DNA from: Pseudobutyrivibrio sp. MD2005
GTDB lineage: Bacteria > Bacillota > Clostridia > Lachnospirales > Lachnospiraceae
Direction: 5' to 3'
Length of the DNA stretch: 64,000 nucleotides
NCBI RefSeq assembly: GCF_000621865.1
Contig: NZ_JHXE01000016.1
Coordinates: 1 to 64,000 of the forward strand
Part shown: in pieces, positions 1 to 64,000 of the stretch
Numbering within the stretch: the stretch's first letter is position 1
Layout: every line of letters starts with the position of its first letter
Notes under the pieces: generated by a model
What the model saw: the letters and a program-made list of their open reading frames with translations, nothing else
Databases searched by the model: none
Told to the model about the DNA's origin: nothing
Translations under genes and position numbers: made by a program

Positions 1-276
<276 letters not shown>

Positions 277-348
277 TAAAAAGGAAATATGTAGTCAGGA
301 TGAAATAACTATTGTATGAAGTTTTGAGGTTGCTAAAGCAATCTAAAT

Positions 349-422
349 GGCCTCATGGCTCAGTTGGTTAGAGCGCCGCCCTGTCACGGCGGAGGTCGAG
401 GGTTCAAGTCCCTCTGGGGTCG
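349..422 (+). tRNA. tRNA-Asp (GTC)
   Basis: Full cloverleaf: acceptor GGCCTCA pairs with TGGGGTC, anticodon stem CCGCC/GGCGG holds the loop CTGTCAC (anticodon GTC), and the T arm contains GGTTCAAGTCC. The discriminator is G. The CCA tail is not encoded. First of five tRNAs in the rRNA operon. Confidence 0.97.
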
Positions 423-445
423 TTAATTATCTTAATATTGTTTAT

Positions 446-518
446 GGGATCTTAGCTCAGCTGGGAGAGCATCTGCCTTACAAGCAGGGGGTCACAGGTT
501 CGAGCCCTGTAGGTCCCA
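446..518 (+). tRNA. tRNA-Val (TAC)
   Basis: Acceptor GGGATCT pairs with AGGTCCC; anticodon stem TCTGC/GCAGG with loop CTTACAA gives anticodon TAC; T-loop GTTCGAGCC is present. CCA is not encoded. Confidence 0.97.
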
Positions 519-544
519 TTTTAATTGAATATTGTTAGTAACAT

Positions 545-626
545 GGGCGGTTTCCCGAGTGGCCAAAGGGGACAGACTGTAAATCTGCTGCAAATTGCTT
601 CGGTGGTTCGAATCCACCACCGCCCA
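545..626 (+). tRNA. tRNA-Tyr (GTA)
   Basis: An 82-nt class II tRNA with a long variable arm. Acceptor GGGCGGT pairs with ACCGCCC; anticodon loop CTGTAAA gives GTA. CCA is not encoded. Confidence 0.97.
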
Positions 627-639
627 TCTTTTTTATTAT

Positions 640-713
640 CGCGGGATGGAGCAGTCTGGAAGCTCGCCGGGCTCATAACCCGGAGGTCGGTAGTTCAAAT
701 CTATCTCCCGCAA
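640..713 (+). tRNA. initiator tRNA-fMet (CAT)
   Basis: Anticodon loop CTCATAA gives CAT. Two initiator hallmarks are visible: the first acceptor position C does not pair with A72 (stem GCGGGA/TCCCGC starts at position 2), and the anticodon stem has three consecutive G:C pairs (GGG/CCC). CCA is not encoded. Confidence 0.96.
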
Positions 714-746
714 CTCAGTGACTTGTATAACGAGTCACGAAAATGT

Positions 747-819
<73 letters not shown>

Positions 820-833
820 CTTGTTTTTTATTT

Positions 834-866
834 ACCTTCAAGATATAATTCTTGAAGGTTTTTTTA
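834..866 (+). terminator. Rho-independent terminator of the rRNA/tRNA operon
   Basis: A perfect 10-bp stem ACCTTCAAGA (834-843) / TCTTGAAGGT (850-859) with a 6-nt loop is followed by a run of seven T. Confidence 0.93.
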
Positions 867-886
867 TTTGTATAAAGGAGGGAAAA

Positions 887-1819
887 ATGAGAATAGTATT
901 TCTTGACCGCAAATCAATCGGTGATGATATAGATTTATCCAAATTTAATGATTTTGGAGAAGTGGTAATCTACGATTACTCAACAAAAGAAGAGGCCGCA
1001 GAAAGAACAAAAGATGCAGATATCGTTATAATTAATAAGGTTCCTATCAACGAAGAAACAATCGGTGAAGCTAAGAATCTTAAACTGGTATGCGTAACTG
1101 CAACAGGAACAAATAATCTTGATAAAGAGTATTTGGCAAAAAGAGGCATAGAGTGGAGAAATGTAGCTGGATACTCAACAGAGGCTGTTGCACAGCATAC
1201 ATTAGCTCTTACTATGTATCTATTTGAGCATCTAAACTACTATGATAATTATGTAAAATCAGAAAAATATGTAAATGATAAACTATTCACTCATTTTGAA
1301 ATGAGATTTAATGAAATACATGGAAAAACATGGGGAATAGTTGGCTTAGGCGCAATTGGAGCTCGTGTTGCCGATATAGCTACTTGTCTAGGAGCCAATG
1401 TAGTATATTATTCAACTAGCGGTAGAAATAATAATCCTAAATATAAGAGAGTTGAGTTCGATGAACTCTTAGCAACAGCTGATATTGTTTCAATACATAC
1501 ACCACTCGACGATAATACACTTCATTTGTTTGATAAAGTGGCTTTCAATAAAATGAAAAAAAGTGCAATTCTAATAAATGTAGGCAGAGGTCCTATAATT
1601 GTAGAAGAAGATTTGGCTAATGCACTTGAGAATGGCGACATTGCGGCTGCAGGGCTTGATGTACTTGATATAGAGCCAATGTCTGCTGATAATCCACTAA
1701 GAGGAATAAAAGATAGTAATAAGCTTATCATTACTCCTCATATTGCATGGGCAGCATTAGAAGCGAGACAGAGGTTAATGGAGATCATACATAACCAGAT
1801 TAAAGAGTTTTTAGCATAA
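887..1819 (+). CDS. D-2-hydroxyacid dehydrogenase (glycerate/hydroxypyruvate reductase-like)
   Basis: A 310-residue NAD-dependent dehydrogenase of the D-isomer-specific 2-hydroxyacid family, reducing a 2-keto acid to the D-hydroxy acid in the cytosol. The start at 887 is set by the strong ribosome site AAGGAGGG at 875-882; an upstream in-frame start would run into the rRNA terminator. The Rossmann motif GLGAIG is at residues 153-158. Catalytic residues expected for the family are visible: Arg234 in NVGRGP, a Glu in DIEP near 263, and His285 in TPHIAWA. The PHIAW context resembles glycerate dehydrogenase/hydroxypyruvate reductase, but the substrate cannot be read from sequence. It is monocistronic, with its own terminator at 1833. 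Confidence 0.9.
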   Translation: MRIVFLDRKSIGDDIDLSKFNDFGEVVIYDYSTKEEAAERTKDADIVIINKVPINEETIGEAKNLKLVCVTATGTNNLDKEYLAKRGIEWRNVAGYSTEAVAQHTLALTMYLFEHLNYYDNYVKSEKYVNDKLFTHFEMRFNEIHGKTWGIVGLGAIGARVADIATCLGANVVYYSTSGRNNNPKYKRVEFDELLATADIVSIHTPLDDNTLHLFDKVAFNKMKKSAILINVGRGPIIVEEDLANALENGDIAAAGLDVLDIEPMSADNPLRGIKDSNKLIITPHIAWAALEARQRLMEIIHNQIKEFLA

Positions 1820-1832
1820 TAGTAGATTTTAT

Positions 1833-1874
1833 TAGGTTCTTGATTTTATGATGAAATCAAGAACCTATATTTTT
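1833..1874 (+). terminator. Rho-independent terminator after the hydroxyacid dehydrogenase
   Basis: A 14-bp stem TAGGTTCTTGATTT (1833-1846) / AAATCAAGAACCTA (1854-1867) with a short loop is followed by TATTTTT. The rest of the gap to 2078 is AT-rich and shows no convincing gene. Confidence 0.9.
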
Positions 1875-2078
1875 GCCATTAAAAGGTAAAAAAAGATAAT
1901 ACATTGTTGATAAAAATAATGGATAATGCTAAAGTAAAAGAAGTTTAATAAAGAATATCTAAAAATAGTTTAGATATAACTAAATCAAATATTGCATTAG
2001 CGGTAGATATTGCAGTAATAGTTGAAACGTGATACCATGGATTTGCACGTCGCAGGACGATGCAAAAGGAGAGGTGTT

Positions 2079-3506
2079 ATGTTTAAAGGAAGAAAAGGCG
2101 AATTAGAACAGCTAAATGGATTTTATGAGGGGGATAATGCAGATGTTGCTGTGATTTCTGGTCAGATAGGAATCGGCAAGACTACATTAATCAAAGAATT
2201 TATTGCTGATAAAAATGCTATATTTTTTGAAGCATACGAGACTACTAGCAAGCATTTATTTGAAATGCTTGGCAAAAACATTGGCGTTTCAACTGAATTA
2301 GATGGAATATCTTTTTGTGAGGAAATTACAAAGAAGGCAGCAAAAGAAAAGCAGCTTATCATATTTGATCAATATCCTCATATCGTAAAAGCAGACCCAG
2401 ATTTTGACAAATTATTACATGAGTATATCACAACAAAATGGAAAGATTTACCTGTTAAAATCATTTTTTGTTCTGATGCATTCATGCTTGTAGATAAATA
2501 TATAAAAGGCAAGAAGGCCATTTGGAAGGACTTAGTAGGTCTTGATTTAGTTGTAAAGCCTCTTGGATTTTATGATTCTTGTGAGTTTTTTGCAGATGCA
2601 AGTCCCAAGGAAGCAGCTTTTTTATATGGAATAACAGGTGGAATACCATATAACTTAGTTCGTACAGCAGCCTTGTTAGGTATTGAAGGTTATGATGAAT
2701 ATGCAATTAAGCCTATTGAAGGAAAGAATAAGATAAAAGAAATTGCAGCTAGATTATTCTTAGATAGAAATTCAGCATTAGGCTTGAATCCTGAGCTTGT
2801 AATGGCTACAGAGCTTAGAGAATTATCATATTACAATTATATGCTTACAACATTGGCAAAGGGGCTTAACAGAGTAAATCAGATATCTGCTGAGGTTAAT
2901 AAGCCAAAAGATGTGGTTGTACCATATCTTAATTCGTTAATGTCTATTGGGGTATGCACAAAGGATACCGCAATTACAGAATTAACAAATAGAAAAAAGA
3001 CTCGCTATTCCATAGTAAATGCCAGCACATTATTCTGGTATAAGATTGTGGTAGCAAATTATGATAAATATGTTTCAAGAGACATAGATGGTCTCTGGGA
3101 AGAAGCTGAAAAAACAATGGATGAATACATGAAAGATGTATTTATCAAAATGTGTGGCGAATACTTGCAGGATAGAAGCGATAAGAATCTTTTGCCATTT
3201 ACTGTTGAAGAAATTGGTAACTGGTGGGTTAATGATGACGAAGCCGGTACTACAGATGGATTTGATTTGGTTTCATTAGGTAAATGTGAAGGTAAATCAG
3301 CAACTATATATGCACAGTGTTATTACATTAAAGAGCCAATAGAGGTTGCTCAGCTTAAAGTATTAATAGAAAAAACTAAGCAATTACATAGACAGGGAGA
3401 TGCATTTTATCTTGTATTCTCAAATTCTGGTTTTCATGAAAATGCTATTACCATTTCATCTGCAATCAAAAATATCATGCTAATTACATTAGATGAAATG
3501 AGATAA
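2079..3506 (+). CDS. AAA/STAND-type ATPase (archaeal ATPase-like family)
   Basis: A 475-residue cytosolic P-loop ATPase. The start at 2079 follows AGGAGAGG at 2067-2074; an earlier in-frame ATG at 2022 has no ribosome site. The N terminus MFKGRKGELEQLN and the Walker A GQIGIGKT (residues 28-35) followed by KEF match the family in which an ATPase_2 domain is joined to a DUF234-like C-terminal nuclease-fold domain. A Walker B-like LIIFDQYP follows near residue 95. The middle (about 250-340) looks like a winged-helix segment. The role is unknown; relatives are often called ATP-binding proteins. It lies only 17 bases before the transketolase genes, so it may be co-transcribed with them, an odd pairing. 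Confidence 0.82.
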   Translation: MFKGRKGELEQLNGFYEGDNADVAVISGQIGIGKTTLIKEFIADKNAIFFEAYETTSKHLFEMLGKNIGVSTELDGISFCEEITKKAAKEKQLIIFDQYPHIVKADPDFDKLLHEYITTKWKDLPVKIIFCSDAFMLVDKYIKGKKAIWKDLVGLDLVVKPLGFYDSCEFFADASPKEAAFLYGITGGIPYNLVRTAALLGIEGYDEYAIKPIEGKNKIKEIAARLFLDRNSALGLNPELVMATELRELSYYNYMLTTLAKGLNRVNQISAEVNKPKDVVVPYLNSLMSIGVCTKDTAITELTNRKKTRYSIVNASTLFWYKIVVANYDKYVSRDIDGLWEEAEKTMDEYMKDVFIKMCGEYLQDRSDKNLLPFTVEEIGNWWVNDDEAGTTDGFDLVSLGKCEGKSATIYAQCYYIKEPIEVAQLKVLIEKTKQLHRQGDAFYLVFSNSGFHENAITISSAIKNIMLITLDEMR

Positions 3507-3523
3507 ATATTAGGAGGAGAAAA

Positions 3524-4348
3524 ATGACAAATCAAGAGCTCAAAAAAACAGCTAATGAGGTCCGCAAGGGCATCATTGAAGGTGTTCATGCAGCAAAAGC
3601 TGGACATCCAGGCGGATCTCTCTCAGCAACAGAGGTATTTACATACCTTTACTTTGAGGAGATGAATATTGATCCAAAGGATCCAAAGAAGGCAGATCGT
3701 GATAGATTTGTACTTTCAAAGGGTCACACAGCACCAGGTCTTTATTCAACACTTGCACAGAGGGGATTCTTCCCAGTAGAAGACTTAAAGGGGTTAAGAA
3801 GTATTGGAAGTCATCTTCAGGGACATCCATGTGTACAGCATACACCTGGTATTGATGCATCTTCAGGCTCGCTTGGCCAGGGTATTTCTGTTGCAGTTGG
3901 AATGGCTCTTTCTGCAAAGCTTTCAAATGAGAGCTATAGAGTGTACACACTTCTTGGTGATGGTGAAATCCAGGAAGGTCAGGTATGGGAAGCTGCAATG
4001 TTTGCAGGTGCAAAGAAGCTTGATAACCTTTGTGTAATCGTTGATAACAACGGACTTCAGATTGATGGACGTATCGAGGATGTTAACAGCCCATATCCAA
4101 TTCCAGATAAGTTTAGAGCATTCAATTTCCACGTTGTAGAAGTTGCAGATGGTAATGACTTTGACCAGCTTAGAGCAGCTTTCAAAGAGGCTAGAGAGAC
4201 AAAGGGCCAGCCTACAGCAATCGTTATGAAGACTGTAAAGGGCAAGGGCGTATCATTCATGGAAAATCAGGTAGGATGGCATGGAAAAGCTCCTAACGAT
4301 GAAGAATACGCTATTGCAATGGAAGAATTAGGAAAGGCTGGTGAGTAA
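3524..4348 (+). CDS. Transketolase, N-terminal (TPP-binding) subunit
   Basis: A 274-residue N-terminal half of transketolase, carrying the pyrophosphate-binding domain for thiamine diphosphate. The Mg-TPP motif GDGEIQEG begins at residue 145 and ends with NN at 175-176. His28 in AGHPG and His68 in KGHTAPG are the usual active-site histidines. The start follows TAGGAGGAG. In many Firmicutes and archaea transketolase is split in two, and here the C-terminal half follows after 2 bases. Together they move two-carbon units in the non-oxidative pentose phosphate pathway. Confidence 0.96.
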   Translation: MTNQELKKTANEVRKGIIEGVHAAKAGHPGGSLSATEVFTYLYFEEMNIDPKDPKKADRDRFVLSKGHTAPGLYSTLAQRGFFPVEDLKGLRSIGSHLQGHPCVQHTPGIDASSGSLGQGISVAVGMALSAKLSNESYRVYTLLGDGEIQEGQVWEAAMFAGAKKLDNLCVIVDNNGLQIDGRIEDVNSPYPIPDKFRAFNFHVVEVADGNDFDQLRAAFKEARETKGQPTAIVMKTVKGKGVSFMENQVGWHGKAPNDEEYAIAMEELGKAGE

Positions 4349-4350
4349 GA

Positions 4351-5289
4351 ATGGCAGACGTAAAGAAAATCGCAACTCGTGAGAGCTACGGTAACGCTCT
4401 TGTTGCTCTCGGTGAGAAATATGATAATTTAGTAGTTTTAGATGCAGACCTTGCAGAGGCTACAAAGACAGGTATTTTTAAGAAGGCGTTCCCAGAGCGT
4501 CACATTGACTGTGGTATAGCAGAGTCAAACATGGTTGGCATCGCTGCTGGTATCGCATCTACAGGAAAGGTTCCATTCTGCTCATCATTTGCTATGTTTG
4601 CAGCTGGACGTGCTTTCGAGCAGGTACGTAACTCAGTTGGTTACCCACACCTTAATGTAAAGATTGGTGCTACTCACGCTGGTATTTCAGTAGGTGAGGA
4701 CGGCGCTTCACATCAGTGTAACGAGGATATCGCACTTATGCGCACAATCCCAGGAATGACTATTATTAACCCTTCTGACGACGTTGAAGCTAAGGCTGCA
4801 GTAGAGGCTGCTTACAAGATGGACGGCCCTGTATACCTTAGATTTGGACGTTTAGCAGTACCTGTAATCAACGACAACCCTGATTACAAGTTTGAAATCG
4901 GAAAAGGCGTAGTCCTCAAAGAAGGCAAGGACCTTACAATCATCGCAACAGGTCTTGAAGTTAACGAGTCACTTGAGGCTGCCAAGATGCTTGCTGAAGA
5001 TGGCATCGATGCAGAAGTAATCAACATCCACACAATCAAGCCTATCGATGCAGACCTCATCGTAAAGAGCGCATCAAAGACTGGCAAGGTTGTTACTGTT
5101 GAAGAGCATTCAATCATCGGAGGCCTCGGCGGCGCCGTAGCTGAAGTTCTCTCAGAGCAGTGCCCAACAAAGATGCTTCGAATCGGCGTACGCGACACCT
5201 TCGGAGAATCTGGCCCAGCCGTAAAGCTCCTTGCAAAGTACGAGCTCGACGCCGCAGGTATCTACAAGCAAATCAAAGCCTTCGTGTAA
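4351..5289 (+). CDS. Transketolase, C-terminal subunit
   Basis: A 312-residue partner of the preceding gene, with the pyrimidine-binding and C-terminal transketolase domains. Family landmarks include the invariant Glu in CGIAESNMVG, the segment FAMFAAGRAFEQ, and THAGISVGEDG with a conserved His/Asp region. The start is 2 bases after the upstream stop, so translation is probably coupled. Codons become clearly richer in C and G toward the 3' end than in the flanking genes, as expected for a highly expressed enzyme. A terminator lies at 5409. Confidence 0.96.
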   Translation: MADVKKIATRESYGNALVALGEKYDNLVVLDADLAEATKTGIFKKAFPERHIDCGIAESNMVGIAAGIASTGKVPFCSSFAMFAAGRAFEQVRNSVGYPHLNVKIGATHAGISVGEDGASHQCNEDIALMRTIPGMTIINPSDDVEAKAAVEAAYKMDGPVYLRFGRLAVPVINDNPDYKFEIGKGVVLKEGKDLTIIATGLEVNESLEAAKMLAEDGIDAEVINIHTIKPIDADLIVKSASKTGKVVTVEEHSIIGGLGGAVAEVLSEQCPTKMLRIGVRDTFGESGPAVKLLAKYELDAAGIYKQIKAFV

Positions 5290-5408
5290 AATAGTCTACG
5301 GCTAGCCATATACGCCAGTTACGCTCTCAAGCCTTGGTGAGCTCCGCTCGACAACACGTCTCGCTTGAGCCTCCCCAAGAGCTAGATAGCTACTGGCTTA
5401 TAAAAATA

Positions 5409-5442
5409 ACCCTACTCATCACACGAGTAGGGCTTTATTTTT
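5409..5442. terminator. Terminator between convergent transketolase and galM
   Basis: Stem CCCTACTC (5410-5417) / GAGTAGGG (5425-5432) with a 7-nt loop, flanked by A-rich sequence upstream and CTTTATTTTTT downstream. The flanks would allow it to work in both directions, though it lies over 300 bases from galM. Confidence 0.85.
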
Positions 5443-5683
5443 TGTATAAACCTGCGGCGTTATATCGTAGTAAACGAAGCTTTACTTCAGTTGCCAGATT
5501 ACGTCTCTTCGATGAGCTGGTAGGAAACAAGTTACTGGTGCGGCTCATTAACTTGGCAAGCGCGAGCAAGGAGGCGCCATACAGTCATGGGTGGGACCCA
5601 CGCCGGCGGGGGGACCCATGGCTGATATGGAGGATGCCTTGCGGGAGCATGTGAACCTTGGATGTCGCATGCAATAACTTGTT

Positions 5684-5768
5684 GCCGTAACCAGCGGACT
5701 TGGATAAGCCGTAACCAGCGGGCTTGAGAGCGTAACTGGCGGGCTAGGCTAGCCGTAACTGGCGGACT
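5684..5768. repeat. Four tandem copies of a 21-24-bp repeat
   Basis: Units with consensus GCCGTAACYRGCGGRCT begin at 5684, 5708, 5729 and 5752. The first two read CCAGCGG in the middle and the last two CTGGCGG. The last copy overlaps the galM stop codon at 5767-5769. An inverted copy of the same sequence occurs at 5299-5333. Confidence 0.8.
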
Positions 5769-6801
5769 ATACGAATTTGTAGATGGTGGTTGAGTGAGCC
5801 TTGGTGCCAGCTTTGGCGATTGGCTGCTCGAAGGTAGGTACGTTGATTGCATTAGGGTAGTACTGGGATTCGAAGCATACTCCGTAGCGCTTGTCGTAAG
5901 GGCAATCTCCCTTGCCGATATGGGTGCTGTCGAGGTAGTTGCCAGCGTATAGCTGTACGCCAGGTAAGTCTGTGTAAACTTCCATCTTTCTGCCGCTCTC
6001 AGGATCTTCAAGTGTGCAACTTGGCTTGTCTAAATTGTGATGATTTAAGCAGTAGTTGTGGTCGTAACCGCCAGCCCAGTTGAGCTGGTCGTAATCAGCA
6101 TCTGTGTCTTTGCTGAGAGCCTTCGGAGTAGTGAAATCCATTGGAGTTCCCTTTACTTCGCGGCATTCTCCGTGAGGGATAGATTCTGGATCAGTGTGAG
6201 TATATCTGTCTGCATCAATCCATACAATGTGGTTCATAACAGATCCAGAGTCGTGACCATTCAAATTAAAGTAGCTGTGATTGGTTGGGTTGAATATTGT
6301 ATCAACATCCGAAACCCCTGAATAATCAAGGCGAATTGAGTTGTCATCGCCCAAAGTATAAGTAATAGTGATGTCCATTTCGCCAGGGAAACCGCATTCA
6401 CCGTCAGCCTTGTGGCAAGTAAATGTGATGTGGCTATCATCTACAGATTCAACATCCCAAATGCGCTTGTGCATTGGATTGAAGCCAGAATGTAGATTGT
6501 TCTTGCCATCATTGGCATCCAGCTTGTACTCAACACCGTTTAAAGTGAACTTGCTGTCGCCGATACGATTGCCGTTAGGGCAGATACAGCAGCCGAAGCC
6601 TGGGCCATTTACGAAATAATCTTCGATTTTGTCATATCCAAGAACAACATCAGAAAGAAGGCCTTCTGAATCTGGAACCCATAGCTCCAGAAGATTACAT
6701 CCAAAATTCATAATTTTTGCCTGCATACCATTTTTATTTATGAGTGTGTATGCAACAATATCTTCACCATTTTTTGTAACGCCAATTTTTTCTTTTTCCA
6801 C
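5767..6801 (-). CDS. galM: Aldose 1-epimerase (mutarotase)
   Basis: A 344-residue cytosolic enzyme that interconverts alpha and beta anomers of glucose, galactose and related sugars, feeding the Leloir pathway and glucokinase. Family catalytic positions are visible: His104 in NNLHSG, His175 in NHSYFNLNGH, and the general base Glu311 in CFESQYYPNA. The start is a GTG at 6801, nine bases after GGGAGG. It is convergent with transketolase; its stop codon lies inside the tandem repeat at 5684-5768. Confidence 0.94.
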   Translation of the reverse strand: MEKEKIGVTKNGEDIVAYTLINKNGMQAKIMNFGCNLLELWVPDSEGLLSDVVLGYDKIEDYFVNGPGFGCCICPNGNRIGDSKFTLNGVEYKLDANDGKNNLHSGFNPMHKRIWDVESVDDSHITFTCHKADGECGFPGEMDITITYTLGDDNSIRLDYSGVSDVDTIFNPTNHSYFNLNGHDSGSVMNHIVWIDADRYTHTDPESIPHGECREVKGTPMDFTTPKALSKDTDADYDQLNWAGGYDHNYCLNHHNLDKPSCTLEDPESGRKMEVYTDLPGVQLYAGNYLDSTHIGKGDCPYDKRYGVCFESQYYPNAINVPTFEQPIAKAGTKAHSTTIYKFV

Positions 6802-6921
6802 GTTAAAAACCTCCCTAAATTAAGTGTCTATCAGTAAAAAATCACCGAACAACTCCATGATAAGGATATCTGAGGATAATTACAAGAATATATAATTAAC
6901 AAAACAAAATTTACGGGTAAA

Positions 6922-6941
6922 AATGTCAAAGAAAAGACATT
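6922..6941. promoter_or_regulatory. Small inverted repeat upstream of the PBP gene
   Basis: AATGTC (6922-6927) and GACATT (6936-6941) form a 6-bp inverted repeat just before an AT-rich TACTATATAAG at 6946-6956, which probably contains the -10 of the PBP promoter. No clear -35 is visible. It could be an operator; the evidence is weak. Confidence 0.3.
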
Positions 6942-6982
6942 ATGGTACTATATAAGTAAGACACATTTGGGGGTAACGATGA

Positions 6983-9181
6983 ATGAAAGCCAAGGACAAA
7001 AAGATCCTACGGTTAATCAAGATTCAAATCGTTTTATTACTCATAGTGGTAGCAGGAGTAACTTATTACTACGCAAGTGGCTACGCATCTCAGGTCTCTG
7101 CACTCAAATCAGAGGCTACTTCTATTGTGCGCAAATCTACGGTGGATACCTTCAGACAGATAGAGACAAGCGAGGTATACGATTCTAACGGGCAGACAAT
7201 TTCCGTTCTTAAAGGCGAAAAGGATGTTTATTACATAACCTACGATCAGATTCCAGAGAATGTAGTGAAAGCCCTGATTTCCATTGAAGATAAAAAGTTT
7301 TTTGAACATAACGGAATAGATTATAAAGGAATAACCAGAGCGTTAATCACAACTATCCGTGAAAAAGAAATCACTCAAGGCGGTAGTACAATTACGCAGC
7401 AGCTAGCACGAACCATGTTTCTTACCAGTGAAAAAACATGGCAGCGTAAAGTGGAGGAAATATATATAGCTTCTGAGCTGGAGCAAAAGTATTCAAAGGA
7501 ACAGATTCTAGAGTTTTATTTGAACAATGTGTATTTTGCTAATGGATATTATGGAATAGAAGCTGCGGCAAAGGGCTATTTTAGCAAGGATATTTCAGAG
7601 CTGGATTTATCTCAGATATGCTATTTGCTGGCAATTCCAAATAGTCCGACCTACTATGATCCAGTGGTAAACCCGCAGAATACCATCACTAGACGAAATC
7701 TTATCCTTCAAGCAATGAAAAATGATGGCATAATTAATGAAAATACTTATAACAGTGCTGTAAATGAAGAAATCACACTGGTAAGGCCAGATAAAGTAAA
7801 GAATAATTATGTAGAAACCTATGTTTATTACTGCGCTACCAGAGCATTAATGGAGACAAATGGTTTTGAGTTTCAAACTGAGTTTAAAAACGACGATGAG
7901 GAAGCTGCCTATAATCAAGCTTATGAAGAGGCGTATAACCAGGCCAACAAGACTCTATTTACAAATGGCTATAGAATTTACACCTCAATAGATATGAATA
8001 TGCAAAATGAACTTCAAAATGCCATTGATACTAATCTTGCAGAGTTTGATGAAGTAAATGAAGAGGGGATTTTTTCTTTACAGGGTGCAGGTGTGTGCAT
8101 AGATAATAGCACAGGAATGACAAAGGCAATAGTCGGCGGAAGGAGTCAGGCAGTTACAGGGTACACTCTAAATCGCGCATTTCAAAGTTACAGGCAGCCG
8201 GGCAGCTCTATTAAGCCATTGATAGTTTATACACCAGCTATCGAAATGGGATATACGCCAGACACTATTGTTCATGATGTAAAATTGGAGGATGGTCCAG
8301 AAAATGCCACTGGAAAGTACGAAGGAGACATAACTTTGAGGCGTGCAGTTGCTGCCTCTAAGAACACAATAGCGTGGCAATTATATTCAGAAATCACACC
8401 ACAAGTAGGCTTAAAGTACCTTAAGGACTTGGGGTTCTCCAAGATAGTAGATGACGACTATGGAATGGCAGCATGCCTTGGTGGATTGACAGTTGGAGTC
8501 AGTCCACTTGAAATGGCAAAAGGCTATGCCACCATCTGCAACGATGGCTATATGCGTGACCCAACCTGCATTCAGAAAATCACTGATGCAGATGGAAATG
8601 TCATATATGAGTTTGAGCAGCAGGAAGTAGAAGTTTATAAAGAAAATGCTGCACGAACGATGACAGATATGCTACAATCGGTATTGACTGACGGTACAGC
8701 AAAGGGCATAAGCCTTGGCGAAATGCCGGCGGCTGGCAAAACTGGTACCACAAATAGCAATAGGGATGGTTGGTTTGTAGGATATACAAAATACTATACT
8801 ACTAGCGTTTGGGTCGGTTATGATCAGCCAAGAAAGGTGCCTGGATTAACAGGTTCATCTTATCCAGCTGCTATCTGGGAAGAATACATGAATGTAATTC
8901 ATGAAGGACTGGTTCCGGCTGAATTTAAAAAACCAGTGGAATATATAGGAACAGAGGAACAGCAAGAAGATCCAGAGGAGATCGAAGAAGGGGAGGAAGA
9001 AGAACCTTATGGTGTCTTCGATGAGGAATTCCCTGAAGGGGAAGAAAATCAGGAGGAGGACGATTCATATCGAGTTATAACCCAGACATTTGACGGCACA
9101 GTGATTCCAGAGGGCGCTATACCTGACAATGCTATGGACGTTCAGATTACAACCACTACAGAACCGGTGGTTGAGGAATAA
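6983..9181 (+). CDS. Class A penicillin-binding protein (transglycosylase/transpeptidase)
   Basis: A 732-residue bifunctional peptidoglycan synthase anchored by one N-terminal membrane segment (residues about 9-31). The GT51 glycosyltransferase domain contains the catalytic Glu102 in EDKKFFEH and the motif GGSTITQQLARTMF. The transpeptidase domain has the active Ser408 in SSIK, then SKNT, then KTGT at 586-589. The last 90 residues are an acidic tail rich in Glu and Asp, probably extracytoplasmic and disordered. The start follows GGGGG at 6969-6973. It lies 18 bases before the glucokinase gene, so the two may form an operon. Confidence 0.96.
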   Translation: MKAKDKKILRLIKIQIVLLLIVVAGVTYYYASGYASQVSALKSEATSIVRKSTVDTFRQIETSEVYDSNGQTISVLKGEKDVYYITYDQIPENVVKALISIEDKKFFEHNGIDYKGITRALITTIREKEITQGGSTITQQLARTMFLTSEKTWQRKVEEIYIASELEQKYSKEQILEFYLNNVYFANGYYGIEAAAKGYFSKDISELDLSQICYLLAIPNSPTYYDPVVNPQNTITRRNLILQAMKNDGIINENTYNSAVNEEITLVRPDKVKNNYVETYVYYCATRALMETNGFEFQTEFKNDDEEAAYNQAYEEAYNQANKTLFTNGYRIYTSIDMNMQNELQNAIDTNLAEFDEVNEEGIFSLQGAGVCIDNSTGMTKAIVGGRSQAVTGYTLNRAFQSYRQPGSSIKPLIVYTPAIEMGYTPDTIVHDVKLEDGPENATGKYEGDITLRRAVAASKNTIAWQLYSEITPQVGLKYLKDLGFSKIVDDDYGMAACLGGLTVGVSPLEMAKGYATICNDGYMRDPTCIQKITDADGNVIYEFEQQEVEVYKENAARTMTDMLQSVLTDGTAKGISLGEMPAAGKTGTTNSNRDGWFVGYTKYYTTSVWVGYDQPRKVPGLTGSSYPAAIWEEYMNVIHEGLVPAEFKKPVEYIGTEEQQEDPEEIEEGEEEEPYGVFDEEFPEGEENQEEDDSYRVITQTFDGTVIPEGAIPDNAMDVQITTTTEPVVEE

Positions 9182-9199
9182 TGGAGGATTTATTTTAAG

Positions 9200-10138
9200 A
9201 TGGCTAAGTATGGTTTTGGACTTGATTTAGGGGGAACTACATGTAAGTGTGGTTTATTTACAACAGAAGGAGAGTTACTTGAAAAGTGGGAAGTACCTAC
9301 AGATACTTCAAACGGTGGAGTAAACATCCTTAAGAATTTAGCTCAGACTGTTGTAAAGAAGATGGAAGAAAAGAACATATCATCAGAGGATGTTTCAGGT
9401 GTAGGTATTGGTATTCCTGGCCCTGTTTCAAATGATGGTGTGGTGAATAGATGTGTTAACCTTGGCTGGGGAGTTTTCAATGTAGAAAAAGAATTCTCAG
9501 AATGCCTTGGTGGACTTAAGGTAAAAGCTGGTAATGATGCTAATGTTGCAGCCCTAGGTGAAGCTTGGATGGGCGCAGCTAAAGCATATTCTTCATCTGT
9601 AATGGTGACACTTGGTACAGGTGTAGGCGGTGGCGTTATCATCAATGATGAGATTATCAGTGGTGCAAGCGGTGCAGCAGGAGAGATTGGACATATCAGA
9701 GTTAATTATACAGAAGAAAACACATGTGGATGTGGCAATCACGGCTGTTTAGAGCAGTATTGCTCAGCAACAGGTATTGCTCGTCTTGCTAGAATTAGAC
9801 TTGCAGAGAACGAAGATGCAAGCCCACTTCGTGACATCGAAAGCCTTGATGCAAAGGCTGTATTTGATGAGGCAAAGAAGGGTGATGTAGTTGCAAAAGA
9901 AATTGTTAAGAGAGCTTGCGAGTATCTTGCTCAGGGATTACAGGTAATTTCATGTGTTGTAAACCCAGAAGCATTTGTTATCGGTGGCGGAGTTTCTAAG
10001 GCTGGACAGTATTTGATTGATGAAGTTGAATACAGATTCAACCAAATTGCTTTCCATGGTTGCAAGAACACAAAAATCATACTTGCTTCATTAGGAAATG
10101 ACGCTGGTATCTATGGCGCAATGAAGTTAATACTTTAA
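9200..10138 (+). CDS. glcK: ROK-family glucokinase
   Basis: A 312-residue ATP-dependent glucose kinase of the ROK family, forming glucose 6-phosphate in the cytosol. The phosphate loop LDLGGTTCKCG starts at residue 8; the catalytic Asp113 is in GNDAN; the structural zinc site consists of His165 in GEIGHI and cysteines 176, 178 and 183 in the CGCGNHGCLE motif. Family length is typical. With galM just upstream it can serve glucose uptake into glycolysis and glycogen synthesis. Confidence 0.95.
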   Translation: MAKYGFGLDLGGTTCKCGLFTTEGELLEKWEVPTDTSNGGVNILKNLAQTVVKKMEEKNISSEDVSGVGIGIPGPVSNDGVVNRCVNLGWGVFNVEKEFSECLGGLKVKAGNDANVAALGEAWMGAAKAYSSSVMVTLGTGVGGGVIINDEIISGASGAAGEIGHIRVNYTEENTCGCGNHGCLEQYCSATGIARLARIRLAENEDASPLRDIESLDAKAVFDEAKKGDVVAKEIVKRACEYLAQGLQVISCVVNPEAFVIGGGVSKAGQYLIDEVEYRFNQIAFHGCKNTKIILASLGNDAGIYGAMKLIL

Positions 10139-10150
10139 TAAGCAAAAAAT

Positions 10151-10187
10151 GGCCCCCAACCATCAATGATGGAAGGGGGCCTTTATT
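10151..10187. terminator. Bidirectional terminator between glcK and tetR
   Basis: Stem GGCCCCC (10151-10157) / GGGGGCC (10175-10181), extended inside by CCATC/GATGG, flanked by AAAAAA on the left and TTTATTCTTT on the right. It serves both convergent genes. Confidence 0.9.
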
Positions 10188-10189
10188 CT

Positions 10190-10756
10190 TTATTCAGATT
10201 TTTCTTTAATTACTGACTTATAGCCATTCTCTAATAGCTGTCCTGCCATTTCTGTAAGCACAGTGAAATTGATTTCTTTTCCACCCTCAAGCCAGTCCAT
10301 ATAAATAGCTGTAATAGCACGAGTATATGAACGGACAATACTTGGATATTCAGTTACTGCGAAAAATGCAGAAAACTCTTCGCTGCTCAGCACGATATCT
10401 GTAACGGCTCTATAGAAGAAACTGTAGTATTCATCGCACATCAGCTTCTTCTGAACCTTAGAGCATGACTCTAGATATTTATAGAAGTATGTGATACATC
10501 CAGTTAAATCACGCTCTTTAGCGTATTTACCAATATTCTCTAAAATTTCATGAGCCATTTCTTCTTCGACTTCATATACTAGATCGTCCAAAGATGCATA
10601 GTGAAGATAGAAAGTTTTTCTGTTAATACCAGCTCGATCTGTCAAATCAGTAATAGAGATGTCTCGGTAATTACGAGCTAAAACCAATTCGTTAAAAGCT
10701 TTTCTAACAGCGGTAAGAGTTCTGCGAACTCGTAAATCTTTGCTTCTTTCTCTCAT
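10190..10756 (-). CDS. TetR-family transcriptional regulator
   Basis: A 188-residue DNA-binding repressor. The helix-turn-helix lies at about residues 30-55, with the family signature ITDLTDRAGINRKTFYLHYASLDDLV. The C-terminal ligand/dimer domain is of the type found with short TetR_C regulators. The start follows AAAAGGAG. It is transcribed divergently from the marR-ABC operon, with 225 bases between them. A 6-bp inverted repeat upstream (10821-10842) is a candidate autoregulatory operator. The inducer is unknown. Confidence 0.93.
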   Translation of the reverse strand: MRERSKDLRVRRTLTAVRKAFNELVLARNYRDISITDLTDRAGINRKTFYLHYASLDDLVYEVEEEMAHEILENIGKYAKERDLTGCITYFYKYLESCSKVQKKLMCDEYYSFFYRAVTDIVLSSEEFSAFFAVTEYPSIVRSYTRAITAIYMDWLEGGKEINFTVLTEMAGQLLENGYKSVIKEKSE

Positions 10757-10814
10757 TCCTAACTCCTTTTATTAATTATTTAACTCACCAAATTAAAGAC
10801 TTAACTCTTTGTTT

Positions 10815-10842
10815 ACTATACCACGGAAAAAAACACCCGTGG
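10815..10842 (-). promoter_or_regulatory. Candidate tetR promoter -10 and operator
   Basis: Read on the minus strand, TATAGT lies at 10820-10815. Immediately upstream, CCACGG (10821-10826) and CCGTGG (10837-10842) form an inverted repeat that would cover the spacer and -35 region, a usual position for a self-repressing TetR operator. The -35 itself is not clear. Confidence 0.45.
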
Positions 10843-10873
10843 AATTTTTTACACTTTTTTTAGAATTTGTTTG

Positions 10874-10902
10874 TTGATTGAACACAAATTAGGGTGTATA
10901 AT
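10874..10902 (+). promoter_or_regulatory. Sigma-A promoter of the marR-ABC operon
   Basis: TTGATT at 10874-10879 and a perfect TATAAT at 10897-10902, separated by exactly 17 bases. Transcription should begin near 10909, just before the operator repeats. Confidence 0.8.
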
Positions 10903-10919
10903 CGCAAATAGTTCGAAAG

Positions 10920-10947
10920 CGGACAATCCGAAAACGGACATTCCGAA
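10920..10947 (+). promoter_or_regulatory. Tandem palindromic operator repeats upstream of marR
   Basis: Two copies of a palindromic 11-mer, CGGACAATCCG at 10920-10930 and CGGACATTCCG at 10935-10945, each followed by AA, are spaced 15 bases apart. They lie just downstream of the expected transcription start, where a bound repressor would block elongation. A third half site, CGGAC, is at 10963. The likely binder is the MarR protein encoded next. Confidence 0.65.
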
Positions 10948-10981
10948 CCCGTAATATATTAATCGGACAGAAAGGAGTGTT

Positions 10982-11464
10982 ATGAGTACAAAGGAATTTG
11001 ATAATAGAACCCACGTGGGTTTCATGTGTGGCTGTATAGAACGAGAAGTGAAAAAAGCTATTAACCGAGGCATGAAAGAGGCTGATGCTTGTATCAGTTC
11101 TACTAAGCAGGGGTGGATAATAGGCTATTTTGTTAGACAGACGGAGCCGATTTTCCAGAAGGATTTAGAGGATGTATTTCATTTTCCAAAGTCAACACTT
11201 GCAGACATTATACAGACTTTAGAGAAAGATGGACTTATTACAAAGGTTCCTGTTGATGGCGATGGACGAAAGAAACAAATCGTTGTAACAGAGAAGGGGC
11301 ATGAGTTTAATCAGGAAATCGAAACCCAGATTATGGAGGTCGAGAACTATATTACGAAGGATATATCTGACGAGGAGTTAGATATGGTAATTAAGGTCTT
11401 GGACAAGATGCAGAAAAACGCTAAAGACTACAAATCATATATAAAATTAAAGAAGGAGGACTAA
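10982..11464 (+). CDS. MarR-family transcriptional regulator
   Basis: A 160-residue winged-helix regulator. The recognition-helix region is FHFPKSTLADIIQTLEKDGLI and the wing has the conserved DGRKKQIVVTEKG. The start follows AGAAAGGAG. It is the first gene of an operon with two ABC exporter subunits, the usual arrangement for autoregulated drug or metabolite efflux; the gap to the next gene is 2 bases. The ligand is unknown. Confidence 0.94.
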   Translation: MSTKEFDNRTHVGFMCGCIEREVKKAINRGMKEADACISSTKQGWIIGYFVRQTEPIFQKDLEDVFHFPKSTLADIIQTLEKDGLITKVPVDGDGRKKQIVVTEKGHEFNQEIETQIMEVENYITKDISDEELDMVIKVLDKMQKNAKDYKSYIKLKKED

Positions 11465-11466
11465 TT

Positions 11467-13239
11467 TTGGTCAAAAGAATTTTACAGGAGACTAAAGAGT
11501 ACACGCTTTCTGCTTATCTAACACCTGTTTTCATGATTCTTGAGGTTGCTATGGAAATGGTTATTCCACTTTTAATAGCAGACCTTGTGGACAAAGGTGT
11601 AGAAAAGGGAAATCTTAGTGAAATCTACCGTATAGGTGGATATATGCTGATTTGTGCATTTATCGGACTTTTCGGAGGAATTATGGGAGCAATCCTTGGT
11701 TCGAAGGCTTCAGCAGGCCTTGCTAAAAACCTTCGAAAGAAGATGTTTGAAAACATTCAGACATTCTCATTTGAAAATATTGATAAGTTCTCAACAGCAG
11801 GCCTTGTCACACGTCTTACAACAGATGTCACAAATGTTCAAAACGCATTTATCATGGTGCTTAGAATGGGCTTTAGAGCCCCTGTTACTGTAATTGTTGC
11901 AATGATATTATCATTCAGAATTAATGTAAGACTAGCATCTAATTTCTTAATTGCAATGCTTATTATTCTTGGATTCATGACATTTGTGCTTGTTAAGACA
12001 AGACCACTCTTCGAAAAATTGATGAAGAGATATGATGATTTAAATGCATCAGTACAGGAAAATGTAACTGGTATTCGAGTTGTTAAGGCTTACGTTAGAG
12101 AAGCTTTTGAGAAGAGAAAATTCATAAGCGGAAGCGATGGAATTTACAAGGCTGCAACAGCAGCAGAAAAGATGATAGCATTTACTATGCCAATGATGAA
12201 CCTTGTGGTTTATACATGCATTATCCTCATAAGCTGGTTCGGAGCACATGCTATTGTTATTGATGAAACTCTTACTACTGGAGAGTTAGTATCATTGTTC
12301 TCATATTGCATGAACATTCTTATGTCATTGATGTTCTTTGCAATGATTTTCATTATGATAACAATGTCTGTTGCAAGTATGCGTCGTATATACGAAGTAC
12401 TTGAAGAAAAGACAACTATCACAAACGGAGCTGATCCAATTTACGAGGTACCGGATGGCTCAATCAAATTTAATGATGTTGTGTTTGGTTATAACAAAAC
12501 AGCAGAGCGACCAGTTCTTGATCATATCAATGTAGAGATTGAATCTGGTGAGACAATCGGTGTACTTGGTGGAACAGGTTCTGCAAAATCTACCCTGGTA
12601 TCAATGATTTCCCGTCTTTATGATGTGGATGAGGGTGAGGTTATAGTAGGTGGACACAATGTTAAGGAATATGATGTGGAAACAATCCGAAATCAGGTTT
12701 CGGTGGTACTTCAGAACAACGTACTTTTCTCAGGTACAATTGCTGAAAATCTTCGTTGGGGTGATAAAAATGCCTCAGATCAAGAGGTGAGACATGCAGC
12801 AAAGCTTGCCTGTGCAGATGAGTTTATTGAAAAGTTCCCAGATGGCTATGACACACATATTGAGCAGGGTGGAACTAACGTGTCTGGTGGACAGCGTCAG
12901 AGACTCTGTATTGCAAGAGCTCTTTTGAAGAAGCCAAAGATTCTCATTCTTGATGATTCAACTTCAGCTGTTGATACAGCAACAGATGCAAGTATTAGAC
13001 GTGCATTCAGGGAAGAGATTCCAAACACTACGAAGCTAATTATTGCTCAGAGAATCTCATCTGTAATGGATGCAGACAGAATTATCGTTATGGACGATGG
13101 TAAGCTCAATGATATAGGTACACATGAAGAGCTTATGGCTAGTAATGAAATCTACAAAGAAATCTACGAGCAGCAGACAGGCGCTGGCAGCGGCGACTTT
13201 GACAAGGTAGATCAGGAAGGAGGTGTCAAGAATGCCTAG
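11467..13239 (+). CDS. ABC exporter subunit with degenerate ATPase site (heterodimer part A)
   Basis: A 590-residue half-transporter: six membrane segments in residues 1-320 and a nucleotide-binding domain in the C-terminal 240. Walker A is GGTGSAKS (368-375), the signature is SGGQ, and the Walker B reads ILILDD, with Asp497 where the catalytic Glu normally sits. Such a degenerate site is typical of one subunit of BmrCD/TM287-288-type heterodimers. The start is a TTG at 11467 after AAGGAGG. It overlaps the next gene by 8 bases, consistent with coupled synthesis of the partner. Confidence 0.94.
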   Translation: MVKRILQETKEYTLSAYLTPVFMILEVAMEMVIPLLIADLVDKGVEKGNLSEIYRIGGYMLICAFIGLFGGIMGAILGSKASAGLAKNLRKKMFENIQTFSFENIDKFSTAGLVTRLTTDVTNVQNAFIMVLRMGFRAPVTVIVAMILSFRINVRLASNFLIAMLIILGFMTFVLVKTRPLFEKLMKRYDDLNASVQENVTGIRVVKAYVREAFEKRKFISGSDGIYKAATAAEKMIAFTMPMMNLVVYTCIILISWFGAHAIVIDETLTTGELVSLFSYCMNILMSLMFFAMIFIMITMSVASMRRIYEVLEEKTTITNGADPIYEVPDGSIKFNDVVFGYNKTAERPVLDHINVEIESGETIGVLGGTGSAKSTLVSMISRLYDVDEGEVIVGGHNVKEYDVETIRNQVSVVLQNNVLFSGTIAENLRWGDKNASDQEVRHAAKLACADEFIEKFPDGYDTHIEQGGTNVSGGQRQRLCIARALLKKPKILILDDSTSAVDTATDASIRRAFREEIPNTTKLIIAQRISSVMDADRIIVMDDGKLNDIGTHEELMASNEIYKEIYEQQTGAGSGDFDKVDQEGGVKNA

Positions 13240-15142
13240 AGGACCACAACCAGGATCAGTACCAAAATTGACTAAAGAGCAAAAGGCCGCTAGACGTGGA
13301 GTTCTTGGCCGCCTTGTAAAATTCATAGGTAAGAGATATGCTATCCAGCTTGTAGTGGTAATAATTTGTATCTTTTTATCTGTAATCTGCAACGCTAAGG
13401 GAACAGCCTTTATGCAGGAATTAATTGATTCCTACATTCTTCCAATGATAAAAGAAGGAAGCACAGATTTTGCCCCACTTGCAGCAGCAATTAAGCATTT
13501 GATTGTATATTATGCAGTTGGTGTTGTTGCAACATTTTCATACAACTGGATAATGATTTTCGTTGCCCAGGGTTCATTAAAGGACCTTCGTAACGAAATG
13601 TTTGAAAAGATGGAAGACTTACCAATTAGATATTTTGATACACATGCTCACGGCGATATCATGTCAGTATACACAAATGATATTGATACACTTCGTCAGA
13701 TGATTTCGCAGAGCTTCCCACAGATGTTCAACAGTGCAATCACTATCGTGACAGTATTTGTGTACATGCTTATTCTATCACCATCACTTACAGGTGTTAC
13801 CATCGCAATGATTGCTGTTATCACAATCACAACCAAGTATTTGGCTGGCACATCAGGAAATTATTTCCGAAAGCAGCAGCAGGCCCTTGGTGCAGTAAAC
13901 GGTAACATCGAGGAAATAATGAATGGACAGAAGGTCGTAAAGGTATTCTGTCACGAAGAAGAAGTAATGGAGAAGTTCAACGAATTAAACGAGGGACTTT
14001 ATGAAAATGCTTATAAAGCCAGCAGACTTGCAAACAGCTTAGGCCCTGTAAACGCTCAGCTTGGTAATGTAAATTACGTGCTTTGTGCAGTTGTAGGTGG
14101 CACACTTGCAATCAATGGCTGGACAGGACTTACACTTGGAGCACTTGTTTCATTCCTGCAGTTCACACGATCATTTATCATGCCTATCATGCAGGTGTCA
14201 CAGCAGTTCCAGTCTATCGTTCTTGCTATGGCTGGTGCAGAGCGAGTATTTACACTTATTGATGAAGAGCCAGAGGTTGACGATGGCTACGTAATGCTTG
14301 TAAACGCCAAGGAAGAAAATGGCGAGATAGTAGAGTGCAAAGAGCGTACAGGCATGTGGGCTTGGAAGCATTTCCACAAGGCTGAGGGCACAACAACTTA
14401 CGTGAAGCTTACAGGCGACATTGTATTCGACGATGTAGATTTCGCATACAATCCAGAAAAGACTGTACTTCACAACATCAAGCTTTTCGCCACTCCAGGC
14501 CAGAAAATCGCCTTTGTAGGAGCAACTGGTGCCGGTAAAACAACCATCACCAACCTTATAAACCGCTTCTACGACATTGCAGATGGCAAGATTCGTTACG
14601 ACGGAATCAATATCAACAAGATAAAAAAGGCCGATTTACGTAAATCCCTTGGCATAGTGCTTCAGGACACACATCTTTTCACAGGCACTATCGCAGACAA
14701 CATTCGCTACGGAAAGCTTGACGCCACAGAGGAAGAAGTAATTGCAGCAGCTAAGCTTGCCAATGCAGACAGCTTTATCCGCCGATTACCACAGGGCTAC
14801 AACACCGTAATCAAAGGAGATGGCGGCAACCTTTCACAAGGTCAGAGACAGCTACTTGCCATTGCACGAGCAGCAATCGCCGACCCACCAGTCCTTATCC
14901 TTGATGAGGCCACATCATCAATCGATACACGTACAGAAAAAATCGTACAGGACGGTATGGACAAGCTGATGCATGGACGTACAACATTTGTAATTGCCCA
15001 CAGACTTTCAACTATCCGCAACTCCGACTGTATCATGGTTCTTGATCAGGGCCGCATAATTGAGCGCGGTAACCATGAGGAACTTATCCAAGAAGGCGGA
15101 AAATACTACCAGCTCTACACAGGAAAAATTCAAAACGCATAA
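13232..15142 (+). CDS. ABC exporter subunit with canonical ATPase site (heterodimer part B)
   Basis: A 636-residue half-transporter. The start at 13232 follows GGAGG at 13219-13223. Walker A is GATGAGKT, the signature is LSQGQ, and Walker B is LILDEATSSID with the catalytic Glu, complementing the defective site of the preceding subunit. A roughly 40-residue insertion between membrane and nucleotide-binding domains (YVMLVNAKEENGEIV...MWAWKHFHKAE) is seen in many YheH/BmrD-like subunits. The two subunits probably form a multidrug or peptide exporter controlled by the MarR protein. Confidence 0.94.
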   Translation: MPRGPQPGSVPKLTKEQKAARRGVLGRLVKFIGKRYAIQLVVVIICIFLSVICNAKGTAFMQELIDSYILPMIKEGSTDFAPLAAAIKHLIVYYAVGVVATFSYNWIMIFVAQGSLKDLRNEMFEKMEDLPIRYFDTHAHGDIMSVYTNDIDTLRQMISQSFPQMFNSAITIVTVFVYMLILSPSLTGVTIAMIAVITITTKYLAGTSGNYFRKQQQALGAVNGNIEEIMNGQKVVKVFCHEEEVMEKFNELNEGLYENAYKASRLANSLGPVNAQLGNVNYVLCAVVGGTLAINGWTGLTLGALVSFLQFTRSFIMPIMQVSQQFQSIVLAMAGAERVFTLIDEEPEVDDGYVMLVNAKEENGEIVECKERTGMWAWKHFHKAEGTTTYVKLTGDIVFDDVDFAYNPEKTVLHNIKLFATPGQKIAFVGATGAGKTTITNLINRFYDIADGKIRYDGININKIKKADLRKSLGIVLQDTHLFTGTIADNIRYGKLDATEEEVIAAAKLANADSFIRRLPQGYNTVIKGDGGNLSQGQRQLLAIARAAIADPPVLILDEATSSIDTRTEKIVQDGMDKLMHGRTTFVIAHRLSTIRNSDCIMVLDQGRIIERGNHEELIQEGGKYYQLYTGKIQNA

Positions 15143-15149
15143 TAACACA

Positions 15150-15186
15150 GGCGTGGTTGACAAAAACACCAACCACGCCCCTTTTA
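15150..15186 (+). terminator. Rho-independent terminator of the marR-ABC operon
   Basis: Stem GGCGTGGTTG (15150-15159) / CAACCACGCC (15170-15179) with a 10-nt loop, followed by CCTTTT. The CCACGCCC of its right arm also has an inverted copy at 15912-15919, beyond the giant palindrome. Confidence 0.9.
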
Positions 15187-15192
15187 TGCCTT

Positions 15193-15909
15193 TTAGGGCC
15201 CTACACCATTTCATTTAGCGACGCCCCGCCCCACTGGGCTGCCGCCCTCCCAAATCCAGGCATGCCCGCAAGGCCCCTCCCCTGCTGGCTCCAGCGCTGT
15301 ACACGTGGGGTGATTTTGCGAATATTGCTGCTTTTTCTTATGGACCAAATTTATGCATCGCACATGTGTCTTGTTGCGGAATGAACTGTTTGAAAAAATG
15401 TGTGGATGGGGCGAACACTTTTATACCTACAAATATATTTTAAAAATCTTTGCAGTAACTTGGGCTCATATTACATTTGCTAAGAAAAATAACGAAGCAG
15501 GTTTTGCATATATAGGTACCGTGCTCCATGCAACGTCCTGTTGCTTACGCACTTGCGCCGACGTCCGTGTCGGCGCATACCTATATATTGCAAAACCTGC
15601 TTCTATTTTTCTAAGCGCATTCCAAAATCGCCCAAGTTACCTGCAAAAATTCTTTAAAATATATTCATTAAATTCTTCTAGTGTTCACCCCTAGACATTC
15701 ATTTTTTCAAACTGTACAGGCCTGCAAAAGACACATGTAAATAAAAGATGCATAAATGGTCCATTAGAAAAACGCAATATTCATGCAATGCCCCACGTGT
15801 ACAGCGCTGGAGCCAGCAGGGGGAGGGGCCTTGCAGGCAATAAAAATAAGCGGGGCCTGCGGCAGCCTAGTGGGGCGGGGCTAGGCTGAGCTTTGGTGTA
15901 GGGGCCTAA
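15193..15909. repeat. Giant imperfect palindrome (about 717 bp), non-coding
   Basis: The left arm 15193-15518 and right arm 15578-15909 are diverged inverted copies of one sequence along their whole length. The best block is 15268-15310 against 15791-15834, 43-44 bases with one indel. The next is 15494-15518 against 15578-15603, about 25 of 26. Other shared blocks include CCCCGCCCCACT, GAATATTGC, ATGGACCA, TTTATGCATC, ACATGTGTCTT, GTTTGAAAAAATG and GTAACTTGGGC. Mismatches and small indels are scattered between blocks. Either strand, if transcribed, would fold into one rod about 330 bp long. The arms may extend to 15173 and 15919. Open frames inside change between arms and look spurious. Function and origin are unknown: it could be a structured RNA, a MITE-like element or an inverted duplication. 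Confidence 0.9.
15519..15577. other. Forked apex of the giant palindrome: two hairpins
   Basis: The 59-base centre is not part of the arm homology. It holds two hairpins. The first pairs GTGC (15521-15524) with GCAC (15549-15552), and inside it GCAAC with GTTGC around the loop GTCCT. The second pairs GCGCCGAC (15555-15562) with GTCGGCGC (15569-15576) around GTCCGT. Both loops carry ACGTCC. This gives a three-way junction at the tip of the rod. Confidence 0.75.
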
Positions 15910-15940
15910 GAGGGCGTGGAGAGGTTTTTGAGGAAGCGGG

Positions 15941-15971
15941 TTAATAAAAAAAGCATTATGTGGTATAATGC
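15941..15971 (+). promoter_or_regulatory. Promoter and operator of the vbhA-fic toxin-antitoxin pair
   Basis: An extended -10, TGGTATAAT, ends at 15969; a weak -35 TTAATA is at 15941-15946 with a 17-base spacer. The inverted repeat GCATTAT (15953-15959) / ATAATGC (15965-15971) overlaps the -10, a natural place for the antitoxin or complex to repress its own operon. Confidence 0.6.
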
Positions 15972-16046
15972 TAGTTAAGAATGTAAATGTCTTGAGGGGA
16001 ATGGTTGTAAAATATGAGGATTAGACCGATAAATAAGGAGAGAGTA

Positions 16047-16211
16047 ATGTCTACAGACGAAAAAATAGCTAGTATATCTGCTTCATTCGCAATGGAAGAT
16101 ATGATATTGACACCACAGGAGATAGAAAGAGGCAGGATGATACTCTCAAACGAAGTTGATGTTGAGGATGTAGTTCGAGAGATTACATCAAGATATGTTT
16201 CAGTAGGATAA
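16047..16211 (+). CDS. VbhA-like antitoxin
   Basis: A 54-residue protein placed directly before a Fic gene. The start at 16047 follows AAGGAGAGAG; an upstream ATG at 16014 has a poorer site. Class I Fic antitoxins block the toxin with a helix carrying (S/T)xxxE(G/N); here the segment SFAMED gives Ser13, Glu17 and Asp18, so the inhibitory Glu is present but the last position is Asp. The remainder (PQEIERGRMIL, VREITSRY) resembles the VbhA family. It should bind the Fic protein in the cytosol and shield its ATP pocket. Confidence 0.85.
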   Translation: MSTDEKIASISASFAMEDMILTPQEIERGRMILSNEVDVEDVVREITSRYVSVG

Positions 16212-16215
16212 GCCT

Positions 16216-16830
16216 ATGATGGATGAATATTACCGTTATGAGTACGAAGATAACGGTCAGTACTGTTATCCACACACTCATATCTTGAAGAACAAACTTG
16301 ATATCCACGATAAAGAGGAGCTCTTCAAAGTTGAGCAGGAGCTTAGTTCAGCGCGGTATTTTGAGATTATCAAGCGTCCTATTCCTGGGGATTTTTCGTT
16401 GCAGCATCTTCAAAAGATTCATAAATACCTTTTCCAAGACATATACGAGTGGGCGGGGGAAATCCGCACAGTTGATATTTCCAAGGGCACCATTTTCTGC
16501 CTGACACAATTCATCGAAATCGAATTTAAAAAAGTACAAGAGTGGATAATTCATCAGGATTATCTTATGAATGTGGATAACAAGGAGGAAATGGCAAAGA
16601 AGCTTGCATATCTCATTGGTGAGATAAATATGATTCATCCTTTTAGAGAGGGGAATGGTAGAGCTCAGCGAGTGTTTATCGAGTATATTTGTAAGAATAG
16701 TAATCATTTCGATATAGATTTTTCGAGAACCACTAAAAACGATATGATTTTGGCGAGTAAAGAAAGCTCAGTGCTAAATTATGAGCCATTTGAAGAGTTG
16801 CTTTTAAAGTGTTTGGTGGATAATAAATAG
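16216..16830 (+). CDS. Fic-domain protein (AMP transferase toxin)
   Basis: A 204-residue Fic protein with the canonical active motif HPFREGNGRAQR at residues 141-152; His141 is the catalytic base and the following Gly-Asn-Gly-Arg forms the anion site. The Fic fold starts at about residue 50 (FQDIYEWAGEIR). Family members transfer AMP from ATP to a hydroxyl of a target protein, for VbhT-like toxins DNA gyrase and topoisomerase IV. The gene starts 4 bases after the antitoxin stop. An ATG at 16219 is an alternative start. No conjugation or secretion signal domain is seen. Confidence 0.92.
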   Translation: MMDEYYRYEYEDNGQYCYPHTHILKNKLDIHDKEELFKVEQELSSARYFEIIKRPIPGDFSLQHLQKIHKYLFQDIYEWAGEIRTVDISKGTIFCLTQFIEIEFKKVQEWIIHQDYLMNVDNKEEMAKKLAYLIGEINMIHPFREGNGRAQRVFIEYICKNSNHFDIDFSRTTKNDMILASKESSVLNYEPFEELLLKCLVDNK

Positions 16831-16844
16831 TTGATAATTGTAGG

Positions 16845-16882
16845 ACCTAAGCGGGATTGAAGGATTTTGCTTAGGTTTTTTT
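16845..16882 (+). terminator. Rho-independent terminator after fic
   Basis: Stem ACCTAAGC (16845-16852) / GCTTAGGT (16869-16876) with a 16-nt loop, followed by seven T. Confidence 0.85.
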
Positions 16883-16904
16883 CTGCCAAAAATTCCAAGA
16901 GGGG

Positions 16905-16931
16905 TGAAGTAAAAAATATATTAGCCGAAAT
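16905..16931 (+). promoter_or_regulatory. Sigma-28 (SigD)-like promoter of the flagellin gene
   Basis: TGAA at 16905-16908, a 15-base spacer, and GCCGAAAT at 16924-16931 match the flagellar sigma consensus TAAA-N15-GCCGATAT at 3 of 4 and 7 of 8 positions. It lies 55 bases before the flagellin start. Confidence 0.65.
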
Positions 16932-16986
16932 AATTATCGTAACAAGTATTTCGAGGCAAATATTTTAAGAATGGAGAAAAAGATAT

Positions 16987-18837
16987 ATGGTCATTCAACA
17001 TAATTTAAATGCTAGCAATGCTAGCCGCATGTACAATATCACAAATTCATCCATTGGAAAATCAAGCGAAAAGCTTAGTAGCGGTTATAGAATCAATCGT
17101 GCAGCAGATGATGCAGCAGGGTTAACAATATCAGAAAAAATGCGTAAGCAAATCCGCGGCTTGGATAAGGCCTCAACAAATGCTAGCGATGGAATCTCTA
17201 TGGTTCAGATCGCTGATGGCGCCTTGGAAGAAGTGCATAGCATGCTTCAAAGAAGTAATGAGCTTGCAGTACAGGCTTCTAATGGTACATTGTCAGATAG
17301 CGATAGAATAAACATCAACGAAGAAATTCTAAAGATAAAAGACGAAATTAATTCGATTACCAAAAAGACTAAATTTAATGAGCTTAATGTGTTTACTGAG
17401 GATGGATATATGCCAAATCTAAAGAGCATTTCTGCAACAGCAGGCTCAGAAGGCGCGGTAAATACCCTGGCTGGCAAGATAAAGGATGAATTCTTTCCAA
17501 ATGCCGTTTCGCAGATTTTGGAATCATTCTCACCTCTTGGAAATACTATTAATACACTTGCGGCCCCAGATAAATCGCCTTATTATACAACACTTTCAGT
17601 GGATTATATTGATGGCGTGAGCAATAAACTGGCATATATGCAGGCATCATTTAGCATGGGTTCCCCAGTGACTTTTGCTGCAAGCTCATTGCTTATGAAG
17701 GTCGATAAGGATGATTTCCCATCAGTAAATATGTCTGAACAGCAGCAGACTTTACTTGAATCTACAATAGCACATGAGACTATGCACGGTGTAATGGATG
17801 TGGCATTCCCTGAAAGAATGTCTCAGTCGAATCCATCAACCAGCTTCCCACTTTGGTTTGTGGAAGGCACAGCACAGCTTGCAGGAGGCGGATTTACAAC
17901 AGGTTGGAATAATAGCTTATCGAACACTGTAAAGAATTTGAGCAACGCAAATGACACTAGCTCAGATAGCGCAATATCAAATTATCTGAAGTCAAAGACA
18001 GTAGAAACAAATGAGTATGGCCATGGATATTTGGCAGCAGCCTATGCTTCATATCTAGCCGCAGACGGAAATGATGTTTCAGCAAGCTCAATAGCAAGCG
18101 GCGCAAGCAAAATATTCCAGTCTTTCTTAAATGATAAAACTAGTAGCTTTAATAGCGTAATGAATAGTGCTGTAGGTGTTTCTGCAGATAGTTTAGTTGA
18201 TCAAATCAATAATGGTAGCATTACAACTCTTAAACCTGGCAAGGCTAGTCCTACTGAATTTGTAAGAAGGCTTGCATACAATAGTTTGGGCGGGGCAGGT
18301 TCTGTAATTACAGGCGATTTGAAGACAGGCGGATCATCAATCTTAGGAGAGACTGCAGTAAATGATGATCAGCCTATTATGATTAACAACGTAGAGACAT
18401 CATACAATGAAGTGGCTGTAGAAGGCGATTCAGCAGCAAATGTAGTCCTTCAAATCGGCTCTGATAGACAAGATGAGAATAAGCTTGAAATTAAGCTATT
18501 CAACATGAATTGCGATGCTCTTTCAGTAGGTAATACAGATGTATTAACAGAAAAAAGAGCAACATCAGCTATCGATGAGTTTGGCAAGGCAATCAAGCTC
18601 GTCAGCGGTGTAAGAAGCTATTTTGGAGCAATGCAAAATCGCCTAGAGCACACCATCAAAAACCTCGACAATGTAGTTGAGAACACAACATCAGCAGAAT
18701 CTCGAATTCGTGACACAGACATGGCAGACGAAATGGTATCTTACTCAAAGGATAGAATACTTGCACAGGCAGGTGAGGCAATGCTTAGCCAGGCAAACGC
18801 AAACGCCCAAAGCGTAATGGCTTTATTACAGTTCTAA
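16987..18837 (+). CDS. Flagellin with internal zinc metallopeptidase domain (flagellinolysin type)
   Basis: A 616-residue flagellin. The N-terminal D0/D1 region (about 1-140, with SSGYRINRAADDAAGL) and the C-terminal D1/D0 region (about 525-616, ending NAQSVMALLQF) are ordinary. The variable centre is replaced by a peptidase-like domain with HETMH at residues 263-267 and Glu293 in FPLWFVEGTAQ, the HExxH...E pattern of gluzincins. Flagellins with such an M9-like insert are known as flagellinolysins and make the filament proteolytic; the substrate here is unknown. The zinc ligands would be His263, His267 and Glu293, with Glu264 as general base. A sigma-28-like promoter precedes it and a terminator follows. 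Confidence 0.93.
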   Translation: MVIQHNLNASNASRMYNITNSSIGKSSEKLSSGYRINRAADDAAGLTISEKMRKQIRGLDKASTNASDGISMVQIADGALEEVHSMLQRSNELAVQASNGTLSDSDRININEEILKIKDEINSITKKTKFNELNVFTEDGYMPNLKSISATAGSEGAVNTLAGKIKDEFFPNAVSQILESFSPLGNTINTLAAPDKSPYYTTLSVDYIDGVSNKLAYMQASFSMGSPVTFAASSLLMKVDKDDFPSVNMSEQQQTLLESTIAHETMHGVMDVAFPERMSQSNPSTSFPLWFVEGTAQLAGGGFTTGWNNSLSNTVKNLSNANDTSSDSAISNYLKSKTVETNEYGHGYLAAAYASYLAADGNDVSASSIASGASKIFQSFLNDKTSSFNSVMNSAVGVSADSLVDQINNGSITTLKPGKASPTEFVRRLAYNSLGGAGSVITGDLKTGGSSILGETAVNDDQPIMINNVETSYNEVAVEGDSAANVVLQIGSDRQDENKLEIKLFNMNCDALSVGNTDVLTEKRATSAIDEFGKAIKLVSGVRSYFGAMQNRLEHTIKNLDNVVENTTSAESRIRDTDMADEMVSYSKDRILAQAGEAMLSQANANAQSVMALLQF

Positions 18838-18852
18838 AGTGAATAACAAAAT

Positions 18853-18884
18853 AGCTCTGCTTCCTCTGAGGCAGAGCTTTTTTT
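18853..18884 (+). terminator. Rho-independent terminator after flagellin
   Basis: Stem AGCTCTGC (18853-18860) / GCAGAGCT (18871-18878) followed by seven T. Confidence 0.9.
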
Positions 18885-18929
18885 ACGGTATATTCACAGA
18901 AATTTCATAATAAAAACGGGAGTTGTCTG

Positions 18930-18957
18930 TAATATTAATAATAAGAAATTCCGATAT
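18930..18957 (+). promoter_or_regulatory. Possible sigma-28-like promoter of the giant surface protein gene
   Basis: TAAT at 18930-18933, a 16-base spacer and TCCGATAT at 18950-18957 match the flagellar consensus at 3 of 4 and 7 of 8 positions. The spacer is one base longer than ideal. The leader to the start codon would be about 110 bases. Confidence 0.45.
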
Positions 18958-19071
18958 GGAAATTGTAGTGGTATAGCTATGTTTATTTTTCGTTGGAAAA
19001 AACAAGAAAATGCCCTACGAAATCAAAAGAAAGTAGTTAGAAATGGGGATCTAACAAAGGGGAAATGGCCT

Positions 19072-22000
19072 ATGAACAACCGTGTGAATTTCTTTAAAAG
19101 ATTAACAGCATTCTTACTTGCTATGTTGCTTGTAACGTCAATGATGGGAAATGATTTCTCATCACTGGCGGACGAAGACGTAGAATCAAGTACGGAGGTA
19201 AGCGAAGAGTCAGCTGCATCAGATGATGGTGGAGCTGCTGAATCTGTGTCTTTTGAATCAGAACCAGCAGCAGACCCAGAGCCGGCAGCTGAGCCAGAGC
19301 CTGTAGTTGATGCAGAGCCAGCGGAAGAACCAGGCGAAGAGACAGGTGTGCCACAGGACCCAGCAGATCCAGAAATCCCTACAGATGTTGTAGATTCCCC
19401 AGCTGATACAACAGAAGCTACAGAAGATACAGTAGAAGGCCAGACCTCAGTAGACCCAGAAAATATAGATAATCCAGAAGTAGTAAATCCAGATGAGATA
19501 GAGCAGCCAGAATTAACAGAGGAAGAGAAGAAGGCATTAGAAGAAAAGGAATTACTTGAAAAGCTAGAAGAAGAGGAAAAAGAGTGCGACCATAGATGGG
19601 TATATGTTTCAAATAATGATGGAACACATACAGTTAAATGCGAAGAGTGTGGCGAGGAAGACCGCACAGAAGATTGTGAATTTGAAGAAGGTGTCTGCAT
19701 TCATTGCGGATATGAATTGTTAGAAGAAAAAGAATGTGAGCATGAGTATGAGTACGTTTCAAATGACGATGGCACTCATACAAAGCGATGCATTAAATGC
19801 GGCGAAGAAGTCATTGAGGACTGTGAATTTGATGAGGACTGGGTATGTAAGTACTGCGGTTACGAAGATATGACCCTTACATATCAGAGTGTTTCAAAGA
19901 CAATCCATGGTGTAAAGGTTACTGTTTCAGGTGAAATGCCAAGAAACTCAAGAGTAACTATCTATACAAAATCTTTAAATAAGATTAATGATATCGTAAA
20001 TGAACAGTTGGAAGAAGGTACATTTACAGCCTTTGAAGCCTTTGATATCAATATTTATGACCGTCATGGAGACAAGTATCAACCAGCGGAAGATGATAAC
20101 ACAGTAGAAGTAACTTTTGAAGGTGTAGAAGAGCTTCCAGATTACGAAGATGGTGAAATCGCAGCCTTCAGAATCGAAGATGACTATGAAACTGTAACAG
20201 AGATTGACTGTGATGTTTCAGGAGAGAATGTATCCTTTGATGCAGAACATTTTTCTACATACGCAACAGGTACTATTTCAGGAGGAAATTATGTATCACT
20301 ATCTAGTACACAGAAGTTTGCATATATAGGTCAGGGATCCGCAAATTATACTGTAATAACAGGTACAAAATTCTACACTAGATACACAAATACTGGTAGC
20401 ACAAAGTTTACAGTAGAATTGCGTAAGAATCTCACATCAAACACAGACCCATTAAGTGGCGAGCTATTAGCAACTCAGACATATACTATGCCAAATGTTG
20501 CAGCAGGAGATTATGAGGTTGATGTAGTATTTGATAGCATTAGTGGAGTCAATGATAAAGGACTACCAGATGGAACCATTATCAATGACAATGCCTATAT
20601 TACAAAGGGTAGCTATTATTCTGTAGTTGTAAGTATGGATAATGCTTGCCAGATTGGATATGGCAATGGCAATATCGAGACCTATCTTACAAATGCAACA
20701 AATGTATGGTCAAGTGGTTCATACAATGGAATCTTCGAGGAGGTTTCAGAAACATATACGGACATAACTGACACATACTACATTACAAAAATTCAGGCAG
20801 CAGATGCAGCAGCTGATGGAAATGGAGCATATCACTATGCAAAAGGCGATACAGATAAATTTACAGCAACATTATCAAATCCATCAGTTGAAAGAACTAT
20901 TACATGGACATCAGGAAATGAAAACGTTGTAAAGATTGATGCGGATGGTAACATGACGGCAGTGGGCCCTGGTACCACAACCATTACAGGAGATTATAAC
21001 AATAAACCTGTAACTGTTACTGTGCAGGTACTTAATTTCTATATTGGTGGTACGGAAACAATAGGGGATACTGCGTCACTTAATCTTACATATAATGGTG
21101 AAGAGCAGACACCGGCAGTTATCGCATATTCAAATGCTTCAAGCTCCACAGTAGATGTAAACACAAGCTATTCAGATAACCAAAATGTAGGAAAAGCAAA
21201 GGTAACAATTAAGTACACAGTTGATTCAGTATCCACATACACATATGAAAGATACTTCAATATTGAAGCCATTGATATAACTGCAACTGGCAGTGATGGT
21301 AATACTGCATTTCAGAATGCAGATTACACTATGTCAGGCAATGAAGTTACAGCAGTAACAAATGTTAATAGCAATGGAGCAATCAAAGTAGGTGATAAGC
21401 TAGTAACGCCGGTATTCTCTACTAGTGATACCACTGATTTTACAGTAGATGTAGTTGAGCCTATCATAGCTACCACAGGAATTTCATATCTTATGACAAT
21501 TACTGGTAAAGGAAACTTTACAGGTAGTTTCAGCATTACAAAGGCTATAACTGACACGGATGTTTCAAAGCTATTTAAAGTGTCACTAAGTGATGATTCA
21601 GCTTTATTAACGGCTACATATAAGGCAGAAGCATATACTCTCACTCCTACAACAGAAGGTTGGAGCGAAGTAACCTTCTATGATATGGATGACAATGTAG
21701 TCAATGAAATAATCACAGAAGAGACTGCTGAAGTAAAGATTTATAACAAAAATGACTTAACTACAGAAGATGCAGTTAACGCAGGCGTAAAGACCATCGT
21801 ATTTACCATGAAGAACACCAGTGGCTACACTGGTAGCTTGTCGTGCGATTTCACAATCGATAGAGCATCTTTAAAGAATACAACAATCACATGGACAGGC
21901 GGCAAGGGTGATTATAAAGATCAGTTCTATAGAGATGAAGAGATTGTAGAAGGCGAAGATTACACACTTAAATTTAATAGTACAGGTGTTGTTATACCAA

Positions 22001-25000
22001 CAACTGATTATAAGGCCAGCTTCCCAGATGTAGATGTTGACCTTGGTTCCTATGCAAGAATGATTCTTTCAAATGAGGGAACAAACTTTGAAACAGATAT
22101 AACAAAAACAGGACAGTATCAGATAATCGCAAAATATGATACTGATTTGGAAATCAGAATTACTGGAAGTTCAGGTAAAGGAACAGCATCCAATAATTAT
22201 GCAACAGGATATAAGAAGACTTTTGATAATACAGAGGGAACTCCAAGTATTTATGCATATCTTCCAGGTATAGGTCCACTTACAAAGGATGTAGATGTAA
22301 CAATTGAAGTATTTGATAATGAAGCATGTACACAGGCTGTTTCTAAGAATGTAGGTACAAAATATATCAAGATAGCTCCAGTGTCTACAGGAAGTTATAA
22401 GGATTTTGCTACAGTAGTAGGTACCTATACAGTAGTGGCATGCCCAATTAATAGCTCAAAAGTAAAGGTAACTAAGCCTTCATCAACTACAAACTATACA
22501 TTTACAGGCGATGATATCACTCTTAAGTGCGCAACAGGTGATAGCGATGCAAGCACATCTGATATTGTTATTAAGTATGGAACAACAGGATATCTTGTAA
22601 AAGGCACAGATTATGATATCTCTTATACAAATAACTACAATGTAGGAAAAGCATCTTACATTATCGAAGGTAAGGGTAATTATAGCGGTACTCTTAGTGG
22701 TAGCGCATATAGCTTCAATATCACACAGGAAGAACTATCGATTACTGATACACAGAAGGCATTTGCCAAGGTATTAGCTAATACATACGACCCAATTTAT
22801 GATGGAAATGATAAGACTCCAGATGTTGAAGTAAAAATCAACAATACTAATATCATAAAACAAATTGATCCTAAGAATAACGGTAAAGCAAACTATAGCC
22901 TTTCATATGCAAAGAATAAGAATCAGGGAACAGCTACAGTAACAGTAACTGGTCAGAACAACTTAAAGGGTGAAGTAGTGCTTACTTTCCCTATTACAAG
23001 TAACACTGAAAGATACACAAATATCATAATAGCTGAGACATATACTGCAACACCTGTACCTGGAGGTGAAAGTGAATCAGGTGGAGTATATACAAGAAGT
23101 TATACAAGCGATTATATTGCAACATTCACAGGCGGTGAAGCTAGACCATCTATAAAAGTATATTCAAAGAATAATGCTGAGCTTAAATACGGTGTAGATT
23201 ATGGTTTAGACTACTACAACAATGTCAATGCGGCTACTTATACAGTAGGCAATACTACAACCTCGCCTTACGTAAGAGTTACAGGTATAGGCAACTATGC
23301 TGGAAGTGATGCGATTATATATTTCTCAATTCAGAAATGTACTATCACAGAGGATATGGTCACTGTTCCTGAGTCTTATCCTTGGATAGATGCTAGTACT
23401 AAGGTAAAGGCAGAGCCAACCGTAACCTACAATGGCAAGACATTAGCAGTAGACACAAACTATACAGTGGACTGCTATGATACTTATGAATCTACAACAG
23501 ATAATACAGAGCTTACAACTACAGCAGGCACAAAGTATGTGGTTGTTAGAGGTATTGGCGATTATGACGGTGAAGTAGTAAAGACTTACAAGGTTGGAAC
23601 AGATATTTCAGAAGCACTTGTAAGAATTAAAAGCGCATATTACTCAACATCAAACGAGGTATTTATACCATCGGCTGGCACTGATATGGCAGTTGCAAAC
23701 ACATCTTTGACAACACCGTTTGATGTGACATGGAGATATAATAAGGCTCCTATCATTGAACTATATGATACAAATATGCAACCAATCAGTACTACTTACA
23801 TTGCTTCAACAGAGATATCTAGTACATTGGGGGGACAAAATCCAGAGACCTTCCCAGCGCGTGTCACAAGTGCAATAGATGATATTAACTACAATATCGT
23901 AACTTACAAAGTGACAGCAAGTGGAGAAGGCGGCTTCTACGGCTCAACAACAGTTAAGTATAGGATACTTCCTCAGGATATAAAGACAGTAAAGCAGGAG
24001 GATGTTCCTGCTGATAGAATGTACTTAACTAAGACTGAGTTAAGCCAGTCATATACAGGTGAAGAAATAAAGATTGAACCTACTTATATCTTTACATATG
24101 GTAGTGCAACAAGACAGACAACAGTAATAGAAGGCTATTCATGCAAGCTTAAAGGCGGCACAGATTTCACACCATATCCTGTAAATATAGGAGTAGATGC
24201 AAGCACTACACTTAAAGAGCAGACTATCTCAGGTATTGGAAACTATACAGGTACTGATACGCTCCATTTTGAAATTAAAGAGGGCTATATCGATGTATAT
24301 ATTGATTCAATAAGTGATGACACAAAGCTTGCTACAACAGATGCAGAGAATAATCAGTATGAAATCACAGGAGATAACTTCCCTAAGTATACTTATACTG
24401 GGCAGGAAGTTAAGCCTAATATCATATTTACAAATGCCAGTGGCGGAGTACTTGCTTTAGGCACAGATTATACTATTACATACAAAAACAACATCGAGCC
24501 TACAGATGGAACAAGCATGGCATCTGCAACCATAAATATCGAAAATACTAACTTTGCAACAAAAAGTATTGTAGTGAACTATAAGATCCTTCCTAACACA
24601 CTAGAAGGATTTACAGCAGTGCTTGGAAATGAAAACTGTATAGATTATGCAGCAGTAGCGTTGACACCTGCAGAAATCAAGACGCAGGTTGAGACAGGCG
24701 ATCTTCCACTTGTAGTATCTTCTGGAACAAAGACACTTACCAGAGGAGAGGATTATGAAATCGTAGTAACAAACGCAAGTACAGAAGCTGCAGTATTAGC
24801 GGAGATAAGAAAGCAGTCAGAGTACGCTAGCGAAACATCAACAAGTGGTGCTAACAGTGCGCCTTCTTACAAGACCGCCAACTGGATTTATCTGAAAGGA
24901 TTAAACACATATAGTGGCTATCTGAAGGCCAACTTTAGTATTCAGCTTGATTTAGGCTCTGCTTATGCGGAAGTTACTATGCCACAAAGAACATACAGAT

Positions 25001-28000
25001 TAAATGGTGATGGAACACTTGCAGAGTCACTTAATCCAGTGATTAAGTATGTCCCTGTAGACCCAACATCAGGTTATACAGAAACACTTAGCAACACAAC
25101 TACACTTCCTGATAGCACAACCGTATATAACTACACTATTAAAAGAGATAGAAATGGCCTTCCAGGACCAGATCCAACCTTATCTCTAGTGGGACAGTAT
25201 GCATGTAAGGGAACAGCAGAAAATCTTAAGTACATCGATACAACAGGTACTGCAGTTAACATTTGCTTCCTTGCAGATTTGCAATACTATGGGGCAGACG
25301 ATATCAGTATAAAGAACGGTACAGTCTATGCTTATACTGGAGACGTAATACAGGTAGAAGTAGTAGGTGATGTTATAAGTGGCGCGACCCAGGCACCGGG
25401 AGTTGAGTTTGAAGGTGATTATGTATTAGAGTACTACAAAGCAACAGATACTGCTAATAAGACAGATGCAGTGGAGGTAGGAAAGTGGTATGTAGTATTA
25501 CGTGCAAGTGATAATAGTGACTACTTTATACCTAATTCAAAGACTAATACGGAAGCAATAAGCTTCACTATTAAGTATGATCTAAACAAATGTACATTGA
25601 GCTTTATAAACGATGCAGGTCTTCCAATTACCTCTGCATCATACAATCCAGAGAAGCCATTTGTATTTGCGGATCATGCAGTTATTAAATTTGAAAAAGC
25701 AGATGGTACATCAGTTACAGTATATTCTCCAGAAGCGGAGGGTGTAGGTTATGTTGGATTCTCGCCAGAATCACTTTCAAAGATAACAACAGATAGGGAA
25801 ATTACAGCTGTGCCATCGCCATCACCAAACGATTACTGCATGAATAAGTGTACAGCAAACTTTTCTATAACAGGATTGGATATAAACACATGTACAGTCA
25901 CATTAGGCGGAACATCCTTTGATTATACAGGTTCTGATATTAAGCCTACAGTTACAGTAGAACATCCAATCAATGGAACTCTTAGAAATAATATTGATTA
26001 CACTGTTACATATCCTAAGGATGCAAAAAATGTAGGAACAAAGACTGTGCTAATAGCAGGTATTGGAGCATATTCAGGAGTAGTATCTAAGGAATATACC
26101 ATTAACCCTGTAACCATTACACCGGGAATGGTTTCACTGGCAGCACCTGTATATTATGCTGGACCGGGGGTTGTTGTTAAGCCGAGTCTAGTAATTAAAA
26201 ATGGCTCAGATATACTTGATGAAGGAACAGAGTACATCGTTACATATCCAGACAGTAATAAGACAGCACGTGAAGATGCTTATGTAACAATCAGTCAGGG
26301 TACAAGTGAGAACTATCTTGTTCCTAGTCCATTCAATTATGTATTTACTATCAACAAACTGGATTTGAGGCTGGCAGACAACGTAACAATCAGCCCTGAC
26401 AGTGCAGAATTTAATGGTGGCACAGTTAATCCTTATGATGTTGTTACAGTGACACTAGGCGATGTCACTCTTGTATCAGAACAGGATGATGCGACAAACT
26501 GTGATTACACAATTGAGGTATTTAATGCAGCAAATACAGCTGAGACTGAATTAAAAAGCCAAGGCTCTTATATCCTTAGAATTCGCGGAGCACATAACTG
26601 TGATGAAGAGACTTACATTGAGAAGGACTTTAAAATCACATCACGCTCATTAGAGGATAATTACCATTATTACTATGAGAATGGTGATGACCCAGGATTT
26701 AAAGGCTTATGGAAGTATGATTCTACAAATGTTCGGTACGAGACCAGAGGTGTTAAGAAAGAAGCTAATGGCTCATACTCTAATGAATGTTTGGTAATTT
26801 ATGTATACGATATTGTTTCCCTTGATGACGGCGATACACCAACAGTTGTTATCTACGACAAGGGTAGAAAAGATGACACAGACTATCGATTAAAGGATGA
26901 AGAGTTTACAGTACAGCCATTTAGAAATACAGAAGCTGCTTCTGCCGAGTGGAGTAAGACAAACACAGTAGATGAAAAGGGTGGAAGACATGCTACAGCA
27001 GCTGCCACATCACCATATATTGAAATCACAGGAAATGGTGATTACGCAGGAACAATCAGAATCCCATTCAATATTGGTGTAAACCTTAATACCATTACAG
27101 ATTTAAGCGTTGTATACACAATGTCAGGAGCAGATAAATCTACATATACTTATGTTCCTGATAACGCAGATACAGTGGCATGGAGCTTCAATGAGTACAA
27201 TGGAGTGGCACAAAAACCTTCTACAATTACTGTAAAGCAGGGCAATAAAACACTTCCTAAGAAAGCATACACCATCAGCTACACAGATGGAGATGGTGAT
27301 GAGGATTCTTCTATTGATGCAGGCTACAAGTATGTAGTTATTACAGGTAGCGGCGACTATTGCGGAACTATTAAGCAGAAGTATGCAATTAATAGAAAAG
27401 CAATAACAGCTATAGGTGGACCATTTGATACTGATGTAATGGAGACAGATGGCGGAGAGCTTACATTCAACTTTACAGGTGTAGCGCAGCCATTTACATC
27501 AGCAACAGCAAAGACACACCTTGTAGATACAGGCTTATTAACAGAAGAGGAAGCTGCAAATTATGTAGGATACTATTACAGCATTTACAACGGTATTCCA
27601 GTGGAACCTACAATTTCTGTATGGGATAACACTTTAAAGACACCAAAGAAGATAGATAGCAATGAGCTTAAATTAGATTACCCAAATAATGAAACAGTAT
27701 CTAGCTTTGAAAATGGTGAGCGTAACCTATATAGCTGGGTAACAGTTGAGTTCCAGGCAACTGGTGCTGATGCAGGCAACTTGAACAAAGCAGGCGGCAA
27801 CTACTATGTACCGGATGCAGCTATTAGCTATCAGATGAATTACATAATTATAGCTCATGATATCGCCAATGACTTTGACGTAAGATTCATTAATGGCACA
27901 GATGGAAATAATTATAATTATGATTCTGGTAAGCCAATCACACCTGAGATTGAGGTAACAAATGAATCTAGCAAACCACTTACCGAAGGTGTTCACTATG

Positions 28001-29544
28001 AAGTAAGCTATGGCACTAAGAAAATTAAGACTGTAATAAGTGGCGAGGAAACAGAAGTTACAATACCTGGTAACATCACTCCTGGTGTATCAACCATAAC
28101 TGTTACAGGTATCGGAAACTATAGTGGTGAGAAGACATTAGATTTCTATATTTGGGGAAATCTTTCACAGACAGACACCTATTATATAGATGATAATGGC
28201 AATTTTGTAGCAGGTAATGGAGACATTCCTGTACAGCAGTACACAGGCACTTATATCACCACTGGAGACCCTAGAGTATACTTGGCTCTTCCATCACAGA
28301 ACAGCTTAAATTACGATGCTATTCTTACCTATGATACAGAATACTTTGTGCAGAACAAGAAATCTGATAACAGTTATGTTGTAGATGCATGGGTAGAATA
28401 TGCAGGTAGAGCTAGTGCATACTGGTCAGGCACAAAGACAGTTGCATACGATATTGAGTACGATTTAAATAAGGTAAAGGCTACTAATTATGAGGATTGG
28501 TATTATTGGACAGGAAAGCCTATAGAGCCAGCCTTTGGCGTAAGCATTCCTACAGCAACTGTTACTGGTGTAACTTACAAGCGAAACAGTGCATCAACAA
28601 CAGACACAACAAGCATCGGTACCATTGAAGCATCTGTAGCATTTAAGATTGGAAATGAATCTGGAGTAACAAAGGCTACATACGAAATCAAGCCTAGACC
28701 TATTTCTAAGTGTACTGTTGTATTTAACAAGTCCAACCAAAGATATACAGGAAAGGCCTTGAAGCCAGCCTCTACAGTATTTATCCAGTCTAGCAACCTT
28801 AAGACAGGCGAGTCACAGACTACAAATCTTACTGCAGGTACTGATTACAAAGTAGATTATGGCAACTACATTTACAACAATGGCACGGGCTACATCACAT
28901 TAACAGGAAATACAGAAAACATAGTAGGCACAACAACAGAGAAATACTCAATAGTCCTCCATCCAGTTGCCAACCTTAGAGTAACAGAAAACACAGGCGA
29001 TTCCCTCACAGCTCAGTGGGTAAGCGACATATTCTCTAATGGAACACAGCTTCTGCTTCAGGAATATGATGCAACAAGCAAGACCTATAAGACAGTACAG
29101 CTTGCAAATGTAGGTGGATTAACAGGCAAGAACACATTCACAGGCTTAAAGGGAAGCACAAAATATCAGATAGTAGCAAGAGCATTTGCAAATTCTGTAG
29201 ATGGAACACCTGCAGATGGTAAGATCTACAGTGAACAAGTATCTACAGAAGCAATCACAGATATTGCTACAAAGGATATTACAGTTACAAGAACATCTGC
29301 TACAAAGGCAAAGATTACATGGACAGAAACAAAAGACATCGTAAGCTACTACATCTACAGGGCTGAAGATGAAACTAGCGAAGGCAAGGTTATCGCAATC
29401 GTTCCAGCATCAACAGGCTCATACACAAATTCTAAGCTTACAAGCGGCGTAACCTACTACTACCACATTGATGGTTACACCTACATAGATGGTGTTTGGA
29501 CCAGAGTAAATTCATCTGTCCACAAGCCAGCCGTAGCACCATAA
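19072..29544 (+). CDS. Giant secreted repeat protein with zinc-ribbon-like pair, Ig-like modules and Fn3 C terminus
   Basis: A 3490-residue secreted protein. The start at 19072 follows AAAGGGG; the earlier ATG at 18979 has no ribosome site. Residues 1-34 are a signal peptide; 35-170 are acidic and rich in Pro, Glu and Ala. Residues 172-265 hold two copies of a Cys-rich unit (CxH ... DGTHT ... CxxCG ... CxxCGY) that looks metal-binding. A Big_2-like Ig domain covers about 568-653. About 20 diverged modules follow, most ending in a GIGNYSG-type turn and a short strand ending in Ile, like MBG-type Ig domains. Residues 3297-3490 look like two Fn3 domains. There is no LPxTG-type signal at the end. 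It probably acts as an adhesin or matrix protein; the ligand is unknown. Confidence 0.88.
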   Translation: MNNRVNFFKRLTAFLLAMLLVTSMMGNDFSSLADEDVESSTEVSEESAASDDGGAAESVSFESEPAADPEPAAEPEPVVDAEPAEEPGEETGVPQDPADPEIPTDVVDSPADTTEATEDTVEGQTSVDPENIDNPEVVNPDEIEQPELTEEEKKALEEKELLEKLEEEEKECDHRWVYVSNNDGTHTVKCEECGEEDRTEDCEFEEGVCIHCGYELLEEKECEHEYEYVSNDDGTHTKRCIKCGEEVIEDCEFDEDWVCKYCGYEDMTLTYQSVSKTIHGVKVTVSGEMPRNSRVTIYTKSLNKINDIVNEQLEEGTFTAFEAFDINIYDRHGDKYQPAEDDNTVEVTFEGVEELPDYEDGEIAAFRIEDDYETVTEIDCDVSGENVSFDAEHFSTYATGTISGGNYVSLSSTQKFAYIGQGSANYTVITGTKFYTRYTNTGSTKFTVELRKNLTSNTDPLSGELLATQTYTMPNVAAGDYEVDVVFDSISGVNDKGLPDGTIINDNAYITKGSYYSVVVSMDNACQIGYGNGNIETYLTNATNVWSSGSYNGIFEEVSETYTDITDTYYITKIQAADAAADGNGAYHYAKGDTDKFTATLSNPSVERTITWTSGNENVVKIDADGNMTAVGPGTTTITGDYNNKPVTVTVQVLNFYIGGTETIGDTASLNLTYNGEEQTPAVIAYSNASSSTVDVNTSYSDNQNVGKAKVTIKYTVDSVSTYTYERYFNIEAIDITATGSDGNTAFQNADYTMSGNEVTAVTNVNSNGAIKVGDKLVTPVFSTSDTTDFTVDVVEPIIATTGISYLMTITGKGNFTGSFSITKAITDTDVSKLFKVSLSDDSALLTATYKAEAYTLTPTTEGWSEVTFYDMDDNVVNEIITEETAEVKIYNKNDLTTEDAVNAGVKTIVFTMKNTSGYTGSLSCDFTIDRASLKNTTITWTGGKGDYKDQFYRDEEIVEGEDYTLKFNSTGVVIPTTDYKASFPDVDVDLGSYARMILSNEGTNFETDITKTGQYQIIAKYDTDLEIRITGSSGKGTASNNYATGYKKTFDNTEGTPSIYAYLPGIGPLTKDVDVTIEVFDNEACTQAVSKNVGTKYIKIAPVSTGSYKDFATVVGTYTVVACPINSSKVKVTKPSSTTNYTFTGDDITLKCATGDSDASTSDIVIKYGTTGYLVKGTDYDISYTNNYNVGKASYIIEGKGNYSGTLSGSAYSFNITQEELSITDTQKAFAKVLANTYDPIYDGNDKTPDVEVKINNTNIIKQIDPKNNGKANYSLSYAKNKNQGTATVTVTGQNNLKGEVVLTFPITSNTERYTNIIIAETYTATPVPGGESESGGVYTRSYTSDYIATFTGGEARPSIKVYSKNNAELKYGVDYGLDYYNNVNAATYTVGNTTTSPYVRVTGIGNYAGSDAIIYFSIQKCTITEDMVTVPESYPWIDASTKVKAEPTVTYNGKTLAVDTNYTVDCYDTYESTTDNTELTTTAGTKYVVVRGIGDYDGEVVKTYKVGTDISEALVRIKSAYYSTSNEVFIPSAGTDMAVANTSLTTPFDVTWRYNKAPIIELYDTNMQPISTTYIASTEISSTLGGQNPETFPARVTSAIDDINYNIVTYKVTASGEGGFYGSTTVKYRILPQDIKTVKQEDVPADRMYLTKTELSQSYTGEEIKIEPTYIFTYGSATRQTTVIEGYSCKLKGGTDFTPYPVNIGVDASTTLKEQTISGIGNYTGTDTLHFEIKEGYIDVYIDSISDDTKLATTDAENNQYEITGDNFPKYTYTGQEVKPNIIFTNASGGVLALGTDYTITYKNNIEPTDGTSMASATINIENTNFATKSIVVNYKILPNTLEGFTAVLGNENCIDYAAVALTPAEIKTQVETGDLPLVVSSGTKTLTRGEDYEIVVTNASTEAAVLAEIRKQSEYASETSTSGANSAPSYKTANWIYLKGLNTYSGYLKANFSIQLDLGSAYAEVTMPQRTYRLNGDGTLAESLNPVIKYVPVDPTSGYTETLSNTTTLPDSTTVYNYTIKRDRNGLPGPDPTLSLVGQYACKGTAENLKYIDTTGTAVNICFLADLQYYGADDISIKNGTVYAYTGDVIQVEVVGDVISGATQAPGVEFEGDYVLEYYKATDTANKTDAVEVGKWYVVLRASDNSDYFIPNSKTNTEAISFTIKYDLNKCTLSFINDAGLPITSASYNPEKPFVFADHAVIKFEKADGTSVTVYSPEAEGVGYVGFSPESLSKITTDREITAVPSPSPNDYCMNKCTANFSITGLDINTCTVTLGGTSFDYTGSDIKPTVTVEHPINGTLRNNIDYTVTYPKDAKNVGTKTVLIAGIGAYSGVVSKEYTINPVTITPGMVSLAAPVYYAGPGVVVKPSLVIKNGSDILDEGTEYIVTYPDSNKTAREDAYVTISQGTSENYLVPSPFNYVFTINKLDLRLADNVTISPDSAEFNGGTVNPYDVVTVTLGDVTLVSEQDDATNCDYTIEVFNAANTAETELKSQGSYILRIRGAHNCDEETYIEKDFKITSRSLEDNYHYYYENGDDPGFKGLWKYDSTNVRYETRGVKKEANGSYSNECLVIYVYDIVSLDDGDTPTVVIYDKGRKDDTDYRLKDEEFTVQPFRNTEAASAEWSKTNTVDEKGGRHATAAATSPYIEITGNGDYAGTIRIPFNIGVNLNTITDLSVVYTMSGADKSTYTYVPDNADTVAWSFNEYNGVAQKPSTITVKQGNKTLPKKAYTISYTDGDGDEDSSIDAGYKYVVITGSGDYCGTIKQKYAINRKAITAIGGPFDTDVMETDGGELTFNFTGVAQPFTSATAKTHLVDTGLLTEEEAANYVGYYYSIYNGIPVEPTISVWDNTLKTPKKIDSNELKLDYPNNETVSSFENGERNLYSWVTVEFQATGADAGNLNKAGGNYYVPDAAISYQMNYIIIAHDIANDFDVRFINGTDGNNYNYDSGKPITPEIEVTNESSKPLTEGVHYEVSYGTKKIKTVISGEETEVTIPGNITPGVSTITVTGIGNYSGEKTLDFYIWGNLSQTDTYYIDDNGNFVAGNGDIPVQQYTGTYITTGDPRVYLALPSQNSLNYDAILTYDTEYFVQNKKSDNSYVVDAWVEYAGRASAYWSGTKTVAYDIEYDLNKVKATNYEDWYYWTGKPIEPAFGVSIPTATVTGVTYKRNSASTTDTTSIGTIEASVAFKIGNESGVTKATYEIKPRPISKCTVVFNKSNQRYTGKALKPASTVFIQSSNLKTGESQTTNLTAGTDYKVDYGNYIYNNGTGYITLTGNTENIVGTTTEKYSIVLHPVANLRVTENTGDSLTAQWVSDIFSNGTQLLLQEYDATSKTYKTVQLANVGGLTGKNTFTGLKGSTKYQIVARAFANSVDGTPADGKIYSEQVSTEAITDIATKDITVTRTSATKAKITWTETKDIVSYYIYRAEDETSEGKVIAIVPASTGSYTNSKLTSGVTYYYHIDGYTYIDGVWTRVNSSVHKPAVAP

Positions 29545-29555
29545 ACTCAAAACCC

Positions 29556-29591
29556 AAAGACCAGGGGGCCGCAAAGCCCTCTGGTCTTTTT
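29556..29591 (+). terminator. Rho-independent terminator after the giant surface gene
   Basis: Stem AAAGACCAG (29556-29564) / CTGGTCTTT (29581-29589), extended inside by GGG/CCC, followed by T residues. Confidence 0.9.
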
Positions 29592-29705
29592 GCGCTGAAA
29601 ATAGTAACTTTGCGTAAAAACTGTGAAATGAGTTTGCAAAAGGCATGTACTTGTTTAAAATAAAATTAGGCATAATATATTCCTTTGGAGAAGGACGAAT
29701 GATGT

Positions 29706-30890
29706 ATGGGGAAGAAGAGGTTTATTATTGGCGGGTTTGAGTTTGAGACTCGCTACGAGTACAGGGCGGCACAGGAAGATGTAAAGAAAATTGAGTGCAT
29801 CAATGAGGAGCTTGATATACAAGATCCAGAGGTTGCGCTGCGCCTTTATAATGATATTCGCGATGGGATTATTACCTTTAGTAGTCCTATTGGTGCCCAG
29901 TATACTGAGCATGTAGCTGACATAGTGGCTAATAAGTCAGCAGGTCTTTTAGATGATAGGGAAATCATTGAGGAGGCAGCCACAAAAGCAAAAAGTTCTA
30001 GGCGTCTAGGCCTAATGTTTGTCACAATTGCGGTTGTCCTTGTGGGCGTATTTGTCACGGTAGAGGTAAGGGATATACTTGAAACTCGTCGTATAGCAAA
30101 GCAAATTGCACAAAGACAAGAGCAAATTTCTAGTCAGGACACTAATAATTCACAAAATAAAGTTAATATTAATAATAAAAATGACGATATAGATTCTGTA
30201 GAGAACTCAAATAGCGACAATCTTGATGAAAATGGGGCTAAATCTAGCGATATTACAGAGGATTTAATAGAGAGTCCATGGGATACAGATTATGCCAAAG
30301 ATGATAGAGATGTTCTACCAGAGCTTCAAGATTTGTACCAGCAAAATGGCGATTTTGTGGGAATCTTAAATGTGGTTGATACCGATATCAACTATCCGGT
30401 TATGCAGTCCCCAAGCGAGCCAGAATACTACTTGAGAAGAGATTTCTATGGAGCAGATAGTACAGCGGGTACTTTATTCGTCGATTATCGATGCGATATA
30501 GTAAATCCTACTACAAACACCATCATTTATGGTCACAATATGCGGTCAGGGACCATGTTTGGTGGGCTTAAGCGATACTTAGATTACGATTATTATCAGT
30601 CGCATAAGACGATAATCTTTAAAACTCTATATGAGGAGCAGGAATATGAAATTGTAGGGGTTGGCTTATCAGCGGTAGGCTATGACGATGATGACAGCTA
30701 CAAGTATTACAATTTCATCAACGCAGTCACAGGCAGCGAGCTCCAGGAGTTTTTAGATAATATCCAAAGTTTATCGGTCTACGACGAGACAATAGATATT
30801 GCAGCTACAGACAAGATATTGACTCTTAGCACCTGCAACTCTTACACCGAAGATGGACGAATGTTTGTTGTGGCCAAAAGGGTCAAGTAA
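29706..30890 (+). CDS. Class B-like sortase with long cytosolic N-terminal extension
   Basis: A 394-residue membrane transpeptidase that cuts a C-terminal sorting motif and joins the protein to the cell wall. The membrane segment is at about residues 101-119, so the first 100 residues are predicted to be cytosolic, which is unusual because sortases normally begin with the anchor. A low-complexity Asn/Asp/Ser linker (about 138-185) leads to the catalytic domain. Active-site residues are His277 in IYGHNM, Cys377 in LSTCNSY and Arg385 in EDGRMFVVAKR. The long stretch between His and Cys fits class B. The likely substrate, a protein with a TPKTAD signal, is encoded 52 bases downstream. Confidence 0.9.
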   Translation: MGKKRFIIGGFEFETRYEYRAAQEDVKKIECINEELDIQDPEVALRLYNDIRDGIITFSSPIGAQYTEHVADIVANKSAGLLDDREIIEEAATKAKSSRRLGLMFVTIAVVLVGVFVTVEVRDILETRRIAKQIAQRQEQISSQDTNNSQNKVNINNKNDDIDSVENSNSDNLDENGAKSSDITEDLIESPWDTDYAKDDRDVLPELQDLYQQNGDFVGILNVVDTDINYPVMQSPSEPEYYLRRDFYGADSTAGTLFVDYRCDIVNPTTNTIIYGHNMRSGTMFGGLKRYLDYDYYQSHKTIIFKTLYEEQEYEIVGVGLSAVGYDDDDSYKYYNFINAVTGSELQEFLDNIQSLSVYDETIDIAATDKILTLSTCNSYTEDGRMFVVAKRVK

Positions 30891-30942
30891 CTATAATCAT
30901 AACACTGGAATTCATAAACTTGGATTTTAAAGGGTGGATGCT

Positions 30943-33060
30943 ATGGTGAAGGTGAAAAAGGGATTTTTGAAAAAAACAGGATGTATTCTTATTAGCGCAT
31001 CTATAATTCTGACTGGAGTTACGTTCTTTGGTAGCTCAGTTTCTGAAGCAGACCTTGATGAGGATATCCAAAATGAAGAAGTAATTGAACAGCCAGCAGA
31101 GGAGCCTGCGGTAGATGTTCCTGCCACTGAAGATGGACAAGACACAGTGATAGAGGGAGAGCCTGCTGCGGGGGAGACACCAACTGTGGAGGAACCAACC
31201 GAGGAAACTAACCCAGAAGTCACTACGCCTACAGATGAAGTTACAACTCCAGAAGTGACTGACCCAGCAACTCCTACAGAGACAGTAACACCTACAGAAG
31301 AAACACCTACGGAAGAAACACCAGAACCTGCTACAGAGGAAACAACTACCCTTGAACTTAATCCTGAGGAGCTTGCTCTTGCAGAGCAGCAGGTATTAAT
31401 GGCACCTATGATGCTTCTCGCATCACCAAATAGTACAGATACAAGTGAGGAAGCTACCTATGAAGGTTCTACATTAGTATATGTTCCTAAAGGAGCAGTT
31501 GGCGACGACCATAGTTTTACACTTAGGAAAGGAACAACAGCGATTGCAGCAGGTGCTTTTGATGACAGTGATGTTGTGCATTTGGTAATACCAGATGCCA
31601 CATCATTAACCAGTATTAGTAGATCTCAGGGCCCGTGGACAGAGAGAACACTTTATATCACTTGTCCTAACGATGAGTTTGATGCAGATTTAGAGATAGT
31701 AAAGTTTGTAAACGACATAAATACTAGTGGCGCTATTATACTTGCATTTGGCGATGATGATCCAAGTGGTGGCGATACCACAAAGTATACAATTACATTC
31801 GATTATCAGTTAATGGATTCAGCAGGTACGATTGTTACTACAATAGAAGGGGCAAAGACACAGACAGTAGAAGAAGGCACCACACCAAGCGCAAATGCCG
31901 ATTCAAGCTATACATTTGGCGGTACAGTATATACTAGAGTTACGGCTTCGGACCCTTCATTAAGCCCAGCTACAACCGATGCAAAATATACATATACTTT
32001 CCAAAGCAGTAGCGTAGTTAAGAATTATACAATTACAATCGATTATCAGCTTAATAGTTCGTCAGGAAGCAAAGTAACAGATGTAACTGCTGAAACACAG
32101 ACAGTAGCAGAAGGTGTAACACCTACACACAATGCACCTGCTAGCTATGATAAAGATGGAACAACATACTACCTAACAACAAGTCCTACATTTGTAGCAG
32201 CCACAGCTGATGCTACATATACATACGTTTACACAGCATCTTCAGGTGAGACAGTATACACAATCCAGTATCAGTTACTTAATGGTTCAGGTGATGTAGT
32301 GGTTACACAGGCTATCACAACCACAACAGACCCATCAAGCTACACACCAATTAGCAACTATACATATGGAAATGTGACTTATGCACTAAAGTCAGCTACA
32401 CCTAGCATTTCTGGAACAGTTTACACCTACATCTATCAGGATCCTAATTCTGGTGGCGGTGGCTCCGGAGGTGGAGGTTCCGGCGGAGGCGGCTCTTCCG
32501 GTGGTTCGTCAGGTGGCGGTTCATCATCAGGCTCTGGCTCAGCAAAGCCTGTAAGTGATGCAGCTAAAGGTAATTTTATTTATCAGATTATCGAAGGTGC
32601 AGGACAGGTTGTAGGTCAGAGTGATGGCGCGGTACGCATCGTATGTAATGGCCCGGTTGAGAAACTTGCCTACATCATGATGGATGGAAATATTGTTCCT
32701 AGAGAGAACTATACAATAGCATCTGGTTCTACTATAATGACACTTAATAAAGACTATGTTGCAAATATGGCTTTAGGTGATCATGCAGTTCAGTTCCAGT
32801 ACACAGATGGTTATGCTATGACAGGCCTCAGGATTGTCAGTGGCGCAACAAAGACCACTACAACAGTTACCTATAAGGTAAGCAGTGACGGTTCAATTTC
32901 AGCAGGACACGTTAAGGATACTACTCCAAAGACAGCTGATGGATTCGATACCAGATATCTACTTTGCCTTGCAATATTCCTACTTGGAGCTGGTGCAATT
33001 CTAATGAGCAAAGAAAAGAGACTAGAAGCTATACTTGCAGGAGCTTATGATGAAGAATAA
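30943..33060 (+). CDS. Cell-wall-anchored surface protein with MucBP-like repeats and Gly/Ser linker
   Basis: A 705-residue sortase substrate. The start at 30943 follows AAAGGG; a GTG at 30934 is an alternative. After a signal peptide (1 to about 35) comes an acidic Pro/Thr/Glu-rich stalk (40-145), a small leucine-rich-like or Ig-like part, three repeats of about 80 residues starting YTITFDYQL, YTITIDYQL and YTIQYQLL (similar to MucBP-type modules), then a Gly/Ser-only linker at 504-533 beginning with GGGGS units. A further beta domain precedes the sorting signal TPKTAD (661-666), a hydrophobic stretch and the basic tail SKEKR. It is probably anchored by the sortase encoded just upstream. Confidence 0.87.
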   Translation: MVKVKKGFLKKTGCILISASIILTGVTFFGSSVSEADLDEDIQNEEVIEQPAEEPAVDVPATEDGQDTVIEGEPAAGETPTVEEPTEETNPEVTTPTDEVTTPEVTDPATPTETVTPTEETPTEETPEPATEETTTLELNPEELALAEQQVLMAPMMLLASPNSTDTSEEATYEGSTLVYVPKGAVGDDHSFTLRKGTTAIAAGAFDDSDVVHLVIPDATSLTSISRSQGPWTERTLYITCPNDEFDADLEIVKFVNDINTSGAIILAFGDDDPSGGDTTKYTITFDYQLMDSAGTIVTTIEGAKTQTVEEGTTPSANADSSYTFGGTVYTRVTASDPSLSPATTDAKYTYTFQSSSVVKNYTITIDYQLNSSSGSKVTDVTAETQTVAEGVTPTHNAPASYDKDGTTYYLTTSPTFVAATADATYTYVYTASSGETVYTIQYQLLNGSGDVVVTQAITTTTDPSSYTPISNYTYGNVTYALKSATPSISGTVYTYIYQDPNSGGGGSGGGGSGGGGSSGGSSGGGSSSGSGSAKPVSDAAKGNFIYQIIEGAGQVVGQSDGAVRIVCNGPVEKLAYIMMDGNIVPRENYTIASGSTIMTLNKDYVANMALGDHAVQFQYTDGYAMTGLRIVSGATKTTTTVTYKVSSDGSISAGHVKDTTPKTADGFDTRYLLCLAIFLLGAGAILMSKEKRLEAILAGAYDEE

Positions 33061-33075
33061 GGGTAGGAGAAAAAT

Positions 33076-33723
33076 ATGATATTAGAAACTATTATTTATG
33101 TGGCATTAATAATTACATTGTTTGCTGTATGTGATAATAGATTCTCAAGGAGATACTATGTCCCATTAAAGGTGGTGTGTAGCATCTCCTTTTTGATAAT
33201 CTTTTTATTGAATCAGTTTTACAGTGAAAAACTAGGTCTATTGATTTGGGCATTACTTGCCTGTTTTGTAGGCGATTTGCTAATGGGCCTTTACAATACT
33301 TACCTGCGAAAGCAGTTTATGGTCTTAGGCACAATTGCTTTTATGCTTGGCCATGTGGGATTTTTGAATTACATGTGCAGAATAACAGATAAGACTAATG
33401 TGCTTGTTTACATCGCACCAGTCGTACCATGCCTCATTTTTATCGGCATGAGAAAATGGTGCCATTTGCATATAGGTTCTCTGATGGTGCCTTGTTTAAT
33501 CTACTGTTATTTCGTGTCCATGACAGCATTAAAGGCCATCGAGTGTGGACTCAATGGCCTTCCTATACTAGGTGTTGCCGGAACATTGTTCATAGCAAGT
33601 GATTTCACTATTCTGTTTTTGTATTTCTATCATTTTAGTAAAAGAACAAATAAGAGAATCGTTCACTATATCAATCTCGCAACATACTATATTGCAATTC
33701 TTTTATTTATCTACAGCTTGTAA
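33076..33723 (+). CDS. YhhN-family membrane protein (lysoplasmalogenase-like)
   Basis: A 215-residue integral membrane protein with about seven to eight helices. Family motifs include the acidic FVGDLLMG after the second or third helix and FMLGHVGF. Relatives (YhhN/TMEM86) hydrolyse the vinyl ether bond of lysoplasmalogens, which fits an anaerobe likely to make plasmalogens, but activity cannot be read from sequence. The start follows GTAGGAG and is 15 bases after the surface protein stop. Confidence 0.78.
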   Translation: MILETIIYVALIITLFAVCDNRFSRRYYVPLKVVCSISFLIIFLLNQFYSEKLGLLIWALLACFVGDLLMGLYNTYLRKQFMVLGTIAFMLGHVGFLNYMCRITDKTNVLVYIAPVVPCLIFIGMRKWCHLHIGSLMVPCLIYCYFVSMTALKAIECGLNGLPILGVAGTLFIASDFTILFLYFYHFSKRTNKRIVHYINLATYYIAILLFIYSL

Positions 33724-33729
33724 GCTTGG

Positions 33730-36279
33730 TTATTCAATATAGCTTACAAATACGTTTCCGAAGGATTCGAAATATTCGCTGGCTTCTGTGATGCCCATCT
33801 TTGAGTTTGAGCTTGTCATCGGATCGAAGTATACGATAGAACTTGCATCATATCCGACGATGAGCACTGCAGAATCTTCGCCAGTGTATGCATATACTGG
33901 AATGCCTTGGCTGACATAGTAAAGCACCTGGTCAAGGCTTGCACCAGTCAAATCTAAGATATCATAATCCTTTAATGTCTTTGAAAGGATTGATATAGGG
34001 GTTTCTCCCGATTCTAACAATGTATGAACCTGTACGTTTTCCCCAGCCTGAACAAGCATAGCTGAAAGTGCTCTGGCAGAGCCTGAGGCCTCTGAATCAC
34101 TTGAGCCTACTGCAATACCGGTGATTGCATTCTGGTATGATTTTCTACCGCGTTTCCAAATATATTTAGGTGTGTTATCAAGCACTATTCCCATGTTTTC
34201 ATCTGAGCTTGCGATAGCTGAAATCAAATCGTCAGTAGCGAGAGTAACAGTACTTCCAACGTATACATAGTACTGTGTTGAGCTTGTAGCAGAAGCAACA
34301 GAAACACTTCTGTTGGAATCAGCTAAAACAAGACCGGTACGGTCGTAGGATACGTTGCCAAGCTTTTCATCTTCATCTAAAGGTGTCATTGTAAGGGTGA
34401 CTATCTGCTGCTTTACATCATCCATCGCGACACTCAAATCAACAGCTTTGTTTTGTTCACCAGCGCTATTTTTGATAGTATCTTCGGTTGCTGCTGTGAT
34501 GATGCCCTCTCCATCAATTTGAATTCTAGTAAGGTAGATTGTGTAGGAATCGATGGCTGCGTCAGTGATATAGTAACCATTCTTCTGGTAGCTCATAAGC
34601 TCTCTGCCTGAGCCAGAAGAGATATCAGCGATTGTTAGCTTATACATTGGATAAACAGTTGAGCCGGCACCGTCTGTGGTAATATCACTTTCTCTTAATG
34701 TGCCGTAAATTAAATCGTCATCCATAAAGGCTAGCGGCTTTAATAGCTGACCCTCCCCAGCAGTGATGTCGTAGGAATTGCCGGTCTCCAAATCCATAAT
34801 GTGAATTGAATCTGACATAGTATCCTGATCCATCCAAGCCAAATATCTGCGTGAGCTAGAAACAGCATATTGGTCGTTATCGAGGCCTGTCATAACTTCT
34901 TTTGTGGTAAGCTCATTTAGAGACATGTAAAGAAGTGTACCGTTAACCATAATGTAGAACTCATTATCCGCTGTCTCATATAAAAGGTCAGAGAAGTTGG
35001 CATTTAATATCTGATAAGAGCTTGTGGATGTAATAAACACCTGCTCTGTAGATGTATCTTCGATTGCATCGTAGTGATAAAGGTTAATACCACATTCTCC
35101 TTCGTGGTTGCCAGAATTCATGTAACCGTAAACTACGAAATCCATAGTGCCGGATTCATCGATGTTAAGAAGGAGAATCTGGTGCTGATTGTAGATTGAA
35201 CGTGTATCGGTAGGGTCGTCTATAAAGCTAAATACCTGCTTAAGTGAGCGGTCGGTCTGGCTGTATTCATATAATGAACCGTTCTGTACAAATGAAACGA
35301 TTGTACCTGTTTCATTTGAAAGATACTGAAGATTAGAATCAGTAATTCCTAGGTTGAGTACATTATCAGTAAATGAAACTGAAGTAGCATCGAGAATCTG
35401 CTCCATAGTTCTATCATATGAAAGAAGATAGATTCTATCAGCGGTGTAGCGCACACGATAGTTTTCGGTGCAGGTGTAGTACTCGTCACTTCCATTATTA
35501 TCTCTTGAAAGCAAATAAGATAATGAAAGGCTTACATAGTCGGTGCTGATATCTGTTAAGGCAACATGTGTATCGCCTACCTGCTGGCCGTTAAATGTGC
35601 CATAGGATATAAGTGAAAGATTTGAGTTGATTGTAACGTGGCTTAAATCATCACTTGTAGATAAATCAGGCTCGATATATGTGGCAAGATCAGTAGCATC
35701 ATCAGAAAGAGCTGTATTGTGGAAGTACTGAGCAAAATCCAAAATCTCTTCCTCGTGACAACCATCTGGCTGCATGATACGAGTATAATAGTAGATATTT
35801 TCATCGCCGCTAGAAAGAGTAATAATTAGAAGATATTCCTCGTTCTTTTCGATAAGATTCTCGGCCTGGAAGCTTGTGGTAATGATGCCATCCTTTTCGG
35901 TGTATTCAAGCTCGTTATTGGCGATGTTTCGCTGTGTATCCAGCGAGCGGATTTCGTAGGAAACCCCATCGATAGAATACTTTTTTGAATCTATAGAAAG
36001 AGAAATATTACGCTGAGAGTCAAGTGGAATTATTGCATCTCGCATATATGCCGGGTCCATCTCAGATACATAGCCGTGAAGCTCAGTGGAAGCGTCACCT
36101 AAATAATTTACATATACAAGTGGTAAAGTAGGAGATGCCTGAGAGGAGATTTCCTGTGTTTCGGTAATGTTAGTGACAATCTCGAAGAATATAATAGAAA
36201 CAAAAAATACCACAACTAAAATGACTGCACGCTTGATAATTTTGGTAGGTATTCCCTTTTTATAGAACTGTAGCTTCAT
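33730..36279 (-). CDS. Membrane-tethered extracellular protein with degenerate C39-like C-terminal domain
   Basis: An 849-residue protein not recognised as a named family. A single membrane segment lies at about residues 14-36; the rest should be outside. Residues about 60-700 alternate short beta strands, possibly propeller-like. The last 120 residues follow the layout of a C39-like cysteine peptidase (ARALSAMLVQAG ... IPVYAYTGEDSAVLIVGYD ... IVYFDPM), but the expected Cys before the first helix is absent and the His usually before the VGYD strand is replaced, so it is probably non-catalytic. It is divergent from the LtaS-like gene, 125 bases away. Confidence 0.7.
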   Translation of the reverse strand: MKLQFYKKGIPTKIIKRAVILVVVFFVSIIFFEIVTNITETQEISSQASPTLPLVYVNYLGDASTELHGYVSEMDPAYMRDAIIPLDSQRNISLSIDSKKYSIDGVSYEIRSLDTQRNIANNELEYTEKDGIITTSFQAENLIEKNEEYLLIITLSSGDENIYYYTRIMQPDGCHEEEILDFAQYFHNTALSDDATDLATYIEPDLSTSDDLSHVTINSNLSLISYGTFNGQQVGDTHVALTDISTDYVSLSLSYLLSRDNNGSDEYYTCTENYRVRYTADRIYLLSYDRTMEQILDATSVSFTDNVLNLGITDSNLQYLSNETGTIVSFVQNGSLYEYSQTDRSLKQVFSFIDDPTDTRSIYNQHQILLLNIDESGTMDFVVYGYMNSGNHEGECGINLYHYDAIEDTSTEQVFITSTSSYQILNANFSDLLYETADNEFYIMVNGTLLYMSLNELTTKEVMTGLDNDQYAVSSSRRYLAWMDQDTMSDSIHIMDLETGNSYDITAGEGQLLKPLAFMDDDLIYGTLRESDITTDGAGSTVYPMYKLTIADISSGSGRELMSYQKNGYYITDAAIDSYTIYLTRIQIDGEGIITAATEDTIKNSAGEQNKAVDLSVAMDDVKQQIVTLTMTPLDEDEKLGNVSYDRTGLVLADSNRSVSVASATSSTQYYVYVGSTVTLATDDLISAIASSDENMGIVLDNTPKYIWKRGRKSYQNAITGIAVGSSDSEASGSARALSAMLVQAGENVQVHTLLESGETPISILSKTLKDYDILDLTGASLDQVLYYVSQGIPVYAYTGEDSAVLIVGYDASSIVYFDPMTSSNSKMGITEASEYFESFGNVFVSYIE

Positions 36280-36293
36280 ATAAACTCGCTTTC

Positions 36294-36322
36294 TTGCTTA
36301 ATTAAAAATATAGTGTTATAAT
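36294..36322 (+). promoter_or_regulatory. Promoter of the LtaS-like gene
   Basis: TTGCTT at 36294-36299, a 17-base spacer and TATAAT at 36317-36322, preceded by TG one base upstream (extended -10). An ATAGTGTTA half site at 36310-36318 overlaps the -10 and recurs inverted at 36362-36370. Confidence 0.65.
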
Positions 36323-36404
36323 CCGTAGGAAATTTTGATTTGAATTAATCGGTTATTATTCTAACACTATTTTTTCATACTGTCTTAGGTTTTACGGAGG
36401 ATTC

Positions 36405-38609
36405 ATGAAAAAATTATTTTCAAAGATAAAAACAGGCATAGGCCTGCTTGGAAATATTATAAAAGTTCCATTTATTAAATTTGCAAATTCAAAGCTGGTT
36501 CAGGGCTTTTTAAATAGTAAGATCTATAAGACCTGGCTGATGCTTTGGGATAAATACGCATTTTGGATGCACATTCCACTGGCGATGGCCATCATATTCT
36601 TGATGGAATGGCTATCGAGACACTCATTTACAGCGGCATGCGGGTTTGTCATAGATCACACAGGACCATTTTTATTTAATGCCTACTGTGTATTTGTAGC
36701 ATTATCCATTGTATTCCTTAGTAAGAGACGAGGCTGGTGGCGAGTATTCATCAGTATGTTCTTTATCATACTTGGAATAATAAATAGCGTCATTCTGTTG
36801 AATCGTGTTTCACCATTTGGATATACCGATTTGTATATGATAAGCGATTTGCTGACAATGCAAGATAGCAACTACTTCTCAGCAGAGGAGGCCATGCTTT
36901 CAGTAACGGCCCTTGTGATTTACATTGTCATAATGGTGCTCTACATGGTAAAAGGTTCTAAAAAGCAGGACCCTAAGCCAATATGGCAAAGAATATTATT
37001 AGTAGTTGCGCTGTTCGCTTCATTATATCCATCCACAGTATTCCTTAGAAGTTCCGGTATTATGACATCTTACTTCGGTAACTTGGCACAGGGATATTTA
37101 GATTATGGTTATTTATACGGCTTTTCTACTTCTGTATTAGACCGAGGAATGAATCGTCCATTTGGATATTCCGAGAACAAGATTGATAGCATATTAGAGA
37201 AGGATGCTTCTTATGTTAAGACACTTGAGATTCCTTCACAGGATGCATCACAGCCAAACATTGTTGTAATATTGCTTGAGTCATTCTACGATGTTTCAGA
37301 GTCGGATTTCCTTGAGACTAGCGAGGATCCAATCCCATACATTCACTATTTGGAGCAGAACTACTCAACAGGTCACTGTATAGTTCCAGTAGTTGGTGCA
37401 GGTACATGTAACTCAGAGTTTGAAGTACTTACTGGTATGAGCTGTAGCTTCTTTGGACCAGGTGAGTACCCACAGAAGACTATCATTAAGGAAACAGATT
37501 GTGAAAGCTATGCGGATGTTCTTCATGACGACGGCTATAGCACACACGTAGTTCATAACAATGGTGGTAACTTCTATTCAAGAGCTAACGCATTCTCCAT
37601 GATGGGCTTTGATAGCTTTACATCTAAGGAGCTTTTAGATATTACAGATTACACACCGCTTGGCAACTGGCCTACAGATGATATTCTCATCGATGGAACA
37701 TTAGATGCCATGGACTCAACTCCAGAAAGCGATTTTGTTTACACTATCACAGTTGAGGGACACGGTGCTTACCCTACATATCAGGTAGAGGAAGACCCAG
37801 CAATCAAAGTAAACGCTGTTGGTAAGACACCAGAAGAAAACTGGGCTTGGGAGTACTACGTTAATAGAATTTATAACGTAGATGACTTTGTTAAGAACTA
37901 TATCGAAGCACTTGATGCCAGAGGAGAAGACACACTTGTAATTATGTTTGGCGATCATCTTCCTACAATGGGCTTATCAAGCAGCGAGGTTGCTACAGGC
38001 GATTTATACAAGACAAAGTATTTCACATGGAATAACTTTGGTATGGAAAAAATAGATAAGGATTTGGCTTCATATCAGCTTGTATCAGAGTTCTTAAATC
38101 GTCTTGACATTCATAATGGAAATATAAATGCTTATCACCAGACTGCAATGGCTAATGGCGTTCAGTATGGCACAAGCGAGTATATGAATGATTTAAAGAT
38201 GCTTCAGTATGATATTCTCTACGGAGATCGTTATACATACAAGGATGGCACAAAATACGGCCCATCAAACCTTACAATGGGCGTTAATGATGTAGTAATA
38301 GACAGTGCATACTTCTTTAACGGAAGGCTGCATATATACGGTGATGAATTCACCAAATGGTCAAAGGTATTCGTCAATGGAGAGCAAGTCTCCACCAAGT
38401 ACGAATCCGGGCAGGTATTGTCCATAAAGGCTTCCGATATATCAAACGGAGATAAGATAACCGTTTGCCAGATGGGTAGCTCAAATACCGTATTTAGAGA
38501 ATCAAATGAATATGTCGTTTATGATCCGAATTACGTGGAAGAGGAAGAAACTTCTGAAATAGAAGAGGATGCTTCTGGAGATGGAGATGCTGATTCGGAA
38601 AGCGAATAA
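36405..38609 (+). CDS. LtaS-like membrane sulfatase-fold phosphoglycerol transferase
   Basis: A 734-residue protein with about five N-terminal membrane helices (residues 50-240) and an extracellular sulfatase-fold domain. Metal and catalytic positions of the lipoteichoic acid synthase family are visible: Glu292 in LLESF, nucleophile Thr334 in GAGTCNSEFE, HNNGGNFYSR further on, and Asp517-His518 in MFGDHLP. Such enzymes move glycerol phosphate from phosphatidylglycerol to a polymer or glycolipid. The C-terminal 100 residues add a small beta domain and an acidic tail. The start follows ACGGAGG. Confidence 0.9.
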   Translation: MKKLFSKIKTGIGLLGNIIKVPFIKFANSKLVQGFLNSKIYKTWLMLWDKYAFWMHIPLAMAIIFLMEWLSRHSFTAACGFVIDHTGPFLFNAYCVFVALSIVFLSKRRGWWRVFISMFFIILGIINSVILLNRVSPFGYTDLYMISDLLTMQDSNYFSAEEAMLSVTALVIYIVIMVLYMVKGSKKQDPKPIWQRILLVVALFASLYPSTVFLRSSGIMTSYFGNLAQGYLDYGYLYGFSTSVLDRGMNRPFGYSENKIDSILEKDASYVKTLEIPSQDASQPNIVVILLESFYDVSESDFLETSEDPIPYIHYLEQNYSTGHCIVPVVGAGTCNSEFEVLTGMSCSFFGPGEYPQKTIIKETDCESYADVLHDDGYSTHVVHNNGGNFYSRANAFSMMGFDSFTSKELLDITDYTPLGNWPTDDILIDGTLDAMDSTPESDFVYTITVEGHGAYPTYQVEEDPAIKVNAVGKTPEENWAWEYYVNRIYNVDDFVKNYIEALDARGEDTLVIMFGDHLPTMGLSSSEVATGDLYKTKYFTWNNFGMEKIDKDLASYQLVSEFLNRLDIHNGNINAYHQTAMANGVQYGTSEYMNDLKMLQYDILYGDRYTYKDGTKYGPSNLTMGVNDVVIDSAYFFNGRLHIYGDEFTKWSKVFVNGEQVSTKYESGQVLSIKASDISNGDKITVCQMGSSNTVFRESNEYVVYDPNYVEEEETSEIEEDASGDGDADSESE

Positions 38610-38617
38610 AAAAAGAA

Positions 38618-38649
38618 GGCCACATCGCATTTGCGATGTGGCCATTTTG
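38618..38649. terminator. Bidirectional terminator between the LtaS-like gene and prs
   Basis: A perfect 12-bp stem GGCCACATCGCA (38618-38629) / TGCGATGTGGCC (38632-38643), flanked by A-rich sequence on the left and ATTTTGTT on the right. Confidence 0.93.
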
Positions 38650-38654
38650 TTGAA

Positions 38655-39833
38655 TTAATATTCGCCGTTTTTGTAGCGGTTGAGAAGCTTTTCGATACGT
38701 CCATAAGGATTGAGAAGCTCTGATATAGAACACTCGTGGTTAAGAGTATCAATAATGTATGCGATGTATTTTGACATGTCGCACTTGATAAAATAATCAC
38801 GATTTAAAACATCCTCTGGAATGTATGTAAGGTTTGTAGTAACAACCTTGTAGATGATACCGTCCTCAACAGCCTTATCGAATTTTGCCATACCATTAGT
38901 GAAAAGTCCGAAAGTAGCTACTGTGAAGATACGATTTGCTTTACGCTTTTTAAGCTCTGTTGCTACGTCTATCATTGACTCACCAGAAGAAATCATATCA
39001 TCAACGATGATAACATCCTTGCCGGCAACGTCGTTACCAAGGAATTCATGAGCGACGATTGGATTACGTCCATCAACGATACGGCTGTAATCGCGACGCT
39101 TGTAAAACATACCAACATTAACACCAAGAACTGATGCCATGTAAACGGCTCTCTTTGTTCCACCTTCATCAGGTGAGATAATCATGAGATGATCGTTATC
39201 AAGCTTTAAGTCCTTGCAGTTCTTAAGGATGCCCTTAAGGAACTGATATGTTGGAGAAACTGTTTCAAAGCTATTTAAAGGAATAGCGTTCTGAACACGA
39301 GGGTCGTGAGCATCAAATGTGATGATGTTATCGACACCCATATTAATAAGCTCCTGAAGTGCCATAGCACAATCAAGTGATTCACGAGCACTTCTACGAT
39401 GCTGACGTCCTTCATAAAGGAATGGGATGATGACTGTGATGCGCTTAGCCTTTCCCATTGCAGCAGCAATGATACGCTTTAAGTCACAGAAGATATCATC
39501 TGGACTCATGTGATTCTCGTGACCACATACAGAATAAGTGAGGCTGTAATTTGTTACATCAACAAGAATGTACAAATCAAGACCACGAACTGATTGTTTG
39601 ATAAGACCTTTGGCCTCACCTGAACCAAATCGAGGACAATCAGCAGAAACGATGTAAGAATCGCTCTTATAACCAGCTAAAGTAATAATAGACTGGTCAC
39701 ACTTACGCTCTTGTCTCCACTTAAGTAAATAATCATTAACCTTCTCGCCGATTGTTGCGCAGCTCTTGTGAGGTATAAGACCTAGCTCTGCCATAGGTGG
39801 TGTGTTTTCCAACACGATTTCATTGTTTGGCAT
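38655..39833 (-). CDS. prs: Ribose-phosphate pyrophosphokinase (PRPP synthetase)
   Basis: A 392-residue enzyme that makes PRPP from ribose 5-phosphate and ATP for nucleotide, His and Trp synthesis. The PRPP-binding loop is VIIVDDMISSGESM; the flexible-loop and ATP regions are recognisable (DAHDPRVQNAIP, KRRDYSR). It is about 75 residues longer than the common 315-residue form, with extra sequence at the N terminus, as in the longer variant I associate with Clostridia. The start follows AAGGAG. It is downstream of the DnaC-like gene with 30 bases between. Confidence 0.92.
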   Translation of the reverse strand: MPNNEIVLENTPPMAELGLIPHKSCATIGEKVNDYLLKWRQERKCDQSIITLAGYKSDSYIVSADCPRFGSGEAKGLIKQSVRGLDLYILVDVTNYSLTYSVCGHENHMSPDDIFCDLKRIIAAAMGKAKRITVIIPFLYEGRQHRRSARESLDCAMALQELINMGVDNIITFDAHDPRVQNAIPLNSFETVSPTYQFLKGILKNCKDLKLDNDHLMIISPDEGGTKRAVYMASVLGVNVGMFYKRRDYSRIVDGRNPIVAHEFLGNDVAGKDVIIVDDMISSGESMIDVATELKKRKANRIFTVATFGLFTNGMAKFDKAVEDGIIYKVVTTNLTYIPEDVLNRDYFIKCDMSKYIAYIIDTLNHECSISELLNPYGRIEKLLNRYKNGEY

Positions 39834-39863
39834 GTTTTGCTCCTTGCTTTGATATTAAATTTA

Positions 39864-40853
39864 TTATTTTGATATTACCTTTTTAATACGAATATCATTG
39901 CCTATGAGCTTAATAACTTCATAGTTTGAAAATACTCGCGAAGTAATACGTTCACTATAGGTATCTCTCAATTCTTCTAACTTGAGATTTGTTGAAATAA
40001 TCGTTGATTTATTTCGTAATAGTCTTTCATTTAAACATTGGAAAAGTCGGGCTGTTGTGAAGGAATTCTGAAATTCAGTGCCCAAATCGTCAATTATAAG
40101 TAAATCGCAATCGAAAATATGATCATGAAGTTCTGCAACGTTAGCATTCTTCTTGAATGTCTGTTCTTCAAAAACTCTAAATAATTCGCTGGAAGTAAAG
40201 TAAATAACTGAGATGCCCTGGTCAAGTAATGCCTTGGCAATACAGTTGGACATGAAGGTTTTTCCACATCCTGTTCTTCCTAGCAACAAGAGATTACCAC
40301 CTTTTTCTCTAAAATTCTGCACAAAGTTAGTGGCTTTTTCTAGGGCTATTTCAGCATTAGCACGTGCCGAAAGCTCAGAACCGTCCTCAAAATAGTCATT
40401 ATCGTAAACATCTAAATCAAATGCATCAAAATTTTCCTTGGAAAGAATGTTATTGATATTAGACTGTTTGTAGACAATATTAATAGCTGCCTGCTTAAAA
40501 CAGTGGCAGCGTTCTCCATTAATATATCCAGTATCCTTGCAATCAGGACAGTCGTATGGTGGCTCAAGATAATCCTCTGGGAAACCAGCGGATTTCATGA
40601 GATTGATACGTCTCATTTTAAGCTCTTCAAGCTTCTTTTTAGATTCAGCAGATGCGGTAGCTATATCCTTGCCGCTGAAAATAGCAGTAATGGATGAAAT
40701 GGAGATTTTGGAAACCTCCTCATCCAACTGTGTAAGTGAAGGCACTGCAGAATAAAGCTCTTTTGTACGATAAGAAACAATTCGGCTGTTTCTAGACTGC
40801 TTATGATTGTACTCACGCATAAGCGCATCGTATTGTTCGTTAGATAATGCCAT
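39864..40853 (-). CDS. DnaC/DnaI-like helicase loader ATPase
   Basis: A 329-residue AAA+ ATPase of the DnaC/IstB class that should load the replicative helicase at the origin. A four-cysteine zinc knuckle (Cys102, 105, 116, 118 in CPDC...CHC) separates a helical N-terminal domain from the ATPase. Walker A is GRTGCGKT (192-199) and Walker B LLIIDD (251-256). The start follows AAGGGAGG. The dnaD gene is 12 bases upstream, and the pair resembles the DnaB/DnaI primosome pair of Bacillus. Confidence 0.92.
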   Translation of the reverse strand: MALSNEQYDALMREYNHKQSRNSRIVSYRTKELYSAVPSLTQLDEEVSKISISSITAIFSGKDIATASAESKKKLEELKMRRINLMKSAGFPEDYLEPPYDCPDCKDTGYINGERCHCFKQAAINIVYKQSNINNILSKENFDAFDLDVYDNDYFEDGSELSARANAEIALEKATNFVQNFREKGGNLLLLGRTGCGKTFMSNCIAKALLDQGISVIYFTSSELFRVFEEQTFKKNANVAELHDHIFDCDLLIIDDLGTEFQNSFTTARLFQCLNERLLRNKSTIISTNLKLEELRDTYSERITSRVFSNYEVIKLIGNDIRIKKVISK

Positions 40854-40865
40854 AATTACCTCCCT

Positions 40866-41969
40866 TTAGTTACCAAGCAATTTCTTCTCAAGTGCATCAA
40901 AATCATAATTCTGGCGTTGTTCAAAGTTAAGGAATTTGTTGTTAGACTTCGATCTAGCCGCTGAACTAGATGTGTCTTTAATGCTTTTTACTTTATTAGT
41001 AGCTGAAAGCTTGGCCATTGAAGCCTTAGTAAATTCCTGATCAAGAGCTGCAACATCCTCTAGAGTCTTAACAGAGGACTTGTTCCAGCTTGTAAGAATA
41101 GAATCTGCATATTTGAAGCTTGGCTTGTTAGTAGCTGTGATAGTACGCTCGCAAGCTTCACAGATAATATCCATATTAAAGCTAAATGTGTTAACCCATT
41201 TATCGATGTAGTTAAGCTCAGACTCAACTAAATCCCTGTTTCCGATACCAAGTGCCTTCTTAATAGAATAAACGGCATTGTTGTGTGCACTAGATGATTT
41301 TCTGGCATCCTCAACAGTTGTGATTCCATCTTCTGCCCAGTTGCGAGCAACAGTATCCATGTAATGGAAGCTATTGTGGCCGTTATCGAGGCAAGTCTCG
41401 ATAAGGTACTGGATTAAATCTACTGTCATGTGAAGTCCGTCGTACCAGAAAAGCAAAGTGTTGGTGTCAGAGCTTGAAAGCGGTCTGCCAAGGTATGTCT
41501 GTGTTGCAAATAATAAATCTGAAACAGCATCCTCCTCGCAGAAAGCATCTAACTCATCTGCGCTGTAGCTTGGCTTAACCAAAGCTGGTGTATCTGAAAC
41601 TGCTGGTGCCACGCTTTTAGTTGTAACTACCGGCTCAGCAGCGTAGTTTACGGATGTGAAGGAATTGTTTCCATTCACATCGACAAGACAGATTCCAGAA
41701 AGTTCATGCCCATCAGAGTACTCAAGACGTAGAAGTCCTACTTTCTCCCAATAAGTAAAGGCTCTCATTATGTCCTTCTCGGTGTGGTCTAAACAGTCCG
41801 CTAACTGTGAGATGGAAAAATCATAATCCTCTCTATTTAGACAACGAAGCAAGTAAAGGTAAATCTTAACATACTCTCCATTGGCATCTTTCATGTAATC
41901 GTCAATAAAAGTATTAGAAATGCAAGTATAACCAGTATTGATACTGGTGTGTAGCATGATGTCTGCCAT
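40866..41969 (-). CDS. DnaD-domain primosome protein
   Basis: A 367-residue replication initiation protein. The ATG at 41969 is chosen because GGGAGAGG lies just upstream; a TTG seven codons earlier sits inside that site. The N-terminal winged helix (residues about 10-90) is followed by two copies of a DnaD/DnaB-type helical domain, each ending in a W...T.EDA motif (ARNWAEDGITTVEDA and LTSWNKSSVKTLEDV). It works with the helicase loader encoded next. Four DnaA boxes upstream suggest control by DnaA. Confidence 0.9.
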   Translation of the reverse strand: MADIMLHTSINTGYTCISNTFIDDYMKDANGEYVKIYLYLLRCLNREDYDFSISQLADCLDHTEKDIMRAFTYWEKVGLLRLEYSDGHELSGICLVDVNGNNSFTSVNYAAEPVVTTKSVAPAVSDTPALVKPSYSADELDAFCEEDAVSDLLFATQTYLGRPLSSSDTNTLLFWYDGLHMTVDLIQYLIETCLDNGHNSFHYMDTVARNWAEDGITTVEDARKSSSAHNNAVYSIKKALGIGNRDLVESELNYIDKWVNTFSFNMDIICEACERTITATNKPSFKYADSILTSWNKSSVKTLEDVAALDQEFTKASMAKLSATNKVKSIKDTSSSAARSKSNNKFLNFEQRQNYDFDALEKKLLGN

Positions 41970-42075
41970 ATAAATTATCCTCTCCCTCAAAAGTAAGCAA
42001 ATTATATCAAAGTAATTTCAAAAAGAAAAGGGTGTAAACCCCGAGAACCCTTGTAAATAAAGGGCTTGTGGCTAT

Positions 42076-42093
42076 TGTGGATAATGTGGATAA
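42076..42093 (-). promoter_or_regulatory. Two tandem DnaA boxes (proximal to dnaD)
   Basis: TGTGGATAA occurs twice in direct contact, at 42076-42084 and 42085-42093. Each is a perfect consensus DnaA box (TTATCCACA) read on the minus strand, in the direction of dnaD transcription. Confidence 0.85.
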
Positions 42094-42163
42094 CTATCAA
42101 CAGACCTAGAAAAAAGGGCAATAAAAAATCCACATTTTTACTGGTGAATAATACACCGAAAAA

Positions 42164-42181
42164 TGTGGATAATGTGGATAA
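42164..42181 (-). promoter_or_regulatory. Two tandem DnaA boxes (distal pair)
   Basis: A second contiguous pair of TGTGGATAA, at 42164-42172 and 42173-42181, 88 bases from the first pair and ending at the murC stop codon. The identical doublet layout argues against chance. A one-mismatch box, TTATCAACA, lies nearby inside murC at about 42234. Confidence 0.85.
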
Positions 42182-43561
42182 CTATTTGGAAAGTAAGTGT
42201 TCACCTACTAAATACACGTCTCCAGCACCCATAGTTATCAACAGGTCGTTGTTTAAAAGATTTTTTTCTAAAAATTTTTCACATGCATCAAATGAGCCTA
42301 AATAATGGACTTCTGTGCCCATTTTTTCGATTCTATCAGCAATATCTTTAGAGCTTACTCCATAGATATCAGGCTCTCTAGCCGCATATATATCGGCAAG
42401 AACAACTATGTCCGCTTTAGCGAGAGCTGTTGCAAAATCATCAAGAAAGCTTAATGTGCGGGTATAAGTGTGTGGCTGGAAGCAAACAATCACACGATTG
42501 TGTGGGTAATTAGCTGCTGCGTTAAGGCTGGCAGCAATTTCTGTTGGGTGATGAGCGTAATCATCAATGACAGTAGCTCCGTTATAGTTGCCCTTTAACT
42601 CGAAACGTCTGTGAGCACCGCCAAACTTTTTAAGTCCTGCTAAAATGTGATCGTAAGAAATGCCCATTTCAACAGTAAGTGCGATAGCTGCAAGTGCATT
42701 GGAAATATTGTGCTTTCCAGGAACATTAAGTGAAACAGTGCCAAGAGCCTTACCATTGAATACAGGGGTAAAGTTTGCAAAGCCCTTTTCATTAAATGAG
42801 ATATCAGTAGGATAAATATCGGCATCATTATTTAATGAATAAGTAATAACCCTACATTTTAGTCCCTCAGTGAAATAATCTACATCATCAATTTCTTTGT
42901 TAATAATAAGAATGCCATCATCGGATGTATTACCGGCAAACTTCTTAAATGAAGCTCTTACATTTTCGAGATTCTTGAAGAAGTCCAAGTGATCTGCCTC
43001 AACATTAAGGATAATGTTGTATTTAGGGAAAAATGAATGATAGCTGTTTGTGTATTCACAAGCCTCTGTGATAAATACATCACTGTCACCGACGTGTACG
43101 TTGCTTCCGATGGCATCTAAAATGCCGCCAACAGAAATGGTAGGATCATCGGCTGTCTCAAGAAGAATCTGGCTAACCATTGATGTTGTGGTTGTCTTGC
43201 CGTGTGTACCTGCAACAGCAATAGAACGAGCATAGTTTTCCATGATTTCGCCAAGGAGCTCAGCTCTTGTAAGCATAGGCTTGCCAGAAGCTTTGGCTGC
43301 AGCAAATTCTGGATTGTCATCACGAATTGCAGCAGTGTAAACAATCAAGTCGATATCATCAGTGATATTTGATGCTGCCTGTGGATAACTAACCTTTGCG
43401 CCGATGGCTTCAAGGTGCTTGGTTAAATCAGATTCAGCTCTATCGGAGCCTGAAATAGTGAAACCAGCACCAAGCAAAATCTCTGCAAGACCAGACATGC
43501 TAATGCCGCCAATTCCTATAAAATGAACATGTATCTTGTTGTTAAAATCAATCTTATACAT
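42182..43561 (-). CDS. murC: UDP-N-acetylmuramate--L-alanine ligase
   Basis: A 459-residue cytosolic Mur ligase that adds L-Ala to UDP-MurNAc using ATP. The N-terminal UDP-binding motif is FIGIGGISMSG; the ATP loop GTHGKTTT is at 118-125; the C-terminal DDYAHHPTEI is a Mur ligase hallmark of MurC. Length is typical. The start follows AGAAGGA. It is divergent from the glycogen operon. Confidence 0.96.
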   Translation of the reverse strand: MYKIDFNNKIHVHFIGIGGISMSGLAEILLGAGFTISGSDRAESDLTKHLEAIGAKVSYPQAASNITDDIDLIVYTAAIRDDNPEFAAAKASGKPMLTRAELLGEIMENYARSIAVAGTHGKTTTTSMVSQILLETADDPTISVGGILDAIGSNVHVGDSDVFITEACEYTNSYHSFFPKYNIILNVEADHLDFFKNLENVRASFKKFAGNTSDDGILIINKEIDDVDYFTEGLKCRVITYSLNNDADIYPTDISFNEKGFANFTPVFNGKALGTVSLNVPGKHNISNALAAIALTVEMGISYDHILAGLKKFGGAHRRFELKGNYNGATVIDDYAHHPTEIAASLNAAANYPHNRVIVCFQPHTYTRTLSFLDDFATALAKADIVVLADIYAAREPDIYGVSSKDIADRIEKMGTEVHYLGSFDACEKFLEKNLLNNDLLITMGAGDVYLVGEHLLSK

Positions 43562-43710
43562 ATGTTTTCCTTCTTTAATATAGTATTTTTCTAACTACAC
43601 TAATCTACCCCCAAAATGAATTAGTTGCAAGGTAGCTAAATAGATATTGTAGAAAATGACAGTGTATTGTCAAACAATTAACAACTAATTAGTAAAAATT
43701 ATTAATAATA

Positions 43711-43739
43711 TTGCAGTAGAAATTGGCTTTTGCTATACT
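43711..43739 (+). promoter_or_regulatory. Promoter of the glgC operon
   Basis: TTGCAG at 43711-43716, a 17-base spacer and TATACT at 43734-43739, with TGC immediately before (extended -10). The remaining 43562-43710 shows only AT-rich sequence that should hold the divergent murC promoter. Confidence 0.7.
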
Positions 43740-43760
43740 AATGTTACAAAGGGGAGTACT

Positions 43761-43790
43761 ATGAGTTATAAAATGGTACATCCCTTCTGA
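43761..43790 (+). CDS. Possible 9-codon leader peptide upstream of glgC
   Basis: ATG at 43761 follows AAAGGGGAG and encodes MSYKMVHPF before TGA at 43788-43790. The stop is 4 bases before an in-frame glgC ATG at 43795 and 25 bases before the preferred start at 43816. It could couple or regulate glgC translation. The evidence is only position and ribosome site. Confidence 0.35.
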
Positions 43791-43815
43791 CAGCATGAGA
43801 AAGGCAGATGATAGG

Positions 43816-45090
43816 ATGATTAGAAAAGAAATGATCGCAATGCTTCTCGCTGGCGGGCAGGGAAGCAGACTCGGAGTATTAACATCCGATGTAGCAAAGC
43901 CAGCAGTTTCTTTTGGGGGAAAGTATCGTATTATCGATTTTCCTCTTTCAAATTGTATCAATTCAGGCATTGATACAGTTGGTGTGCTGACTCAGTATCA
44001 ACCGCTTGTCCTAAATACCCACATCGGAATTGGTATTCCATGGGATTTGGACAGAAATAACGGTGGTGTTACAGTTCTTCCACCTTATGAGAAGAGTGAC
44101 ACAAGTGAGTGGTATTCAGGCACAGCCAACGCAATTTTCCAAAACCTTAAGTACATGGAGAATTATAATCCAGAGTATGTGCTTATCCTTTCAGGAGATC
44201 ACATCTATAAAATGGATTATGAGGCCATGCTAGATTTTCATAAGGCAAAGGGCGCAGATGTTACAATTGCAGTAATTCCTGTACCGATTGAAGAAGCATC
44301 TCGATTTGGAGTTGTTATTGCTGATGACGAAAAGCGTATCAGCGAATTTGAGGAAAAGCCAGCAAATCCTCGAAGCAATCTTGCTTCAATGGGTATTTAT
44401 ATATTCAGCTGGAAAGCATTAAAGGAGTCATTGCTTGCACTTAAAGACCAGAGCAACTGTGATTTTGGTAAGCATGTTCTTCCTTACCTTCATGAGAAGG
44501 GGGCACCAATGTATGCCTACGAGTTCAATAGCTACTGGAAGGATGTAGGAACACTTGGATCATATTGGGAAGCCAATATGGAGCTTATAGATCTTATTCC
44601 AGAGTTCAACCTCTATGAGGAGTTCTGGAAAATATACACTAATCAGAATATCATCGAACCACAGTTCGTTGCTAGCTCAGCAGTAGTTGAGAAGGCAATT
44701 ATTGGAGCTGGAGCTCAGATTTATGGTGAAGTTTATAATTCGGTTTTAGGCGCAGGTGTTGTGATAGATGAAGGAGCAGTAGTCCGAGATTCCATCATAA
44801 TGGAAGGCGCAGTAATCGGAAGAAATTGCGTAATAGATAAATCAATCATTGCTGAGAATACCGTTGTCGGCGAGGGAGCAAAGATTGGCCAGGGCGTAGA
44901 AGCAGAGAGTAAGCTTAATGCAAGCATCTACTCATTCGGTCTTGCTGTAATTGGAGAGAATTCAACAATTCCAGCAAATGTAACTATTGGCAAAAACACA
45001 GCAATCAAGGGCGAGACTAGCGAGGCAGATTATCCTGACGGAGAGTTAGCTAGTGGCGGCTACATTATCAAGGCAGGTGATCGAGTATGA
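43816..45090 (+). CDS. glgC: Glucose-1-phosphate adenylyltransferase, catalytic subunit
   Basis: A 424-residue enzyme that makes ADP-glucose for glycogen synthesis. The nucleotide loop [13 protein letters not shown] is at residues 8-20; other motifs are [21 protein letters not shown] and EFEEKP. The C-terminal third is a left-handed beta helix of hexapeptide repeats. The start at 43816 fits the family N terminus [11 protein letters not shown]; an ATG at 43795 is possible if translation is coupled to the short leader ORF. It overlaps glgD by 4 bases. Confidence 0.95.
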
Positions 45091-46220
45091 AGGCATTAGG
45101 TATTATTCTAGCAGGTGGAAACTCAAGCAGAATGCAACAGCTTACTGAGAAGCGCGCCATTGCAGCTATGCCAGTAGGCGGAAGCTATAGATGTATTGAT
45201 TTCGTTCTTTCAAACATGACGAATTCACACATTCAGACAGTTGCAGTATTATCGCAGTACAACGCAAGATCTCTAAATGAGCATCTTAATTCATCAAAGT
45301 GGTGGAACTTTGGTAGAAAGCAGGGAGGATTATTCCTCTTCACTCCTACTGTTACTACTAACAACAGCTGGTGGTACAGAGGTACAGCAGATGCTATTTG
45401 GCAGAACATTGATTTCTTAAAGAAGAGACATGAGCCATATGTTATTATTGCAAGTGGCGATTGTGTTTATAAGTTGGATTTCAACAAGGTTTTAGATTAT
45501 CACATCAAGAAACAGGCTGATATCACAGTTGTTTGCGCAAAGCTTCCTGAGGGAGATGATATCAATCGTTACGGTGTGGTAGAGATGGATAGAGATGGAC
45601 GTATAGTAGAGTTCGAGGAGAAGCCTATGGTGGCTAACTCAGATATCGTTTCTGCTGGTGTCTATGTCATCCGTAGAAGAGCTCTCATTGATTTGTTGGA
45701 AGAATGCAACAGAGAGGGCAGATACAACTTTGTAACAGATATTCTCATTAGATACAAGAACATGAAGAGGATTTATGGTTACAAGATGGAAGGCTATTGG
45801 GCAAACCTTGCAGACGTTGATAGCTATTTCAAAGCTAACATGGATTTCTTACGCAAGGATGTTAGAGATAGCTTCTTCCATTCAGAACCAGGAGTCTTCT
45901 CAAAGACACACGACCTGCCACCTGCAAAATACAACGCAGGTTCTAAGGTTACAAACTCACTTGTGGCTGGAGGATGTATCATAAACAGCACTGTTGAGAA
46001 TTCTGTACTATTTAAAAAGGCGTTCGTTGGCAACAACTCAGTTGTTAAGAACTGCGTCATTTTAAATGGAGCATACATCGGTGACAACGTGCACGTGGAG
46101 AATTGCATTGTTGAGAGCCATGAAACATTGCTCAGCGGATCTACATATATTGGGGAAAACGGAATCCGCATAGTTACAGGTAACAAAAATCGATACGACA
46201 TGCCAGTTGGGGAGGTATAA
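45087..46220 (+). CDS. glgD: Glucose-1-phosphate adenylyltransferase, GlgD subunit
   Basis: A 377-residue paralogue of GlgC, typical of Firmicutes, in which GlgD partners GlgC in a heterotetramer and raises its activity. The loop reads LAGGNSSRM instead of GGQGSRL, so its own catalysis is likely weak. A beta-helix C terminus is present. Its start overlaps the glgC stop by 4 bases (ATGA), giving coupled translation. Confidence 0.94.
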
Positions 46221-46224
46221 CAAA

Positions 46225-46485
46225 ATGCAAATTACAGACATTAGAATTCGCAAGATTGAAAAAGAAGGCAAGATGAAAGCAGTTGTCTCAGTGACAATTG
46301 ACGAGGAGTTTGTAATTCACGACATCAAGATTATTGAAGGAGATAAGGGACTATTTATTGCTATGCCTTCAAGACGTGGTTCTGAAGGTGGCTACAAGGA
46401 TATTGCTCATCCTATTCGCTCAACCACAAGAGAGCAGATGCAGACAATGATTCTTAACAAGTATAAGGAAGAGTTCCCAGAATAA
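46225..46485 (+). CDS. spoVG: SpoVG-family regulator
   Basis: An 86-residue protein with the family start [11 protein letters not shown] and the segment [11 protein letters not shown]. SpoVG proteins bind DNA or RNA and modulate division and sporulation genes. The ATG at 46225 follows GGGGAGG at 46209-46214, inside the glgD 3' end. It sits between glgD and pth with gaps of 4 and 5 bases, so it belongs to the same operon. Presence does not prove that the organism sporulates. Confidence 0.93.
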
Positions 46486-46490
46486 GACGT

Positions 46491-47066
46491 ATGTTTTTAA
46501 TTGTTGGTCTAGGTAATCCAGAAAGAAAGTACGAAGGAACCAGACATAATGTAGGATTTGAAGCTATTGATGCTATCGCAAAGCACTTCAATATAGAAGT
46601 AAACCACAAGGAACAAAAGGGAATTGTGGGAAAGGGCATCATTAATGGCCACAAGGTAATACTTGCAAAGCCTATGACGTACATGAACCTAAGCGGGGAA
46701 TGTGTTCAACCTTTATGTGACTATTACGATGTTGACAGCGAGAGCGAACTTGTTGTTATATCGGATGATATATCCCTTTCTACAGGAAATATCCGTGTTA
46801 GAAAGAAGGGTTCGGCTGGTGGTCACAATGGATTAAAGAACATCATCTCTTTGCTTGGCACCAATGCTTTCCCTCGAATTCGAGTGGGTGTGGGAGAATG
46901 TAAGAACGGTGATTTGGTTTCCCATGTGTTAGGTCGCTATGACGCTGAAGACCGTGAAAAGGTGGATGCGTCCTTCGAAAAAGTGATTGGCGCGTTAGAA
47001 TTGTTCCTTGAGGGAGATCTAGATGCAGCTATGAATAAATATAACGTTAAAGAAAAACTTGAATAG
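46491..47066 (+). CDS. pth: Peptidyl-tRNA hydrolase
   Basis: A 191-residue enzyme that frees tRNA from dropped-off peptidyl-tRNA. Family active residues are visible: Asn9 in GLGNPERKYEGTRHNVGF, His19 in the same motif, Asn in KPMTYMNLSGE and the Asp in VISDDISL. Length is normal. Last gene of the glg-spoVG-pth run before the terminator at 47070. Confidence 0.96.
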   Translation: MFLIVGLGNPERKYEGTRHNVGFEAIDAIAKHFNIEVNHKEQKGIVGKGIINGHKVILAKPMTYMNLSGECVQPLCDYYDVDSESELVVISDDISLSTGNIRVRKKGSAGGHNGLKNIISLLGTNAFPRIRVGVGECKNGDLVSHVLGRYDAEDREKVDASFEKVIGALELFLEGDLDAAMNKYNVKEKLE

Positions 47067-47069
47067 AGA

Positions 47070-47098
47070 TTAGCCTGCAGTTATGCAGGCTAATTTTG
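47070..47098 (+). terminator. Rho-independent terminator after pth
   Basis: A perfect 10-bp stem TTAGCCTGCA (47070-47079) / TGCAGGCTAA (47084-47093) followed by TTTTG. Confidence 0.88.
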
Positions 47099-47110
47099 TA
47101 CTTTTTGTTA

Positions 47111-47139
47111 TTTACAATAACGGTTTGTTATTCTATACT
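47111..47139 (+). promoter_or_regulatory. Promoter of the pilus-like operon
   Basis: TTTACA at 47111-47116, a 17-base spacer and TATACT at 47134-47139. It lies 50 bases before the BTAD regulator gene. No terminator is visible from here to the end of the window. Confidence 0.75.
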
Positions 47140-47188
47140 AAGTTTTGTAATGGAAAAAATAAGCTTGTTATTTAAATAAGGGAGAATT

Positions 47189-48433
47189 ATGAGCGGAAAT
47201 ATTGTATTTAATGTAAAGTTTCTAGGCACTGTGGATGTTAAATGTAACGACATGCATATTGTGCTAGAGCGCAACAATACCACAAAGGTTAATCAGCTAT
47301 TTCAGATGCTGTTGTACCATGTAAATGGTATTTCGAGAGATCAGGTTATTTATAATCTATTCCAAAATGAAGGCATTGCGGATGAGTCAAACAGCCTTAG
47401 AGCAATTGTATTTAGACTTCGTAAGGCATTACTCAAGACAGGCCTTCCAGAAGAGGATTATGTATATATTAAAAGAGGTAATTACAGAATTACTCCTAAT
47501 GCCTCTATCGAATGTGATGCAGTCAATTTCGAAGAGCTTGCAAAGCAGGCCCTTGCATCAGATGATGCTGATGTGCAGCAGAAGCTTTTAGAGCATGCTT
47601 GTAAGGCATATAACGGTGATTTCCTTCCTACTCTAAGCGGTTATGAGTGGGTTGTTACTACAAGAGTAAGATTAAAGAAATTATTTGATAGATGCTTAAA
47701 GCAGCTACTTGAGATGTACAAGGTTCAAAAGGACTACGACAATATGTACACTCTCAGCCATAAGGCAAATAAGCTTTATCCATATGATGGATGGCAGACA
47801 TACGAGATGGAAGCTCTTATCGAAGTAGGTAAGACAAAGGATGCTCTCAAGTTATATGAAGACACTGAGACATTAATGTTCGAAGAGCTTGGTGTATCAG
47901 TTTCATCTAGCATGGCAGAACAGCTTGATAAGCTTGGTTCTCAGGTTATAAACAATTCCGATATGATTAGCGAGGTTAAAAAGAACCTTGATACATCTAA
48001 GGAAGATATTGAAGGCGCATTTTACTGTACATATCCAATTTTTGTGGAGAGCTACAGATACATCAAAAGAGTAATCAGACGTTCTGGACAAGCAGCATGG
48101 CTTATGCTTTGCACCATCACAGATGGAAAGGGGTACGCTTTAAGCGGCTCTGACAGATTAGAGACTTTAGCTGAGGAATTATCTGAGGCTATTCGCGTAT
48201 CTGCCCGTGGTGGAGATATGTACGCAAGATATAGCAACAATCAATTTGTAGTATTGCTTTTAGGCATTACACAAGAAGATTGTGTTTTGGTTCAAAGCAG
48301 AATCAATGAAAACATGAGTAAGGAGTCAAGAAAACGCTATATTAAATATAATTTAGCGCCTGTTAATCTTGCTAGTGCAGGTACAGATTACGATACTGCA
48401 GAGCTTCAAGATATGGTAAGAGGGGAAGAGTAA
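47189..48433 (+). CDS. BTAD-type transcriptional regulator with degenerate GGDEF-like C terminus
   Basis: A 414-residue regulator. Residues 1 to about 100 form an OmpR/SARP-like winged helix (NSLRAIVFRLRKALLKTG); about 110-260 is a helical BTAD domain (EELAKQALAS, YNGDFLPTLSGYEWV). Residues about 270-414 resemble a diguanylate cyclase fold (RGGDMYARYSNNQFVVLLLG), but the signature loop reads YSNNQ where GG(D/E)EF is expected, so it is probably a sensor rather than an enzyme. It is the first gene of the pilus-like cassette, and its stop overlaps the next start. Confidence 0.78.
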   Translation: MSGNIVFNVKFLGTVDVKCNDMHIVLERNNTTKVNQLFQMLLYHVNGISRDQVIYNLFQNEGIADESNSLRAIVFRLRKALLKTGLPEEDYVYIKRGNYRITPNASIECDAVNFEELAKQALASDDADVQQKLLEHACKAYNGDFLPTLSGYEWVVTTRVRLKKLFDRCLKQLLEMYKVQKDYDNMYTLSHKANKLYPYDGWQTYEMEALIEVGKTKDALKLYEDTETLMFEELGVSVSSSMAEQLDKLGSQVINNSDMISEVKKNLDTSKEDIEGAFYCTYPIFVESYRYIKRVIRRSGQAAWLMLCTITDGKGYALSGSDRLETLAEELSEAIRVSARGGDMYARYSNNQFVVLLLGITQEDCVLVQSRINENMSKESRKRYIKYNLAPVNLASAGTDYDTAELQDMVRGEE

Positions 48434-48855
48434 TGGCAATTTCAGACAGAATGAAGCGCATGCCAAATGTAGTTGGATTCAATCTAGAAAATGATGGATT
48501 TAAAGGCGAGCTTTATAATTGCTATGAAGAAAAAGCAGAGACATTTAATGATGTTAATGATTTCTTCAATGTGGTAAATGCTTTTTTAGATGCGGTAGAA
48601 TTTCCTGAACAAAAGATAAAGTACCGTGCATTTAAAAAGACATTGCCAGAGTTAAAGCTTATTGATATTGATCCAGCAGAAAAGCTATTTGAGGTAGAGC
48701 ATTTGCTCGAGCTGTGTAAAGAAAAAGCATATCTTATGATGATTACAGGCAGAGATAATGCAACATGGCAGGGCACAATCTATAGCAAAGCAAAGGATAT
48801 AGAAAGCAGCTTTAATAGCGAGGTAGAGCTTCTTAGAATTATCAATAATAAATAA
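48433..48855 (+). CDS. Conserved-looking small protein of unknown function
   Basis: A 140-residue soluble acidic protein with no motif I recognise. It begins at the TAATG overlap with the regulator stop and is 37 bases before the transglutaminase-like gene, so it is surely part of the same unit. The predicted fold is mostly helical with a central FNDVNDFFNVVNAFLDAVEFPEQ segment. It could be an adaptor for the regulator. Confidence 0.7.
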   Translation: MAISDRMKRMPNVVGFNLENDGFKGELYNCYEEKAETFNDVNDFFNVVNAFLDAVEFPEQKIKYRAFKKTLPELKLIDIDPAEKLFEVEHLLELCKEKAYLMMITGRDNATWQGTIYSKAKDIESSFNSEVELLRIINNK

Positions 48856-48892
48856 TAAACATTATAGGATAGGCAAGCAGTGGAGGAAGCAA

Positions 48893-49855
48893 ATGAAAAG
48901 AACAAGATATTTGCTTTCACTGATTGTTCTGAGTATTAGCTTAGTTGCATGCGGTGGTGGCCAGCAACCGTCAACTACAGGAGGCGGAGGTTCATCCTCT
49001 GATTCCACTTCGGCGGTGGCAAAGGAATCTAAAGGCTCTTGGGACAACACCATAAGGGTGTTGGAGCCTAAGGCTGGAGGAACAGAAGTATACGAAAACA
49101 TGGATGCATCAATAGATGCGAGCAATTCCAGTGACGGATACGTAATGGTCAAATACACCGGCAGCGCGGCTAAGGTAAGAATGCTAATAGAAACGCCAGC
49201 GGGAAATACTTACAATTACCTGATGGATTTGGATGGCAATTACGATGTTTATCCATTATCAGAAGGTAGCGGAACATACAAAATAGGCGTTTACGAGAAC
49301 CTACATGATGACCAATACGCAGCAGCATTTACTCAGTCAGTGAATGTAACATTAAAAGATGATTATAGTATGTTTTTGTACCCTAACGCATATGTAGATT
49401 TTAATGCAAATTCTAAGGCGGTAAAAAAGGGACAGGAACTGGCATCAAGTGCGAATACGGATATCGAGGTCGTACAGAATGTTTATCATTACATTACCAA
49501 AAACGTTACTTACGACCATGATAAAGCAGCGACTGTACAGTCAGGCTATATCCCAAAGGTAGACGAGACCTTGGCAACTGGTACAGGCATCTGTTTTGAC
49601 TATGCATCACTTATGGGTGCAATGCTTAGAAGTCAGGGTATACCTACACGGTTGGAGATAGGTTATGCAGGGACTGAATACCATGCATGGATATCTGTAT
49701 ACACAAAGGAGTCTGGCTGGATAGATAAGATAATCCAGTTCGATGGTTCTCAGTGGACACTTATGGATCCAACACTTGGATCTTATGCAAGTAGTAGTAC
49801 TGTAAAGAAATATTTAGAAGATGATACGTATTATCAACTGAAGTATAAATATTAA
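48893..49855 (+). CDS. Lipoprotein with transglutaminase-like (papain-fold) domain
   Basis: A 320-residue exported lipoprotein; the lipobox LVAC puts the lipidated Cys at residue 20, followed by a Gly/Ser linker. Residues 50-160 form a beta domain, and the C-terminal part is a transglutaminase-core domain with the complete triad Cys234 (GTGICFDYASL), His264 (EYHAWISV) and Asp292 (WTLMDPTLG). Such domains act as peptidases or cross-linkers on the surface. The start follows GGAGG. It is in the pilus-like cassette, so it may process or cross-link pilus proteins. Confidence 0.88.
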   Translation: MKRTRYLLSLIVLSISLVACGGGQQPSTTGGGGSSSDSTSAVAKESKGSWDNTIRVLEPKAGGTEVYENMDASIDASNSSDGYVMVKYTGSAAKVRMLIETPAGNTYNYLMDLDGNYDVYPLSEGSGTYKIGVYENLHDDQYAAAFTQSVNVTLKDDYSMFLYPNAYVDFNANSKAVKKGQELASSANTDIEVVQNVYHYITKNVTYDHDKAATVQSGYIPKVDETLATGTGICFDYASLMGAMLRSQGIPTRLEIGYAGTEYHAWISVYTKESGWIDKIIQFDGSQWTLMDPTLGSYASSSTVKKYLEDDTYYQLKYKY

Positions 49856-49865
49856 AGGTGTGATT

Positions 49866-50918
49866 ATGAGCGAAAAATTACGAAAGAAACTTACTGCTGA
49901 GGAGCTATATGCATTCTCGGACGAAATGGGAATGATGATCAATAGTGGTGTTTCTGCAATTCAGGGAATCACTATGATGATGGATGAATCTGAGGGAGGC
50001 GAAGAGAAAGAGCTACTCACTCAGATGGAACAGGTAGTAGGGGAGACAGGTTCTCTATCAAAAGCAATTGATGAGACCGGAGTGTTCCCGGATTATTTTG
50101 TAGAAATGGCCAAGATGGGCGAGACAACAGGTAAGATGGACTCAGTTCTTACCAATCTTGCAGCCCACTATTCTAGAGAAATGGCTATTTCAAATGCTAT
50201 CAGAAGTGCGGTTACATATCCACTTATGATGGTGGCAATGATGCTTGTAATAATCATAGTTCTTGTTACAGAAATCATGCCAGTTTTTAGTAGAGTCTTC
50301 AATCAACTTGGTGGTACCATGGATGGGTTATCAGCAGGTTTCTTGGCTGTGGGTACATTTATGAAATCCAATGGCCTGATTCTTCTTATTATTCTTTTGG
50401 CAATAGTTGCCTATATCATTGTCTTAAACAAGACATCTTGGGGAAAGAATCACAGAAACGGAATACTATATAAGAGCCGTCGTTTCAAATCTATTCATTC
50501 GAAAATCGCAACAAGTAGATTTGCATCTGCAATGGCTATGACACTATCAAGTGGTATGGATGTTATGCAGGCATTAGATGTAAGTGGTCGAATTGTTGAG
50601 GCGCCTGAATTCGAATCAAAGGTAGAAAAGTGTAAGGATTCATTTGCTGAAACAATGGATATAGGAAAGGCATTTTCACAGTCAGGAATTTTTGGTGGTT
50701 TGTATGGAAGAATGGCTATTCTTGGTGCAAAGACTGGAAATATGGAAAACGTCCTTGAGAAGGTTGCAACCACTTATCAGGAGGAGGCAGACGAGGAGAT
50801 TAACGATTTAATCGCTGTAGTTGAGCCTACACTTGTAATTATCTTGTCAGTTATTGTTGGTATCATATTACTTTCAGTTATGTTACCACTTTTGAATATC
50901 ATGTCGGGGATGATTTAA
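49866..50918 (+). CDS. PilC/GspF-like inner-membrane platform protein
   Basis: A 350-residue type II secretion F family protein with two repeated T2SSF domains and three or four membrane segments (around 125-150, 165-185 and 325-348). Motifs such as MAKMGETTGKMD and its partner ILGAKTGNMENVL are the paired family signatures. It would form the membrane platform on which the PilT ATPase acts. The ATG at 49866 follows AAAGGTG; a GTG at 49860 is alternative. Confidence 0.92.
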   Translation: MSEKLRKKLTAEELYAFSDEMGMMINSGVSAIQGITMMMDESEGGEEKELLTQMEQVVGETGSLSKAIDETGVFPDYFVEMAKMGETTGKMDSVLTNLAAHYSREMAISNAIRSAVTYPLMMVAMMLVIIIVLVTEIMPVFSRVFNQLGGTMDGLSAGFLAVGTFMKSNGLILLIILLAIVAYIIVLNKTSWGKNHRNGILYKSRRFKSIHSKIATSRFASAMAMTLSSGMDVMQALDVSGRIVEAPEFESKVEKCKDSFAETMDIGKAFSQSGIFGGLYGRMAILGAKTGNMENVLEKVATTYQEEADEEINDLIAVVEPTLVIILSVIVGIILLSVMLPLLNIMSGMI

Positions 50919-50919
50919 T

Positions 50920-51270
50920 ATGTCAAAGACCAGATTTGGAAGCCTAGATGGCATACATCAAATCAAAAAGAAGAACGTAGCAGGAACAACAATGATTTCT
51001 GCCGCACTGTTTCTTCTCATATTCGTACTATTTTTATTTGCTGTATCAAAAGCATCATCTGGCTCAGTCCATGAGCAGCGCCAGAGTCTTTCAGATGCCA
51101 TAGATAGGGCGATAATTCAATGCTATGTAACAGAGGGAAGATACCCGGAAAGCTTCGAATATCTACAGAAAAATTACGGCATAATATACGATGATGAGCA
51201 ATTCAGGGTAGATTATGTGATTTACGGTTCAAATATGAGACCAGATGTCACAATTATTAACCTAAAGTAA
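50920..51270 (+). CDS. Pseudopilin-like single-pass protein (GspG-like C-terminal part)
   Basis: A 116-residue protein with one membrane segment (residues about 22-42) after a basic N terminus. The following segment IIQCYVTEGRYPESFEYLQKNYGI resembles the region of small major pseudopilins, but there is no GFTLIE-type prepilin peptidase site before the membrane helix. It starts 1 base after the pilC stop. Confidence 0.75.
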   Translation: MSKTRFGSLDGIHQIKKKNVAGTTMISAALFLLIFVLFLFAVSKASSGSVHEQRQSLSDAIDRAIIQCYVTEGRYPESFEYLQKNYGIIYDDEQFRVDYVIYGSNMRPDVTIINLK

Positions 51271-51289
51271 TGGTTTGAAAGGAGCAGCT

Positions 51290-51790
51290 TTGGTAAAGGG
51301 GCGACTTAGAAAACACAACATAGATATCATGTTTCTAATGGTATTGTTTTTGATATTCACCTTTTCGGCGGTGAGTGTTCTTTTGATGGCAGTAAACTCT
51401 TACAGAGCAGTTGTTTATGCCAATGAGTCTAATGCCAATGCCAGAACTGCCACTGCCTACATCCGCGAAGAAGTTAGACAGCATGACAATGGTGGCGCAA
51501 TATCCATTGATGAACTAGATGGAATTAAATGTATCAAGATGCCTGAGGGAAGTGGCTACAGCTTGTATATTTACGAGTATGAGGGCAACCTTATGGAGCT
51601 TGAGGCTAAAGATGGCGCAGGCATTACAGCGGATTTTGGTAATAAGATTTTGGAGATTAACGGAATGGAAATTTCTCAGGATAATCCTAATGAAATCAAC
51701 ATTCAAATCGAAGATATATCAGGCAATAAACAAGAAGTTATCATTGGGCTGAAGTCAGTGGAGGTGGAATCAAATGAAAAACAGGAATAA
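51290..51790 (+). CDS. DUF4860-like pilus-associated membrane protein
   Basis: A 166-residue protein starting at TTG 51290, five bases after AAAGGAG. One membrane segment lies near residues 13-36 (FLMVLFLIFTFSAVSVLLMA), followed by the conserved-looking ANARTATAYIREEVRQHD and a beta-rich C terminus. I associate this pattern with DUF4860 proteins encoded near PilC/PilT in Lachnospiraceae, from memory. Probably a minor pilin or assembly protein. It overlaps the next gene by 17 bases. Confidence 0.72.
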   Translation: MVKGRLRKHNIDIMFLMVLFLIFTFSAVSVLLMAVNSYRAVVYANESNANARTATAYIREEVRQHDNGGAISIDELDGIKCIKMPEGSGYSLYIYEYEGNLMELEAKDGAGITADFGNKILEINGMEISQDNPNEINIQIEDISGNKQEVIIGLKSVEVESNEKQE

Positions 51791-52157
51791 TGGTTCCCGA
51801 ATTTTCATGACGGAGCTAATGTTTGCAATATTCTTTTTCATTATAGTTTCAGCGATATGTGTGCAGTGTTTTGCCGGAAGCTTCGCAAAAAGTAGAGAGG
51901 CAAAGGAAATGACACAGGCTATTAATCTTGCTTCAAATGCAGCAGAGAGCTACTTAGTAACTGATGATTACGAGGGCTACACCAATTATTACGATAAGGA
52001 TTGGAACATTTCTGATGGTGAGGAAGGTGTATATAAGGTTACAAGCCTTGTGGTTGAGCCTGCAAGCCCAGGCCAGTGTCAGACAATGCATATAGTAGTT
52101 TCAACAATGGAAGATAAAGAAATCTATTCATTAGAGGTTGAAAAAGCTCTTAAATAG
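51774..52157 (+). CDS. Minor pilin-like protein with noncanonical cleavage site
   Basis: A 127-residue protein with the N-terminal pattern SRIFMTELMFAIFFF. Aligned to type IV pilins (GFTLIELM), the Glu at +5 and the LM are kept but the -1 Gly is Arg, so a standard prepilin peptidase would probably not cut it. The membrane helix covers about residues 12-34; the rest is a small beta-rich domain. Confidence 0.75.
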   Translation: MKNRNNGSRIFMTELMFAIFFFIIVSAICVQCFAGSFAKSREAKEMTQAINLASNAAESYLVTDDYEGYTNYYDKDWNISDGEEGVYKVTSLVVEPASPGQCQTMHIVVSTMEDKEIYSLEVEKALK

Positions 52158-52165
52158 GAGATAAT

Positions 52166-52528
52166 ATGGAGCAGAAGAAAAGGGAAAATCGTACAATAAT
52201 AAATATAGGAACCTCTTTGATGGTTGTAATTTTAATAGGTATGGCTTTCGCTGTTATTGCTGCACTTGCAATATCGTCTAGTCACAACAATTACAGTCTT
52301 AGTATGAAATTAAGGGACCATACAAATGATTACTACGCGGCTTCAAATGAGGCATACGAGAAAATTGCTGCAACTGATTGGGTAGATCAGGAATTTTCAG
52401 TAGACATTAATGACAATCAGGTTTTAAATGTAAAGGTAACATCTGGGGAAATAACTTGTTGGCAGGTACAGAATACATCTAGCTGGGAAGCAGATAGCAC
52501 TCAGCCAGTTATTACAATATTGGAGTAG
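52166..52528 (+). CDS. PilX-like small membrane protein
   Basis: A 120-residue protein with one membrane helix (about 12-35, IGTSLMVVILIGMAFAVIAALAI) followed by a helical segment with YYAASNEAYEKIA. Small proteins of this pattern are usual in pilus-like clusters of Clostridia, and they resemble PilX-type minor pilins. No prepilin peptidase site is seen. It lies 8 bases after the preceding gene. Confidence 0.72.
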   Translation: MEQKKRENRTIINIGTSLMVVILIGMAFAVIAALAISSSHNNYSLSMKLRDHTNDYYAASNEAYEKIAATDWVDQEFSVDINDNQVLNVKVTSGEITCWQVQNTSSWEADSTQPVITILE

Positions 52529-52539
52529 GGGGAGAAAAA

Positions 52540-53646
52540 ATGAGCGCAAATATTGTTACTTATTTGACAGATGCAGTTAAGAAATACAAGGCTTCCGATG
52601 TATTTATCATCACTGGACGTGAGGTTTCATTCAGAGTTAATGATTTGGTAATGACACGTTCTGAGTTGGAAGCATCTTATGAAGATAAATCAGAGGGTGA
52701 TGACGGCCCTGTAATGCCTGCAATGGCAGAGGAATTAGTGCAGCAGATTTATGAGCTGGCTCACCGAGATATCACCAAATACAAGGAGGAGGGCGATGAT
52801 GATTTCTCCTTCGCAATTAAGGATGTATCTCGATTTAGAGTAAATGCTTTTAAGCAAAGAGGTACATATGCAGCAGTAGTCCGTGTAATCACATTTACAT
52901 TGCCAGATTACAAGGAATTGCTCATACCAGAATCAGTTATCAATTTGTCAAACGAATCAAAGGGACTTGTACTTGTTACAGGCCCTGCAGGAAGTGGTAA
53001 ATCAACAACACTTTCATGTATCGTTGATAAAATTAATAAAAATTACAATAAACACATCATTACACTTGAAGATCCAGTAGAGTATTTGCACAGACACGGT
53101 AAATCAATAGTGTCACAGCGAGAGATTCATTTGGATACAGAAAACTATGTTACTGCACTTCGAGCTTCACTTAGACAGAGCCCAGATGTTATTCTTCTGG
53201 GAGAGATGCGTGATGCTGAGACAATCTCTGTTGCAATGACAGCGGCTGAGACAGGACATTTGATCTTGTCTACATTGCATACAATTGGAGCAGCAAACAC
53301 TATCGACAGAATTATTGATGTGTTCCCATCAGAGCAGCAGCACCAGATAGCTTTGCAGCTTTCTATGGTAATTAAAGCAGTTGTTTCTCAGCAGCTTGTG
53401 CCTGCAATTGATGGTTCACTTGTGCCAGCGTTTGAGGTTATGACCGTGACCCCAGCCATTAGAAATATGATCAGAGAAAACAAGGTACCACAAATCGAAG
53501 GTGTCATTTATTCTAGTGATACTGACGAGATGGTATCAATGGATTCTAGTCTATTCAAGCTGGTTAGAGAAGGCAAGATTACAAAAGAGACGGCCATGGA
53601 GTATGCGGTAAACGCAGAAATGCTAGGAAGAAGATTAGGAGTTTAA
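52540..53646 (+). CDS. pilT: PilT-type ATPase
   Basis: A 368-residue hexameric secretion ATPase of the PilT (retraction) subclass. Walker A is GPAGSGKST (148-156); the Asp box holds EDPVEYL; Walker B is VILLGEMRDAETI; the His box reads GHLILSTLHT. It is the only ATPase of the cluster in this window: no PilB, PilM/N/O, prepilin peptidase or secretin is present. It follows the last small membrane protein by 11 bases. Confidence 0.94.
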   Translation: MSANIVTYLTDAVKKYKASDVFIITGREVSFRVNDLVMTRSELEASYEDKSEGDDGPVMPAMAEELVQQIYELAHRDITKYKEEGDDDFSFAIKDVSRFRVNAFKQRGTYAAVVRVITFTLPDYKELLIPESVINLSNESKGLVLVTGPAGSGKSTTLSCIVDKINKNYNKHIITLEDPVEYLHRHGKSIVSQREIHLDTENYVTALRASLRQSPDVILLGEMRDAETISVAMTAAETGHLILSTLHTIGAANTIDRIIDVFPSEQQHQIALQLSMVIKAVVSQQLVPAIDGSLVPAFEVMTVTPAIRNMIRENKVPQIEGVIYSSDTDEMVSMDSSLFKLVREGKITKETAMEYAVNAEMLGRRLGV

Positions 53647-53654
53647 ATTAAGAA

Positions 53655-55301
53655 ATGGAAAGTTTTAAACCAATGCTGTTCACTTGCATGAAGAAATACA
53701 GCAAGGAGCAGTTTGCAAAAGATTTAGTATCAGGAATCATTGTGGCAATCATCGCATTGCCACTTTCTATTGCCCTCGCTTTGGCATCAGGAGTTGGCCC
53801 AGAGCCAGGTCTTTATACAGCGATTGTAGCAGGCTTTTTAATCTCATTTTTTGGTGGAAGTACTGTTCAGATTGCAGGACCGACAGCAGCATTTGCTACT
53901 ATTGTAGCTGGTATTATTGCTACTGACGGAATGGATGGATTGATTGTTGCCACAATCATGGCAGGTATTATTTTGATAATCCTTGGTGTGGTTAAGGCTG
54001 GTGCATTAATCAAATTTATCCCATACACAATCACAACTGGTTTTACAGCAGGTATTGCCGTAACAATCTTAATTGGTCAGTTTAAAGACTTCTTTGGAGT
54101 TGATTTCCACGGCGAAAAGCCAATTGAAACAATTGATAAGTTAAAGGTTTTCTTTGAAAATATTGATACTATCAACATTCAGGCAGCTTTAGTAGGTGTT
54201 ATCTGTCTTGCAGTACTTATTATCTGGCCTAAGTTTTTCACTAAGCTTCCTGCATCTATCATTGCAGTATTTGTAAGTATCGCATTGGTTCAGGGCTTAC
54301 ACTTAAATGTAAACACTATTGGAACACTCTATCCTGATTTAAAGGCTGGACTTCCAACAATCTCATTACCATCATTATCATTTGGTTTAATTAGAAATGA
54401 AATGCCTAACGCATTTACGATAGCTATTCTTGCTGCTATCGAATCACTTCTTTCAGCGGTAGTTGCTGATGGAATGGTTAATAGCAAGCATCGTAGTAAT
54501 CAGGAGCTTATTGGCCAGGGTATCGGTAACATCGGTTCTGTACTGTTCGGTGGTATCCCTGCAACAGGTGCTATTGCACGTACAGCAGCCAATATTAAAA
54601 ACGGCGGACGTACACCAATCGCAGGTATTGTTCATTCAATCACACTTCTTATTGTGCTTGTTGTATTAATGCCATATGCGAAGTTTATCCCAATGCCATG
54701 TATCGCAGCTATTCTTTTCCAGGTTGCTTACAACATGTGCCAGTGGAGACCTTTTGTAAGACTTGTAAAGTATGCTCCAAAGTCAGATATCATCGTACTT
54801 GTACTTACATTCGTTCTTACAGTAGTATTCGATTTAGTAGTAGCTATTGAATGGGGTATGATTGTTGCATGTATCCTATTCATCAAGAGAATGAGCGAGG
54901 AAACACACGTTAGTGGCTGGACATACCAGAGTGATGACGCTGAATTTGTAGATGATCTTAGACCAGTTCACAAGGGCATCAGAGTATTTGAAATCACTGG
55001 ACCATTATTCTTTGGTGTTTCAGATATATTAGCAGAAAGCATCAATGTAAAGGATTATACAAAGGTTCTTGTTATGAGAATGCGCTCTGTACCAGCTATC
55101 GATGTTACAGCTCTTAGAGCTCTTAGAGATTTGGTTGAAAGAGCAAAGAAAAAGAATGTAACAGTTGTATTCTCACATGTTAATGAACAGCCAATGCATA
55201 TGATGGAAAAGGCTGATTTTATCAGCATCGTAGGCAAGGATAACTTCCAGCCAAATATCGATGCAGCTTTAGATAGAGCACAAGAATTAATAGGCGAATA
55301 A
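53655..55301 (+). CDS. SulP-family anion transporter with STAS domain
   Basis: A 548-residue membrane transporter with 10 to 14 helices and a C-terminal STAS domain (from about residue 445, FEITGPLFFGVSDIL ... DVTALRALRDLV). Signature motifs include GPTAAFATIVAGII and TGAIARTAANIKNGGRTP. Members import sulfate, bicarbonate or other anions; the substrate cannot be told. The start at 53655 has no strong ribosome site and may depend on the upstream pilT translation. The gap to mfd is 2 bases. Confidence 0.92.
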   Translation: MESFKPMLFTCMKKYSKEQFAKDLVSGIIVAIIALPLSIALALASGVGPEPGLYTAIVAGFLISFFGGSTVQIAGPTAAFATIVAGIIATDGMDGLIVATIMAGIILIILGVVKAGALIKFIPYTITTGFTAGIAVTILIGQFKDFFGVDFHGEKPIETIDKLKVFFENIDTINIQAALVGVICLAVLIIWPKFFTKLPASIIAVFVSIALVQGLHLNVNTIGTLYPDLKAGLPTISLPSLSFGLIRNEMPNAFTIAILAAIESLLSAVVADGMVNSKHRSNQELIGQGIGNIGSVLFGGIPATGAIARTAANIKNGGRTPIAGIVHSITLLIVLVVLMPYAKFIPMPCIAAILFQVAYNMCQWRPFVRLVKYAPKSDIIVLVLTFVLTVVFDLVVAIEWGMIVACILFIKRMSEETHVSGWTYQSDDAEFVDDLRPVHKGIRVFEITGPLFFGVSDILAESINVKDYTKVLVMRMRSVPAIDVTALRALRDLVERAKKKNVTVVFSHVNEQPMHMMEKADFISIVGKDNFQPNIDAALDRAQELIGE

Positions 55302-55303
55302 AT

Positions 55304-58300
55304 ATGAAAACATTTTTAGAACCATTTGAAAATCTTACAGCGATAGAGTCTCTTAGAGAGGCTCTATCTAAACATGGTAAAGTGTATGATATAACAGGGT
55401 GTGCCGATAAGGCGCACCTTATTTTTGGTATAAGCCACGACGTAAAATACAAGCTGATTATTACATCGGACGAACTTAAGGCCAGAGAGCTTTTAGAGGA
55501 ATATCGGTTTTTTGATGAGAATGCTGTATTTTTCCCTGCAAAGGATTTCCTTTTCTATCAGTCTGATATTAGAGGTAATGCCCTTACAAGGGAGCGTATG
55601 AAGGCCATAGAGTCGATTTTGAGTGATGAGAGCTGCACAGTTATTACCACAATCGACGCTTTAATGAACAAATTACCTGCTCCAAAGTATTTTGAGAACG
55701 GTATTGTAGCCATCTCAGATACAGATACCATTGAATTAGAGGCATTGCGCAGAAAGCTCGTTGCAATGGGATATGAAAACGTTGGTACATGTGAGCATCC
55801 AGGAGAATTTGCCGTTAGAGGTGGAATTATTGATGTTTATCCCCTTACAGCTGAGTTGCCTGTAAGAATTGAGCTGTGGGGTGATGAAGTAGATAGCATT
55901 CGTTCTTATGATGCTAGCAATCAGAAGTCTATAGAAAATATTGATTCTGTAATAATATTTCCTGCAGTAGAGGTGATTCTTTCGACTGAAGAAGTTGAGG
56001 CAGGATTACACAAAATGGAGGAAGAGAAGAATCTCAGATACGAAAAATATCGTAAGGAGATGAAAACTGAGGAGGCTTACAGGCTAAAAACCTATGTTGA
56101 TAGGGTAATTGAGGAGACAAGAGCCTGGGGATTGAGCCAAGAAGTTGAAACTAATTTAAACTATTTTTGTGAAGATTTGGCGAGTTTTATAGATTTTATG
56201 CCTAAAAACACCTATCTATTTCTCGATGAGGTGCAGAAACTTATAGTGAAAGCTGAATCAACTGAGGTTGAATTTGCTGAGGCAATGACAAGACGAGTAG
56301 AAGCTGGATACATGCTTCAACGACAGATGGATATGTTGTACGGTTCAATGGACATTTTTGCCAGAATTGGGAAAAAACCAACTGTTTTAATGTCACTTTT
56401 GGATGCGAAAAATAAATTTTTAAAATCTGAAGAACATTTCAGTGTTGCAGTTCAGGGTGTAAATGCATACAACGGAAGTTTTGAGCTTCTGACAAAAGAG
56501 CTTTTACAATATAAAAAGAGAAAATACAAAGTCTTGCTTGTAACAAGTTCCAGCACAAAAGGAAAGCGTCTCGCTGATGATTTATTGGAGGAAGGATTTA
56601 ACGCATATTTCACTGACGATTTAGATCATAAGATCAATCCTGGCGAAACTATGCTATGTGTTGGTAATATTAAAAGAGGATTTGATTATCCTGACTCAGC
56701 ATTTGTAATGCTTTCTGACGGTGATATATTTGGCCATGTTAGAAAGAAAAAGCATAGGATTAAAAAGTACGAGGGAGAGACAATTTCATCTTTCTCCGAT
56801 TTGCATGTGGGAGATTACGTTGTTCACGAAAACTATGGCTTGGGCGTGTACAAAGGCACTGAGCAGATGGAAGTGGATAAAGTCATCCGTGATTACATAA
56901 AGATTGAATACGCCAAGGGCAGTAATCTCTATGTACTTACATCACAGCTTGACATGATTCAAAAGTATTCTGGTCCAGATGGTAAAAAGCCTAAGCTTAA
57001 TAGCCTTGGGGCTGGAACGCAGGAATGGACGAGGACAAAACAGAAGGTTCAGTCTGCAGTTGGAGTTGTAGCAAAAGAGCTCGTAGATCTATATGCCCTT
57101 CGACAGAATACGGATGGTTTTGTATATGGTGAGGATACCGTTTGGCAAAAAGAATTTGAAGAAAGCTTCCCTTATGAAGAGACAGAAGGCCAGCTTGCAG
57201 CCATTGAAGCAGTAAAGTCTGATATGGAATCGAAAAAGATTATGGATAGACTTATCTGCGGTGACGTAGGCTTCGGAAAGACTGAAGTTGCAATGCGTGC
57301 TGCGTTTAAAGCTGTACAGGAGGGAAAGCAGGTAGCGTATCTTGTGCCTACCACAATTCTTGCCCAGCAGCATTACAATAACTTTGTTCAAAGAATGGGC
57401 GGATACCCTGTTAATGTAGGATTGTTATGCCGTTTTAGAAGCCTTCAGCAACAAAAGAAAACAATAGAAGATTTGAAAAAAGGAATGGTAGATATTGTTA
57501 TCGGAACCCATCGCCTTCTTTCAAAGGATGTAGAGTTTAAAGATTTAGGCCTTCTTATTATAGATGAGGAACAGCGCTTTGGCGTAAATCACAAGGAACG
57601 TATCAAGCAGATGAAAAAGACTGTTGATGTTTTGTCTTTATCTGCTACGCCAATTCCAAGAACACTTCATATGTCTTTGGTTGGAATCAGAGATATGAGC
57701 GTACTTGATGAAGCTCCAATGGAACGTACTCCTATTCAGACTTTTGTGTTTGAGTATAACGAGGAAATGGTGCGAGAAGCCATTGTCCGCGAGATGGCAA
57801 GAGATGGTCAGGTTTATTATGTCTTCAACAGGGTTAGAGGCATACAGGATATGGCTGCAGAAATCGAGCGTCTTGTTCCGGAAGCTACTGTAGGGTACAT
57901 CCACGGCCAGATGACTGAAAATAAAGTGGAAGACATCATGATGCAATTCATCAATCATGAGATAGATGTTTTGGTAGCCACAACCATAATAGAAATTGGT
58001 TTGGATATTTCTAACGTAAATACGATAATCATTCATGACTCTGACAACATGGGACTTTCACAGCTTTATCAGCTTAGAGGACGTGTAGGAAGAAGTAATC
58101 GTACCGCATATGCGTTTTTAATGTATCGTAGAGATAAGATGCTTAAAGAGGTGGCAGAAAAACGTTTGGCTGCAATCAAAGAATTTACCGATTTAGGCTC
58201 TGGCTTTAAGATTGCCATGAGAGATTTAGAGATTCGCGGAGCTGGAAATCTCCTTGGTGTTGAGCAGCATGGTAACATGACAGCCGTAGGTTATGACCTA

Positions 58301-58831
58301 TATTGCAAGATGCTCAATGAAGCAGTCAAAATAGAAAAGGGTGATGTTAAGGAAGATAGCTTTAACACTACTGTGGACATAAATATCGAGGCATATCTGC
58401 CAGACACATATGTTAGCAACGAAGAGCAGCGAATTGATATTTACAAGCGTATTGCGGCTATCGATTCTGAAGAAGCCAGGGATGATATGTTGGATGAGCT
58501 TGTTGACAGATTTGGAGAACCAAAACGTTGCGTGCAGAATCTTCTTTGGGTTGCAATGCTTAGGGTTAAGGCTCATGATGCATATGTTTCTGCCATTGAG
58601 CAAAAGCAGGATATCATCAGGATTGTCATGTATGAAAAGGCAAAAATAGACGTTGTACAAATTCCAGCGTTGCTTGAGAGAAACAATCCACATATCACTT
58701 TTGCGGCTGATCCAAAGAACCCTGCATTTATATTTAACACAAAGGCTAATACTAGAATCAAACCATCAGAAGTCTTTGAATATCTGCAGGATTTCCTTTT
58801 AGACCTTAAGACCCTCAAGGTTGATAATTAG
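55304..58831 (+). CDS. mfd: Transcription-repair coupling factor
   Basis: A 1175-residue ATP-dependent DNA translocase that removes RNA polymerase stalled at lesions and recruits UvrA. The UvrB-like N terminus is followed by the polymerase-interacting domain (from about 500, [17 protein letters not shown]), the helicase core with Walker A GDVGFGKT (653-660) and the DEEQ box (754-757), then the TRG motif and the C-terminal autoinhibitory domain. Full family length. Confidence 0.97.
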
Positions 58832-58896
58832 AAATAGATTAACTATAATAAAAAAGCATGACAAAATATGGGTTTGAGGCCCAGGAGGATAGAATA

Positions 58897-60012
58897 ATGA
58901 ATACTTTAAGAGTTAAATCAGTTGGAATGGCAGCTGTAGCAGCTACAGTGTTATTTACAGGATGTGGCAAGCTTAATCCAGATGCTACACTCGTTACAAT
59001 AAATACAGGTGATGGTTCAAAGGATACCATTACACTTGGATATGGAAATTTCGCCGCTAAATATCAACAATCTAGATATGACCAGTTCTTACTTGGTTAC
59101 TACGGTGAAAGCATGTGGTCTTCAGATATGTCTGGTACAGGCTCAACTCTTGAAGATGATACAAAAGAAGGTGTTATGACAGATATCGAAGAGCAGTATT
59201 TAGCTAAGCTTCACGCAAATGATTACGGCATAACACTTACAGATGAGCAAAACACAGCAATAGCAGATGCTGCCGCAGCTTTTATGTCAGCAAATGCTAA
59301 AGAGAGCCTTGATGTTATGGGTGCTACAGAAGAATATGTTAAGCAGTATCTTGAGTACAATACATACTATTCATTAGTTTCTGCAGCAGCAAAAGAAGCA
59401 GCAGATGCAGATATTAAAGATGAAGATTGCTGGATGCGTACATTTACATATGTTGCATTTGATACTACAGGAAAGACAGATGAGACAGGAGCTGTTGTAG
59501 AATACACAGAAGATGAAATCGCTGATATGAAGGCACAGGCAGAGCAGCTTGCTGAAGCAAAGGATTTTGATGCAACCGTTGAAGAACTTGGAGTTCAAGG
59601 TCAGACTTTTTCATACTTAAAGGGTGAGACAGAAGATGACACAATGGATATGTCAATCATCACAGCTGCTGAGTCTCTTTCAGAGGGTGATGTATCAGAT
59701 GTCATCGAAGTAGATGGTGTTGGATATTACGTAATTCGTCTTGATTCTGATCATGACGAGACAGCTTCACAGCAAAAGCGTGAGTCATTACAGTCAGAGG
59801 CATTTGATAAGCTCATGGAGACATGGAAAGCAGCAATCACATGGACTGTTGATGAAAAGGCTTGGGCAAAGGTTGAATTTGGTAACAAGTTATTCAAGGC
59901 ACCTGAGGTAGAAGAAACAACAGATACAACAACAGATACTACAGCAGAAGATGATACAGCAGAAACATCTGAAGATACAGATGCAACAGCTGAAGAAACA
60001 GAAGCAGAGTAA
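58897..60012 (+). CDS. PPIase-like lipoprotein (PrsA/parvulin type)
   Basis: A 371-residue exported lipoprotein. The ATG at 58897 follows AGGAGG; an earlier ATG at 58858 does not. The lipobox is FTGC, with the lipidated Cys near residue 22. A helical SurA/PrsA-like N domain is followed by a parvulin-like region (about 190-300: ESLSEGDVSDVIEVDGVGYYVIRLDSD is the typical C-terminal part). The end is an acidic Thr/Asp/Glu tail. It probably helps exported proteins fold; it lies next to mfd by chance or operon history. Confidence 0.82.
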   Translation: MNTLRVKSVGMAAVAATVLFTGCGKLNPDATLVTINTGDGSKDTITLGYGNFAAKYQQSRYDQFLLGYYGESMWSSDMSGTGSTLEDDTKEGVMTDIEEQYLAKLHANDYGITLTDEQNTAIADAAAAFMSANAKESLDVMGATEEYVKQYLEYNTYYSLVSAAAKEAADADIKDEDCWMRTFTYVAFDTTGKTDETGAVVEYTEDEIADMKAQAEQLAEAKDFDATVEELGVQGQTFSYLKGETEDDTMDMSIITAAESLSEGDVSDVIEVDGVGYYVIRLDSDHDETASQQKRESLQSEAFDKLMETWKAAITWTVDEKAWAKVEFGNKLFKAPEVEETTDTTTDTTAEDDTAETSEDTDATAEETEAE

Positions 60013-60014
60013 AT

Positions 60015-61766
60015 ATGAATTTCATTTTAAAATACATTAAAAATTATAAAATAAGAGCAATACTAGCCCCACTATTCAAAATGTTAGAGGCGATATTTGA
60101 GCTTTTTGTACCACTTGTTATGGCATCCATTATTAACAAGGGTATAGCAAGCTCAGATACCCACTACATCATCAAGATGAGTGGGGTTTTATTATTTCTA
60201 GCTGTAGTAGGTTTGATGTTTTCCATAACAGCACAGTATTTTAGTGCGTATGTTGCAGTATATACAGCGGCAGACCTAAGAAGAGATGTGTTTGTTAAAA
60301 TCATGTCTCTATCTCAGGGCACAAAAGAAAGCATAGGCGATGAAGTATTAACAACCAGAATCACAAACGATATTAATCAGATTCAAAATGCCATTAATAG
60401 AGTGCTGAGATTGTTCCTAAGATCTCCATTTATAGTTGGAGGTGCGATAGTAATGTCGTTTATTGTTGATGTTAAATCAGCATTTATTTTTATATTGGTA
60501 GTTTTAGCACTGAGTATTATTGTATTTTTAGTAATGAGATACACTTTACCAAGATACAAAAACATAGCTGCCAGAATGGAAAAAGTATTACATGCTACTT
60601 CTGAAAACTTAGAAGGCTCAAGAGTATTAAGAGCTTTTTGTCAGGTAGATGAAGAGAAAGCAGAGTTTGAAAAGAGGACAGCTAAATTAGCGGCTATGCA
60701 GATTAACACCGGAAAGGTGTCTGCTCTATTAAACCCTGTCACTTATGTTGCAGTAAACTTGGGAATAGTTTCTCTGATATATGTCGCAACAAAAAGAGTG
60801 GATGGCGGATTCATTTTGCAAGGTGATGTGGTGGCTCTTGTAAACTATATGAGTTCCATCTTAGTTGAGCTTATCAAACTTGCAAACCTTATTGTGATTT
60901 TGATGAAAGCATTTCCATCTGTAGGTCGTGTACAAGAGCTTATGGAGATTAAGTCTGATGAACGAGAGAAAATGTCATTATTAAATGACGAATTAATAAT
61001 AGGCGGTTCGTGCAATGCTAAAGAGATTTCATTAAAGAATGTATCATACAGCTATCATGGCGCTGGAGAAATGGACCTTGAAAATATTAATGTGGAAATT
61101 CCAGCAGGTTCAGTACTTGGAATTATCGGAGGAACAGGTTCAGGAAAAAGTACTTTGCTTAAATTGCTAAATCACACCTATGATGTGACAGAGGGCACTA
61201 TAGAAATAGGTGGTCAGAATGTAAAATCATTTGATGACAGCTACTTGGCAGATATGTTTGGTATTGTACCTCAGAAAGCATTTCTGTTCAGTGGAACAAT
61301 AAGAAGTAACCTGGAAATGAATGGGAAAAATCCTGACGAGTGCGAAATTAAATCAGCTTTAAATATAGCGCAAGCGCTTGATTTTGTGGAAGCAAAAGAA
61401 GGCGGACTTGATGCAGAGGTTAAGGCCAAGGGGGCTAATTTCTCTGGAGGCCAAAGACAGCGACTTACTATCGCAAGAGCATTGATTGGTAAACCACAGA
61501 TATTAGTATTAGATGATGCGGCAAGTGCTCTAGATCTTGCTACAGAGAAAAAGCTCAGAAATGAATTATTAAATCTAGATTGGAATCCTACTATTATAAT
61601 CGTATCGCAGCGAGCATCTTCAGTAATGGAGGCTGATCAGATATTAGTGTTAGAGGATGGCAAGTGTGTAGGACTTGGTTCACATGATACTTTGATAAAG
61701 AACTGTGAGACGTACCAGGAGATATATTATTGTCAGTATCCTAGAGAGGAGGCATCAAATGAATAA
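60015..61766 (+). CDS. ABC exporter subunit with degenerate ATPase site (second heterodimer, part A)
   Basis: A 583-residue half-transporter with six membrane helices and a nucleotide-binding domain. Walker A is GGTGSGKS (372-379), signature FSGGQ, and Walker B ILVLDD with Asp501 where Glu is expected, as in one half of BmrCD-like heterodimers. It starts 2 bases after the lipoprotein gene and overlaps the next ABC gene by 8 bases. No regulator gene is attached, unlike the pair at 11467-15142. Confidence 0.93.
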   Translation: MNFILKYIKNYKIRAILAPLFKMLEAIFELFVPLVMASIINKGIASSDTHYIIKMSGVLLFLAVVGLMFSITAQYFSAYVAVYTAADLRRDVFVKIMSLSQGTKESIGDEVLTTRITNDINQIQNAINRVLRLFLRSPFIVGGAIVMSFIVDVKSAFIFILVVLALSIIVFLVMRYTLPRYKNIAARMEKVLHATSENLEGSRVLRAFCQVDEEKAEFEKRTAKLAAMQINTGKVSALLNPVTYVAVNLGIVSLIYVATKRVDGGFILQGDVVALVNYMSSILVELIKLANLIVILMKAFPSVGRVQELMEIKSDEREKMSLLNDELIIGGSCNAKEISLKNVSYSYHGAGEMDLENINVEIPAGSVLGIIGGTGSGKSTLLKLLNHTYDVTEGTIEIGGQNVKSFDDSYLADMFGIVPQKAFLFSGTIRSNLEMNGKNPDECEIKSALNIAQALDFVEAKEGGLDAEVKAKGANFSGGQRQRLTIARALIGKPQILVLDDAASALDLATEKKLRNELLNLDWNPTIIIVSQRASSVMEADQILVLEDGKCVGLGSHDTLIKNCETYQEIYYCQYPREEASNE

Positions 61767-63495
61767 ATCCTCTCAAAGAACGATATTAAATCGTGTTTTA
61801 ATAGAACTTAAATCCTATGCAGCGTTGGTTTCTTTATCATTGCTGTGTGCCTGCGCTACAGTTTATCTTACATTAAGAATCCCTATCCTCACTGGTAGGG
61901 CGGTAGACTGTATTATTGGTCCAGGACATATTGATTACAATTTGTTGGAATCTTATTTAAAAGAAATGAGTGTTTTGATTGCCCTTACATTCTTCACTCA
62001 GTTTATAATGAATAGGATCAACAATAATATCACTTACAATGTGGCAAAGAATCTTAGGGATAGAGCTTTTTCAAAAATGCAGAATATGAAGCTTGCTACA
62101 ATCGATTCACATCCACATGGAGATTTTGTTAGTAGGATAGTATCTGATGTAGATACATTTACAGACGGATTGTTACTTGGCTTTACTCAGTTTTTCACTG
62201 GAGTTCTTACTGTTTTAGGAACTATATATTTCATGGTAAGAATATCTTGGGTAATAGCACTTATCGTTATTGTAGCTACACCTGCATCTCTTTTACTTGC
62301 TAAGTTTATATCAGAAAGAACATATAAATATTTTGGTGATCAGGCAAGACTTCGCGGAACAGAAACTTCTTATATAGAAGAGATGATTGTTGGTAAAGAT
62401 ATTGTAAGAAGCATGAATTATGAATCTCTCGCAGAGAATGAATTTGATGCTATGAACAATAGCCTTAGAGATGCTTCTCTAAAAGCTACCTTTTATTCAT
62501 CGATTGTTAATCCAAGCACACGTCTTGTAAACAATATTATTTACGCAGCAGTAGGTGTTGTTGGTGCGCTTATGTCTATTGGTGGCGGAATCACAGTCGG
62601 AGGTCTTACCAGCTTCCTTTCATATTCTAGTACATATGCAAAGCCATTTAATGAAATATCGGATGTAATCACTGAATTTCAAAATGCACTTGCTTGTGCA
62701 GCCAGACTATTTGAAATGATAGATGCTGAAGTAGAAGTAGATAATGGAAAGAAGACCTTAGGCGAAATAAAGGGCAAAATTGAGTTTAAGGATGTATCCT
62801 TCTCATACGTTAAAAATAAAACCCTGATTGAACATTTGAACTTAACTGTAGAAAGTGGACAAAGAATAGCTATTGTTGGTCCAACAGGTGCAGGTAAGAG
62901 TACTATTATAAATTTACTTATGCGATTTTATGACATAGATGCAGGTCAGATTTTAATTGATGGCATTGATATAAGAGACATACCACTGGAAGAGCTGCGC
63001 CAAAGTTTTGGAATGGTGCTTCAGGAAACATGGCTAAAGAATGCATCTATAAAAGATAATTTAAAGATGGCGAATTTTGATGCCACAAATGCAGAAATAG
63101 TGGAAGCGGCAAAAGCAACTCATGCAGATAGCTTCATAAGAAAAATGCCATATAGTTATGAATCGATTTTGTCGTGGGAAGGCACTGCGTTGTCACAGGG
63201 ACAAATGCAGCTTTTGTGTATAACAAGAGTAATGCTTAACATTCCACCTATGCTTATATTAGATGAAGCAACCAGTTCAATTGATACCAGGACAGAGCAG
63301 GAAATTCAAGCTGCATTTAATAAAATGATGAAAGGCAGAACTACATTTATTGTAGCCCACAGACTTTCAACTATCAGAGAAGCCGATGTAATATTGTTTG
63401 TAAAAGATGGTTCTATTGTAGAACAAGGAAGTCACAGAGAGTTGTTGCAGAAAGATGGCTTTTATGCTAAATTATATCAGAGTCAATTAGATTAG
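61759..63495 (+). CDS. ABC exporter subunit with canonical ATPase site (second heterodimer, part B)
   Basis: A 578-residue half-transporter. The ATG at 61759 follows AGAGAGGAGG. Walker A is GPTGAGKS, signature LSQGQMQ, and Walker B LILDEATSSID with the catalytic Glu. It should pair with the preceding subunit to export a drug, lipid or peptide. The gap to murA is 8 bases. Confidence 0.93.
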   Translation: MNKSSQRTILNRVLIELKSYAALVSLSLLCACATVYLTLRIPILTGRAVDCIIGPGHIDYNLLESYLKEMSVLIALTFFTQFIMNRINNNITYNVAKNLRDRAFSKMQNMKLATIDSHPHGDFVSRIVSDVDTFTDGLLLGFTQFFTGVLTVLGTIYFMVRISWVIALIVIVATPASLLLAKFISERTYKYFGDQARLRGTETSYIEEMIVGKDIVRSMNYESLAENEFDAMNNSLRDASLKATFYSSIVNPSTRLVNNIIYAAVGVVGALMSIGGGITVGGLTSFLSYSSTYAKPFNEISDVITEFQNALACAARLFEMIDAEVEVDNGKKTLGEIKGKIEFKDVSFSYVKNKTLIEHLNLTVESGQRIAIVGPTGAGKSTIINLLMRFYDIDAGQILIDGIDIRDIPLEELRQSFGMVLQETWLKNASIKDNLKMANFDATNAEIVEAAKATHADSFIRKMPYSYESILSWEGTALSQGQMQLLCITRVMLNIPPMLILDEATSSIDTRTEQEIQAAFNKMMKGRTTFIVAHRLSTIREADVILFVKDGSIVEQGSHRELLQKDGFYAKLYQSQLD

Positions 63496-63503
63496 GAGAA
63501 AAA

Positions 63504-64000
63504 ATGGAGCAGTATGTAATTAAGGGCGGCACAGCTCTCTCTGGAGAGGTAGAGATTAGTGGTGCCAAAAATGCAGCCTTAGGTATATTGGCTGGAGCCA
63601 TAATGACAGATGAGACTGTTACAATTGAAAATCTACCAAATGTAAAAGATATCAATGTTTTGATTGGTGCTATTGAAGATATTGGTGCTTCAGTGGATAG
63701 AGTTGATGAGCACACAGTAAAGATTACTGGTTCTAGCATCACACGACTTTCGGTAGATTACGAATACATTAAAAAAATCCGTGCATCTTACTATTTAATG
63801 GGTGCGTTACTGGGAAAATATAAAAGTGCAGAGGTAGCTCTTCCTGGAGGATGCCTTATTGGATCAAGACCAATCGATTTGCACGTTAAGGGCCTTAAGG
63901 CTCTTGGAGCAAATGTAGATGTTTCTTATGGTCTTTGGTCTGCAAGAGCTGATAGACTTGCGGGAAATCATATCTATCTTGATAAAGTTTCTGTTGGTGC
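63504..64000 (+). CDS. murA: UDP-N-acetylglucosamine 1-carboxyvinyltransferase, 5' part
   Basis: The first 165 codons of MurA, which adds enolpyruvate to UDP-GlcNAc in the first committed step of peptidoglycan synthesis. The start follows TTAGGAG. The N terminus MEQYVIKGGTALSGEVEISGAKNAAL is split here only by the reading limit: family marks are the KN of SGAKNAAL and Cys117 in GGCLIGSRPIDLH, the residue that binds PEP and fosfomycin. The 3' end is outside the window. Confidence 0.96.
   Translation, partial: MEQYVIKGGTALSGEVEISGAKNAALGILAGAIMTDETVTIENLPNVKDINVLIGAIEDIGASVDRVDEHTVKITGSSITRLSVDYEYIKKIRASYYLMGALLGKYKSAEVALPGGCLIGSRPIDLHVKGLKALGANVDVSYGLWSARADRLAGNHIYLDKVSVG

Follow-up and report, generated by a model that had tools for sequence, protein, structure and literature searches.

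A palindrome between an ABC exporter and a Fic-domain gene

The window, a 64,000-nt stretch of the Pseudobutyrivibrio sp. MD2005 genome, carries an imperfect palindrome flanked on one side by two ABC exporter genes and on the other by a 65-amino-acid open reading frame (ORF) without a Pfam match, which precedes a Fic-domain gene (Table 1). An earlier note, made from the letters alone, had described a 717-bp imperfect palindrome between an exporter operon and a toxin-antitoxin pair. The palindrome proved real, each end reaching 4 nt further than the note had it, and so did the exporter, while the other neighbour is the small ORF with the Fic-domain gene. The statement that no gene lies inside is compatible with the ORF list, yet ORFs of 75 and 113 amino acids in that list overlap the palindrome. 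Exporter homologues in our species collection were at most 71% identical and were left unused for reconstructing the locus.

An inverted-repeat search returned the blocks 15274-15310/15791-15827 and 15263-15282/15820-15839 (95% each), 15223-15245/15859-15881 (96%), 15189-15208/15894-15913 (90%) and 15487-15508/15589-15610 (86%). Two blocks singled out in the note were exact as described: a long one pairing 43 nt with 44 nt with one indel, and one next to the apex with 25 matching bases and one indel. In a gapped alignment of the two arms, 279 of 319 columns were Watson-Crick pairs, and the predicted folding energy was -427.9 kcal/mol, whereas 20 shuffled sequences averaged -218.6. The 59-nt centre is more than a plain loop: it holds two further hairpins, both inside an Rfam match.

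Table 1. Features of the palindrome and its edge in the window
Feature	Position	Strand	Basis
Hairpin 3' of exporter gene	15142-15187		scan match to a terminator, minus strand
Whole imperfect palindrome, probably an old copy of a mobile hairpin	15189-15913		inverted blocks, fold z = -31.8, genomic relatives
Outer arm, exporter side, copy-specific	15189-15308		within-copy score 65, best cross-copy score 25
Core of about 470-480 nt common to copies	15309-15786	-	pairwise extents of copies; edges approximate
TwoAYGGAY RNA motif (RF01731)	15469-15626	-	cmscan 82.7 bits, threshold 43, model 1-168 of 168
Apical hairpin 2, loop CAGGAC with GGA	15530-15544	-	position and predicted pairing
Apical hairpin 1, loop ACGGAC with GGA	15554-15577	-	position and predicted pairing
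Outer arm, Fic side, inverted partner of exporter-side arm	15787-15913		within-copy score 65, best cross-copy score 25

Part of the hairpin 3' of the exporter gene may have been copied inverted onto the other flank, near 15895-15937, where the matching blocks are weak and short. Read inward, the outer arms of the genus copies, including those of the window, have a C fraction of 0.355 and a G fraction of 0.209. Such C-rich, G-poor arms resemble Rho loading sites, and the palindrome might end transcription arriving from both sides.

A flagellin gene (16987-18837, plus strand) lies downstream of the Fic-domain gene. It has a large central insert with the string HETMH, and its Pfam matches are the flagellin N and C domains only; we take it to resemble the metalloprotease flagellins (flagellinolysins). 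It is followed by an ORF of 3521 amino acids (18979-29544, plus strand), by eye a repetitive surface protein.

The apex is a TwoAYGGAY RNA motif

The earlier note knew of no named family with this layout. That was wrong: the apex belongs to the TwoAYGGAY RNA family (Rfam RF01731), described in 2010 (PMC2864571). The curated criterion of RF01731 is the model score, and the window copy reaches the Rfam gathering score across the full model. Its first loop follows the AYGGAY rule, and its second keeps GGA but departs from the rule; the two GGAs are 28 nt apart. Matches of the palindrome to COG3943 and to three miRNA families were below threshold and were rejected.

The first-loop GGA was present in all of 100 genus copies, while the second loop read CGA instead of GGA in 53 of them. 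By predicted pairing, at least one GGA hairpin with four or more pairs was found in 99 of the 100 genus copies and in 26 of 26 other copies, two loci being omitted as too short. The stems under the GGA loops differ between lineages while the GGA stays in the loop. Only the apex looks like selected RNA.

Co-occurrence with csrA and possible CsrA binding

Binding of CsrA was predicted for TwoAYGGAY in 2014, in the part of that source available to us (PMC4333381). GGA in hairpin loops, as found here, is what characterises CsrA-binding small RNAs. In a sample of the bacterial family, the motif was found in 51 of 319 genomes at E values up to 0.001 (49 exceeding the threshold), and csrA was present in 50 of these 51 as against 119 of 268 motif-less genomes (Fisher p 8e-15). 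In a phylum-wide sample, the motif was found in 51 of 398 genomes (34 exceeding the threshold), with csrA in 49 of the 51 as against 236 of 347 without the motif (p 3e-6). Both p-values overstate the association, as the genomes are related. Co-occurrence was counted by comparing two listings, three genomes are common to both samples, and the match counts per genome in both searches are to be read as "at least". The motif genomes without a csrA match were G195, G526, G579 (75% complete) and G015, a genus member (81% complete). (G numbers denote genomes, G000 being the present one, and L numbers denote copies.)

The association could instead reflect mere shared ancestry of motile lineages, with an RNA that does not bind CsrA, and we give this reading a substantial though minority weight. 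Within the genus, csrA is present in 28 of 29 genomes with or without the motif, and the second GGA has been lost in about half of the copies, as this reading would allow. Against it, the association holds both across the family and across the phylum, and GGA keeps its place in the loop on stems that vary from lineage to lineage. On balance, we lean towards CsrA binding by the TwoAYGGAY tip. That the copies act physiologically as a CsrA sponge is a good deal more doubtful: the frequent loss of the second-loop GGA, the presence of csrA without the motif in G001 and G012, and the motif in G015 with no csrA match all speak against a simple sponge.

Many copies of a common core

RF01731 matched above threshold at 49 places in this genome (3.09 Mb), and TwoAYGGAY was present in 27 of 29 genomes of the genus. 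When the window element was used as a blastn query, many of the 49 copies matched across several hundred bases. The common core extends about 158 nt ahead of the RF01731 match and 153 nt beyond it, and it is by its core that the window copy is placed in the family. A subset of the copies agrees past the core, to about 610 nt, and terminates in GTTACCATTCACAGT and its complement. When whole copies were aligned with MAFFT (one copy of this genome, at a contig end, omitted), the result could be read in the core only.

A chance or private inverted duplication, without homologues or covariation, is rejected by the 49 copies, and both homologues and covariation were found. An origin from a plasmid or phage was likewise rejected, as distant blastn with the core as query matched nothing in the plasmid or phage collections.

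For comparison, 60 copies from 13 other genomes were taken from the match listings. They stood mostly near the top by score and are a non-random sample. In several cases the RF01731 match is no more than a few hundred bases from the start of its contig (for example, G342:C2, G336:C52 and G018:C82). Palindromes may break assemblies, and copy counts from drafts may be too low.

Ends and target duplications

The best-kept copies end in inverted repeats of GTTACYATTC, in this genome and in four related ones. A 14-nt end sequence occurred at 36 places of this genome with at most one mismatch, and its backward-read control at none. Both ends were recognisable in 22 of 48 copies (the 49 minus one at a contig end, which was omitted from the end and arm-alignment analyses alike). 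Among these 22, a target duplication was exact over 8 bp in four and matched at 7 of 8 bp in one more, as compared with 2 of 462 cross pairs at 7 of 8 or better.

A stricter test, with GTTACYATTC at both ends and at most one mismatch in all, was passed by 19 of 104 copies (including 9 from other genera) and by none of the 104 in the backward control; the 19 come from five genomes. Direct repeats of at least 7 of 8 bp flanked 8 of the 19, two of which (L189 and L210) share flanks and represent one orthologous site. One syntenic site lacks the element in three relatives.

The family is very probably a non-autonomous transposon, or MITE, because of these inverted-repeat ends, some of them with 8-bp target duplications. 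It is short, present in 49 copies, and without coding capacity seen by eye at the extra end-bounded sites; terminal inverted repeats and target duplications are features of the family, the window copy excepted, whose terminal repeats are unrecognisable. We count against this assignment that good target duplications were found in only 5 of the 22 end-bearing copies. A search for an autonomous partner at the extra terminal-repeat sites in this genome gave none: by eye these sites held half elements and ordinary-looking genes and no transposase ORF. Among the possibilities raised by the earlier note, a palindromic mobile element is the one borne out, by dispersed copies, terminal inverted repeats, target duplications and the empty site in three relatives.

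In G342, which belongs to another genus, the arms of copies L110-L115 are shorter and their ends differ, being near CAGGGAAATC; L110 seems to be flanked by a 9-bp direct repeat. The same RNA may be moved by different transposases in that genus.

Outer arms resemble each other within a copy

Across 22 copies from this genome, identity of the outer arms was 78.4% within a copy as against 58.5% between copies (left arms), and none of 10000 re-pairings reached the observed within-copy similarity. The core stem showed the opposite relation, with 78.8% identity within and 88.7% between copies. The suspicion that some blocks are under selection is thus borne out in that the core is conserved between copies and the outer arms are not.

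The same was seen by alignment score. In this genome, the within-copy score was at least 25 in 43 of 47 copies (one contig-end copy and one with N letters omitted), with a cross-copy mean of 14.7 and a 95th percentile of 24. In G009, where copies share 86-98% over about 400-550 nt among the best matches listed, the outer arms of 10 copies (L100 omitted) scored 59-102 within a copy and at most 24 across copies. Elsewhere, scores of at least 25 were obtained in 44 of 57 copies (L100 and further short-flank copies omitted), that is, in 44 of 48 genus copies and in none of nine from three other genera, in which the outer-arm effect was absent in the range tested. In the 57-copy set, 17 of 266 cross pairs also scored at least 25. 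Several of these pairs come from G007, where the copies have arms in common, as if they stemmed from a burst.

By short-word matching (contig-end, N-letter and short-flank copies omitted), homology between the arms falls with distance from the core. In the nine copies of this genome with the best ends it stops at the terminal repeat, and in other copies it runs out to about 160 nt past the core edge.

Probably rewritten gene ends and a derived patch

In G009, copy L106 has a kinase gene of the pfkB family on one side and, convergent with it, a small gene on the other; the small gene belongs to no known family and is lipoprotein-like by eye. The same genes stand tail to tail without the element in G007, G011 and G022, their stops overlapping by 11 nt or lying 4 nt apart. 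The two coding tails in G009 share an exact 19-nt inverted block, as compared with a longest block of 5 or 6 nt in the three relatives, and the kinase tail reads KNILHQ as against EKLINQ in two of them. In our reading of these sequences, the block would be native to the small gene (EHSTS; EYSTS and EHSTA in relatives) and would have been copied into the kinase, and a block at the stop codon would have gone the opposite way, from kinase to small gene.

Copy L101 of G009 lies between uvrA and a sucrose-phosphorylase-like gene. (PfkB was named by Pfam; UvrA and sucrose phosphorylase were named by partial NCBIfam matches of fragments.) The shared block here is 20 nt, mostly past the stops, as compared with 5-6 nt in G011 and G022, which carry different, unalignable DNA at the site. 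The phosphorylase tail SYEIITD now reads SYTVTVD, opposite SYTG of uvrA.

The orthologous insertion L210 (in G006) and L189 (in G010), 97.7% identical, showed the direction of one change. In L210, a clustered change makes the right arm an exact complement of the left arm. The patch is the derived state, because the other 9 of the 10 copies having this segment retain the other form. A multi-nucleotide complementing patch of known direction, the mark of quasipalindrome correction, is thus present in L210 relative to L189. This patch and the tail blocks fit template-switch (quasipalindrome) correction; similar marks would be left by gene conversion.

Intramolecular gene conversion by recombination, in place of replication template switching, might accordingly be what keeps the arms alike; its traces would be similar, and it reportedly operates between the arms of sex-chromosome palindromes (PMC3723533, PMC8981503). 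The tracts here are short (blocks of some 6-56 nt), a better though not decisive match to template switching, and we regard gene conversion as unlikely. Still less credible is an inverted target duplication that made the flanks at insertion: it would suit the copy-specific outer arms of G009, but the nine best-ended copies of this genome have no arm homology past their terminal repeats, shared blocks elsewhere are patchy with unrelated stretches between, and the L210 patch is younger than its insertion.

Pairing probably kept at the level of DNA

Long arms could also be due to a long rod-like regulatory RNA, proposed in the earlier note, in which the whole palindrome would be transcribed and selection on RNA pairing would keep the arms complementary. 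The fold is very stable, the arms covary within copies, and a looser first count of arm mismatches gave 277 G-U and 224 A-C. In a strict count, however, there was no G-U excess, with 117 G-U and 135 A-C in the outer arms and 450 and 429 in the core stem. Moreover, arms in G009 are unrelated between copies and enter coding tails, and no shared or conserved promoter was seen across the copies. Nor was a strand preference relative to neighbouring genes seen in 98 copies with a crude ORF call (25 in tandem with, 33 in tandem against, 26 convergent, 11 divergent and 3 unclear). As the cause of the long arms, a rod-like RNA is very improbable.

Because the arms are complementary within copies with no excess of G-U over A-C, we infer that their pairing is maintained in the DNA and not through selection for an RNA. 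The covariation sought as support for an RNA was indeed found, but most of it resembles DNA copying. Here strong covariation goes with a missing G-U signature, a warning that arm covariation, the usual proof of RNA structure, can stem from DNA copying.

Proposed mechanism

The window element is probably best explained as an old copy of a hairpin-forming MITE with copying between its arms and a selected core and apex, the tip of which would bind CsrA. First, on the evidence of the family and not of the window copy, the element would spread as a single piece, roughly 0.6-0.75 kb long, bounded by GTTACYATTC ends and making 8-bp target duplications, a transposase presumably being supplied in trans. 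Second, the inserted arms would mispair or extrude at replication, and the polymerase would switch template between them. Switching would keep the arms complementary and place inverted copies of flanking DNA on the opposite side; the palindrome would grow outward as a result, in places into gene 3' ends. We hold such template-switch copying to be quite likely. Third, selection would keep the conserved mismatches of the core and the apex. Were the minus strand transcribed, one or two GGA-loop hairpins at the TwoAYGGAY tip would be available to CsrA, and the copies could form a CsrA sponge or be CsrA-responsive tails that act locally.

A wider speculation, which we offer tentatively, is that a hairpin transposon seeds self-extending palindromes wherever it inserts, slowly making the two flanks inverted copies and rewriting the C-termini of its neighbours, while CsrA-binding tips spread across the genome and their copy number tunes free CsrA.

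Relation to known systems

The RNA family, its proposed CsrA link, small-RNA-yielding MITEs and template switching are already known. The window copy is like TwoAYGGAY in its full-model covariance match and the GGA loops at its tip, and differs in its second loop, CAGGAC. In the part available of its description (PMC2864571), TwoAYGGAY is a free-standing RNA motif, whereas here it forms the tip of a mobile palindrome of 0.6-0.75 kb in up to 49 copies. Prokaryotic MITEs, some of which yield small RNAs, such as QMITE1 of Coxiella (PMC10969869, as far as that source was available), are likewise short, non-coding and dispersed, with terminal inverted repeats and target duplications. The present element, in contrast, is palindromic throughout, carries a conserved RNA motif, has arms that co-evolve into the flanks, and has no known partner transposase.

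Template switching makes inverted-repeat arms complementary in multi-nucleotide patches, also in coding DNA, according to the accessible parts of two reports (PMC8794818, PMC8604942), with PMC7202029 on the same subject. The patches here are alike in both respects; those reports concern short inverted repeats and RNA stems, whereas here a mobile 470-nt palindrome appears to seed the process outward at many loci. CsrB and RsmY, which sequester CsrA (PMC4333381, PMC4383904, in the parts available), also have GGA within hairpin loops; they carry many sites in one RNA, as against one or two predicted sites per copy and many genomic copies here.

In a literature search with most subscription papers outside its scope, no account was found of a mobile palindrome tipped by TwoAYGGAY or of such palindromes extending into gene ends, and nothing was stated on TwoAYGGAY function beyond the 2014 CsrA proposal. 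The present results give this family a genomic context and, in CsrA, a strong phylogenetic lead. With dozens of loci in each genome, the family is also a natural system for measuring how palindromes grow outward and how this affects protein ends.

One copy of this genome, L063 (G000:C1:229350-230900), has its TwoAYGGAY motif (230041-230200, plus strand) after csrA itself (229517-229738) on the same strand, and its outer arm reaches the csrA 3' end. Autoregulation or chance are both possible for this arrangement.
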